From: a virus
Strand: one strand, 5' to 3'
IMG/VR virus record: IMGVR_UViG_3300046463_000833
Coordinates: 1 to 39,307 of that record
Length of the DNA: 39,307 nt
Under the pieces are notes generated by a model. It did not search any database. It was not told where the DNA came from and worked only from the letters and a program-made list of their open reading frames with translations. This document shows positions 1-39,307 of this stretch, in pieces. Made by a program: the position numbers and the translations under genes. The first letter of the stretch is position 1, and the number at the start of each line of letters is the position of its first letter.

Positions 1-127
1 AGCGGCATCGTCAGGACCTCGGCCGAGCCGGCGCCTCGACGTGCTCAGCCCTGGGCGCGTGCGTTTCACGTTCCGCCTTCGGGGCCGCCTTCGCGGCCTG
101 CTCGGCGCTATACGCCTCCAGGCTTTC
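1..127. repeat. Direct repeat, left copy (circle overlap)
   Basis: Bases 1-127 are identical to bases 39181-39307. This shows that the molecule closes into a circle of 39,180 bp. The length 127 matches a common assembler k-mer, so it is probably an assembly overlap rather than a packaging repeat. One gene and the start of another lie across the junction. Confidence 0.97.
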
Positions 128-313
128 GATGGTCTGCTCGCCCGTGATGGTGAACCCTTCGCGCAGGTACACCTCGGCGCTGGTCGCCGGCGCGATGATC
201 GACTCACCGTCAGGTTTCAGATAGGTGAAGTACAGCGTGCTCGGCGGCGTGACCGCCGGGCCGTGCTCGTGCATCAGGTTCGCCTGAGCCACGAAATCCA
301 CAGGTTCACTCAT
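11..313 (-). CDS. Small virion-module protein, unknown function
   Basis: A 100-residue protein from an ATG that overlaps the stop of the upstream gene by four bases. The N-terminal two thirds could fold as a small beta-rich domain (residues 25-60 contain STLYFTYLKPDGES and a short hydrophobic strand). The last 35 residues are Ala/Glu/Pro-rich and probably disordered. It lies downstream of the coat gene and before the FN3-like gene that crosses the circle junction, so a head-completion or decoration role is possible. I do not recognise the family. The coding call is strong because of gene packing and codon use; the function is unknown. Confidence 0.8.
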   Translation of the reverse strand: MSEPVDFVAQANLMHEHGPAVTPPSTLYFTYLKPDGESIIAPATSAEVYLREGFTITGEQTIESLEAYSAEQAAKAAPKAERETHAPRAEHVEAPARPRS

Positions 314-921
314 GTCCTGCTCCTTCGACGCGCCTCGTCGATGGGATCTTTACCGGTGCCTTCGATCGTGGTAGCCCTGGCGCCGTCCGCGCTCAGCTTG
401 CGTTGCAGATCCTCGAGCGCGTTGGTGGCGCTCGTTTCGACGCCCCGCAACAGACTCGGCTCTGGCTCGTCCCGAAACTTGGTGTCGACCACCCGGATCA
501 CCGCTCCGTGCGCGCGGATGTCCCGGATGGTGGCCTCGAGCTCGTCGGTGGATTGCGAGTCGATCGTCTCGACGTCGATCAGGGTGCCCAGCGTGGGATC
601 TTTGAGGTCGGCTTTGCGGATGGCGTTGATCAACTTGGCCCGCTTGCGCTGCTCGGCAATGACCCTGGGCCGCTCGAGGCGTTCCCACTCCTCGACTTCC
701 GATAGCGAGTCGCCCTGCGCGGCGGTGACGGCCAGCAGATGAAACCCCAGGTCGGCGTACAACGCGCGGTTCTGGGGGTCAGACTGCAACTGGACGATGT
801 CGCCGTTGGGGGTCGCCCACCAGCGCAGCGGATAGTTGTAATTCTGCCCGCGGCGCAGGGGAATGTCCGAGCGGCCAAGCGTTTTCGATTGCATCCGCTC
901 GGTGAACGTGTCGGTTGCCAC
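310..921 (-). CDS. Virion-module protein after the coat gene, unknown function
   Basis: A 203-residue protein from a GTG start, three bases after the coat-protein stop. The N-terminal half contains a Trp/Tyr-rich segment (residues 25-50: GQNYNYPLRWWATPNGD) that looks like a small beta domain. Residues 75-185 are charged and probably helical. Its position straight after the coat gene is usual for head-stabilising or head-tail joining proteins, but no signature proves that. The stop overlaps the next gene start (ATGA). A real gene; the function is inferred only from position. Confidence 0.82.
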   Translation of the reverse strand: MATDTFTERMQSKTLGRSDIPLRRGQNYNYPLRWWATPNGDIVQLQSDPQNRALYADLGFHLLAVTAAQGDSLSEVEEWERLERPRVIAEQRKRAKLINAIRKADLKDPTLGTLIDVETIDSQSTDELEATIRDIRAHGAVIRVVDTKFRDEPEPSLLRGVETSATNALEDLQRKLSADGARATTIEGTGKDPIDEARRRSRT

Positions 922-924
922 GGT

Positions 925-1779
925 CTACGCGACTCCCTTGGCCCACACGCCGAACGTGGGTCGCATCATCTGGTGGCCGTAAATTTCTTCGACGGCCAAT
1001 TTCCACGAGAAAACGTCTATGTCGTAGAAGATGTGCGACTTCGGGGTGCGCTGCATCACCAGCGCGATGGCTTCCCGATGGCCGATGAAATTGTTGGCCT
1101 GACCACCAGCCGGCTTCACCAGGTTGGTGGTGACGCCCAGGTTCAGCCCGTACATGTCGCCGAGCTGACCATCCTTCGACGGCAGGTTGGTGTTGCCGAT
1201 GTACAACGCATTGCTCCACCGGTCGAGTGCCAGCTTGGCCACCTTCTCAGCCGGGCTCATCAGAAAGAACCGTTCGGTCTGCGGCGCGTCGGCGTTGTCC
1301 AAAAGCTGCACCGCGGCCAGGACGTTGGCGTCCGACAGTGCCGTGCCCAGCGTGCCGACCGTCTGGGTGAAGCCCGCGACGTCGACCGCCAGGTTGGTGT
1401 CGACGTCCTTGGCCAGCGCGTAGCCGAGCTTCTGCTGGTATTCGGATTGGACATCGATGATGCTCTGCACCTTGACGATGTCCTCAATTCCCAATGCCGC
1501 ATACGACCAGATGTTGAGCGTGATCGTGGTCGCCGTCTCGGCAACGGTCTCGTAGACGATCGCGGTGTTTTCGGTCTTGGCTCGAGCAGCGAGATTGCCA
1601 ATGCTCGCGACCTTGACGGTCTTGCCTACGCTGGCATCGTTCTCGAAACCGCGGTTCACACTCTTGGCGAACAGCAGGTTCGACTCTGTCGCCCGCAGGA
1701 CCTGCTTGCTCCAGATGTCCGGGCTGAAGACGCCGTCGCTGATGGTTTTATCAACGAACTCAGTGGCACCGGTGGCCAT
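925..1779 (-). CDS. Major capsid (coat) protein
   Basis: A 284-residue protein that probably forms the icosahedral shell. The sequence has an N-terminal helix (TEFVDKTISDGVFSPDIWS), a beta-rich middle (GKTVKVASIGNLAARAKTEN), then SYAALGIEDIVKVQSIIDVQ and a long helix ending in the Asp-rich ALAKDVDTNLAVD, and a C-terminal beta segment. This order resembles the coat proteins of podoviruses with an HK97-type fold. It follows the scaffold-like gene directly, the classic scaffold-coat order. Length is at the small end for the fold. No head protease is seen, in keeping with a separate scaffold. Assignment rests on context plus sequence feel rather than a diagnostic motif. Confidence 0.85.
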   Translation of the reverse strand: MATGATEFVDKTISDGVFSPDIWSKQVLRATESNLLFAKSVNRGFENDASVGKTVKVASIGNLAARAKTENTAIVYETVAETATTITLNIWSYAALGIEDIVKVQSIIDVQSEYQQKLGYALAKDVDTNLAVDVAGFTQTVGTLGTALSDANVLAAVQLLDNADAPQTERFFLMSPAEKVAKLALDRWSNALYIGNTNLPSKDGQLGDMYGLNLGVTTNLVKPAGGQANNFIGHREAIALVMQRTPKSHIFYDIDVFSWKLAVEEIYGHQMMRPTFGVWAKGVA

Positions 1780-1790
1780 CGATGAACCCC

Positions 1791-2666
1791 CTAATGTTGA
1801 CGAACGGGGATCCCTCGGGTTGACCGATGGCGTACCCCTGGCTTTGGCTTACCGTTCTCGTCGAACAGCGCCTCATATTCTCGAAGCGTCATGGCGGCGA
1901 TCATTTCGTCTGTCACTTCTCGGACGCGACCGGGGGTACCAGAGTCGCGCTCAGGGACAGGCTCGTCACCGTTTATCTCGCTCATCACCGATTTCCTCAG
2001 TGCGGACTCGCGTTTACTGACGCCGAGCTCCACTGCCTCATCGACGATGGCTGCCACGTATTCTGCCACGCCCTCGGCATAGCCTTTGCCTGCGCCGAAA
2101 GTTTTCCCGGCGATCTTCTTCTGGATCGCTTCGGGCAGGGTCTTCTGGAACTGGACGATACCGTCCATGAACGGACTGGCGGCCTGAGCGGCTTGCTGCG
2201 ACGCGAGTTGCCCTTGCAGTTCGCGCTGAGTCATCTCGCCCAGGGTGTACAGGTCGTTGTTGGCGGCCGCTTCCAGTTTGGCTCGCTCCTGCGCCGCGCG
2301 CTCTTGCTGAGCCTTGATCTCGTTGAACCGGCGTTCGGCACGCGCGCCGATCACGCCGGACATCACCTCGTCTTTTTCGAGCTGGTCCCGCGGCAGATTC
2401 TTGGTGATCAGCCGCAGAGCTTCGACGGGGTCCTTGGCGTCCCGCACCTGGTCGAACCAGGCGAGGTCGGGCGCGTCAGGTTCGGGCGCGACCCCGTCAG
2501 AAGGGAGGTCCTCTTCTGACGGGGCAACGTCCACGGCTGGAGGCTCAGATCCAGCCGTCTCGCGCGCACGACCTCGGACTGGTTGAGATCGCGCGGGCGC
2601 CGCCGCTTCAGCCGGCGCGTCGTCGACCAGATCGGGGTGGACGTTGCGGTCCCAGTCGCCTGGCAT
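1791..2666 (-). CDS. Capsid scaffolding protein
   Basis: A 291-residue, acidic, Ala/Gln/Glu-rich protein encoded just upstream of the coat gene. Residues 1-65 are disordered and Pro/Ala-rich. Residues 75-150 form long charged helices (RRFNEIKAQQERAAQERAKLEAAANND), likely coiled coil. Near the C-terminus a basic run (PKPGVRHRSTRG) may be the coat-binding hook, as in P22-like scaffolds. The composition and the gene order fit a scaffold that directs procapsid assembly and leaves before maturation. Its ATG overlaps the stop of the small basic gene upstream by one base. An internal virion protein is an alternative but less likely role. Confidence 0.78.
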   Translation of the reverse strand: MPGDWDRNVHPDLVDDAPAEAAAPARSQPVRGRARETAGSEPPAVDVAPSEEDLPSDGVAPEPDAPDLAWFDQVRDAKDPVEALRLITKNLPRDQLEKDEVMSGVIGARAERRFNEIKAQQERAAQERAKLEAAANNDLYTLGEMTQRELQGQLASQQAAQAASPFMDGIVQFQKTLPEAIQKKIAGKTFGAGKGYAEGVAEYVAAIVDEAVELGVSKRESALRKSVMSEINGDEPVPERDSGTPGRVREVTDEMIAAMTLREYEALFDENGKPKPGVRHRSTRGIPVRQH

Positions 2667-2800
2667 TACTTCTTGCCCTTCGCCCGTCGCTGCACATCCA
2701 GCGCGATCGCCACCGCTTGCTTGACCGGTTTACCGGCCTTGACCTCGGCCCTGATGTTCTGACCGACCGCGGCCTTCGACGCTGACTTCTTGAGTGGCAT
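2666..2800 (-). CDS. Small basic conserved phage protein, 44 residues
   Basis: A 44-codon gene filling the gap exactly between the scaffold gene and the Gln-rich virion protein, sharing one base with each neighbour. The protein starts MPLKKSASKAAVGQNIRAEV and continues with alternating Lys and aliphatic residues to a Lys-rich end (RRAKGKK). This pattern (Lys-rich start, NIRAEVKAGKP, then QAVAIAL) recurs in small proteins of many tailed phages encoded near portal and scaffold genes. Their role is not established; structural or DNA-binding functions have been supposed. The tight junctions and the recurring family pattern make coding very likely. Confidence 0.85.
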   Translation of the reverse strand: MPLKKSASKAAVGQNIRAEVKAGKPVKQAVAIALDVQRRAKGKK

Positions 2801-4065
2801 CAACCCCTCCGGATCGTGCCCACGGTGTTCGGGGCGTTGAACTGGGGCAGCGTGTTCTTGATCTGCGCCAGCGAGTCGGTCGGGTCCAGCCCGTACTTCT
2901 CCTGCATCGACTGCAGAATCAGGTTCTGCGTGGTCGGCGAGGCGCCGAGAAAGCTGGTGGAGTCGATCTTGTTGGGGGTTGGCGTGGCGTCCAGCCAGGA
3001 CTGTGCCGTCGTCTGGTTAGCGGTCGGGTCCTGAATATCTGAAATAAGTTGGGAGAGATACCCCATGCCACCCTGGGTGTTGCCGCCAGCCGTGCCCACA
3101 CCCGCTACCGTGGTCGGCGCCTGGAACCCAGCCGTCGGCATGCCCTGCAGGATGCGGCCCGCCTGACCGATCACCTGGGCCTGCCTGAACGGGTTGGCCT
3201 GCATCGCGGCCGCCGCACTCACCGCGCCCATCTGCTGGGCGTACGCCTGCTGCTGCGCCGCCAGCGTGGTCTGACCGGCTGTTGGCGCCGCGTTCTGGCC
3301 GTACAGATTGGCCCACTGGGCCTGAGCCGCCAACGTCGGCGTGCCCAACCCACCCGGTGCTGCGCCGGCAGAGGCGGGAATCAAACTGGCTGGCATGCCG
3401 CCTGCAACATTGCCCGATTGGGCTAGCCCCTGGTTCCATTCGGACAACGCGGTCTGGGCGGCGGCCGCGGGCGCCCAGCCCATGCCTGCCAGTTGCTGGC
3501 TGCGCGCGGTGATGTACTGGTCCTGCGTCAGACCTCCGCCAGGCCCGCCGGCTGCGCCAGGCGCCTGGTAGTAGCCCGTCAGGCCAGCGGCGCCGATCGC
3601 CTCGTTGTACGCCTGAAGCTGCGCCTGCTGGGTTTGCTGGCCGTTGTACTGGCCTGTCAGACCCGCCTGGGTGACCGCCAGGTTCTGGTTGTACTCGCTG
3701 ACGTTCTGGTTGAACTGGTCCTTATTCAGACCGAACGTGGCGTCGAACTCGCGGACCTGCTCGTCGAACGCTTGCTTGTTGCCCGACGCGATGGCGCCGA
3801 GGAGGCTGTTGATGCCCGCGGCGAGTTGCTGGCCCGACTGCTGGGTGACCGTCTGTGCGACGCCGCCGGGCGTACCGCCGCCTGCACCGCCGCCGCTGCC
3901 GGCCTGTTGCGTCCCGGTCGGCGAACTGTCGGCACCGTAGCTGCCGCCCGTCCACGACGCCATGCCGCGCGCGGTGGCAGCCGTCTGCTCGGCTTCCTGC
4001 AGCGTGTTGCCGGACGCATTGATGAACCCACTGCCTGAAGGATCTGGAAGCGTGAATGTTGGCAT
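2800..4065 (-). CDS. Gln/Gly/Ala-rich internal virion protein
   Basis: A 421-residue protein starting at the ATG that gives MPTFTLPDPSGSGF. An in-frame start 34 codons upstream would overlap the previous gene by 95 bases and encodes an unrelated basic stretch, so I prefer 4065. Residues 90-190 are Gln/Asn-rich helices (NKDQFNQNVSEYNQNLAVTQ) and later parts are Gly/Ala/Gln-rich. Similar compositions occur in short-tailed phage proteins ejected with DNA into the cell. It follows two larger virion-type genes and precedes the scaffold. An ejection/internal-core role is inferred from composition and position; I see no enzymatic motif. Confidence 0.72.
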   Translation of the reverse strand: MPTFTLPDPSGSGFINASGNTLQEAEQTAATARGMASWTGGSYGADSSPTGTQQAGSGGGAGGGTPGGVAQTVTQQSGQQLAAGINSLLGAIASGNKQAFDEQVREFDATFGLNKDQFNQNVSEYNQNLAVTQAGLTGQYNGQQTQQAQLQAYNEAIGAAGLTGYYQAPGAAGGPGGGLTQDQYITARSQQLAGMGWAPAAAAQTALSEWNQGLAQSGNVAGGMPASLIPASAGAAPGGLGTPTLAAQAQWANLYGQNAAPTAGQTTLAAQQQAYAQQMGAVSAAAAMQANPFRQAQVIGQAGRILQGMPTAGFQAPTTVAGVGTAGGNTQGGMGYLSQLISDIQDPTANQTTAQSWLDATPTPNKIDSTSFLGASPTTQNLILQSMQEKYGLDPTDSLAQIKNTLPQFNAPNTVGTIRRG

Positions 4066-4072
4066 GACTTGA

Positions 4073-5944
4073 TCAACCCACCGTGACCGTGATTGGCGGC
4101 GGCTTGACGGGCGCACCTGGGGCGACAAATCCTGGCATGCCCTGCAGCCCGCCCTGTGCCAGACCACTGATCGGCATCCCTGGCGAGCCTGGCGTTGGGT
4201 ACAGGTTCATGCCACCCATGTTCGCGCCTCCCTGCGCTAGACCTCCGTAGGTCGTCCGCTGCTGCACCGGCGGTGCCGGCTGCGTCTGCTGCGTGGCCGT
4301 CGTCACCGGCGCCGTCAGACCACCATTTTGTGCGCTCTGTTGCGCGGCGTTGGTCGCCGCGACCGCGGGATGCGGTGAGCCCGTCACCTGGTGGTACTTG
4401 TCGAGCATCTGCTGCAGCACGCCCACCGCAGTCTGGGTCGCGGGATCGGCCATGTTGCTCTGCGGATCGGCCATCTGCACCATGCGCGCGGCCGAATCCA
4501 GGGTGCTCTGGCCACCCATCATGTCTGCCGTCCAGCCACCGATGCCGCCCACGAGCTGCTCGCCCAACCCGGCGGGCGCCGACATCAGATTCTTGGCGCC
4601 CGTCGCCTGGCCCAGGATGTTCTGCAGCATCCCGCTCGCCGTCGCTGCCCGCTGCTGCAGCAGACCCGCGCCCGTCTGGGCATTGCCGCGGGTGTTCGAC
4701 AGGATGTCGCCCGCGGCCGTCGTCACGTTCTGCTGCTGGGCCGTCTCCGCGTTGGTCTGCGCCGTGTCGGCCGTCATCCGCTGGTTGGCCGCGTCGATCA
4801 GCGTCTTGGCCTCGTCGACCGTGATCTTCTTGTCGACCACCTGGCCAGTCAGATGCGCCGCCAACTGCTGCAGCGCGGCGCTCGCGGTGACCTGACCCTT
4901 GTTCTCGATCCAGATCAGTTGCGACGGGTTGTTCGGATCGGGCACCTGGATCATCGGCGCCACGGTGTTCGGGGTCGGCGCGGTGACCGGCGCCTTCCCG
5001 TAGTTCGGGTTGGGCGTGCGGCTGACCTCGTTGCCCTGGTCGTCGTACCAGACCAGGTCTTTGAGGGTGGTGCTGTTGCCCACCGTCGCCGCGTCTTTCA
5101 CGTTCTCCGGTAAGGTCAGCCCGCCCGTCTTGGGATCGAACACGTACACCTTGCCACCGACCGAGACGGCCTGCTTGTTGACGTCGCCCTGGGCGACCTC
5201 CTGGGTGTTGATGACCTTGCCGGTGGCCTTGTCGAGCGTGTAGATCGCCGTCGACGTCGCCACGATCTGCGTCCCGTCCGGCGCCGCCGACACCGCGTGC
5301 AGCTCGCTGTTGACCGGGTCCCACTGCCCGACCACCCCGCTGCTGGCATCGCCCGGCGTGCGGTACACCGGCGTCCACTTGCCAGGGTCCGACGTCTTCG
5401 CGCCGCCCTGCGCCGACACGCTGGCGCCGACCTTGTTGTTGGCCGGGTCCCACAGACCGATGACGCGCGGGTTGTCGCTCTTATCGTTCGGGTCAGTGAT
5501 CGGCGTCCACGTCGACGGGTCGGTCTTGACGTTGGGGTCGACCTTGAACGGCTGCGTCCCTGGCGGCGCCTTGGGGTCGCGTACGTAGACCGTCGGCGTG
5601 CTCGAGCCTGGCGGGATGACGTTCAGGTTCTCGTCTAACCGCTCAAGCCCGCTGGCCGGGGTGGACGTCTTCGACGGCGCCTTGGTCGGCCCCTGGATGA
5701 CGTCGAACCCCGTACCACCCTTCGTGGCCGGGTTGTTGCCGATCTCTTTGACGACGATCGAGTCGGGCTCACCGTCCGGCCCCTCGATCGACAGGGTGAT
5801 GCCCGCTTGTTGGTCGATCTGCGCCGGCTCACCAGCCAGACCAGCCCGAGGATTGGCGACCTTGACGCTATACGGCGCCTCGCCGACCACTTTGGACCCA
5901 GGTCGCAGCGCGTCGACGACCGCTTGTTTCGAGTTGTAGGGCAT
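4073..5944 (-). CDS. Internal virion protein, beta-repeat N-terminus and helical C-terminus
   Basis: A 623-residue protein whose ATG overlaps the giant gene's stop by one base. Residues 120-300 contain repeated short strands around WTP, GLWDP and GQWDP motifs (PSTWTPITDP, GKWTPVYRTP), suggesting a beta-propeller or beta-repeat region. Residues 355-560 are Ala/Gln/Thr-rich helices (AETAQQQNVTTAAGDILS). The end is Gly/Pro-rich. Encoded between the giant virion protein and another Gln-rich protein, it probably belongs to the ejected or internal core proteins. No catalytic motif seen. Propeller assignment is a visual inference. Confidence 0.72.
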   Translation of the reverse strand: MPYNSKQAVVDALRPGSKVVGEAPYSVKVANPRAGLAGEPAQIDQQAGITLSIEGPDGEPDSIVVKEIGNNPATKGGTGFDVIQGPTKAPSKTSTPASGLERLDENLNVIPPGSSTPTVYVRDPKAPPGTQPFKVDPNVKTDPSTWTPITDPNDKSDNPRVIGLWDPANNKVGASVSAQGGAKTSDPGKWTPVYRTPGDASSGVVGQWDPVNSELHAVSAAPDGTQIVATSTAIYTLDKATGKVINTQEVAQGDVNKQAVSVGGKVYVFDPKTGGLTLPENVKDAATVGNSTTLKDLVWYDDQGNEVSRTPNPNYGKAPVTAPTPNTVAPMIQVPDPNNPSQLIWIENKGQVTASAALQQLAAHLTGQVVDKKITVDEAKTLIDAANQRMTADTAQTNAETAQQQNVTTAAGDILSNTRGNAQTGAGLLQQRAATASGMLQNILGQATGAKNLMSAPAGLGEQLVGGIGGWTADMMGGQSTLDSAARMVQMADPQSNMADPATQTAVGVLQQMLDKYHQVTGSPHPAVAATNAAQQSAQNGGLTAPVTTATQQTQPAPPVQQRTTYGGLAQGGANMGGMNLYPTPGSPGMPISGLAQGGLQGMPGFVAPGAPVKPPPITVTVG

Positions 5945-8900
5945 CAGGCTGCGTCCTCTCCTGCCACGGTGTATGGCGTCGGCACGGTACGACGGACCGC
6001 GCGTCCGCCCGCGGTGGTGGACTGCAAGTCAGCCCGCGACAACGTCCGCGTAAACAGCACGTCGCTGTTCTGCGACGCGTTGCTGATCGCCTTCGACAAC
6101 AACTGGTTCCGTACGCTGATGTCGCCGTCCTTATACAGCGATGAACCCATCACCGCGGCCACCTGCTGGCGGATGATCTCGCCGCGCGACCGCTGCAGCT
6201 GGTCCTGCTCCTCTGGCGTCAGATCGACCGACCAGCCATTGCCCACGTTGACCGCCTTGGGCGCCGGCGGAATCCGGACATCGTTGTCGCGCAAGGCTTT
6301 CAGCGTGGGCTCGTCGCGCAGGATGTCGGCCCGGACCGGCAAAGCGAACGCCGCGACGCCAGAGATGCCCTGCGATCGTGGCTCGCCAATCGCCGTCAGC
6401 GACTCGGGCACGTTGCCGCTCAGGCCCGGATAGTTCGACTCCATCGCTTCGACCAGCCCCATGAAGCCATCGTGCGGGTTGCGGCTGGCCACCCCGTAGG
6501 CCCGCTGAATCTGGCGGCCCATCGCCGAATACGGACCGTAGCTCGAGGCCAGACTCTCGAGGATCTTGTTGATGTACCGGTTGGGGTCGTGCAGCACGTT
6601 GACCGTGTCGGACAGTCCCTGCAGGAACGTGTTGTCGAGCACGTACTGGCCGATGCTGGCAGCCGCACGACCGGCCTCATTCCCATCCAGCAGACTGTGC
6701 CCGCGTTTGCCAGCGTCGGTGACGATGGCGGCCATCGCCAGTGGCGCGCCGGCGGCGCCGAAGTTCTGCAATGGCACGTAGTAGGTGTTGCCACTGATCG
6801 GGTCCTGGGTGACCATCGACCACTCGCGCCAGCCCTGCGGGTACGTACTGGCTTCGTTGGGGTCGTACGCGCCGGTCAGCATGCTCTTGCCGCCACTGAA
6901 CGCGCCCGCGCCCATCCCGACGCCCATGCCAAAGATGGCCGTGCCCAGCGCCGTGCGCGCCAATCGCTGCTCCGCCAGCAGGGTGGCCCGCCCAAGTTGG
7001 GCTGACGTTGCGCCGCCGGCAGTCTCCAATGCCCCACGGGCGCGCACGGCCGCGACCGTGCCGGCCAGTCCCAGCGGTGACAGACCCCCACCCTGGGCCG
7101 TGATATTCGCTGGCGTCTTGATGAATGGCACGAACTGCGACGAAACATCCCTCACCGCACCGCGCGGCGACGGTATCCAGTCGCGGTGTTCCTGAAACAC
7201 CATGCGCTGCATCGCATCGTGCGCTTCCTTGTAGAGCTCGGGGTACTCCTCGAGATTCTTGACGATGTTCGCCGTGCGTCCCTTGAGCTGCTCGCCGCGG
7301 AACCCCTCGCGGACCGCGTAGCGGGTAGCCACACGGTTGGCCTGCATGGCGAACGCGCCACCCTTGAACACCTGGTCCTCGGCCTGCAGCAAACGCAGCG
7401 GCATCTCCACGGCCGCGTCGAGTTTGCCCGAGCCCGACGCCAGCCCAGGGCGCATGTTCTTGAGATTGACCAGATCGTCAGACGAGATGCCGGTCTGCAG
7501 GATCTTGAGGGCGTCGGGCATGCTGGACAGAAAGCCTGGCCCGTACGCCTCGAGCATCGGCCCGAGCTCGGCCATGTACGCCTGACGCTCGCCACCGGTG
7601 GCCGCCGCGCGCGCCCAATCGATGCCCACCACCATGCCGTGCGTGGCGACCTCGAGCGGCACCTGGGTGATGTTGCCAACCATGTTGGCCATGTGCGTCA
7701 CCGTCGCGCTGAGGAGACCCGCGATACGCACAACCTGCGACCGCCCCCACCAGCCCTGTTTCAGCAAGCCCTTGACGAACTTACCCGCGGCTAACGGATC
7801 ATCGGACGTGATCGCCTTGACGTAGCTGGCCAGCAATTCTCTGGACGGCTTCTGGCCACCGACCGCCTCGAGCACGCTGCTGGCCCGTTGCGACTGCAGC
7901 GTCTGACGTTTCGACTCGAGGTCGAACGCCCGCTTCGCGTCAGCCTCGGCCGACTTCGCGGCCAGGTCCGCTGACTTGCGGTACTGCTCGATGTACAGGC
8001 CCCCGCGGAACGCGTTGCGTTTCTCAGCGGCGATCTCGTTGGCCTTGCTATCCCAGAACGCCATGTTCTCCCAGGTGTCTTTACGGTTGGCGAAGTTCTT
8101 ACGCTCGGCCGCGAGCTCAGCCTGCAAGGCACTCAGCAATTCCTGGGGTGGCTCCCGTACCGCTGCCTGACGTTTTGCCGCGGCCGCATCGCGCGCGGCC
8201 TTCAGGGCGTTGAAGTCGTCCGCCTTCTCGTGCAGCGTCATCGCGTTGTAGCGATCGAGTTGGTCGTACGCGGCCGCGATCTGATCGAGGATGTTCTTCT
8301 GGGCGCCGTTCGACCGCGCTGTGGCGACCGCGGTCTTCTGCTCGACGTCCATCTCGCGCGTCTTCTCGAGAAGCTGCGTTGCTCGAGCCGTGGCCCGCTT
8401 GGCCTGGGCAGCAATGCGCTGGGCACCGATGCGCTCGTTGCTGGCGTTGATGCCCCTGGCCATTGTGGCGTCCAATCGGTTCTTCAGCGACTCCAGCGTG
8501 CGGCCCGCGGTGCTGCGCCCACCTCGGGCCACCGTCAGCAACTGGGTGTTCTTGGAGAGCTCGTTGAGCCCATACGCGACCTGCTCGTCCGACAGCGCAT
8601 CCACCCCACCCCTGGCCACGATGTCCCTGGCCATCTTCTCGGACCGTGCCTGGGCATCGATGGCCGCGGCCTGCAAGGCCACCATCTCCTGCGGATTGAA
8701 CCCCTTGCCGACGGGCGTCTTGAGCCACTCCTCGCGCGTCATGCCTACCTTGGTCGCCAGGTCATTGACCAGCGAGTCGTGGGAAATCCTGCCCTGGGTG
8801 TACGCGTCGAACAGCTCGGGGTTGTCCTCGGCCGCGCGCTGGATCTGCGCCCTCACCTCGGGCATGGCGCCCTTCAGCATCGCATCCAGGTTCGGCATCC

Positions 8901-11900
8901 GCTTCAGGGTCGCTTCACTGGGTGGCCCTGGCCGTGCGCCCTCGGCGTTGATGTCGCTGATGCCCGTGCCGGTGATGCCGCCCTTGGTGCCGACGACCTC
9001 GCCGGGCGCCTCGCGCAGCCCGTCGCCGCTCAGCGGGTCGCCGTAACTCTTACGGCCGTTCTGGGTGACGATGTCTTCCGCCAGCGACCCAGCACCCGAG
9101 CTCGCCTGCTCGGTGGCGTACGGACCATGCGGCGCGTTCTCTTCACCACCCGCGAACGGCAGGTCTGCCGCACGCTGACCGCGGCGTGCGAACTGGGCGT
9201 CGTCCGGCGCATTCGCCTGCTGCTCGCCGGCGGCCTCGATGTGGCGCTGGTCGAGCGCCAGCGTGTTGCGTTCCGCGCGCAATTCGGTCGGCGTGGGCTC
9301 GCGCGTGCCGGTGCCGCGGATACCCGACTGGCCGACGTCCAGACGCACCTCGCCTGACCCGGTGTCCAGCCCCGCCTTCTCCCACCACAACGGGTCGTAC
9401 GCACTCTGGCCGTGCTGCTGGGCGATCTCGACCAGGTTGTCGTTGGTGTAGCCCGCACCCCACGGCGGCCGCTCCGGCTTCTGCGTAGGATTACGCAACT
9501 GCTCGTCGATGGCGGCCAGCCGATCCTGATTGGCCTGGTAGCGTTGCTCGAGCTCGTCACCGTGAGCGAGGCGCTCGTCCATCGTCATCGGCGTCTCGCC
9601 GGGACCAGCCGCATCCAACAGATGCGGGTTGGTGACGACCTCACCGATGTTCCGCGGCGTACCCGACTCGACACCGCGTACGGTCTGGCGGGTCGGCTCC
9701 TCGCTGGGTGGCGGCCGCTCTTCGGTGGTAGCTCTGAGAATGTTGTCGCCGGGGCGTGGACCCCTATCTGCTGCCCGCGCGAGCTGTTCCTCGAGGGTCG
9801 GGCGCGTCTCTGGTGCGCGGAAGCCCGCTTCGCCCTCACGGCCGACACCCGCGACGGCGCGTTCCAAGAGTGGACCGGCACCGCCGCGGGTGATCAGATG
9901 CGTACCGAGCAACCCCGCGGTTGCGCCGAGCCCGATGTTTCTCAGGCGCTCCTCAGGTGACGCGTCCTGGGGTGTTGCCAGGTTACCGGCGTACCCGCCG
10001 GCGACCCCTCCAGCGAGGTTTACACCGAAGGGGACTGGGGCCTGGGCTCGCTCTCGGGTGCCTCGAAGCCTACCCCTGGTGGGAGTGGCGGCGCCGCCTC
10101 CGGGTGGGGCCGCAGAGCCGGTGCTTTCGACGGCTCCTGCTTCGGAAGGACCACCTTTGGCCCGCTCGAGTAGACTGCGTCGCTCGGCGGTAGTCGGCTC
10201 GAACCGACTCCCAGTTGATCCAAGAGTTCGTGCATAGTCTGCGGCCTGGAGGCGCTCATTGGTCCCGTTGTACCTATCTAACGTCGCGGGATCGACGCCC
10301 GCATTCTTGAGAGATTCTACCACACGAGGCGCCGATTCAAGGTCATACAGGGGTATCTGCAGCGACCCTCCAGTGGGGCCTCTGACCGTCGGGTGGCCGT
10401 CCGCGGCCAGCGCCGCCTGCACCCGATCCAGCGTCGCCCGGTCAGCCACCAGGCTCAATCCCGCGGCGTCCGGCGCCCGATAGTCGGGATAGTGAATCGC
10501 CATCTCCGGCGCCTTCAGCGCGTCGCCGATGGTCGCCGCCACGTACCGTGCGGTGTCGCTGTTGCCCGACGGCAGATGCACGACGTAGTTCCCTGGCGTC
10601 TCTTCGACCACGCGGTGCGCGGTTGCCAGCCACGGCATCACCCCACGCTCGTCCACCCCTAATCGATCGAGCACCCCGCCGGGCACGCCGCGCACAACCG
10701 GAGCGTTGCTCTCTTGCAGCGCACGCTGCTCGTTACGGAATTCGTGCGTCGCGGGTCGGAGCGTGCCCGACGCTTTCCTGGTGTCACCCAGAAAGGCACG
10801 CTGCACCGAAGGGATGCCGAGCTCTGGCGGGAGGGGATCGTGCAGGTACGGCGCGTACTGCGCTAACGCGGCCTTGACCGAGGGTTGCTGCATCGCCCGC
10901 GAGATCTCACCTGGCTCGGGCGCACTAACTTTACCGATCGGACGGTCGAAGACGCCCGCGGCTTTGGCATCGCGGATGGCGCCCTGGAAGTCGCCCGCCT
11001 TCCACTTGGCGTACGCCTCAGGGGCACCCTCAGACATCGCGCGAATGCCATCCCACACCGACGACTGGAACGCAAACCCGTCGACACCCTGCTCCGCGCC
11101 GAGCTCGTTGAACACCGCCTCGACCCCGCGGTACAGGTTCTTGTTGTTGGCCGCGGCAGACTCATGCGGCGAGTCCATGTACGTCTTGCCGCCGCGCACC
11201 GCTGGAGTCTGGCTAGTGTCGATGTTCATCGTGCGCCAGTTCCATATGTCGTTGGTGATCGCCGGGTCGTACAGCCGCGCTTCGGCAGAACCGTAATTGC
11301 CCGCGAACGACGGCGTCTTCGGTCCACCCGTATCGGCAATGCCGGTCGCATAGCCACGATTCATGGCGATGCGCTTGTTCGGTCCCGCGGGACCACCGTA
11401 CGTGTAGTCGTTGACCGCCTTCAGGATGCTGGCCTTGATCTCAGGCGGCGACAGTCCTGCCTGACGACCTTCCTGCGCGATCTGCCGCACCATGCCGAAG
11501 ACCTTCGCCGCCTCCGACACCTGGCCGGTGACGTTGGTCTGCATGCTGCTGATGGCGTTCAGCGCGAACCACTCCTCGAGGTTGTGCGCGCCGACGGTCG
11601 GGATGCCCTGGTCTGCCTGGTCGTAGTAGAAGTCGCGCTTGTTAGGGTTGGCCTCGTACAGCGCGCGCAGGTCGTCTGTATTCGGCATGCCGCCCGGCGC
11701 CAGTTTGACCAACCCGTTCGCCGAGCTCTTGGCGACGTTCCTGTCAAGCGGCAGCACGTCCTGCGGCAGCGTGTTCAGATCGAGATGCAGCAATCCATCC
11801 GGTGATGCCTCGCGCAACGGTCGCGCGATGGCCTCGAACCGACCTTCTGGCGTATCCGCGGGATAGTTCGGTAATCGCTGGCGACCGACCGCCGTCGACG

Positions 11901-14607
11901 GTGGCAGCGGTGCAGCTTCAGTTGCGGGCGCCGTCGGCGCGACCGGGGTCGCTTCGCCTCGAGCCCGCGCGGCCAATTCCGGCACGCCGCCCAGCGCGTT
12001 GTTGACGGTGGTCTGGGCGGGTAGCCTCGAGGAGCGCAAGGCCTCGGTGATCTGTGGCGCGTTGTCGAGCAGCACCTGGCCCAGACGGCGTACGACCTGT
12101 GCAACGCCGGCCGCGCCCACGTCGATCACGCCGCCCAATCCAGCACCGACGACCAGCGCCTGGCCGACCGACTCGGGCGTGCTCTCCTTCTTCTCGGCTT
12201 CGAACATCGCGTTCTGCAGCCCGCCGACGATGGCGCCCTGCGAAAACTTCTGGGCGATCGTGCCGAGCACGGATACCGCGGCGGGCGACAGACGTTCCGC
12301 CAGTTGCGGTCCGACGATCCGGCTGACCGCGCCACTGAGTGCGCCCGTGCCCGCTTCAGCCACACCGCTGGTCGGTCCCAGTAACGCCAGCATCAGCGGG
12401 TCGGTGAACTGCTGGGCAATGCCCGTGGTCAGCCCCGCGATCAACCCGCCGGGCGTGATGTCGCCCTCGTGGCCTGGTTCTGGCGTGGCGCCGGGCAGAT
12501 TGTTGAGCGGGTTGTTCTGCTGCAGCCAATCGTTCTTGACCTGCATGACGTCGCGGTACAGGCTCATCGTGCCCGCGGGGATCAATGACGGACCCTCCTG
12601 GGCATTCTCCGCGGCGGCCTGTAGCAACCGCTGACCCACCGGCGACCGCGCGAACGCCTCCGCCTGGGTCCCGAGATCGCTGGCCGCGGCGCCAAGCACG
12701 GGAACGGTAGCGTCTACCGCGCCACGAGTCGTGGTGCCCAGGTCGCTCGCTGCGGCCCCCAGAACGGGCGCTACCGCATTGACGGCCGATGTGCCAGGCG
12801 TCAACCGGTTGACGTCCTGTGCTGCACCCAGCACGCCCTGCGCGGCTTGCTGCACGTCGCTGGCCACCTGATTGACCTGGTCGCGTGCCGACACCTGACC
12901 GGGCTGGAGCTGCACGGGCGCGGTGGCCTGAGCCAATGCGCCCTGCGCGGCCGAGCCCAGTGCCGATGCCGCACCACCAACCGCCTCGCCGACGGCGCCG
13001 GCAGCGCCGCCCAGCACGTCCGCGGCGGACTGGATGGGCGTTGGTCCCTGGTCGGCAGCCACGTTGCCGTTGGCGTCCTGCATCGCACCCTTGACGTACA
13101 GCGGCGCCTTCACGGGGGCCGGGCCACCGATCGTGATCGGGGCGTTGGCTGCGCCACCGGTGCCGCCCAATGCCGTGGGTGACGTGCTCGAGGCAGGCAC
13201 GGCGGGATTGTCGGCGAACAATGCGCCCTGCGCGCGGCCCATCAGATTTTCCATCTGGGCCGGCGTCATCCACTCGCTGCCGCTCTTCAGGTCCAGACCC
13301 GACCGTCCCACGTGGAACGCGCCCGTCTGCGGGTTGTACCCGTCGGCAAAGAAGTAGTGGCCGGGCGTGCTGATCGTCACCGGGTTGCCGGTGGTCGCTT
13401 CTTTGGCGATCGCGTCCCAATCGGGCGCCACGATGTGCGTGTCGACGCCCATGTTCTTGAGCAGACGCTGTTCGCTGGTGATGCCAGCCATGCCGCCGCC
13501 ACTCGTCCAGCCCACCTGCTTGGCCAGGTCGGTAGCTTCTCTGAGGGTCGGGTTACGGCCGAACCGTTCGGCGAACCTGACGGCGGCCGCGGGACCGCAC
13601 GCGGCGTACGCCTCGTCGGCCGTCAACTGCGGGTCGCCGAACTGAGACTGGTTCATCGCCGTCGACGCCGTGTCCAGCGCACCTCGAGCGGCGCCGAGTA
13701 CCTGCTGACCAGCGCCCTGTACGGCGTTGACGGCACCCTGAGCGGCGGGGGGCAGATGGTCGTAGATCGACTTCACCTGATCGACCCAGCCCTGCGCGGG
13801 ATAGCCCGGCTCGTCGACCACGTAGCCAGCGTTTCTCAAGTCGTCGACGAACTTGGCCGCATTGCCACGATCGGCCCACGCCTGGGCGTACCGCGGCGCG
13901 GTCTGCACCAGGTTGATGAACGCGTCGAACGACTCCTGCGGGCTCTTGTAGCTGGCCCACCTCGAGCCGTTGCTGCCGTCACCCTGCAGGCTGAACAGGT
14001 TGTTCTGCTGCTGGGCGTTGGACGACTGGCCCCAGCCCGTCTCGTTGGCCGCAATGGCCAGCATGGCGTTGGGATCGATACCCGTGGCCGCCGCGGCACG
14101 CTGCGCCATGCCCTGCAGGCTGGTGATGAACGCCGACTGGCCCTGACCAACGGTCGCGAGTCCCGTGTCTGACGGTGGCGGACCACCCAGCGATGGCGTG
14201 GTGGTCGCTGGTGGTGCTGGCGGTGGTTGGGTGGCCAGACTCTGGACGGCGTCCTGCGCGCCCTGGGTGAGACTGTTGACGTGTTGCTGTAACTGCTGGC
14301 CAACATCGCTGGTCAGGTTGGACGCGTGCTGTTGCAGCTGCTGCAGCACGTCGCCAGCGGACTGTTGCGCCCCACCGAGCACCTGGACGGCAGGTTGCGC
14401 GGCCGCCACGGCCTGCTGGGCGTGCTGCTGGAGCTCCTGCAGGATCTGATTCGGGTCAGGACCCTGGGGTACCGGCGGGGGCGTGGGGATGGCGTCGTTG
14501 ATGCTCTGGACGGCGCCCTGGCCGAGTTGCAGCAAGCCCTGAGCGTGGGAGCGCAGCTCGTCACCGATGCTCGAGCGCAGGTCGTCGAGGAGGATGGTGC
14601 CAGGCAT
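5944..14607 (-). CDS. Giant multidomain virion/ejection protein (2,887 residues) with glycosidase and C39-like domains
   Basis: This single gene takes 22% of the genome. Residues 1-130 are Gln-rich helices. Residues about 155-285 look like a glucosaminidase/lysozyme-like domain: IDPNAMLAIAANETGWGQ gives a likely catalytic Glu189, followed by NNLFSLQG and a YKSPQESFDAF segment. Residues about 325-465 resemble a C39-like papain-fold peptidase, with Cys337 in AYAACGPAA and His417 in TPGHYFFADGY. Residues about 870-1500 hold unassigned globular regions. Long charged helices follow (about 1900-2250). The C-terminal 500 residues include FVPFIKTPANI and small-residue hydrophobic stretches (FGMGVGMGAGAF) like the late domains of ejected or polyvalent phage proteins. 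It probably opens peptidoglycan and helps bring DNA across the envelope. Domain limits are estimates. Confidence 0.85.
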   Translation of the reverse strand: MPGTILLDDLRSSIGDELRSHAQGLLQLGQGAVQSINDAIPTPPPVPQGPDPNQILQELQQHAQQAVAAAQPAVQVLGGAQQSAGDVLQQLQQHASNLTSDVGQQLQQHVNSLTQGAQDAVQSLATQPPPAPPATTTPSLGGPPPSDTGLATVGQGQSAFITSLQGMAQRAAAATGIDPNAMLAIAANETGWGQSSNAQQQNNLFSLQGDGSNGSRWASYKSPQESFDAFINLVQTAPRYAQAWADRGNAAKFVDDLRNAGYVVDEPGYPAQGWVDQVKSIYDHLPPAAQGAVNAVQGAGQQVLGAARGALDTASTAMNQSQFGDPQLTADEAYAACGPAAAVRFAERFGRNPTLREATDLAKQVGWTSGGGMAGITSEQRLLKNMGVDTHIVAPDWDAIAKEATTGNPVTISTPGHYFFADGYNPQTGAFHVGRSGLDLKSGSEWMTPAQMENLMGRAQGALFADNPAVPASSTSPTALGGTGGAANAPITIGGPAPVKAPLYVKGAMQDANGNVAADQGPTPIQSAADVLGGAAGAVGEAVGGAASALGSAAQGALAQATAPVQLQPGQVSARDQVNQVASDVQQAAQGVLGAAQDVNRLTPGTSAVNAVAPVLGAAASDLGTTTRGAVDATVPVLGAAASDLGTQAEAFARSPVGQRLLQAAAENAQEGPSLIPAGTMSLYRDVMQVKNDWLQQNNPLNNLPGATPEPGHEGDITPGGLIAGLTTGIAQQFTDPLMLALLGPTSGVAEAGTGALSGAVSRIVGPQLAERLSPAAVSVLGTIAQKFSQGAIVGGLQNAMFEAEKKESTPESVGQALVVGAGLGGVIDVGAAGVAQVVRRLGQVLLDNAPQITEALRSSRLPAQTTVNNALGGVPELAARARGEATPVAPTAPATEAAPLPPSTAVGRQRLPNYPADTPEGRFEAIARPLREASPDGLLHLDLNTLPQDVLPLDRNVAKSSANGLVKLAPGGMPNTDDLRALYEANPNKRDFYYDQADQGIPTVGAHNLEEWFALNAISSMQTNVTGQVSEAAKVFGMVRQIAQEGRQAGLSPPEIKASILKAVNDYTYGGPAGPNKRIAMNRGYATGIADTGGPKTPSFAGNYGSAEARLYDPAITNDIWNWRTMNIDTSQTPAVRGGKTYMDSPHESAAANNKNLYRGVEAVFNELGAEQGVDGFAFQSSVWDGIRAMSEGAPEAYAKWKAGDFQGAIRDAKAAGVFDRPIGKVSAPEPGEISRAMQQPSVKAALAQYAPYLHDPLPPELGIPSVQRAFLGDTRKASGTLRPATHEFRNEQRALQESNAPVVRGVPGGVLDRLGVDERGVMPWLATAHRVVEETPGNYVVHLPSGNSDTARYVAATIGDALKAPEMAIHYPDYRAPDAAGLSLVADRATLDRVQAALAADGHPTVRGPTGGSLQIPLYDLESAPRVVESLKNAGVDPATLDRYNGTNERLQAADYARTLGSTGSRFEPTTAERRSLLERAKGGPSEAGAVESTGSAAPPGGGAATPTRGRLRGTRERAQAPVPFGVNLAGGVAGGYAGNLATPQDASPEERLRNIGLGATAGLLGTHLITRGGAGPLLERAVAGVGREGEAGFRAPETRPTLEEQLARAADRGPRPGDNILRATTEERPPPSEEPTRQTVRGVESGTPRNIGEVVTNPHLLDAAGPGETPMTMDERLAHGDELEQRYQANQDRLAAIDEQLRNPTQKPERPPWGAGYTNDNLVEIAQQHGQSAYDPLWWEKAGLDTGSGEVRLDVGQSGIRGTGTREPTPTELRAERNTLALDQRHIEAAGEQQANAPDDAQFARRGQRAADLPFAGGEENAPHGPYATEQASSGAGSLAEDIVTQNGRKSYGDPLSGDGLREAPGEVVGTKGGITGTGISDINAEGARPGPPSEATLKRMPNLDAMLKGAMPEVRAQIQRAAEDNPELFDAYTQGRISHDSLVNDLATKVGMTREEWLKTPVGKGFNPQEMVALQAAAIDAQARSEKMARDIVARGGVDALSDEQVAYGLNELSKNTQLLTVARGGRSTAGRTLESLKNRLDATMARGINASNERIGAQRIAAQAKRATARATQLLEKTREMDVEQKTAVATARSNGAQKNILDQIAAAYDQLDRYNAMTLHEKADDFNALKAARDAAAAKRQAAVREPPQELLSALQAELAAERKNFANRKDTWENMAFWDSKANEIAAEKRNAFRGGLYIEQYRKSADLAAKSAEADAKRAFDLESKRQTLQSQRASSVLEAVGGQKPSRELLASYVKAITSDDPLAAGKFVKGLLKQGWWGRSQVVRIAGLLSATVTHMANMVGNITQVPLEVATHGMVVGIDWARAAATGGERQAYMAELGPMLEAYGPGFLSSMPDALKILQTGISSDDLVNLKNMRPGLASGSGKLDAAVEMPLRLLQAEDQVFKGGAFAMQANRVATRYAVREGFRGEQLKGRTANIVKNLEEYPELYKEAHDAMQRMVFQEHRDWIPSPRGAVRDVSSQFVPFIKTPANITAQGGGLSPLGLAGTVAAVRARGALETAGGATSAQLGRATLLAEQRLARTALGTAIFGMGVGMGAGAFSGGKSMLTGAYDPNEASTYPQGWREWSMVTQDPISGNTYYVPLQNFGAAGAPLAMAAIVTDAGKRGHSLLDGNEAGRAAASIGQYVLDNTFLQGLSDTVNVLHDPNRYINKILESLASSYGPYSAMGRQIQRAYGVASRNPHDGFMGLVEAMESNYPGLSGNVPESLTAIGEPRSQGISGVAAFALPVRADILRDEPTLKALRDNDVRIPPAPKAVNVGNGWSVDLTPEEQDQLQRSRGEIIRQQVAAVMGSSLYKDGDISVRNQLLSKAISNASQNSDVLFTRTLSRADLQSTTAGGRAVRRTVPTPYTVAGEDAA

Positions 14608-14647
14608 CTAAATCACGCCCGACTCAACGCACTGCGGCTATAACAGA

Positions 14648-14676
14648 GGCGCCCCAGGCCACACACCTGGAGCGCC
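14648..14676. other. Stem-loop between giant gene and rightward membrane gene
   Basis: GGCGC-C-CCAGG pairs with CCTGG-A-GCGCC around a 7-base loop (one internal mismatch). It lies in the 95-bp gap between the leftward giant gene and the rightward gene at 14703. No T run follows on either strand, so it may be a leader structure or processing site rather than a simple terminator. A TATAAC element on the + strand at 14639-14644 could be a -10, but no convincing -35 is present. Confidence 0.5.
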
Positions 14677-14702
14677 ATCATCCCGACAATTGGAGTATCG
14701 AG

Positions 14703-14924
14703 ATGTCTTTGCAGTCTATGCGCTGGGACCTTGTGCTGCTCGCCCTTATCGTTGGCGTGCCGTACGGGCTGATCGCTCTCGCTGGCGTGCGCGACTGGTT
14801 CAAGGAACGCGCGTGGCAAGCCTTCCAGAACAAGTACTACGCGGCTCACCCGGACGTCACCCGGTCCCGCTGGGAGCCGCCGTCGGACTGGTGGTGGCAG
14901 TACAAGTACCAGGGCATCAAGTAA
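14703..14924 (+). CDS. Lone rightward small membrane protein (moron candidate)
   Basis: A 73-residue protein encoded against the direction of all neighbouring virion genes. Residues 9-28 form one transmembrane segment (LVLLALIVGVPYGLIALAGV). The rest is a Trp/Tyr-rich, basic cytoplasmic-type tail (WEPPSDWWWQYKYQG). A GGAG lies seven bases before the ATG. Its 3' end overlaps the converging leftward gene by eight bases. The amino-acid composition is protein-like while the opposite strand gives a low-complexity translation, so the + strand reading is preferred. Position and orientation suggest an independently expressed accessory gene, for example a superinfection-exclusion or envelope protein; that is inference. 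Confidence 0.68.
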   Translation: MSLQSMRWDLVLLALIVGVPYGLIALAGVRDWFKERAWQAFQNKYYAAHPDVTRSRWEPPSDWWWQYKYQGIK

Positions 14925-15423
14925 CACCCGTCGCAGGTAGCGGCATACCGTTCGGCCCGAGAATCACGGGTGGTGGCGCCACAGTACCCGGTGGGGGAGC
15001 GATCGCCACCGGCGGTGCGACAGGCATCACCGGAGGAGGAGCAGGTAGCGCCGGCGGCGCAACGGGCATAGCTGGTGCTGTGGGTGGCGCGGCATTGGCC
15101 ATGACGGCCTTGCCGAATGCGTTGGGATCGACCACGGTGGACGGCTCGCCCGGTGCGGGCATGCTCACGCCGATGCGCTTGGCGACGTCGAGGAACTGCT
15201 GCGGATCTCGCCGCGCCTCACTCTGCAGCCACGCGCGATCGTTGGTCTGGTATTTCTGACGGTACAGGTCGTCCAGTTTCTGGTTGGACACCTGCGCCAT
15301 GTCGGGGTGGTTCTTGTTGTCGCCGAACACGCCCTGCGCGATGGCCGGCGCGTCCCGCTGCACCTCGTTGGTGATCTCCTGCTGCAGCTTCAGGAATTCA
15401 GACTGCTGCGGGGACGTGGCCAT
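14917..15423 (-). CDS. Virion-module protein with Pro/Ala-rich tail
   Basis: A 168-residue protein. Residues 1-90 are charged and helical (QQSEFLKLQQEITNEVQRDAP; later NQKLDDLYRQKYQTNDRAWL). Residues 105-168 are a nearly pure Pro/Ala/Val linker. It sits between the portal-side small genes and the giant virion gene and points the same way as both. Such a helical head plus flexible Pro-rich arm could tether virion parts, but there is no recognisable domain. Function unknown; coding confidence is good from composition and packing. Confidence 0.75.
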   Translation of the reverse strand: MATSPQQSEFLKLQQEITNEVQRDAPAIAQGVFGDNKNHPDMAQVSNQKLDDLYRQKYQTNDRAWLQSEARRDPQQFLDVAKRIGVSMPAPGEPSTVVDPNAFGKAVMANAAPPTAPAMPVAPPALPAPPPVMPVAPPVAIAPPPGTVAPPPVILGPNGMPLPATGVT

Positions 15424-15429
15424 CAGGCG

Positions 15430-15564
15430 CTACTTGCCCTTCGGCTCGCCTCTCACGCCCATCTTTTTGTCCATGCGCTGATCAGCTTTTGAACCTGGCT
15501 TGATGCCCATGCGCTTGTCCATCGCCGTGTCTTTCTTGACCGACGTCCTCGTGACCTTGGCCAT
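15430..15564 (-). CDS. Tiny basic virion-module protein with internal repeat, 44 residues
   Basis: A 44-codon gene between two leftward genes, starting at the second of two adjacent ATGs, six bases after a GGAGG. The protein is Lys/Arg/Met-rich and repeats MDKRMGIK as MDKKMGVR eleven residues later, each followed by a Gly/Lys-rich turn. Strong basicity suggests nucleic-acid or virion-core binding. It shares its first bases with the preceding gene's stop. No family recognised. The ribosome site and repeat make coding likely. Confidence 0.75.
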   Translation of the reverse strand: MAKVTRTSVKKDTAMDKRMGIKPGSKADQRMDKKMGVRGEPKGK

Positions 15565-15848
15565 CATCGACCTCCTGACTGAGCGATCCCGTCGAGTTCT
15601 GGCGTCTCGGGCTTTGGCAAACGACGCTCCAGTTCGTCGCGCAGACGGAGGAATTCAGCCAGAGCTGCGTTGCCTGCCTCAGAGACGGCCTCACCTCGAG
15701 CCGAAAAGACCGAGACATCCACCTCGTATCCGCCCTTATACGACGGTGAGATCCTCACGCTTGCGTACCCACCCGTCAATTGACTCGAGAGTTTCCGCAA
15801 CTCCAAGACCACATCCTGCAGCGCGGCTACCTCAGCATGTTCTGCCAC
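15564..15848 (-). CDS. Small helical protein next to portal, unknown function
   Basis: A 94-residue protein from a GTG start directly after the portal stop. Residues 5-25 form an amphipathic helix (AEVAALQDVVLELRKLSSQL), residues 28-50 a short beta pair, and residues 55-80 another charged helix (AALAEFLRLRDELERRL). It may be a portal-associated or head-completion protein by position. No motif supports a specific role. Confidence 0.75.
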   Translation of the reverse strand: MAEHAEVAALQDVVLELRKLSSQLTGGYASVRISPSYKGGYEVDVSVFSARGEAVSEAGNAALAEFLRLRDELERRLPKPETPELDGIAQSGGR

Positions 15849-17864
15849 TTACCGACCTCCTGGTGCGGCTGGACCCTGGGGACCGTACGGGACACCACCC
15901 GGTGGCAGTGTCCCGCCCGGCTGTTGTGCGCCACCCACGACCTGCGGGTAGCCTGGCGGCGATGCGCCGGCACCATTGGGTGCGGTCGCCAGTGCGCCCA
16001 GGTCTGGCACGCCGCCAGCGCCTGGACCGCCACCCTCGAAGACCCCTGGCTGCGGCTGACCGCTGGGCAATGCGGCGTTGACCTGGCCGCTGAGCGCGAG
16101 CTGCTCGGCGTCCTGGGCTTTCTGCAGCATGTCGCCCCTGCCCGCTTCCATGAACACCTCGGCGTCCAGCCATTTCTGATAGGCGGGTGACGCGCGGATG
16201 CGGTCGCGGGCTATCGATCTTCGAATTTCGTCGGGGTTGTCGCCCAGGTAGGTGACGGCTTCGTCCTTACCGAACGTGCCCGCGGCGAGCCGCTCGTGGG
16301 CGTAGCGCGCCATAATCATCTCGTCGGTCGGGAGCTGGGCCTGCACCTCCCACTTGATCCTCATAGGACGTTGCAGATCCGAAGGTCCGAAGCCGATGAA
16401 CTCCGCCGCCGCTTTTCCGCTGCCGACGTCGATGCCGCCTGAGAACACGTACACCTTCTCGTTGGCGCGTTCGCGGATCAGCGTCCACAACTTCTCCGTT
16501 TGCCCCTTGAGGAGAGACTCGATGCCGTGGCGGATCGGACCGACCCGCGTCCTCGAGTAGCTCAGCACCTGGGAGATGGCGAAGCCGGCGCCCTCCATGC
16601 CGCTGAGCGTGGTCACTCGAGGACTCTCGAGGTCGCGGATGGCGCCGTCGATGAGCGCCATATGTTTTTCCAGGGTGCTGGCGTCGGGGTACTGGATGCG
16701 CTGCAACTGGCGGCCTGGCGGCAGGTTCAGGATCTCGCCGGGGTGGACCGTGGGGTCGGTTTCTTTGGGCAGACCGTCGTCGCCGATCACCGCGGCCGCC
16801 GGGGTGTCGCCGTACGTCACCAGGGGGGAAAGGAGGTCCCTGGCGACGTACTGCGCGTGCATGGCCCGCAGGTACTGCCGATACTGCACGAGCCACAGTT
16901 TGGTGCGGCCGATCCCCCAGCCGACTTTGCGGTTGCGCCAGTGGTTCATCGTCAAGCCTGGGGCGTAGTCGTAGGGCACGCCGAACGAGTATTTGTGTTT
17001 GAACTGCTTGACGATGTAGCCGGTCTGGTCGCCGTTGAAGTTCTGCGAGCAGATCGCGTAGCTCACCCAGACGTCGTCCCAGTGCTCGAGGAACGTCACC
17101 GAGCTCAGCATGTTGCGGCTAGCCTCGATGATGTTCTGGGACTGGCCGAGCTCCTCTGGCACGATGTCGCCGATGGCGTCGCGCGACAGCCGGTAGCGCC
17201 GGAATGCGCTACGCATCGGCATTTCAGAAACCTCGAGCACCTCGCACAGGTAGCCGTTGGACCACTGGGGGTACACGCGGCGCGGGTCAACGTACTGCCA
17301 GACGAAGGGTGGGCCGGCGCGCTTCTTGGCCTCTTCGGTCATCTTGTCGTAGGACTGGTAGTCCGCCGTGGTCGCGCTCGAGTTCTTGCTCGGATCGGCG
17401 ATGCCGTAGCGTTCGGACCACAGGTCGCTGGCCCACAGCAGCTTGGCCCAGCCGCCGCCATCGTTGAGGGTGGCGTCAGTGACCTGGGTCATGGTGTCGC
17501 TGCCGGGCTCCCTGGTCCCACACTCCCACAGGGTTTCTTCCGTGAAATGCTCGAGCTTGCTGGCGACGGTCTGGGCCGTGTCACCTTCGCCGCCGACGAT
17601 GGATAACTTGGGGCGCTCGAGCGTGAGTATTGCGGTCTGCTGAAACGCCTCTTCGGTGATGTCAGGGTCGCGGGGGTCGACGTGGACGAGCATGTAGTCC
17701 TTGTCGGCTTCTGACAGGGCAGGGCGGCGCATCTCGCGCTGTTCGCGGACCAGGTCGAGGTCGTTGTCCTGCTGCAGGTACAGGTCGCCGAGCTCGGTCT
17801 GGAGCGACGTCAGATAGGAGCTATCCGGCGGCTTGAGCTCCTTCTTCGAGCGGTCGATGGCCAC
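15849..17864 (-). CDS. Portal protein
   Basis: A 671-residue protein from a GTG start that likely forms the dodecameric DNA gate. It is acidic/charged at the N-terminus, with a mixed core containing the Trp-rich segment KLLWASDLWSERYG and the long helix MTEEAKKRAG. Later, GIGRTKLWLVQYRQYLRAMHAQYVARDLL and GFAISQVLSYSRTRVGPIRHGIESLLKG resemble the stem and crown helices of large P22-type portals. The last 60 residues are Gly/Pro-rich. Length fits podovirus portals (500-750 residues). It is the first leftward gene of the structural block, separated from terminase by a two-gene rightward island. Assigned from length, composition and order; I am fairly confident. Confidence 0.85.
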   Translation of the reverse strand: MAIDRSKKELKPPDSSYLTSLQTELGDLYLQQDNDLDLVREQREMRRPALSEADKDYMLVHVDPRDPDITEEAFQQTAILTLERPKLSIVGGEGDTAQTVASKLEHFTEETLWECGTREPGSDTMTQVTDATLNDGGGWAKLLWASDLWSERYGIADPSKNSSATTADYQSYDKMTEEAKKRAGPPFVWQYVDPRRVYPQWSNGYLCEVLEVSEMPMRSAFRRYRLSRDAIGDIVPEELGQSQNIIEASRNMLSSVTFLEHWDDVWVSYAICSQNFNGDQTGYIVKQFKHKYSFGVPYDYAPGLTMNHWRNRKVGWGIGRTKLWLVQYRQYLRAMHAQYVARDLLSPLVTYGDTPAAAVIGDDGLPKETDPTVHPGEILNLPPGRQLQRIQYPDASTLEKHMALIDGAIRDLESPRVTTLSGMEGAGFAISQVLSYSRTRVGPIRHGIESLLKGQTEKLWTLIRERANEKVYVFSGGIDVGSGKAAAEFIGFGPSDLQRPMRIKWEVQAQLPTDEMIMARYAHERLAAGTFGKDEAVTYLGDNPDEIRRSIARDRIRASPAYQKWLDAEVFMEAGRGDMLQKAQDAEQLALSGQVNAALPSGQPQPGVFEGGGPGAGGVPDLGALATAPNGAGASPPGYPQVVGGAQQPGGTLPPGGVPYGPQGPAAPGGR

Positions 17865-17881
17865 GACGTAGCCAAGTGTAC

Positions 17882-17930
17882 GTCACACCACGCTCACAAA
17901 TGTCACACGCCGGTCACACGGGTCTACAAT
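17882..17930 (+). promoter_or_regulatory. Phased TCACAC repeats and -10 before HTH gene
   Basis: Four near-identical hexamers TCACAC/TCACAA start at 17883, 17894, 17903 and 17914, spaced 11, 9 and 11 bases, about one helical turn each. They end just before a TACAAT -10 at 17925-17930. No good -35 is present at the right distance, so this may be an activator-dependent or repressed promoter for the HTH gene at 17955. The repeats also lie just upstream of the leftward portal gene and could control both. Confidence 0.6.
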
Positions 17931-17954
17931 CGAGACGAACGGGAAGGTCAATGA

Positions 17955-18347
17955 ATGCGGCCGCAGTTAGTGATTCAGCCGAGGCTCTTCTCTGATGGCC
18001 TTTTGCCTGCCGATCCTAGAGCGGAAGAACGCGCGATACGGTGGAGACAACGCCTCCGCATGATGAACGCAGACGAATCAGGCTTGGCCGCCGTCGATGA
18101 ATTGGCGCCACGCTTCCACACTGCGGCATACAGCGACGATGACCGCTACGTCTTGCGGGGCGCGAAAGCAGGCATTCCGACACGCGTCCTTGCTGCACGG
18201 CTCCACATCAGCGTCCAAGCCGTCAACCAACGCTTCGTCGCCATCCATCGACGGGCAGGTGCGCCCACTGCAACCACTGCGCGCGAAGGTTTGGTCGTCT
18301 ACATGGCAATGGTGCCGGCACCCGCCGCGCGTCTCCTTTCAGCTTGA
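17955..18347 (+). CDS. LuxR-type HTH regulator
   Basis: A 130-residue protein starting at the second of two ATGs (the first gives a 14-residue dead end), eight bases after GGGAAGG. The C-terminal half holds a four-helix HTH: AGIPTRVLAARLHISVQAVN followed by QRFVAIHRRAG, which reads like a LuxR/sigma-region-4-type recognition domain. The N-terminal 60 residues have no recognised sensor. It lies on the + strand between the leftward portal and terminase genes, behind a phased repeat array, and may control late genes or itself. Tandem palindromes overlap its stop codon. Target and role are inferred. Confidence 0.72.
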   Translation: MRPQLVIQPRLFSDGLLPADPRAEERAIRWRQRLRMMNADESGLAAVDELAPRFHTAAYSDDDRYVLRGAKAGIPTRVLAARLHISVQAVNQRFVAIHRRAGAPTATTAREGLVVYMAMVPAPAARLLSA

Positions 18348-18369
18348 AAGCTGGCTTTCAACTTGAAAG
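18336..18369. promoter_or_regulatory. Tandem palindromes, operator-like
   Basis: CTTTCAGCTTGAAAG (18336-18350) and CTTTCAACTTGAAAG (18355-18369) are two perfect-arm palindromes with starts 19 bases apart. They begin inside the last codons of the HTH gene and extend into the gap before the HNH gene. Two near-identical dyads on almost the same helix face are typical of an operator for a dimeric HTH protein. Confidence 0.6.
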
Positions 18370-18405
18370 GTCGCTAGACCAGCCAGAGGGGTAGGGTGTA
18401 ACTAG

Positions 18406-18435
18406 CCCTCGCCGGCGCTGTAACGCCGGCGAGGG
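18406..18435 (+). other. Perfect 12-bp stem-loop before HNH gene
   Basis: CCCTCGCCGGCG and CGCCGGCGAGGG are exact inverted repeats around a six-base loop. The stem is GC-rich and very stable but has no T tract. It may stop or pause transcription coming from the HTH gene, or protect the 5' end of the HNH mRNA. Confidence 0.6.
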
Positions 18436-18459
18436 AACGATGCCACGGAGGTGAAGCAC

Positions 18460-18769
18460 ATGGCACCGCATGGACATTCTCGCCGTTGGGGCCTGCACGG
18501 CAACGGCTGTGCCGCCGATGGAATGAGTCCGCACGCGCGGGTACGAGTGCTCGACAGAGACAACTGGACCTGCCGCGCGTGCGGCGATCGAGGCTCGGAC
18601 GTGCATCACCTGTCGGACGCGGACTACAGGAGCGACAACCCGCGGGGCATGGTCAACCCTGTGCCGCTCGTGCCACCAGTCCGAGCATCGTCTGTTTGGG
18701 CAGGTGATCTACCAATCGATACCACGCCCTGTGCCGAGGTCCCAATTGCCGCTGCCGTTGGCTGCCTGA
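18460..18769 (+). pseudogene. HNH endonuclease with apparent +1 frameshift
   Basis: Starts at an ATG six bases after a strong GGAGGTGA. The first frame gives RVLDRDNWTCRACGDRG and VHHLSDADYRSDNPRGMVN, the first Cys pair and central His pair of an HNH fold. The expected end (LCRSCHQSEHRLFG, the second Cys pair and last His) is encoded in the next frame from about 18660 to a TGA at 18767. Removing one C from the AACCCTG run at 18655-18661 restores one continuous HNH protein of about 103 residues. Without a shift the first frame runs on into non-HNH sequence. Phage HNH enzymes beside terminase often help DNA packaging. The shift could be a base-calling error, a decayed gene or programmed frameshifting. 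Confidence 0.72.
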
Positions 18770-18793
18770 GTTTTGTCAGTTCTGGCAGTCGAT

Positions 18794-20005
18794 TTATCGC
18801 CGGCCGGCCGCGAACCGATAGCTCGAGCGTGGCCGTTCGGCCGTGGCCAACTGCGACCCCAGCCAAGCGAGGCAAAGGCCAATTACGCAGTCGTCGTGAA
18901 GACCCGGCGGCGCCGAGTACCGCACCATGCCCGTCACGGTCACGCTGCTCTCAAAGGCCAGGAGCTCCGAGATCTGCACGGGGTCGTCCAGCAGACTGAT
19001 CTGGTTCTGCTCGATCGCCAGTGCCAGTGACCGTACCGCGGCGTCCTTCGAGGCGTTGGTGGCCGTCCACGCATAAATCGGCAGTGCCGCGCGGGCTGAC
19101 CCCAGCAATCGGGCATAGCCCGTCTGGAGGCGTTCGACCAGGGGGCCGCCCATGCTGTTGGCCTCGGCCACGATCTGCACCGGGTGGTAGAGCTCGGCCC
19201 ACTTATGGAGGCGCTCGGCTTGAAACTCGAAGTCGATATTCGAGAACCGGTCGAGGGCGACCTGCTCGTTGAGGGTGGCATCAATGACGCTGATGACCGT
19301 GAAATCGTTGGACCGTGCCCAGTCCACGCCGAACACGTACGTGTGGCCGCGCTGGGGTGGCATCTGCTTGAGACGGCTGATACCGCGCACGCCGCGGAAC
19401 ACGCCGGCTCCCTCGAGTTGCACGAAGTCGGCCAGGTACTCCTGGGCAAAGGTACGTTCGGGTAACTCGGCTCGAGCGGCGGCGATCTCGTCAGGGTGGA
19501 TGTAGGGCGATGCGCTCGAGGGCATCTGCCACGACGCCCACTCGGTCTGCAACGGGTCCTGGCCGAGCTGGTACAGCCGGTGAAACGCGTCCAGTCCTTT
19601 GGGGGTGCTCAGGAACCACGCGTCACCACCCAGCACGCTCAGGGTCGGACGGAGCGATGCCTGCCACACCGTGTCCAGATCGCGGACCATCGCGGCCTCG
19701 TCGACGACGATCCGGTGGTACTTCCGGCCGCGGCCGGCATCGGGGTCGTCCAGGGACCAGCACTCGACCGAGCCGCCGTTTCGGGTGACGATGCGGTGTT
19801 GCTGTTCGCTTTTGGCGACAGTGATGGGCTCGAGCACTTGCCGCAATTGCAGCCAGACGTCCTCGAGGTACTTGTACGTGGGCGCCATCCAGGCGCACGG
19901 CCAGCCATCCTGGGCGCCGAGGGCGACCAGTCGGATGCCGAGGGTGGTCTTGCCCATCTGACGGCCGCACGCGGCCACGTTGAAGCGATGCCGATCGTCA
20001 AGCAT
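18794..20005 (-). CDS. terL: Terminase large subunit (ATPase/nuclease)
   Basis: The packaging motor: it cuts concatemers and pumps DNA into the head. Walker A is CGRQMGKTT, and Walker B with catalytic Glu is RIVVDEAA. The coupling motif region follows (GDAWFLSTPKG). The RNase-H-like nuclease shows Asp in FGVDWARSNDFT, a middle EANSMGGPL and the C-terminal HDDCV. Most likely about 403 residues from the ATG at 20005. However, the family's LHPAQ motif lies just upstream, and a TTG at 20035 would include it. A much longer upstream start would overlap terS by 230 bases with low-complexity sequence and is unlikely. The stop converges on the rightward HNH gene. Confidence 0.92.
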   Translation of the reverse strand: MLDDRHRFNVAACGRQMGKTTLGIRLVALGAQDGWPCAWMAPTYKYLEDVWLQLRQVLEPITVAKSEQQHRIVTRNGGSVECWSLDDPDAGRGRKYHRIVVDEAAMVRDLDTVWQASLRPTLSVLGGDAWFLSTPKGLDAFHRLYQLGQDPLQTEWASWQMPSSASPYIHPDEIAAARAELPERTFAQEYLADFVQLEGAGVFRGVRGISRLKQMPPQRGHTYVFGVDWARSNDFTVISVIDATLNEQVALDRFSNIDFEFQAERLHKWAELYHPVQIVAEANSMGGPLVERLQTGYARLLGSARAALPIYAWTATNASKDAAVRSLALAIEQNQISLLDDPVQISELLAFESSVTVTGMVRYSAPPGLHDDCVIGLCLAWLGSQLATAERPRSSYRFAAGRR

Positions 20006-20429
20006 CCGCTGCTGAGCTGGATGAAGACTCGGCAAGTTCAGCAGTGTCGAGAGTTGGTGGCTGGGATTGTTCGACGGGTCGGAATCCGGCGAGAAGTCGA
20101 ATGAGCGTATCTCGCTCGGCGCCCAGCAGGGCGGCAAGGTCTCCGGCGGTTTGCCCTTGAACGTAGGCAGAGGACGCGGCCGCTTGAAGTTGAGCGCGAA
20201 TCGTCGTGACGTGTTCGGCGACGAGGTCAAAGAGCATCGCCTCGAGGGCTTCTGGCGTACGAGCGTTCGCGCGGGTCATTGCAACCGTTGCATCGGCGCT
20301 GGCCCAACGTGAGACGACCGCGGGATCGAGGTCGAAGCGGCCTGCGGTTTCGTTGATGGTGCCGCCGGCCATGACCGCGGCCAGGACCTGAGCGCGGAGC
20401 TCGGGCGGGTGAGCGACGCCGCGGGGCAT
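19998..20429 (-). CDS. terS: Terminase small subunit
   Basis: A 143-residue protein directly upstream of terL with a short overlap. Residues 8-45 form an HTH (PPELRAQVLAAVMAGGTINE, then RFDLDPAVVSRWAS) suited to recognising the packaging site. Residues 50-100 are helical (EALEAMLFDLVAEHVTTIRA), likely the oligomerisation core. The C-terminal 35 residues are Ser/Ala-rich and flexible. Length and order fit a TerS. The HTH resembles those of integrated DNA-binding domains in several TerS families; the exact family is not clear. Confidence 0.78.
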   Translation of the reverse strand: MPRGVAHPPELRAQVLAAVMAGGTINETAGRFDLDPAVVSRWASADATVAMTRANARTPEALEAMLFDLVAEHVTTIRAQLQAAASSAYVQGQTAGDLAALLGAERDTLIRLLAGFRPVEQSQPPTLDTAELAESSSSSAADA

Positions 20430-20627
20430 TCACTCGGGCCTCGGAGGCAGGGGACGGACGTCGTCTGGCTGGTAGGGAGCGACGACGCCGTCCGAGTCGA
20501 ATTTGATCAAGAGCAAGCCGCGGGGCCAGAGATCCTGGATGGTGCCAGAGCCGGCGGTGATACCGCTGAGCGGGACGTAGACGCGATCGCCGATCTGGTA
20601 GAGCTGCATGGATTCAGGATGATGCAT
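20430..20627 (-). CDS. Small beta-barrel (KOW/SH3-like) protein
   Basis: About 65 residues from the ATG giving MHHPES, seven bases from an AAGG and overlapping the previous gene by 14 bases. A second ATG six codons later is possible. The core reads as alternating strands and turns (IGDRVYVPLSGITAGSGTIQ, then GLLLIKFDSDGVVAPYQPDDV), like a KOW/SH3-type fold used for nucleic-acid or protein contact. Its stop abuts terS. Function unknown; a packaging or transcription accessory role is possible. Confidence 0.7.
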   Translation of the reverse strand: MHHPESMQLYQIGDRVYVPLSGITAGSGTIQDLWPRGLLLIKFDSDGVVAPYQPDDVRPLPPRPE

Positions 20628-20859
20628 GGTCGGCCTTGTCAAGGGCAGAGATGGCGTCGGCAATAGCACGATAGTGCGAACCGAACTTGAAACCCGGCGC
20701 CATCAGCGCCCGCGCGGCCTGGATGACGGTGTCCTGTGAGGCGATGTGTTGCTCGAGCAGATGATTGATGGATTCTTGCAGGGTGATGTGGGTTTTTGCG
20801 TTGGCGAGCTCGTGGCGAAGCTGCTCGAGCTCTTCGAGCAGGACCACGGTATTGGTCAC
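20614..20859 (-). CDS. Small coiled-coil protein
   Basis: About 81 residues from a GTG whose GTGA overlaps the methyltransferase stop. A GTG two codons earlier is also in frame. Residues 7-50 form a heptad-like helix (NTVVLLEELEQLRHELANAK), and the end is a short amphipathic helix (SHYRAIADAISALDKADHAS). No family recognised. It lies between the methyltransferase and the terminase genes, co-oriented and translationally coupled. Confidence 0.68.
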   Translation of the reverse strand: MTNTVVLLEELEQLRHELANAKTHITLQESINHLLEQHIASQDTVIQAARALMAPGFKFGSHYRAIADAISALDKADHASS

Positions 20860-21716
20860 GTCCACGCCTGGTCGGCCCTTACGTGGCCGTTGTTCATGCT
20901 TAGCGTCGAGGCGACCACCAACGTGCCGTTGACCGGGTCTGTATGACCGCGAGATTCCGTACCGCCGCGCATCGTCGCGGCGATCATCGGGAGCTCGACG
21001 CTAGCCCCTCGAGCGCCGCCATCAGCCTCGGCGGCAACTCCTTGCCCCGTTTCGCGGCCCGTCTGAGGATGCCCGCCGCAGCTTTCGCAGACAGCCAGTA
21101 CCGCCGCGGCACGGGCGCTGTCTGCAAGACAGCCGACAATGAAGACGCGGCGCCTTCTCTGGGGGACTCCGAAGTGGCGCGCGTCCAGAACCCGCCAGGC
21201 CACGCCATACCCGAGGTCGACCAGCCCCCGGAGTACGACACCGAAGTCGGCGCCCGGTTCTCCTCCGCTGGAAAGGAGTCCGGGAACATTCTCAATGAGG
21301 CACCATCGTGGCCGCAGTTCTCGCAGCACGCGGTGGAACTCATGCCAGAGACCGCTGCGATCGCCGGAAAGACCACGCCGTTGACCGGCCACGCTGACGT
21401 CCTGGCATGGGAATCCGCCGTAGACGAGGTCAATATCGCCGCATAGCCCTGACCGGGTTGGTTGCCGCCTGTGCTGTGCGTCATCAGCCCGTGGGCGTCC
21501 TTCGTCAGCCACGCCTCGCCGTTGCCCTTCACGATCAGCCCCATCGGCTCGACCGACTTTGCGAACGTCGTCAATGCGCTGCACCTCCGGCCAGTGCCGC
21601 GCGAGCACCGACAGACACCAGGGATCGTTTTCCACCTGCAGCACCGTCTCGATGCCAGCCCACTGCAGCCCTTGCTCGAAACCGCCGACACCCGAGAACA
21701 GCGACACGGCCCTCAT
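20856..21716 (-). CDS. C5-cytosine DNA methyltransferase, truncated and rearranged
   Basis: Would transfer methyl from AdoMet to cytosine C5. Motif I is LFSGVGGFEQGLQ, motif IV GGFPCQDVSVAG with the catalytic Cys, motif VI ENVPGLL, and motif VIII RVLDARHFGVPQRRRRVFIVG. Motifs IX and X are missing: the protein ends after ASTLSMNNGHVRADQ, 286 residues against over 350 usual. Between the DDV of motif III and motif IV lies an extra block of about 38 residues. In this frame it is Arg/Asp-rich with poor third-position GC, but in the next frame it gives a plausible methyltransferase-like stretch. The gene therefore looks scrambled and may be inactive. ATGA start overlap with the upstream gene. Confidence 0.85.
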   Translation of the reverse strand: MRAVSLFSGVGGFEQGLQWAGIETVLQVENDPWCLSVLARHWPEVQRIDDVRKVGRADGADREGQRRGVADEGRPRADDAQHRRQPTRSGLCGDIDLVYGGFPCQDVSVAGQRRGLSGDRSGLWHEFHRVLRELRPRWCLIENVPGLLSSGGEPGADFGVVLRGLVDLGYGVAWRVLDARHFGVPQRRRRVFIVGCLADSARAAAVLAVCESCGGHPQTGRETGQGVAAEADGGARGASVELPMIAATMRGGTESRGHTDPVNGTLVVASTLSMNNGHVRADQAWT

Positions 21717-21892
21717 CGGCGCCAGTACTCCCGCAGTTTTGCTGAGCGTTCGCGAGTGATCTGGACGCGCTGAAACCAGAGTTGGCGGGCCTTGAGGTCG
21801 TCGCCGTGGTCGAGGGCTGCTCTGGCTTTGGCTTCGAGGGAGATCATTTTGCGGGCCAGGTCGCGGAGATTGACCAGGGCGTAGTCAGTCAT
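21713..21892 (-). CDS. Small helical protein, 59 residues
   Basis: Starts MTDYALVNLRDLARK at an ATG overlapping the previous gene's stop by four bases; it ends overlapping the methyltransferase start the same way. Entirely helical and charged, with amphipathic stretches (LARKMISLEAKARAALDHGD; RQLWFQRVQITRERSAKL). No known family. Coupled to the methyltransferase; function unknown. Confidence 0.75.
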   Translation of the reverse strand: MTDYALVNLRDLARKMISLEAKARAALDHGDDLKARQLWFQRVQITRERSAKLREYWRR

Positions 21893-22017
21893 GCGGGACG
21901 TGACCAGTGGGGGACGGTTTTGTGGCAACGGACGCAGCGATCGAGGGCCAGGAGACGGCTGGGGGAACGGACCCAGAACCGCCAGCGGTGACCCAGAAAC
22001 AGACAGCGCAGGTTCAC
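21889..22017 (-). CDS. Tiny zinc-knuckle-like protein, 42 residues
   Basis: A 42-codon gene with GTGA overlap at its start (stop of the 22014 gene) and ATGA overlap at its end. The protein begins MNLRCLFLGHRWRFWVRSPS and ends LALDRCVRCHKTVPHW, giving Cys/His at its start and a Cys-x2-Cys-His later, a pattern of small phage zinc-binding proteins. Double coupling makes it convincing despite its size. Metal binding is inferred from the motif only. Confidence 0.72.
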   Translation of the reverse strand: MNLRCLFLGHRWRFWVRSPSRLLALDRCVRCHKTVPHWSRPA

Positions 22018-22247
22018 GGCGTAGGTGGCCACGGCGAGCGATACCACGACGGTGTGCCATCAGGACTCAGCAGTACCTGGGTGACCTCGACGCCGTACCC
22101 CGTCGTCTGAGAGGCGACCCAGTTACGGACATCCTCCAGAGACGCTGACGCATCGAACGATTTCGTCGCGCGACCGGCCATACCCGGGCCAGTCTCGAAG
22201 GTCGTCCACCACGTGACAGTAACGACGAATCTGCCCTCAGAGTTCAC
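22014..22247 (-). CDS. Small protein, unknown function
   Basis: A 77-residue protein from a GTG, 11 bases after AGGAGG. The sequence is beta-rich (RFVVTVTWWTTFETGPG; YGVEVTQVLLSPDGTPSWYR) with one helix (SLEDVRNWVASQ). No recognised family. First gene after the helicase, coupled to the tiny zinc-like gene. Confidence 0.68.
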   Translation of the reverse strand: MNSEGRFVVTVTWWTTFETGPGMAGRATKSFDASASLEDVRNWVASQTTGYGVEVTQVLLSPDGTPSWYRSPWPPTP

Positions 22248-22283
22248 ACTTCCGCAAGCCTCCTATCTTTACCCCCCTATAAA

Positions 22284-22452
22284 GCGAATTTTGCGAAGCG
22301 AAGTCTGCATCTCAAAAAGGGGAATCCGTTTCGCAAGACTTCGCGACAATTCGCACATTTGTCGGGTCGGCGGCGAAACGAACACCGGCGGCCCCGTTTC
22401 GTGTTTTCCCGACTTCGCCAAGTTCGCCGGGCTTCGCAAGCGAAGTGGCGAA
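22284..22452. repeat. Cluster of TTCGC/GCGAA pentamers
   Basis: Twelve copies of TTCGC or its complement fall within about 170 bp, at the 3' end of the helicase gene and just after its stop, next to an AT-richer stretch (CCCCCTATAAAGCGAATTTTGCG). Part of this encodes the helicase tail, so coding bias may explain some copies. The density and the continuation beyond the stop make an iteron-like origin or recombination scar possible. Confidence 0.45.
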
Positions 22453-23574
22453 CTCTGGGATTGCCCATATTTCGGTGCGTCCGTCGCGGTGTCGCACCAG
22501 GCGCTCCGAGTCGACGAGCGTGCCTGCGGCCTCGTCGAACTGGCGCGAGGTCAGGTGGCTGTTCTTGAGTGCGACGGTCCTCGAGCACCGCCCACCCTGG
22601 CCGCGGATGATGTCCAGCAAGCGCAGCCTGGACTCTTCTTCGCGGTTATGGGCGACCTCGTTAGTCAGGTAGAACTCCGCGGCGGCGTGGGTCTGTTCGA
22701 TAAAGCGAATCGCCTGATCCATGTCGGCGACGGTGAGGGCCATCGTGGTCGGGTCGCGGCTGACGTGAAACAACATCGCCACCTTCTGGGCCATCACCGG
22801 CCCGCGGCTCCGCATGCCACCGAAGTCGGACGATTCACGCGCGGCCAGACGGCACTTCCTGGCGAAGGCGTCGTACTGCGGCCGACACGCGGACATGTCG
22901 AACCGCCCGTGCAACTCCTGCACGGCTCGCAGGTGACCCGCTAGCCCGGCCTCTGTGCCGTCCTCGCGCGGGCCAGGATCGCCGATCGGTTCGCCCGCTT
23001 CGCGCGAAGGCGCGAACAGGAACCTGGCTAACCAGCCGCCGCGGAGGGCGCTGCCCTTGAAGGCTTGCGCGAACCAGTCGGGCGAGCTGGCACCCAGAAT
23101 GGTCACGCACGGGTGCTTCAGGGTGAAGCTGTCATCAGACTTGCGGAGCTGACGCACGAACACGTCGGGCACGTCGTACAACTCCGTCAGGGTCTGCTCG
23201 GCGCCGCTGTTGTAGTCACGTCCGAGCAGCGCCTGGAACGCGGCGAACTCCTGAATAACCCACAATCCGACCGGGTGGTTGCTCAACTGTTTGAGCAGTC
23301 CCTCCTGGCTGAAGGACGAGGGCAGCAGTCGATCACCCAATCCAGCCTTGCGAACAACGTTGACCGCCATGTCCAGCGGTACCGACTTGCCCATACCCGA
23401 TGGCGCCAGCACGACGCAGTTCAGGTTGGGGAACACCTCGCGCGACGGGCCGTCCATCCAGCACGCGGTACCCATGGCCACCGCGAGCGAGCACAAGCCG
23501 GCATGCATGTGGAACACCGACGGCGCATCGGTCCGTTTGCGCAGGTAGTCCCTGAACTCCGTCAAGTACGTCAC
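22312..23574 (-). CDS. DUF3987-type replicative helicase/ATPase
   Basis: A 420-residue P-loop protein. Walker A is LAPSGMGKS (about residues 57-65), Walker B region LWVIQEFAAF, and later VTILGASSPDWF as sensor-like motif with arginine-rich HLRGGWLARFLFAP nearby (ALRGGWLARF). The last 110 residues contain a winged-helix-like region (RLRLLDIIRGQGGRCSRTVA then LTSRQFDEAAGTLVDSERLV), as in DUF3987/primase-helicase proteins. It presumably unwinds DNA at the phage origin. It is coupled by ATGA to the primase-like gene upstream. The C-terminal tail is low-complexity. Confidence in the ATPase is high, in the precise family moderate. Confidence 0.82.
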   Translation of the reverse strand: MTYLTEFRDYLRKRTDAPSVFHMHAGLCSLAVAMGTACWMDGPSREVFPNLNCVVLAPSGMGKSVPLDMAVNVVRKAGLGDRLLPSSFSQEGLLKQLSNHPVGLWVIQEFAAFQALLGRDYNSGAEQTLTELYDVPDVFVRQLRKSDDSFTLKHPCVTILGASSPDWFAQAFKGSALRGGWLARFLFAPSREAGEPIGDPGPREDGTEAGLAGHLRAVQELHGRFDMSACRPQYDAFARKCRLAARESSDFGGMRSRGPVMAQKVAMLFHVSRDPTTMALTVADMDQAIRFIEQTHAAAEFYLTNEVAHNREEESRLRLLDIIRGQGGRCSRTVALKNSHLTSRQFDEAAGTLVDSERLVRHRDGRTEIWAIPEFATSLAKPGELGEVGKTRNGAAGVRFAADPTNVRIVAKSCETDSPF

Positions 23575-24029
23575 ACGTCCAGGTCCGACACGTCGATGAT
23601 CGGCCGTTCTGGTGGAGCTGATGGTGGCGGCGGAGTTGGTGGTGGTGGCGGCCTATCAGCCGGATGTTGCTGGTAGTACGCGGCGCGCTGCTCGAGCACC
23701 TCGTCCAGCGTTTCGCGGATCTCAATCTCGGGGACCTCGAGCTTTTCTGCCAGCGCGCGGACGTACGCCGACCTGGCGATCGGGGCTTGGCGCAACAGGG
23801 TGTCAACCATGTCCTCGCAGGCGGCGACGGTGCCCTGCAGGGTGGTCAGATCGTGGCCGCGGACATCCTCCAGGTGGTCGATCATCCACAACGGACCGTC
23901 GCGGGCGTTACGGATCATCGCCCCGAACGCCTCACCCCCACCGGGGGTGTTCAGCAGATCGGCCACGTCCTTCACTCCACGCGGGAGCTCGGCGACCTTG
24001 ACGCGAATGGCACGCGGTTGGCGGTCCAT
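23571..24029 (-). CDS. DnaG primase C-terminal-like protein lacking TOPRIM
   Basis: A 152-residue protein starting at the ATG three bases after the RecT-like stop (longer in-frame starts lie in that gene). Residues 5-40 (IRVKVAELPRGVKDVADLLN, GGGEAFGAMI) resemble the end of the TOPRIM fold and the following region of DnaG. Residues 40-120 (VAACEDMVDTLLRQAPIARS, YVRALAEKLEVPEIEIRETL) resemble its C-terminal helical, helicase-binding part. Zinc-binding and catalytic TOPRIM motifs are absent. The tail is Pro-rich. Next to a DUF3987 helicase it could be a helicase loader/adapter, or the remnant of a primase. ATGA overlap with the helicase. Confidence 0.68.
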   Translation of the reverse strand: MDRQPRAIRVKVAELPRGVKDVADLLNTPGGGEAFGAMIRNARDGPLWMIDHLEDVRGHDLTTLQGTVAACEDMVDTLLRQAPIARSAYVRALAEKLEVPEIEIRETLDEVLEQRAAYYQQHPADRPPPPPTPPPPSAPPERPIIDVSDLDV

Positions 24030-24031
24030 GC

Positions 24032-24823
24032 TCAGAACGCTTCGACCTCCTCCAGATGCTGCTCGCGGATGGTCGCTTCGGTGACGCGTTGGTTCAGCGC
24101 GATCGTCCAGCGTTCGACCTGGTCCACCGCCGGATTGGCGGGCAGCGGCTTGTGAGAAATCTTCAGGCGGTCCGCCTCGGCGCACACCTCGGCCCACTGC
24201 TCGAGGGCCACATCCATCCGGTCGGGGACATGCACCTCGGGCTCACGTTCACGGGTTGGCACGTACGCCGCTTCCTCCAGCACCTCGCCGGTGGTGATGT
24301 CGACGACGCGGCCCTCGCGTTCCACCGACGCGCCCATGATCTCGTCGGGGGTGTAGATCGCTCCGTTGAAAATCTCGGGGCAGTACCAGCGCGCACCGTT
24401 GGTCAGCGCACGAGAAAACAGCATGTTGCGCGGAAACTTCTTGTACGTCTCGGTGGCGAGGCCAGCGGTCTGCGCGTCCTTCATGGTGAAAATCGAATGC
24501 CCGATCTCCTGACCGCCCTCGAGGAACACCAGCTCGCAGAGCGAGTCGTCCAGATGCAGCACCCGGTAGGCGTATTTCCCCGAGCGCTGGACGGCCGCGC
24601 CCACCAGGTTTGCGCTCAGCGTCACCCGCCCCTTGACGATGTACACGCCCTGCATCGACGCCAGGGGGCCGAAGCCCAGCTCGGCGCCCGCCAGGATCTT
24701 GACGATGGCCTGGGCCGCGTCTCGGGTGTCCTGAAAGAAGCCCGACTTCACAAAGATCGCACCCAGCTTTTCGGTGTCGATCTCCTGCGGTCGGTATTGC
24801 ACGTTCGCGAGCGCCTGGGTCAT
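24032..24823 (-). CDS. RecT-like single-strand annealing protein
   Basis: A 263-residue protein likely to bind ssDNA and promote annealing in phage recombination. The core reads LGFGPLASMQGVYIVKGRVT and SANLVGAAVQRSGKYAYRVL, then FTMKDAQTAGL and the MLFSRALTNGARWYCPEIFN segment, the pattern of RecT/Bet-family proteins (core beta sheet plus C-terminal helix). The last 60 residues are a charged tail. Near it are RusA, Gp157-like and helicase genes, a typical recombination/replication block. No exonuclease partner is recognised. ATGA overlap with the next gene upstream. Confidence 0.8.
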   Translation of the reverse strand: MTQALANVQYRPQEIDTEKLGAIFVKSGFFQDTRDAAQAIVKILAGAELGFGPLASMQGVYIVKGRVTLSANLVGAAVQRSGKYAYRVLHLDDSLCELVFLEGGQEIGHSIFTMKDAQTAGLATETYKKFPRNMLFSRALTNGARWYCPEIFNGAIYTPDEIMGASVEREGRVVDITTGEVLEEAAYVPTREREPEVHVPDRMDVALEQWAEVCAEADRLKISHKPLPANPAVDQVERWTIALNQRVTEATIREQHLEEVEAF

Positions 24824-25002
24824 GGTGTCGTGGTCCTCCCCGTGGTCAGTTCTGGCTCCGGCTCGCGCAGGGCCAGGAGCAAAACGGTTTTCTTGTCTTC
24901 CAAAAGATGTTTGGCGAAATGTTGTTGGAAATGGCCCGGCTCCTGGCTCAGCCGGTCTGCCGCCACCTGCATCTGCACCGCCAGATCGTCTAAGTAGCTC
25001 AT
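24820..25002 (-). CDS. Small helical protein, 60 residues
   Basis: MSYLDDLAVQMQVAADRLSQ starts an amphipathic helix, followed by HFAKHLLEDKKTVLLLALRE and a Thr-rich end. Both ends overlap neighbours by ATGA. Function not recognised; its coupling to the RecT-like gene hints at a shared process. Confidence 0.7.
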   Translation of the reverse strand: MSYLDDLAVQMQVAADRLSQEPGHFQQHFAKHLLEDKKTVLLLALREPEPELTTGRTTTP

Positions 25003-25211
25003 GTCATGAAGTCCAACTGCTTGATCCGTTGGGATGGACGACTCACCGGTGCCGCTTCACCCAGCAACAGCACGTCCAGCGTGGTCTGCGAGATCGCCTC
25101 CAGGTCGGTGACACTGACCACACCCGGTAGTTGCTGGAAGGCGCAGAACAACCCCACCTGGCGATACGCGGGCAGATCCTCCTCCAGTTCCACCAGCACC
25201 CAGCGCGTCAT
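24999..25211 (-). CDS. Small protein, unknown function (70 residues)
   Basis: Starts MTRWVLVELEEDLPAYRQVG at the ATG overlapping the previous stop; upstream in-frame codons belong to the neighbour. Alternating strands and helices; no motif. ATGA overlaps at both ends show it belongs to the same translation-coupled string as RecT. Confidence 0.7.
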   Translation of the reverse strand: MTRWVLVELEEDLPAYRQVGLFCAFQQLPGVVSVTDLEAISQTTLDVLLLGEAAPVSRPSQRIKQLDFMT

Positions 25212-25399
25212 GGGAGAAACTGCCTCACCACCGCGACTATGAGAAAGACCGACCCCACCAGGATCAGCACGCTGACCCCGAGGATCACTCCCCATATCGT
25301 CGCGACCACAATGATCTCGGTCAGACTGCGGCGCCGACGGCCGGCGTTGTCCAGCGCGTAGATCTCATCGAGATATTTCTGGCGGGCCGCTCTATTCAT
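25208..25399 (-). CDS. Single-pass membrane protein
   Basis: About 63 residues from the ATG giving MNRAARQKYLDEIY, overlapping the HNH gene's stop by ATGA. The N-terminal half is charged (LDNAGRRRRSLTE); residues 33-60 are a transmembrane segment (IIVVATIWGVILGVSVLILV). Arg-rich side before the segment predicts the N-terminus inside. Possible holin-like or envelope role; unproven. Confidence 0.72.
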   Translation of the reverse strand: MNRAARQKYLDEIYALDNAGRRRRSLTEIIVVATIWGVILGVSVLILVGSVFLIVAVVRQFLP

Positions 25400-26019
25400 G
25401 TCAGCCACGACCAATTCCGTCGAGTGACGATGAAGCGAATCGCGGCCTGCGTTACTCCGAGCCGTTCCGCTTGTTCGCGGTGTGTCTCACCCGCATCGGC
25501 CGCGCGCCTGATCTCTCGGACTTGCTCAGGTGTGAAGCGCGACGTATTGACACGTTGACCTCGTGCCCTGAGCTCGGGGTGTAGACGGAAACCATGCCGA
25601 GGCCCCCATGCATTGCGACCCTTGGCGTCTCGATCCCGGACATTGTCCTCATTGGTGCCCAGGAACAGGTGCTCAACTCGAACACACGGCGGATTGTCGC
25701 AACGGTGTAGAACCTGTACTCCGTCCTGCAGTCCTCCCTGGACACACGGATGCCCGCCCATCGCCGCAACCCAGGCGTATCTGTGTGCCCGCATGGGCTG
25801 CCGATTGGCGAGAGTGAACCTGCCATAGCCATCCGGATCGCGCTGGCCAGTCCACTCAGTACACCCCGAAGCTGCTTCATTCCCGACATAGCCGGCGAAC
25901 CGTTCGCTCTCTGGTCGTGCTGCCTGGCGATTACGATGAGCCATTGCGTGAGACTTTGAGCAGCACCGCTGTCGACGGTCGCGCGTCGTGAGCAACTCGC
26001 CGCAGTACAAACAATTCAT
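25396..26019 (-). CDS. HNH homing-type endonuclease with HTH tail
   Basis: A 207-residue protein from the ATG giving MNCLYCGELLTT, one base overlapping the lysin stop. Two zinc-type pairs start it (CLYCGE; RQRCCSKSH). The HNH region reads GCTEWTG, HRYAWV, then QVLHRCDNPPCVRVEHLFLG and NEDNVRDRDAKGR, the typical homing signature with Asp/His and Asn. The C-terminus is an HTH (RFTPEQVREIRRAADAGETH, EQAERLGVTQAAIRFIV) for DNA recognition. Probably a mobile intruder in the early operon. Confidence 0.85.
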   Translation of the reverse strand: MNCLYCGELLTTRDRRQRCCSKSHAMAHRNRQAARPESERFAGYVGNEAASGCTEWTGQRDPDGYGRFTLANRQPMRAHRYAWVAAMGGHPCVQGGLQDGVQVLHRCDNPPCVRVEHLFLGTNEDNVRDRDAKGRNAWGPRHGFRLHPELRARGQRVNTSRFTPEQVREIRRAADAGETHREQAERLGVTQAAIRFIVTRRNWSWLT

Positions 26020-26435
26020 CAGCAGAACCCCCGCGACACGGCCACCCACTCCCGAATGCGGCCCTGCTGGATCATCCACTCCGCCGCCGCCGTGGCCGCC
26101 ACCGGGTCGTATGCGCTCAGTCCTGCCCTGCCCTGCGGCGTGGTCCTCCACGTCGACGGCAGGAATTGGTACAGCCCCATCGCCCCCGAGTACCGATTGG
26201 TCGCGTTGGGGTCGTTGTGGCTCTCCACACGCCGTATACACGCCAACCGTGGGTTCTCCACCACCACCGACACGTCAGGACTGGGGGGGTCTGAGGGAAC
26301 GGCGCCGACCCCCTGGTCCTGGCCATCGTCCACGACCACCGGTACGGGGTCGTCGCCAACGTCACGCGCGTGGGCGACGTGCGTGGTCAGCACCAGCAGG
26401 GTCGCCGACAACAGCGCCACCCTCATAGCTGCCAT
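26019..26435 (-). CDS. Secreted Rpf/transglycosylase-like lysin
   Basis: A 138-residue protein with an N-terminal signal peptide (residues 4-23, VALLSATLLVLTTHVAHA, likely cut after AHA), a Asp/Pro linker, then a lysozyme-like domain: CIRRVESHNDPNATNRYSGA with the probable catalytic Glu, MGLYQFLPSTW, and the ending AAEWMIQQGRIREW. It should hydrolyse or cleave peptidoglycan from outside the membrane, as a secreted endolysin or as a resuscitation-promoting-factor-like enzyme. It lies in the early operon, far from the late lysis-like module near 33 kb. Confidence 0.8.
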   Translation of the reverse strand: MAAMRVALLSATLLVLTTHVAHARDVGDDPVPVVVDDGQDQGVGAVPSDPPSPDVSVVVENPRLACIRRVESHNDPNATNRYSGAMGLYQFLPSTWRTTPQGRAGLSAYDPVAATAAAEWMIQQGRIREWVAVSRGFC

Positions 26436-26773
26436 AACTCGATTTCCGTACGCGGCTCGGGTGAGCAGCGCACCATCGTCAAGTCGACCTGGTCGACTTG
26501 AGAGTCGTTGACATATGCCCGGCCCTGGAGGGCGTCGAGCACGAGCTTGCCGAAATTGTCGGCGTCGCCCCGCTGGCCCTTGATGTGAAACCGCAACACG
26601 GCCCGTAATCGCGCCACCGAGGGCCGCAGATGCGGGTGCGTCACGACCAGCCTCTGAGCTATCCGTTCCTCCGCATCGCGTGTGCGGCGCGGCGTGTACG
26701 CGTGCCGACCCACCACCCTGGCACGTGCCTTCGGGACAGGCTGACCTGGGACCACGAACGCCGCCAGCAACAT
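26423..26773 (-). CDS. rusA: RusA-type Holliday junction resolvase
   Basis: A 116-residue protein from the ATG giving MLLAAFVVPGQPVPKARARV; an upstream in-frame start is less likely. The RusA core shows PVPKARAR with the basic DNA contacts and GDADNFGKLVLDALQGRAYV followed by NDSQVDQVDL, carrying the catalytic Asp residues that bind Mg2+. It should resolve four-way junctions during phage recombination. Its neighbours (Gp157-like, RecT-like) fit. A short overlap with the lysin gene. Confidence 0.88.
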   Translation of the reverse strand: MLLAAFVVPGQPVPKARARVVGRHAYTPRRTRDAEERIAQRLVVTHPHLRPSVARLRAVLRFHIKGQRGDADNFGKLVLDALQGRAYVNDSQVDQVDLTMVRCSPEPRTEIELWQL

Positions 26774-26774
26774 C

Positions 26775-27323
26775 TCAGTCGATCGACAGCCGTTCGCCGC
26801 GGGTGATGTCGACACCAGGCACGATCTCGCCCGTCGCTCGAAAGTGATCGAGGATCGCCCGTTTATCGACGTCGATCGTGATCTTCGTACGTTCGTACTC
26901 GTGCGGTACCGCGGCGGGATCGAGCACGGTGACTGCCGGCGGATTCAGGGCGACCGACAGCGCGTGAACCCCGAAGTCGAGCCGCTCGAGCCCCATCACG
27001 TGCATCTCCTGCAGCGCGTACTCTTTCAGCCGCTCGACCAGCCCCAGCGCCCTCTTGCGCCGAACCGCCAGTTTGTCCTCTTCGAGCTTCAGGTCAGCGG
27101 CGAGACGCTCTCGATCGCGGATGATCTCGGCGATACCGAACGCCTTGGTCTGAATGTCGCGGGTCACCGCCGCCAGCTCGGCCTCGAGCGCCTCCTGGTC
27201 GGCCTGCGGATCTTCGATCAGGTCGATCAGCCTGTTGAACGTGTCGCTCAACGCGTACAGCGGGCGGACCTTCTCCGCGGCCACCATGAACTGGCGGGAC
27301 GCTTCAATCGCCGTGGTCGTCAT
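26775..27323 (-). CDS. Siphovirus Gp157-like protein
   Basis: A 182-residue protein. Residues 20-115 are a long helix (LYALSDTFNRLIDLIEDPQA, then EALEAELAAVTRDIQTKAFG), and the second half reads VERLKEYALQEMHVMGLERL and LNPPAVTVLDPAAVPHEYER, followed by IDVDKRAILDHFRATGE, which matches the layout of the Siphovirus Gp157 family found beside recombination genes. Its biochemical role is unclear; resistance to host defence has been suggested for the family. ATGA overlap upstream. Confidence 0.8.
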   Translation of the reverse strand: MTTTAIEASRQFMVAAEKVRPLYALSDTFNRLIDLIEDPQADQEALEAELAAVTRDIQTKAFGIAEIIRDRERLAADLKLEEDKLAVRRKRALGLVERLKEYALQEMHVMGLERLDFGVHALSVALNPPAVTVLDPAAVPHEYERTKITIDVDKRAILDHFRATGEIVPGVDITRGERLSID

Positions 27324-27451
27324 GCGATGTACGCCTGGTGGACGAGCTGCACGAGCGGCTCACCGTTGGGCATGGGCGCCAGCACCAGCCAGACCAGGCC
27401 CAGGATCACCGCCAGCAGGGTGACGCGGTAGACCACCTCGTCCCAGTTCAC
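27320..27451 (-). CDS. Tiny single-pass membrane protein, 43 residues
   Basis: Begins at a GTG overlapping the preceding stop by GTGA and ends at a TGA overlapping the Gp157-like ATG. Residues 9-27 form a transmembrane segment (RVTLLAVILGLVWLVLAPM). The double overlap is strong evidence for translation. Function unknown; too small for a standard holin call. Confidence 0.72.
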   Translation of the reverse strand: MNWDEVVYRVTLLAVILGLVWLVLAPMPNGEPLVQLVHQAYIA

Positions 27452-27762
27452 GCCTGTGCGTCCTCGCGGGCGACAAGCAGAGCCCCCAGGCGACCGTTGA
27501 GCTTGCCTGAGAAACTGTCGAGCTCGAACGCCAGCGACGTGTCGTACTGCTGCAACAGCGCCCGCACGGCGTAGATGCGCGCTCGGGCTTCCTGTACCAC
27601 CAGGATGGCCTTGTCGCGGTCCGACGCGGCCTGCAGGCTCCAGGGGCGATCGGTCACCAACCCTGACGAGATCGTTACGTCACTGGTTGACCGGATTGGT
27701 TGCGCGCCGGCACCGTTTCGGTATGATGTGGGGGCAACTGCGGAATCGAGTGGGGCGTCCAA
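27448..27762 (-). CDS. Small protein in early leader, TTG start
   Basis: About 104 residues. I choose the TTG at 27762 because AGAGGAAG lies five bases upstream. Longer ORF starts run through a strong hairpin (27787-27815) and are less likely. The protein has a disordered Ser/Thr-rich N-terminus and a helical end (SDRDKAILVVQEARARIYAV; LAFELDSFSGKLNGRLGAL). Its start and ribosome site lie opposite a candidate small RNA on the + strand. Function unknown. Confidence 0.65.
   Translation of the reverse strand: MDAPLDSAVAPTSYRNGAGAQPIRSTSDVTISSGLVTDRPWSLQAASDRDKAILVVQEARARIYAVRALLQQYDTSLAFELDSFSGKLNGRLGALLVAREDAQA
27700..27727 (+). promoter_or_regulatory. Rightward promoter for candidate antisense RNA
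   Basis: TTGCGC (27700-27705), 16-base spacer, TATGAT (27722-27727). The same -35 sequence occurs in both switch promoters near 28.1 kb. No rightward ORF follows; a terminator lies 60 bases on. Confidence 0.6.
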
Positions 27763-27820
27763 GGTTCTTCCTCTTTCGTAGTTGTTGAAAGGACTCCGTA
27801 GGGCGGGGTCCTTTCTTTTT
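27734..27820 (+). ncRNA. Candidate antisense small RNA, about 87 nt
   Basis: A rightward transcript from the promoter above would end at the intrinsic terminator 27787-27820. Its middle is the exact complement of the TTG start and AGAGGAAG ribosome site of the leftward gene at 27762, so it could block that gene's translation, like small immunity or antisense RNAs of other phages. The start point is predicted from the -10 position only. Confidence 0.55.
27787..27820 (+). terminator. Intrinsic terminator, rightward
   Basis: GAAAGGACTCCG pairs with CGGGGTCCTTTC (one G-T pair) around loop TAGGG, followed by five T. A textbook rho-independent terminator on the + strand. In leftward transcripts the same bases form a hairpin in the leader but no T run follows. 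Confidence 0.82.
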
Positions 27821-27863
27821 GTCTCGTACGCAACCTGGATAGGGCCAGGCCGCAATCAGTGGT

Positions 27864-28052
27864 TCAGGCGGCAGCCTCGGGCTGAGGTATCTCAGGGGGT
27901 CGGAGTCGCTCCGCATCGCGGCGGTGGATGCGCCAGACGCCGCCTGGGGTTTGAAAACCAGGCAGGACGCCCCGTTTGAGCCAGCCGCGAACGGTGCTCG
28001 GGGCGACATTGAGCAGGGGCGCAACCTCGTTGGGCGTCAGCAGATCGGACAC
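27864..28052 (-). CDS. Small MerR/excisionase-like HTH protein
   Basis: A 62-residue protein from a GTG four bases after AAGG, first gene of the leftward operon. Residues 5-50 form a helix-turn-helix with wing: LLTPNEVAPLLNVAPSTVRG, WLKRGVLPGFQTPGGVWRIH, RRDAERL, as in excisionases and helix_turn_helix_17 proteins. Position opposite the XRE repressor suggests a Cro- or Xis-like role in the lysis-lysogeny decision. Not proven. Confidence 0.78.
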   Translation of the reverse strand: MSDLLTPNEVAPLLNVAPSTVRGWLKRGVLPGFQTPGGVWRIHRRDAERLRPPEIPQPEAAA

Positions 28053-28100
28053 TGGGCCTTCCCTATGCTATCTCTCACAACGCGTGGGGTCACGTTCGGT

Positions 28101-28117
28101 ATGATAGTCTCTATCAT
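28101..28117. promoter_or_regulatory. Operator-like palindrome
   Basis: ATGATAG-TCT-CTATCAT has perfect seven-base arms and covers the -10 of the leftward promoter. It is the best candidate binding site for the XRE repressor. A neighbouring 18-base period (GCGCAAGT at 28124 and 28142, weaker at 28160) may be secondary sites. Confidence 0.6.
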
Positions 28118-28129
28118 TCGCTCGCGCAA
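28101..28129 (-). promoter_or_regulatory. Leftward early promoter
   Basis: On the - strand, TTGCGC (28129-28124), 17-base spacer, TATCAT (28106-28101). It should drive the whole leftward early operon from the HTH gene at 28052. The -10 overlaps the palindrome at 28101-28117. Confidence 0.65.
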
Positions 28130-28139
28130 GTTACTCACA

Positions 28140-28168
28140 TTGCGCAAGTCAGACAGTTTGCGTACACT
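28140..28168 (+). promoter_or_regulatory. Rightward repressor promoter
   Basis: TTGCGC (28140-28145), 17-base spacer, TACACT (28163-28168). It would start transcription about seven bases before the repressor ATG at 28182, giving a leaderless or nearly leaderless mRNA. It is back to back with the leftward promoter. Confidence 0.62.
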
Positions 28169-28181
28169 GGTCTGGCTGGCA

Positions 28182-28730
28182 ATGGCTGACCAGGACGCAT
28201 CGTTCTCCGACGCGATCGAACGTCTCAGGCACGAACGCGGTCTGACGCCCGCTCAACTGGCCCGCGCACTCGGCGAGTACGAAGGCAACGTCTCCCGCTG
28301 GCGCCGCGGCAAGGGCATCGACCAGCTCAACGTGTGGAAGCTCGCCGACTTCTTCGGCGTCGAGCGCGCCTATCTCGAACGCCTGGCCGGCTACGACAAC
28401 ACCGCGCGCAATCGCGCCAGAGAGCGCTCAGAGCTCAACGCCGAGGAGCTCGCGATCCAGGCGACGACGGCCGAAATGGCCGACATCCTGCACGGGCTCC
28501 CACGCGTCTACTGGGGCACGATCATCAAAGCTTTCACGCGCGGCATCGACGGCGCCCGAGATATGGCCCACCTCTTAGCTGAGCTCGACTCTGCCGAACG
28601 CACAGTTAGGACCCTCGACGATACCGATGTTAGGAACCCGCAAACTACTCCTAACAGGCTCCTAAAAAACGTTGACGATGAGATAACGGGGTCTTATCGG
28701 TCCGTCAGCCCCGTGCTAGTAGCCACCTAG
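28182..28730 (+). CDS. XRE-family phage repressor
   Basis: A 182-residue protein. Residues 8-68 are an XRE HTH (FSDAIERLRHERGLTPAQLA, ALGEYEGNVSRWRRGKGI, NVWKLADFFGVERAYLERLA). The rest is helical (ELNAEELAIQATTAEMADIL) with a Thr-rich tail. There is no LexA-type Ser/Lys peptidase, so any induction would need another mechanism. Divergent from the leftward operon and in front of the integrase, it is the likely lysogeny repressor. No Shine-Dalgarno is seen; the mRNA is probably leaderless. ATG at 28182 chosen because it begins the HTH. Confidence 0.84.
   Translation: MADQDASFSDAIERLRHERGLTPAQLARALGEYEGNVSRWRRGKGIDQLNVWKLADFFGVERAYLERLAGYDNTARNRARERSELNAEELAIQATTAEMADILHGLPRVYWGTIIKAFTRGIDGARDMAHLLAELDSAERTVRTLDDTDVRNPQTTPNRLLKNVDDEITGSYRSVSPVLVAT
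28605..28665. repeat. TTAGGA repeats before integrase (arm-type site candidates)
   Basis: GTTAGGA occurs at 28605 and 28629, and its inverse TCCTAAC at 28649 and TCCTAA at 28660. The middle pair forms an inverted repeat. They lie inside the end of the repressor gene, about 200 bp before the integrase start, and could be integrase or excisionase arm sites of attP. No core site is recognisable. Confidence 0.4.
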
Positions 28731-28818
28731 TTGGCCCTTGACTCGTCTGTGACGCCTAACCGCCGACCCGCCTCACGTCCGCCTCTTGCGCATCGCCCAG
28801 ACCGCCACACCCTTCCTG

Positions 28819-28836
28819 CTAGAACAATCGTTCTAG
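28819..28836. promoter_or_regulatory. Palindrome before integrase ribosome site
   Basis: CTAGAAC-AATC-GTTCTAG has seven-base perfect arms and ends 11 bases before the integrase GGAGG. It may be an operator, or a hairpin in the mRNA controlling integrase translation. Confidence 0.5.
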
Positions 28837-28859
28837 AGACTCCCTGGGGAGGGAAGGCC

Positions 28860-29903
28860 GTGAAAAACCTGGGCGATGCCATTGCCTACCATCAACTCGT
28901 CGTCGCATCTGAGGGTCGCACGGTAGCGACCCAGCGCCAGTACCTGTACTTCGAGTGCGTGTTTCTGCGTTATCTCGAAGCCCGCGGAATCGCGGCCACC
29001 CTCGACGCGCTGACGTCGCCGAACGTCCGCCAGGCGTTGCTGTGGTACCAGAGCCACAGCGATCGGCGACGCAGTCGTGGCGGTGAGGTCGCCGGCATGG
29101 TCTTCGTCGACATCATGCGCCTGTTCTCACGCTTCCTCGAGCGCGAAGGCATCCTGCCAGACGATCCGCTGCACGCCGTGCGGCGGGTCAAGATCGCCCA
29201 ACGTCTGCGCCAACCCTTCACCCAGACCGAGGTCATCGCGCTGTGGGGCGCGTGTCGCTCATCCCAGATGCCCGCACGTGACGAGGCGTTATTCCTGCTG
29301 CTGCTCGATACGGGCATGCGCATCGGCGAGGCCTGCACCATCACGCTCGATCACGTCCGTCTCGACCAGCGCCTGATCGTGGTCGGCGCCGAGGCCAAGG
29401 GCCGACGCGAGCGGCTGGTGCCCATCGGTGTCGACGCGCGGCGAGACGGCGGCCGCACCGCACGCGCCCTGCGGCGCTATCTGGGCGAGCGGCCCGCATC
29501 AGACCGATCGGGACAACGGCTATTCCTGGGGCGCGATGGCTATCCACTCGAAGCACCTGGTGGCAGCCAGGTCATTGAGCGCCTGGGAAAACTCGCTGGC
29601 GTGGCTGACGCCGGCCCGCATCGACTGCGCCACACGTTCGCCACCTGGTACCTGGTCACCTATCCCGGCGACGAGCTCGGCCTGCGGCGCATCATCGGCC
29701 ATCTGAGCAAGGACGTGGTGAGCTCGTATGTCCACTTCGCACAATCCTTGATCGCCGAACGCGCCGGCCACGCGTCTCTCGCCGAGCAGTGGCTGAGCCT
29801 CGACACACACGCTGAGCCTGCACCAGCCCTGTATGACGGGCCAGGGAACGTACGGGCCTTCCACTGCACCCAGTGTGCGCGCCGTGCGGCGCACAGCCAC
29901 TAG
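28860..29903 (+). CDS. int: Tyrosine integrase
   Basis: A 347-residue site-specific recombinase from a GTG seven bases after GGAGG (a TTG directly after the repressor stop is less likely). The N-terminal SAM-like domain reads YHQLVVASEGRTVATQRQYL. The catalytic domain has the first Arg in TGMRIGEA, Lys region VGAEAKGRRERLVPI, the HRLRHTFA box, then IIGHLSKDVVSSYVHFAQ with His and the nucleophilic Tyr. The end has a Cys-rich tail (FHCTQCARRAAHSH). It should integrate the phage at an attB. Follows the repressor as in many temperate phages. Confidence 0.9.
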   Translation: MKNLGDAIAYHQLVVASEGRTVATQRQYLYFECVFLRYLEARGIAATLDALTSPNVRQALLWYQSHSDRRRSRGGEVAGMVFVDIMRLFSRFLEREGILPDDPLHAVRRVKIAQRLRQPFTQTEVIALWGACRSSQMPARDEALFLLLLDTGMRIGEACTITLDHVRLDQRLIVVGAEAKGRRERLVPIGVDARRDGGRTARALRRYLGERPASDRSGQRLFLGRDGYPLEAPGGSQVIERLGKLAGVADAGPHRLRHTFATWYLVTYPGDELGLRRIIGHLSKDVVSSYVHFAQSLIAERAGHASLAEQWLSLDTHAEPAPALYDGPGNVRAFHCTQCARRAAHSH

Positions 29904-29907
29904 AGAT

Positions 29908-30013
29908 GGAGGGGTGACGGGGAGGCGCCTGTTGCTCGATCAAGCAGGCTCGTTGGGGCGTCCAACCGATACGAGCCTGTTTGAGAGTACGGCTGCCTCT
30001 CCGTCATCTCCCC
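29908..30013 (+). other. Highly structured region after integrase, possible ncRNA or terminator
   Basis: No gene in the 219 bp between 29904 and 30122. A 19-base arm (29908-29926) pairs with 29995-30013 (18 of 19 with G-U pairs), enclosing a perfect nine-bp hairpin CAGGCTCGT/ACGAGCCTG (29945-29979) followed by TTT. The CAGGC can also pair with GCCTG at 29926-29930, giving two exclusive folds, as in attenuators. The last part before 30123 is an AC-rich tract without clear signals. Confidence 0.6.
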
Positions 30014-30122
30014 TACCCGTGCGGGGGGCTCCTTGCATACCTCGCGCACGCGCACGTCTGGCTTACACCCACCCACCCACCGTGTCAATGACCCATTGTC
30101 CCTATCCTTAAAGCGAGGTTCT

Positions 30123-30194
30123 ATGACCCTCCCCGATCAGTGCGATCGCGCAGGCTGCCAGGCTCCAGTGCAAACGTTTTGCAGTCTGCCATGA
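30123..30194 (+). pseudogene. AN1-like zinc-finger gene fragment cut by HNH insertion
   Basis: GAGG-TTCT-ATG starts a 23-codon ORF: MTLPDQCDRAGCQAPVQTFC then SLP and stop. Its Cys spacing (C-x4-C-x7-C) equals the first half of the paralogue at 30874. The fold's remaining ligands are missing, and the HNH ATG overlaps the stop. It looks like a gene interrupted by the HNH gene. Confidence 0.65.
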
Positions 30195-30877
30195 CGTTCA
30201 CCTGCCCGATCTGCGGACGAACGCGGGAATTCACTCCGTCCAGGATCAATCGGCAGAACACGTGCGGGCGGGACTGCCAACGAGCCTTGTCCGATCAATT
30301 CCTCGACCAGCGCTTCTGGGCCAAGGTGAATACGACTGGTCCACTGCCCGAGAGCCGCCCAGACCTGGGTCCATGCTGGCTCTGGACCGCGGCGCTCAAC
30401 AACAGGGGGTACGGCACTTTCAGAGCGCGTGGACGCCCAGGCAACTATGCCCACCGCTTCGCCTACGAGCTCCTCCGCGGCCCTATCCCCGATGGTCTGG
30501 AGTTAGATCATTTGTGCCGCACGCCCAGATGCGTCAATCCTGAGCACCTGGAGCCCGTGACGCACCGGGTGAACTCACTTCGGAGCGACAGCTTGATGGC
30601 CAAATATGCGCAGGTGACGCACTGTGTTCACGGGCATCTGTTTGATGAGGCAAATACCCATCGGCCCGCAAGAGGTGGTCGTCACTGTCTCACCTGTGCT
30701 GCGCGCCGGCAACGCTCAAGATTACGGAAGGAACGAGGGATGGCTGACAGCCCGACCAGTTGCGATTACCCGTGGTGTCATTCGCTCGATGGAACCCTGT
30801 GCAATCAATGCCACCGGTATTTCTGCCAGCGTCATGATGCTGCCCACGGGCATTTACTCGGGCAGGTACAGGCATGA
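30191..30877 (+). CDS. HNH endonuclease fused to AN1-like zinc finger
   Basis: A 228-residue protein. Residues 1-35 carry a zinc pair (CPICGRTREF; CGRDCQRAL). Residues 50-145 are a homing-type HNH: GPCWLWTAALNNRGYGTFRA, HRFAYELLRG, then LELDHLCRTPRCVNPEHLEP. Residues 155-180 have another Cys-rich pair. The last 45 residues are an AN1-like finger (CDYPWCHSLDGTLCNQCHRY, FCQRHDAAHGH) lacking the last Cys; an ATG with AAGGAACGAGGG before it at 30740 may also start it separately. The gene appears to be inserted into a zinc-finger cassette. Confidence 0.8.
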   Translation: MTFTCPICGRTREFTPSRINRQNTCGRDCQRALSDQFLDQRFWAKVNTTGPLPESRPDLGPCWLWTAALNNRGYGTFRARGRPGNYAHRFAYELLRGPIPDGLELDHLCRTPRCVNPEHLEPVTHRVNSLRSDSLMAKYAQVTHCVHGHLFDEANTHRPARGGRHCLTCAARRQRSRLRKERGMADSPTSCDYPWCHSLDGTLCNQCHRYFCQRHDAAHGHLLGQVQA

Positions 30878-31083
30878 CCGAACTCCCGCAGTTTTGTGAT
30901 CGGGCCGGGTGCCACAAACCAATGACTACGTGGTGTCCGATTTGCGTGAGGTGTTTCTGCCTCGAGCACGACAAGCTGCCGGATGGTCACGTTTGTCTCT
31001 CTGCCATGAAATTCAACGTCAGCCACCAGCTCGAGCCAGACGAAGTCGACCAGGCGCTCGAGCATTTCCGACCCGTACCATGA
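30874..31083 (+). CDS. AN1-like zinc-finger protein
   Basis: A 69-residue protein, ATGA-coupled to the HNH gene. Ligands: C8-x4-C13-x7-C21-x2-C24-x4-C29-x2-H32-x6-H39-x-C41, the AN1 pattern (two zinc ions) apart from the first spacer. The rest is an acidic tail ending LEHFRPVP. AN1 fingers are mostly eukaryotic/archaeal; in bacteria they are known from membrane or small proteins. It may bind protein partners, for example a host factor. Function unknown. Confidence 0.75.
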   Translation: MTELPQFCDRAGCHKPMTTWCPICVRCFCLEHDKLPDGHVCLSAMKFNVSHQLEPDEVDQALEHFRPVP

Positions 31084-31085
31084 GC
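31058..31085 (+). repeat. Gene-junction repeat, copy 1
   Basis: 28 bases (31058-31085) are repeated at 31336-31363 with one mismatch. Each copy spans the end of one gene, encoding EHFRPVP, and the ATGAGC start of the next. Such junction repeats can be scars of gene duplication or recombination hot spots. Confidence 0.85.
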
Positions 31086-31361
31086 ACCACCAAACTCGTC
31101 GAGCACCCAGCCTGCGACTGCTGCCCGCATACGGAGCTCTCAGACCTCGAGCGGGACCGTCTGACGCGCGAGGTCTGGGACCGCTGCCCCGACTATGGCT
31201 GCCTGCGCGACGTCTGCGAAACGTGCCAGCGTGGCGAAGCCGACTACGTTCCCTGCTCCGGCTGCGGGCTACGCAACTACGACACCCGCGACCGCTTCTG
31301 GAACTGCCCCGACTACCCGAAGTGCCGCGCCAGCGTCGAGCATTTCCGACCCGTGCCATGA
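31080..31361 (+). CDS. Cys-rich zinc-ribbon-like protein
   Basis: A 93-residue protein coupled by ATGA. Three Cys clusters: CDCCPH, then CPDYGCLRDVCETCQRG, then VPCSGCGLRNYD and NCPDYPKCRA. Probably two zinc sites. C-terminal EHFRPVP repeats the previous gene's ending at both DNA and protein level. Function unknown. Confidence 0.72.
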   Translation: MSTTKLVEHPACDCCPHTELSDLERDRLTREVWDRCPDYGCLRDVCETCQRGEADYVPCSGCGLRNYDTRDRFWNCPDYPKCRASVEHFRPVP

Positions 31362-31363
31362 GC
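31336..31363 (+). repeat. Gene-junction repeat, copy 2
   Basis: Second copy of the 28-base element described at 31058-31085, 278 bases further on. Confidence 0.85.
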
Positions 31364-31657
31364 TCTGACCCTGGTCAGACTCACTACGTCGGCGACGGGT
31401 GTCAGCCAGCCCACGATCCGCGCATCGACCAGGCGCACATCATCCCCCATGACTGCGGCCCAGTCGAGACGTGCGATTGCGTCAACCCGCCGCGCTCCGA
31501 ACCGTGTGCCCTGTGCGGCGACCAGGCGAGCGTTTACAAGGTGCGCTGCCCTGAGTGTCAGGCGCTCTCCAATGTTTGTGACTCCTGTGAACGGTTCGCA
31601 TTCCTTGGCTGGTTGCAGTGTCCCGCCCACACGCTTGCCAGCGATAAAGCGAGTTAA
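31358..31657 (+). CDS. Cys-rich protein, zinc-binding candidate
   Basis: A 99-residue protein coupled by ATGA. The first part has His/Asp-rich DGCQPAHDPRIDQAHIIPHD, then CGPVETCDC. The second half has CALCGDQ, CPECQALSNVCDSC and the end CPAH, a double zinc-ribbon or B-box-like arrangement. The end reads TLASDKAS, shared with other cassette genes. Function unknown. Confidence 0.72.
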   Translation: MSSDPGQTHYVGDGCQPAHDPRIDQAHIIPHDCGPVETCDCVNPPRSEPCALCGDQASVYKVRCPECQALSNVCDSCERFAFLGWLQCPAHTLASDKAS

Positions 31658-31660
31658 GGT

Positions 31661-31927
31661 ATGGCAAGACCAACCCGTCCAGCTACTGCGGATGAGGCTC
31701 TGGATGCCCGCGACACGGTGATGGCGCGCATTGAGGCGCTGGCTCCAGAGGTAGCGCGGCTGCGCGCTGAACAACGCGAATTGAACAAGCGGTACAAGGC
31801 GGCTCATCACGCCTGGGCAACGGCAGACATTGAGTTGAAGCACCACCGCTTGTATCTGTATTCACTAGCGGCGGGCGCGGCCAGCGGCACGCTGGTCATG
31901 CCGCTTGATGACGCTAAAGCGAGTTAG
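31661..31927 (+). CDS. Coiled-coil small protein
   Basis: An 88-residue protein, three bases after the previous stop. Residues 10-62 are a long helix (TADEALDARDTVMARIEALA; EVARLRAEQRELNKRYKAAH), then a short hydrophobic part (LYSLAAGAASGTLVM) and PLDDAKAS at the end. No domain recognised. Junction motif TAAAGCGAGTTA precedes (31645-31656) and ends it (31915-31926). Confidence 0.68.
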   Translation: MARPTRPATADEALDARDTVMARIEALAPEVARLRAEQRELNKRYKAAHHAWATADIELKHHRLYLYSLAAGAASGTLVMPLDDAKAS

Positions 31928-31929
31928 CG

Positions 31930-32121
31930 ATGACTGACAAGACCGTCATCACCTTCGACAGGCCCGACGAACGGGAGATCACGATGGAGCGACTGCTGCC
32001 GATGCTTCGCCGAGACGATTCGGTCGAAATAGACGAGGAATCACATGTGGTGCGGAGCGCCACCCTCGTGATCGACAGCAAGACGGGCGACGTGACGCTC
32101 TATGTGCGGCTGCGCCTTTAG
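31930..32121 (+). CDS. Small acidic protein
   Basis: A 63-residue protein, two bases after the previous stop. Mixed strands (VVRSATLVIDSKTGDVTLYV) and charged helix (DEREITMERLLPMLRRDD). No motif. Belongs to the rightward cassette by spacing and direction. Confidence 0.66.
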   Translation: MTDKTVITFDRPDEREITMERLLPMLRRDDSVEIDEESHVVRSATLVIDSKTGDVTLYVRLRL

Positions 32122-32126
32122 CCGTT

Positions 32127-32417
32127 ATGAAGACCAAACCTGACATGCTCGCAGCAGTCGGCGAACTGGCCGCACAAGCGGAAGCACGAGAGTGGGACGG
32201 TGGCATCCGTATCGTGCTGCAAGGCTCCATGCGTGCGCCGATCACCAACGGCCAAGTGTCACTTGAAGCAGGCTGGCGAGTGGACGTGTTCTACGACAGC
32301 CGGGCACGGCGGCCTGCCTTTGTTCTCGTCAACGAGACACCTGAAGGCGCGCTGCGCGACCTCGCCGCAATCATCGAAGAACAGCGCGCGCAGCTTGCCA
32401 GCGCTAAATCCCGTTAG
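32127..32417 (+). CDS. Small protein, end of rightward cassette
   Basis: A 96-residue protein. N-terminal helix (MLAAVGELAAQAEARE), beta middle (GGIRIVLQGSMRAPITNGQV; WRVDVFYDSRARRPAFVLVN) and a final helix (GALRDLAAIIEEQRAQLASA). No recognised family. Its ending shares a TTGCCAGCG segment with the 31657 gene end. Last rightward gene before convergence with the leftward arm. Confidence 0.68.
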   Translation: MKTKPDMLAAVGELAAQAEAREWDGGIRIVLQGSMRAPITNGQVSLEAGWRVDVFYDSRARRPAFVLVNETPEGALRDLAAIIEEQRAQLASAKSR

Positions 32418-32459
32418 ATCGAGACGAATGTCAAGCGAAAAGGACGTTTCACGACTTTA

Positions 32460-32489
32460 CGAAGCGCCTTTGTAAGCCTTACAGCTTCG
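32460..32489. other. Inverted repeat in convergent gap 32418-32623
   Basis: The 206-bp gap between the two arms holds no convincing gene. CGAAGC (32460-32465) pairs with GCTTCG (32484-32489), and between them TGTAAG-C-CTTACA is a near-perfect palindrome. It may end transcripts from one or both sides or be an operator. No T run. A TACAAT at 32502-32507 on the + strand could be a -10 but leads to no clear gene. Confidence 0.4.
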
Positions 32490-32623
32490 CCACAGGGCGG
32501 TCTACAATCGCCTCGCGCCGACCAAATCGCTCCCGTTTGCCCTGGAACGATGGGTGTACGCGCCTCAAGCCGGCGCCCGCAATGCCGCCGCCCTGCGACG
32601 TACACTCCAGCGCTGCTTGATCG

Positions 32624-32701
32624 CTAGACGAGGCCCAGGACTCTGAGCAGGATGACGATCACCAGAATCGTGATAATCAATCCACCGACGCCGTACAGCA
32701 T
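32624..32701 (-). CDS. Tiny membrane peptide, 25 residues
   Basis: ATG three bases after the stop of the two-helix protein. Almost all residues are one transmembrane segment (LIITILVIVILLRVLGLV). Like small phage membrane peptides of lysis regions, but the size limits certainty. Confidence 0.55.
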   Translation of the reverse strand: MLYGVGGLIITILVIVILLRVLGLV

Positions 32702-32702
32702 G

Positions 32703-32855
32703 TCAGACCATACGTGCGATCGATAATCCGGCCAGCATCCCGAACACAATCAGCGGGTTCAGTGGGAGGACTCCCACCAGGCCGATCACAGCCAGAATCA
32801 GGATAATTATTGCCAGTATCAGACCAATGGTCACTGGCGGCATCGCAATGTTCAC
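32703..32855 (-). CDS. Small two-helix membrane protein, holin candidate
   Basis: A 50-residue protein from a GTG seven bases after AGGGAG. Two hydrophobic segments: residues 9-29 (TIGLILAIIILILAVIGLVG) and 34-45 (PLIVFGMLAGLS). It follows a C39-like peptidase gene, so a late membrane-permeabilising role is plausible. No holin family signature. Confidence 0.65.
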   Translation of the reverse strand: MNIAMPPVTIGLILAIIILILAVIGLVGVLPLNPLIVFGMLAGLSIARMV

Positions 32856-32869
32856 AGAAAAACTCCCTT

Positions 32870-33301
32870 TCAGACCAAGTACACAACCGAAAAGCCGCCG
32901 AGGCGTTCAAAGTCTGAGCGGCTCAGGATGTCCCACACGCCCATGTAGTTTGGGGCCGAGTTCGCAATCCACAGGTTGGTGCCCTGCACGCCCCTCAGGG
33001 CGACCCAGTGGAACCAGGCAGTGCCGCTCATCATGCCCGTCGTCTGCTGGGCCAGGGCATAGACGGCGTCGAAATCCAGCCACGCCTGCTGGCTGGCCTG
33101 ACCATACTCCGCGAGTACCTGCTGCAACGCCGCACCCGGACCGTCGACGTTCGTAAGACCTACCCAGGGATTGATCTGGTCGGTGTAGCCGATCTGCATG
33201 GTGGTGGTGTAGCGATCACTCGCAGCCTCCATGCCGGTCGCTACCTTGAGCCAATCCAGGCTGCACGCGGCACACGTCCAGTCCAGCAACTGAGGCTCCA
33301 T
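32870..33301 (-). CDS. C39/papain-like cysteine peptidase, lysin candidate
   Basis: A 143-residue protein from the ATG at 33301 (no earlier start in frame; weak ribosome site). Likely catalytic Cys in DWTCAACSLDWLKVA, His in SGTAWFHWVALRGV and Asn/Asp in NLWIANSAPNYMGV, the Cys-His-Asn order of a papain-type fold. It may cut peptide bridges of peptidoglycan or process a virion protein. Gene neighbours are a holin-like gene downstream and tail genes upstream. Alternatively a tail-associated amidase. Similar in motif order to the C39-like domain of the giant protein. Confidence 0.65.
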   Translation of the reverse strand: MEPQLLDWTCAACSLDWLKVATGMEAASDRYTTTMQIGYTDQINPWVGLTNVDGPGAALQQVLAEYGQASQQAWLDFDAVYALAQQTTGMMSGTAWFHWVALRGVQGTNLWIANSAPNYMGVWDILSRSDFERLGGFSVVYLV

Positions 33302-33351
33302 CGGTGTGTAGGGATCCCATCGAACCGCCGGTGGTGCCGGCTCGATCCCCT

Positions 33352-33534
33352 CTAAAAAGCCAGTCGATTGACCCGATTATCGGCTTCGTAATACCAGTAC
33401 TGCGCGTCCCTTGCGAGTGTGAGCGAGATCTTGGACCCTGGGTCAAGGATCACGTACTGCTCGTCAGATCTTGCCTCGTCGCCGTTGGCGTCAATGGCGG
33501 CCTGCACACCCGGCCCGATCGAAAAATCGGTCAT
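33352..33534 (-). CDS. Small protein, unknown function (60 residues)
   Basis: Starts at the ATG giving MTDFSIGPGVQAAIDANG, ATGA-coupled to the previous gene; the earlier in-frame part lies in that gene. Beta-rich end (QYVILDPGSKISLTLARDAQ, YWYYEADNRV). No family recognised; a structural part of the tail block by position. Confidence 0.68.
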   Translation of the reverse strand: MTDFSIGPGVQAAIDANGDEARSDEQYVILDPGSKISLTLARDAQYWYYEADNRVNRLAF

Positions 33535-33920
33535 GCCTGAGTAGCCTCCAGAGCCTTCAGCACCTGGTCGTCGAGTACCCATCTGGCTTCCCCGTCGGTG
33601 TCGATCACGCGCTGCTTGACCTCGGCGGCGGCCTGCTCGGCTGTTTTCGCCGAACGCCCCAGACCGGGCTGCATCGCCACCATGACGTGCAGACTCTGGC
33701 CCAGCAGCGCGTCGGCGCCACCACCTGGCGGCCAGTAGCTCACCGCGTCGCCTTCAGGGCAGGGCACCACCACGAACATCTCGTTGGGCGTGCCATCCGG
33801 ATTCTCTCCGTAGGTGACCGTGACAGGGTCGAGCGTGCCACGGTGGCTACCGCCTGGCGCGTCGGCGTGCTCGTACTCCCACGCGGTGGGATCGTCGAAG
33901 GAGATGACTTTGACAGACAT
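33531..33920 (-). CDS. Hypothetical tail-module protein
   Basis: A 129-residue protein following the fibre gene. N-terminal beta-rich part (SVKVISFDDPTAWEYEHADA; NEMFVVVPCPEGDAVSYW) and a helical C-terminus (TAEQAAAEVKQRVIDTDGEA). Could be a chaperone or accessory for the fibre; no motif. Confidence 0.68.
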   Translation of the reverse strand: MSVKVISFDDPTAWEYEHADAPGGSHRGTLDPVTVTYGENPDGTPNEMFVVVPCPEGDAVSYWPPGGGADALLGQSLHVMVAMQPGLGRSAKTAEQAAAEVKQRVIDTDGEARWVLDDQVLKALEATQA

Positions 33921-33923
33921 GGA

Positions 33924-34967
33924 TCAGGGGTTAGCCTCCATGACCACGTTGGCCCCGACAGCATTGTTCGAGAATTGCAGGGCTCCGAGTGCGGTCACCG
34001 TCGTGGACAACGTCACGCTATCTACCGCCCCAGACGCTACCGCCGGTTGACCGCAATTGGTGACGACCCATGTGCCATTCTTCGTGAAGGTCGGGGTGAT
34101 GGCTTTTCGAGCCTTGAATCCGTAGTACACGCTATATGCGCCAGATGCCACTCCATAGGCCTGGGCGACAATCTCGTTTTGTAATGCGCCGACAACCTCG
34201 TAGTACCGCAGACACCGCGCGAGGTCGTCCGCCGGGTGCAGGGGCACGTAGTTGGCCGCCTGCGACCCCACCACCAGCATGGCGTTGTCGATGTAGTACG
34301 TCCCGGACACGTCGAACTCGATGTTGATAGCCAACTGCGTCGCGTTCGCAGACACCGCGTAGGTCAACGAGATGGTTTCGTAGACGCCACTCCCGCTGTG
34401 AAAATTGCTACGCTGAATGCCAGTCGTCCCAGCGTCGTTCAAGCGGAACCGAATCCCATTGGCCACCGTTGTTTTCACACGGGCACTGACCGTCACCGTT
34501 TTGCCGCGAAGAGACAGATAGGTGTCGTTTGACTGTTGACCCAGGGTCGTTCCGCCAGCACCCGTGCCCAACACGAACGTACAGGCGGCGCAATACTGAC
34601 TACCGACATCCACGTTGGCGGTATCGCGGCTCACGCTGAGTGTGTCGGTACCTACCAGACCTACCAGCCAACGGTCAGCCGAGTACGCCCCGTTCGCCGT
34701 AAACGGACCAGCCCCACGCTGCCAGTTGTCAAACGAACCATTAACCAGCAGGCTGTCGCGCGCGACGTCCGCGCCCAGCATGGCGTTGGTGATCGAGCCC
34801 GCCGCCGGTCCTCCCACTAGCAGACCCTTGCCCGCCCCATCGTGCACGTGGGTGCTCACCGCCGCGGCCAGCGCCTGCACGTCCTCTTTGACAAAAATGT
34901 CGGTCGCCGCGGTCGCGCGCGGAAATGTAGGAAACGAGTAATTGGGATCAACTGGGATACGCGCCAT
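33924..34967 (-). CDS. Tail fibre / receptor-binding protein
   Basis: A 347-residue protein. The N-terminal 75 residues are likely a trimerising attachment part (FVKEDVQALAAAVSTHVHDG, then AGKGLLVGG). Residues 80-245 resemble a carbohydrate-binding jelly-roll: LLVNGSFDNWQRGAG, YSADRWLVG, then SARVKTTVANGIRFRLND, a layout seen in tail fibres with CBM-like domains. The C-terminus is beta-rich. It probably contacts host surface sugars. Located just after the large tail hub gene. Confidence 0.78.
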   Translation of the reverse strand: MARIPVDPNYSFPTFPRATAATDIFVKEDVQALAAAVSTHVHDGAGKGLLVGGPAAGSITNAMLGADVARDSLLVNGSFDNWQRGAGPFTANGAYSADRWLVGLVGTDTLSVSRDTANVDVGSQYCAACTFVLGTGAGGTTLGQQSNDTYLSLRGKTVTVSARVKTTVANGIRFRLNDAGTTGIQRSNFHSGSGVYETISLTYAVSANATQLAINIEFDVSGTYYIDNAMLVVGSQAANYVPLHPADDLARCLRYYEVVGALQNEIVAQAYGVASGAYSVYYGFKARKAITPTFTKNGTWVVTNCGQPAVASGAVDSVTLSTTVTALGALQFSNNAVGANVVMEANP

Positions 34968-34978
34968 CTAGCTGCTCC

Positions 34979-36934
34979 TCAAATCCACTGCACCGCTTTG
35001 ATACGTAAACTGCCACGCCACTGGCGCCCGATCTCATCGAACGACTGCATGATTGAATAGTCGGTAAAACTCAACTCCTGCGTCGTCTCGTCAGGCAGAA
35101 TCACCGTCACCGCCCCAGGGTTGTCCACCGCCGCCTCGATCAGTGCCTGGATCTTCTTGCGGCCCATCCTGACCGGCACTCCATCACGGCGCACCAATCC
35201 GTCGGCACACAGGATGTCCGCCGAAAACTCCATCACCCGCTGCGGTCGTAGCGCGTGCCCCAGGCTGACCGCCGACACCAGCGGCGAGCTGGCGTGGTCG
35301 GTGTTGTGCAGATGCACCCGCAACGCCGCCAGCGTGCAGGTCGCCCCGCTGGGAAACTTGGCGCGGTCATAGACCGCCGTGTTGAACGTGTGCGGGAACG
35401 CGGTCCACGCCATGCCCGGCGTCACGTCCAGGCGGTACTCCAGCGTCACGTAGTTCTGGGCGTCGATCCGCGGTCCCGTCACCGAGAAATGCCGCAGACT
35501 CTTGATGCTGGCGTGGTACCCGCCGTGCCACACCGGTAGATCCACCCAGCCATCGCCGACGAAGTAGCGGTAATCCACACAGCCGGCGGGATTGGGCGTA
35601 CACGGATTCAAGACCCAGCCAATCGACCCATCGCTGAAGCCGACGTACGTGCGGGTATGCCCGCTCACCGTCGAGCCGATCTGCGACACGAACAGCGCCT
35701 GGATGGCGCGGCCGACGAACGGGATGCTGACGCTGCCGTGCCACGCGTCGATGTGGACCGGCTCGCCCGTGCCCTGGCTGCCCAGTGCCGTCACCAGCGT
35801 CGACTGTCTGGGTCCCCGCACCCCCATAGAAACCCAGGCGCCGAACTTGCACAGGTACCCCGTGTTGGTGTTCCGATCCAGCAGTGCCGCGTAGGCGAAC
35901 ATCTGGCCCACGCCCGCGAACGCCGTCACCTGGCCCGCGATACCGGCGACGTTCGACGACAGGTCGTCAGGCCCCACCGACGTCCACGACAGGTCCGAGT
36001 CGATCCGCCCCAGACTATCCCCGTAGGCCACGTACAACCCGTTCTCGAACGTGCCCCACGCCTTGCCGTTGTTGGGCGTGTCCGCGTACCGCAGAAATGG
36101 GAAGAGCTCGTGGTCGTCGCCCGCGGCATTCAGCGTGTAGGTGCCATCCGTTTTAGCGATGACCAGGGTGCCGCCACTGGTCACCAGGAGCGAGGTGATG
36201 GCCGCCGACTTGTCACCCGCGCGGAAGATCAGACTGGTGTAGTTGGCCTCGTTGGTCGGGTCCGCGTTGGTGTCCAGTTTTCTCAGACGGTTGACGTCAT
36301 CCGCCCACCAGAACTCTTTGCCAATCACCGTGTAGGCCAGCGCGTTGAACGTAGCCATTGCCGTGTACACCGTGCCGTCCGAGGTCCACTGCGCGACCGC
36401 GCCAGCCAGCGCGAAGAATGCCCGCTGCACCCCGTCGAAGTTGGACGTGAACACGCACACGTCCAGGATGGGTGCGGTGAACGTGTGCGCGATCGACCAC
36501 GTATCGCTCGTGCCCGCGGCCTTTCTCAGCACGTTGACCCCGTTGGCGGCGTACAGGGTGGTGCCGAGCTCGAAGAAGCGGTTGATGCCCCGCACAGCGT
36601 CCACGCCCGCCAGGGTGTACGTGCCGATCTCGGGACCCAGACACCACGGCCAGACCGACAGGTCCACCGCGTTGGCCGACATGTACCGCTGGTCGTCCCA
36701 TTTCTCCTGCAAGGCCAATCCCAGGCCCAGGGTCAGATTCTGGAACGGCTCTTCCCGGTCATTGGTCGGATTCGACCCCGCGTACGAGTAGTCGGGCGGC
36801 GCCACCGAGCCGACGTCGGCCGTCTTGGTGGACACCAGCGCTGGCTGCCCAGGCTGCGGCGCACCAATCAGAAAACCCACGTTGTCGATCCGCACGTGAA
36901 ACGGCCAGGGGCTTCTTTTTGCGTATAAGGACAT
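34979..36934 (-). CDS. Large tail hub/nozzle protein
   Basis: A 651-residue beta-rich protein. Repeated aromatic strands (FALAGAVAQWTSDGTVYTA; AYTVIGKEFWWADDVNRLRK) look like a beta-propeller, as in podovirus tail nozzle/hub proteins. Late part has ASIKSLRHFSVTGPR and a C-terminal helix-strand region (KKIQALIEAAVDNPGAVTVI). It lies between an adaptor-like gene and the fibre, the normal tail order. No enzymatic motif. Confidence 0.76.
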   Translation of the reverse strand: MSLYAKRSPWPFHVRIDNVGFLIGAPQPGQPALVSTKTADVGSVAPPDYSYAGSNPTNDREEPFQNLTLGLGLALQEKWDDQRYMSANAVDLSVWPWCLGPEIGTYTLAGVDAVRGINRFFELGTTLYAANGVNVLRKAAGTSDTWSIAHTFTAPILDVCVFTSNFDGVQRAFFALAGAVAQWTSDGTVYTAMATFNALAYTVIGKEFWWADDVNRLRKLDTNADPTNEANYTSLIFRAGDKSAAITSLLVTSGGTLVIAKTDGTYTLNAAGDDHELFPFLRYADTPNNGKAWGTFENGLYVAYGDSLGRIDSDLSWTSVGPDDLSSNVAGIAGQVTAFAGVGQMFAYAALLDRNTNTGYLCKFGAWVSMGVRGPRQSTLVTALGSQGTGEPVHIDAWHGSVSIPFVGRAIQALFVSQIGSTVSGHTRTYVGFSDGSIGWVLNPCTPNPAGCVDYRYFVGDGWVDLPVWHGGYHASIKSLRHFSVTGPRIDAQNYVTLEYRLDVTPGMAWTAFPHTFNTAVYDRAKFPSGATCTLAALRVHLHNTDHASSPLVSAVSLGHALRPQRVMEFSADILCADGLVRRDGVPVRMGRKKIQALIEAAVDNPGAVTVILPDETTQELSFTDYSIMQSFDEIGRQWRGSLRIKAVQWI

Positions 36935-37960
36935 CTAGCCGGCCGTCCTGACGCCTGGGCCGAACGTGCGCTGGCGGTACAGTTTTTTCTGAGGCATGTC
37001 CGCGACGAGGTGTTCTCTGACCAGGTCGTTGAACGCGGCCACGGCGCTGGCCTGGTCCCTGATCAATCGCTGGTTGGCCGCCGGCTCGAGCAGATGCCCG
37101 AACTGGCGCCAGCCGGCCACCAGTGCCGCGGACGCCGCCCACCCAGGCTCGATGGCCGCCTCGTCGCTCTCCAGGCTCAATCCCGCCTGGTCGCCGAACG
37201 TGCCCCCCGACGGCCGGCAGTGGTCGTACGCGCGTTTCAGCACGCGGAGATAAATCAGGTCGCCGTCGTTGAACGTGTGCGGCTGGGTGTTCAAATAGAA
37301 GTTGCCGCCGTCGCGTTCGACCGCACCCATGATCCTTCGTTCGAACGGGTCCTGCAGGTTGCGGTCCTCGCCACTGGCCAGCAGTCCCACCTGCAGCACG
37401 TTGCCACTGTCGATCAGCCACGGCGCCACCACGTTCAGGTCGTGTCGGGTCGTCAGGATGGTCGGGACGCACGCCACCTCGACAACCATCCAACAGTGCT
37501 TCAGACCCTCGTTGATCAAGCGGTGCGTCGTCGGCGCGTCGAACGGACCCAGGATCTCGAACCGCTCGCCGACCCCGGTCAATCCACCACCCGCGAGATC
37601 CAGGTACTCGTACTGCTCCATGTCGTGATAGGTCAGTGCTTCGAGGAGTCCGTACGTGGTGCCAGCCGTATCCGAGAACGGACTGACCGACCACGGCAGA
37701 TCGGGCGTGATGGTGCCCGTCGACGGGTCGTAGGCCATCACGTAGCGGTGGCGATCGGTGGGCTGGGTGGCGTTGGGGCGGTACAGCGGACGGTCGATCA
37801 ACTGGTCTTCCTGGGGAATGCCACTCTGGATGGGATACGCCAGACACACGAGCTGACTGGTCGTCGAGCCGACCATCGCCCGGACCTCGTACGACGACGG
37901 GCCGATGAAGGGTCCCGCCTCGACCGAAAAGCTCGCGCGGTACTGCTGCAGCGTGGCCAT
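36935..37960 (-). CDS. Tail adaptor/tubular-type protein
   Basis: A 341-residue protein from the ATG giving MATLQQYRASFSVEAG, eight bases after GGAGG; a GTG five codons earlier is less likely. Beta-rich start (SYEVRAMVGSTTSQLVCLAY), a central region with DLNVVAPWLIDSGNVLQVGL, and a helical C-terminus (AAIEPGWAASAALVAGWRQF). Order and size suggest an adaptor or tail-tube protein joining the portal to the hub. Not identified by motif. Confidence 0.7.
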   Translation of the reverse strand: MATLQQYRASFSVEAGPFIGPSSYEVRAMVGSTTSQLVCLAYPIQSGIPQEDQLIDRPLYRPNATQPTDRHRYVMAYDPSTGTITPDLPWSVSPFSDTAGTTYGLLEALTYHDMEQYEYLDLAGGGLTGVGERFEILGPFDAPTTHRLINEGLKHCWMVVEVACVPTILTTRHDLNVVAPWLIDSGNVLQVGLLASGEDRNLQDPFERRIMGAVERDGGNFYLNTQPHTFNDGDLIYLRVLKRAYDHCRPSGGTFGDQAGLSLESDEAAIEPGWAASAALVAGWRQFGHLLEPAANQRLIRDQASAVAAFNDLVREHLVADMPQKKLYRQRTFGPGVRTAG

Positions 37961-37964
37961 CAGC

Positions 37965-38078
37965 TCACCCTCCACCCATGAGATCGACCGCCACGACCGG
38001 GGCCGTCGGTTGCACCGCGGGCTCGAGCGACGGCGCTGGCGTACTCGGGGGAGCCGGCTGCAATGAGGGTGTCGTCAT
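37965..38078 (-). CDS. Tiny Pro-rich protein, 37 residues
   Basis: ATGA-coupled to the previous gene and ending just before the adaptor's ribosome site. Composition nearly all Pro/Ala/Thr/Val (MTTPSLQPAPPSTPAPSLEP), likely disordered. A small linker or assembly peptide; uncertain, but the double coupling favours translation. Confidence 0.62.
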   Translation of the reverse strand: MTTPSLQPAPPSTPAPSLEPAVQPTAPVVAVDLMGGG

Positions 38079-38293
38079 GCGGGTCCGTAGACCAGGTCGT
38101 CGAGGCTGTTGATGACGGGCCTGGCCTCGAGCGCCGCCACGCGCGCCAACAACGTCTGCCAGTCATCCGGCAGGGTGATGGTCACCACCGCGCCCGTCGT
38201 CAGCCGATAGCTGACGCGCAATCGCCCCGTGTGTATCCAGAAGCCATCGGTGATGTGGTCACTGGGAACCACCGGCGCCTGCGTCGTCATCAC
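38075..38293 (-). CDS. Small protein, unknown function (72 residues)
   Basis: GTG or next-codon ATG start, overlapping the previous stop. Beta strands (DHITDGFWIHTGRLRVSYRL; TTGAVVTITLPDDW) then a helix (LLARVAALEARPV). Probably a virion part, unassigned. Confidence 0.7.
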   Translation of the reverse strand: MMTTQAPVVPSDHITDGFWIHTGRLRVSYRLTTGAVVTITLPDDWQTLLARVAALEARPVINSLDDLVYGPA

Positions 38294-38736
38294 GCGTTCA
38301 CCACCCTGGCCCCTGGCCGCTTGATGACGATGGACGCCCGCACACCGCCCTGGGACGCGCGGTTGTCCCTACGGTAAACCGTGGCCGCGATCGCGTCGTA
38401 CGCCCGCCGGTAGTCGGCGTCACGGGTCAACCCCAACTCGCGCATGGCGTCATCGCGCGGCAGAGACAGCCACCACTCGCCGTCGACGACGTCCGGTGTA
38501 TTGGCATCCCCGATCATCGGGTCGCCGTCCAGGCAGTGCCCGTCGCGTTCGACGCGGATCTCCGGCACGACGCCCTCGAGCAACCTGGTCGCCGTCAGCA
38601 CGGCGTCCCATGTCTGGCAGTACCGCACCTCGTGCTCGCCAAAACTCAAGCGGAAAAACCCCTGGCCGAAGGCACAGTCGGGCCGATGCGCCGCCATGAC
38701 GCTCAGGTACTCGGTCCGACCGTGCTCGTCGATCAC
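38290..38736 (-). CDS. Hypothetical virion-module protein
   Basis: A 148-residue protein from a GTG (GTGA overlap with the FN3-like gene), giving MIDEHGRTEYLSVMAA. Mixed fold with DWD-like central strands (GQGFFRLSFGEHEVRYCQTW; EGVVPEIRVERDGHCLDG) and an end rich in Arg/Tyr helices (ADYRRAYDAIAATVYRRDNR). The longer in-frame upstream stretch is Arg/His-rich shadow sequence. Perhaps a head-tail connector by position. Confidence 0.7.
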   Translation of the reverse strand: MIDEHGRTEYLSVMAAHRPDCAFGQGFFRLSFGEHEVRYCQTWDAVLTATRLLEGVVPEIRVERDGHCLDGDPMIGDANTPDVVDGEWWLSLPRDDAMRELGLTRDADYRRAYDAIAATVYRRDNRASQGGVRASIVIKRPGARVVNA

Positions 38737-39188
38737 GACGTGGTGAACGTCCCGTCTGGCGAGTACGTCGTCAGACCGTTGGCGTACGCCGCAATCCGGT
38801 AGTGGTACAGCGTGCCCGTCGTCAGCCCTGACAGCGCCTTGACCTGCGGACCCGTGCCCGACCCCTGCGTGTTGGTCGTGCCGTAGGCCGTCGTCGTGCC
38901 GTAGTCGATCCAGTTCAATGCGGACTGCGACAGGGTGAAGTTGACGGTCGCCCCCGACACGGTGATGCCCGTGACCGAGATGGCCGTAATGCTGACTGCC
39001 TGACCGGTCGCCACGCTGGGCGAGCCATTCGGAAAGACCGCGGTGGCAGCCGACGCGTTGGGCGGCCACCCCGCCGGGCCAGGCGGCGCCTGACCCGTTT
39101 CGTTCCCACGCCAATCGACGGGCGTGTGCGTCCACAGGCCCATCGCGGCCCCGACCTGGGAGCCGATTTTGCCGCCGTCCAGCGGCAT
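38733..39188 (-). CDS. FN3-like decoration/appendage protein
   Basis: A 151-residue protein whose first bases lie in the circle-overlap repeat (equivalent to position 8). Residues 65-151 form a fibronectin-III-like domain: ITAISVTGITVSGATVNFTL, WIDYGTTTAYGTT, LSGLTTGTLYHYRIAAYANG. Such Ig-like domains decorate phage particles and bind carbohydrate weakly. N-terminal 60 residues are Gly/Pro-rich. Coupled to the next gene by GTGA. Confidence 0.8.
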   Translation of the reverse strand: MPLDGGKIGSQVGAAMGLWTHTPVDWRGNETGQAPPGPAGWPPNASAATAVFPNGSPSVATGQAVSITAISVTGITVSGATVNFTLSQSALNWIDYGTTTAYGTTNTQGSGTGPQVKALSGLTTGTLYHYRIAAYANGLTTYSPDGTFTTS

Positions 39189-39307
39189 CGTCAGGACCTC
39201 GGCCGAGCCGGCGCCTCGACGTGCTCAGCCCTGGGCGCGTGCGTTTCACGTTCCGCCTTCGGGGCCGCCTTCGCGGCCTGCTCGGCGCTATACGCCTCCA
39301 GGCTTTC
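39181..39307. repeat. Direct repeat, right copy (circle overlap)
   Basis: Exact copy of bases 1-127, closing the circle. Confidence 0.97.
39191..39307 (-). CDS. Partial second copy of the 11-313 gene
   Basis: This is the 3' portion of the gene annotated at 11-313, seen again because the window overlaps itself. Not a separate gene. Confidence 0.95.
   Translation of the reverse strand, partial: ESLEAYSAEQAAKAAPKAERETHAPRAEHVEAPARPRS

Follow-up and report, generated by a model that had tools for sequence, protein, structure and literature searches.

The window, a stretch of 39,307 bases (65% G+C) from an IMG/VR virus record, most likely encodes a short untranslated cis-antisense RNA that blocks the first cistron after a cro/xis-like gene and that is probably constitutive. 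An antisense small RNA over the start of this early gene had been proposed in an initial annotation of the sequence, and the proposal is now supported by a conserved terminator, a covarying 5' hairpin, an apical loop complementary to the start codon (the anti-start loop) and a polarity of the structure towards the antisense strand. As expected of a cis-antisense RNA, a promoter-like site and a terminator lie on the + strand, the predicted transcript between them is fully complementary to the - strand gene over its start, and RNA structure is conserved on the antisense strand.

The window carries a temperate module in which a rightward HTH regulator and a tyrosine integrase stand against a leftward early operon (Table 1). 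The operon reads, in order, the HTH_17 gene, the gene starting at 27762 (the target), a Gam/Gp157-like gene, RusA, RecT and primase. A blastn comparison with the INPHARED phages gave no near relative of the window phage, and a scan of GTDB species with the target protein gave no host match. The integrase matches in the genome scan, the best of which lie in Chloroflexi/Dehalococcoidia MAGs, are only ~30% identical, which is too weak for a host to be named. Within the switch region (28095-28170) TTGCGC serves as the -35 in both directions. The same region holds a perfect TTGCGCAA palindrome at 28140, the one perfect site in the window, which is a candidate repressor operator; relatives with other repressors differ here. 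Elsewhere, a single leftward ORF of 2887 codons (5944-14607), very large for a 39-kb phage, probably encodes a multi-domain virion protein and contains a glucosaminidase-like stretch recognized by eye, and the ORF at 20856-21716 has, also by eye, the C5-cytosine DNA methyltransferase motifs FSGVGGFEQGL and PCQDVS.

Table 1. Features of the antisense module and the neighbouring switch (positions in the window)
Feature	Position	Strand	Remarks
Dyad TGACGTAACGATCTCGTCA	27664-27682	-	Upstream of antisense promoter, centre ~-61 from inferred antisense start
Antisense promoter	27700-27727	+	-35 TTGCGC 27700-27705, 16-nt spacer, -10 TATGAT 27722-27727; from sequence
Predicted antisense RNA, ~87 nt	27734-27822	+	Two hairpins; 5' end ~27734 inferred from promoter
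5' hairpin (52 nt)	27734-27785	+	Covariation, strand polarity, anti-start CAA
Intrinsic terminator	27787-27820	+	Stem 27787-27815 and U tract
Target gene, 104 codons	27448-27762	-	TTG start 27760-27762; first cistron after cro/xis-like gene
Shine-Dalgarno region of target (AGAGGAAG)	27767-27774	-	Read from sequence
HTH_17 excisionase/regulator-like gene (cro/xis-like)	27864-28052	-	Precedes target in leftward operon
Leftward switch promoter TTGCGC-17-TATCAT	28101-28129	-	Would make target mRNA
HTH regulator	28182-28727	+ (rightward)	
Tyrosine integrase	28731-29900	+ (rightward)	

The rightward promoter claimed in the initial annotation, TTGCGC-16-TATGAT, can be read directly in the sequence at 27700-27727, and the ~87-nt RNA predicted to start from it folds into two hairpins at -42.3 kcal/mol (z about -5; no shuffle is that low). 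The 7-nt apical loop of the 5' hairpin, GUCCAAG (27757-27763), is fully complementary to CUUGGAC, the start region with the UUG codon of the leftward gene. The sequence thus confirms that the RNA is complementary to both the start codon and the ribosome site of the gene at 27762, as had been claimed. A loop complementary to a start codon or ribosome site is a usual design where antisense pairing is loop-initiated. No conserved ORF lies within the RNA, in keeping with the earlier remark that promoter and terminator have no ORF between them. At the 5' end of the predicted RNA of one relative (L007:5040-5110), a 15-nt in-frame insertion gives a small third hairpin (GCCGCCUCUGGCGG).

The terminator, described beforehand as a textbook one, consists of a stem of 13 pairs with a loop of 3 (-20.1 kcal/mol) followed by TTTTTGTC, ends before the stop of the HTH_17 gene, and ranks first in strength among the window's 16 terminator candidates listed by the tool. 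Because the window's total of such candidates is not above that of shuffled sequences, it is the quality and position of this terminator that count and not the number. The hairpin is conserved among relatives, its stem being kept either through compensation [GGAC/GTCC in the window, GGGT/ACCC in L005, GAGC/GCTC in L006] or by full replacement (L042, L094, L106). The replaced stems do not align structurally in MAFFT. In L007, L009 and L095 the U tract is poor, and there the terminator hairpin is without strand polarity too.

Relatives were retrieved via the target protein, DNA patterns and the integrase, the near ones being drawn from a limited set of metagenomes. Both hairpins and the anti-start loop persist in related phages: the two-hairpin fold is predicted in 11 of 11 distinct relatives (antisense z -2.7 to -6.6), and in every one of them CAA, the complement of TTG, lies inside the apical loop or at its edge. 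The 5' stem changes on both sides, from GCAACUGCGGAA/UUUCGUAGUUGU in the window to CACUGACGAAA/UUUCGUUGGUG in L007 and L009. Across nine distinct sequences of the 5' hairpin 90% of cells pair, and double-changed cells number 12, against 4.2 +/- 1.6 after shuffling (0/500 as high); the covariation score is 0.404, whereas with slid partners it does not exceed 0.148. Counted by pairs, the double changes are unexceptional taken alone, at 5 as against 3.5 in shuffles. The module stays in place while the upstream regulator gene and the downstream gene differ between relatives. Thus, the gene ahead of it is Cro-like in L004, another in L005 and others again in L007 and L009, and in L042 the module and the leader codons are kept with an unrelated gene downstream.

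The antisense promoter has 8 of 12 consensus matches, which is below the tool's 9-of-12 threshold. Sites of the form TTGnnn-16/17/18-(5/6 of TATAAT) occur only twice on the two strands of the 39 kb, at the antisense promoter and at the leftward switch promoter (28129), with a mean of 0.45 (sd 0.69, maximum 3) in shuffled sequence; as the pattern was chosen after the site had been seen, its rarity supports the promoter and does not decide. The window, L003-L007, L009 and L042 share TTGCG(C/T)-16-TATGAT without change, while the promoter reads ATGCGC-17-TATTCT in L119, has a -10 of TACGAT with TTGC at a spacing of 19 in L095/L106, and has a -10 of TATGCT with no clear -35 in L094/L096. The -10 box lies ~6 nt ahead of the first stem base in nearly all relatives, the exception being L007 with its insertion. 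Since the promoter is inside coding sequence, protein constraint could explain part of its conservation. The promoter codons (TCA TAC ... CAA CC) are the same in seven sequences, whereas the codons around them differ, in some cases synonymously, so that in this small sample part of the constraint probably acts at the level of the DNA.

The -35 was also said to be the one used by the two switch promoters. Within the window the boxes are indeed identical, but TTGCG(C/T) is also retained by relatives whose switch promoters are quite different, and the shared -35 is therefore no evidence of common control. A shared repressor operator, TTGCGCAA, behind the TTGCGC box was considered and rejected, because relatives with other switches retain the box; one-mismatch sites in the window are no commoner than chance.

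A rightward terminator just ahead of the switch would serve to stop stray rightward transcription from entering it, and the unrecognizable antisense -35 in L094/L096 would suit a hairpin that is a mere insulator, with no dedicated antisense RNA. This is nevertheless unlikely, in that it leaves unexplained the covariation of the 5' hairpin, the anti-start loop in all near relatives and the fixed distance between the -10 and the stem.

A stem conserved on one strand is partly conserved on the other, and the sense strand also folds better than its shuffles (z -1.5 to -6), as would be expected if the antisense fold were the mirror image of a hairpin that the mRNA forms at its start codon, either to attenuate translation or as a site of processing. 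We consider such a sense-strand role very unlikely. Without exception among the relatives, the 5' hairpin is less stable on the sense strand (-6 to -13 kcal/mol, against -13 to -21 kcal/mol on the antisense strand) because its 3-7 G-U pairs turn into A-C mismatches, and the U tract is on the antisense side. This strand polarity fits selection acting on the structure of the antisense RNA and not on that of the mRNA.

An activator or a repressor could bind at the dyad that precedes the antisense promoter, and in L009, L042, L095 and L106 the same dyad is a perfect 8-bp inverted repeat, TGACGTAA-CGA-TTACGTCA. The lambda OOP RNA was once proposed to act in DNA replication, and by the same token a short transcript could activate or prime replication near an origin, with this conserved dyad, ~60 bp upstream of the start, as the binding site; such a role is highly improbable, for an unsystematic look revealed no origin features and the anti-start loop is not predicted by it. 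A small RNA that acts in trans, or a small peptide, is a similarly improbable product, since the cis target is conserved and the one short frame that overlaps the RNA in the window and in L004 (ending LFRSC) was rejected as a peptide: its ATG falls within the -10 box and thus ahead of the transcript, and in L009 the frame is broken.

The target of the predicted antisense RNA retains its leftward TTG start and a GAGG/AAGG ribosome site in all near relatives. Its protein has no match in Pfam or PHROGs, and in the AlphaFold model residues 1-37 are of low confidence, as for disorder, the remainder being a two-helix hairpin. Codons 1-37 correspond to a leader part that in the window is fused to the next gene; in L009, L042, L095, L106 and L119 the TTG ORF is separate, with 38-62 codons (~38-40 in the first four) and a stop that overlaps the next start, an arrangement that would allow translational coupling of the leader ORF to the gene behind it. 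A recombination boundary is visible at L042:2187-2300, where the leader ORF is retained and a coiled-coil-like ORF, joined by an ATGA overlap, replaces the gene behind. That the leader is kept while the gene behind is swapped indicates that the leader is the constant target and the protein behind it exchangeable.

As reconstructed from the sequence, RNA polymerase would initiate at ~27734 and stop at 27815-27820. The apical loop would present the complement of the start codon, with the rest of the 5' hairpin covering the ribosome site, so as to touch the nascent leftward mRNA first and then allow a duplex to form. This duplex would block initiation at the TTG codon and, by analogy, would probably be exposed to RNase III. 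The blocked ORF comes first after the cro/xis-like gene and in several relatives is no more than a leader overlapping the next start, so that the block would pass downstream, reaching the following genes through translational coupling or polarity. The promoter has no conserved link to any repressor operator, and the RNA is therefore probably made constitutively. It may thus act as a threshold, whereby leaky leftward transcripts are silenced in the lysogen and the RNA is overrun once the leftward promoter fires.

The layout extends to phages whose integrases are 43% (L119), 38% (L121), 35% (L124) and 35% (L126) identical to that of the window. In each, after a cro-like gene (with one extra small ORF in between in L121), a terminator on the opposite strand lies 16-22 nt away from a gene start, and the hairpin before the terminator carries the complement of that start in its loop. 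Layout and locus match even in L121, L124 and L126, whose RNAs do not align to that of the window. All four loci pass automatic criteria which, when run on 527 kb of strand sequence, gave 8 passing sites, 5 of them at the switch-adjacent module locus; as the criteria were set after these loci had been viewed, this result estimates background and is no blind test. The automatic search missed L112, L117 and L128, of which L117 is the same contig as L007, a near relative whose U tract is poor, and the other two resemble the layout by eye only. No candidate module was found among integrase relatives below ~33% identity, and a search with the pattern GTTGACCGGANNGGNTGCGC gave no modules besides those already known and L119/L268. 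Chance accounts for most of the 78 matches to a ribosome-site pattern.

Several known antisense systems resemble the predicted RNA in part. In Salmonella phage P22 the sar promoter lies inside the target gene, the terminator is in the gap before the target, and the RNA has a hairpin structure. By pairing with the ant mRNA, the sar RNA, of 68/69 nt, interferes with the initiation of translation (PMC12197685, PMC13397905). The RNA predicted here likewise lies over its target's start and ribosome site. However, the sar target is the antirepressor Ant, whereas the target here matches nothing in Pfam or PHROGs and is exchanged between relatives, and neither the window phage nor its relatives are P22-like. 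The window has no match at the gathering threshold in Rfam 15, which may hold no sar model. The best reading is that the predicted RNA works most like P22 sar without being one. Lambda OOP RNA, of 77 nt, runs antisense to an early gene that adjoins the switch (PMC12197685, PMC5869508). It is similar in being a compact, antisense, switch-adjacent promoter-terminator unit of comparable length, but OOP overlaps the 3' end of cII, acts via RNase III and favours lysis, whereas the RNA here overlaps the 5' end of a gene without a regulator domain and thus does not belong with OOP.

The c4 RNA is processed from the same transcript as its target, the antirepressor gene ant. In P1 and P7 it exerts antisense control of a phage gene via loop sequences (PMC12197685). 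Unlike c4, the RNA predicted here has its own promoter on the opposite strand. There is also a likeness to a plasmid system. In the CopA/CopT/tap system of plasmid R1, as with similar copy-number antisense RNAs, the loop of a hairpin antisense RNA contacts the target, and the RNA blocks a leader ORF to which the next gene is translationally coupled. The leader-ORF target is similar here, but the R1 system controls plasmid replication and is no phage switch. The Rfam family ctRNA_p42d scores 18 bits (E 0.61) with the terminator hairpin only, as against a gathering threshold of 50 bits.

The best-known cases of antisense control in phage switches come from a handful of enterobacterial phages. 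The comparative evidence of covariation, strand polarity, anti-start loop and module exchange supports such control, from sequence alone, in an uncultivated phage group that has no close relatives among sequenced isolates. It is conceivable, though we put this forward with some doubt, that in a sizeable group of uncultivated temperate phages an antisense RNA at a fixed position gates the early operon behind the cro/xis-like gene, with the layout kept despite exchange of the RNA sequence, the upstream regulator and the target ORF alike, the target often being a leader ORF coupled to the next gene, and differing loops giving rise to RNA-level immunity or incompatibility groups. The layout suggests a simple search rule, namely an opposite-strand terminator 15-30 nt before the first post-cro gene, preceded by a hairpin whose loop contains the start codon's complement, by which such RNAs could be found in other temperate phages.
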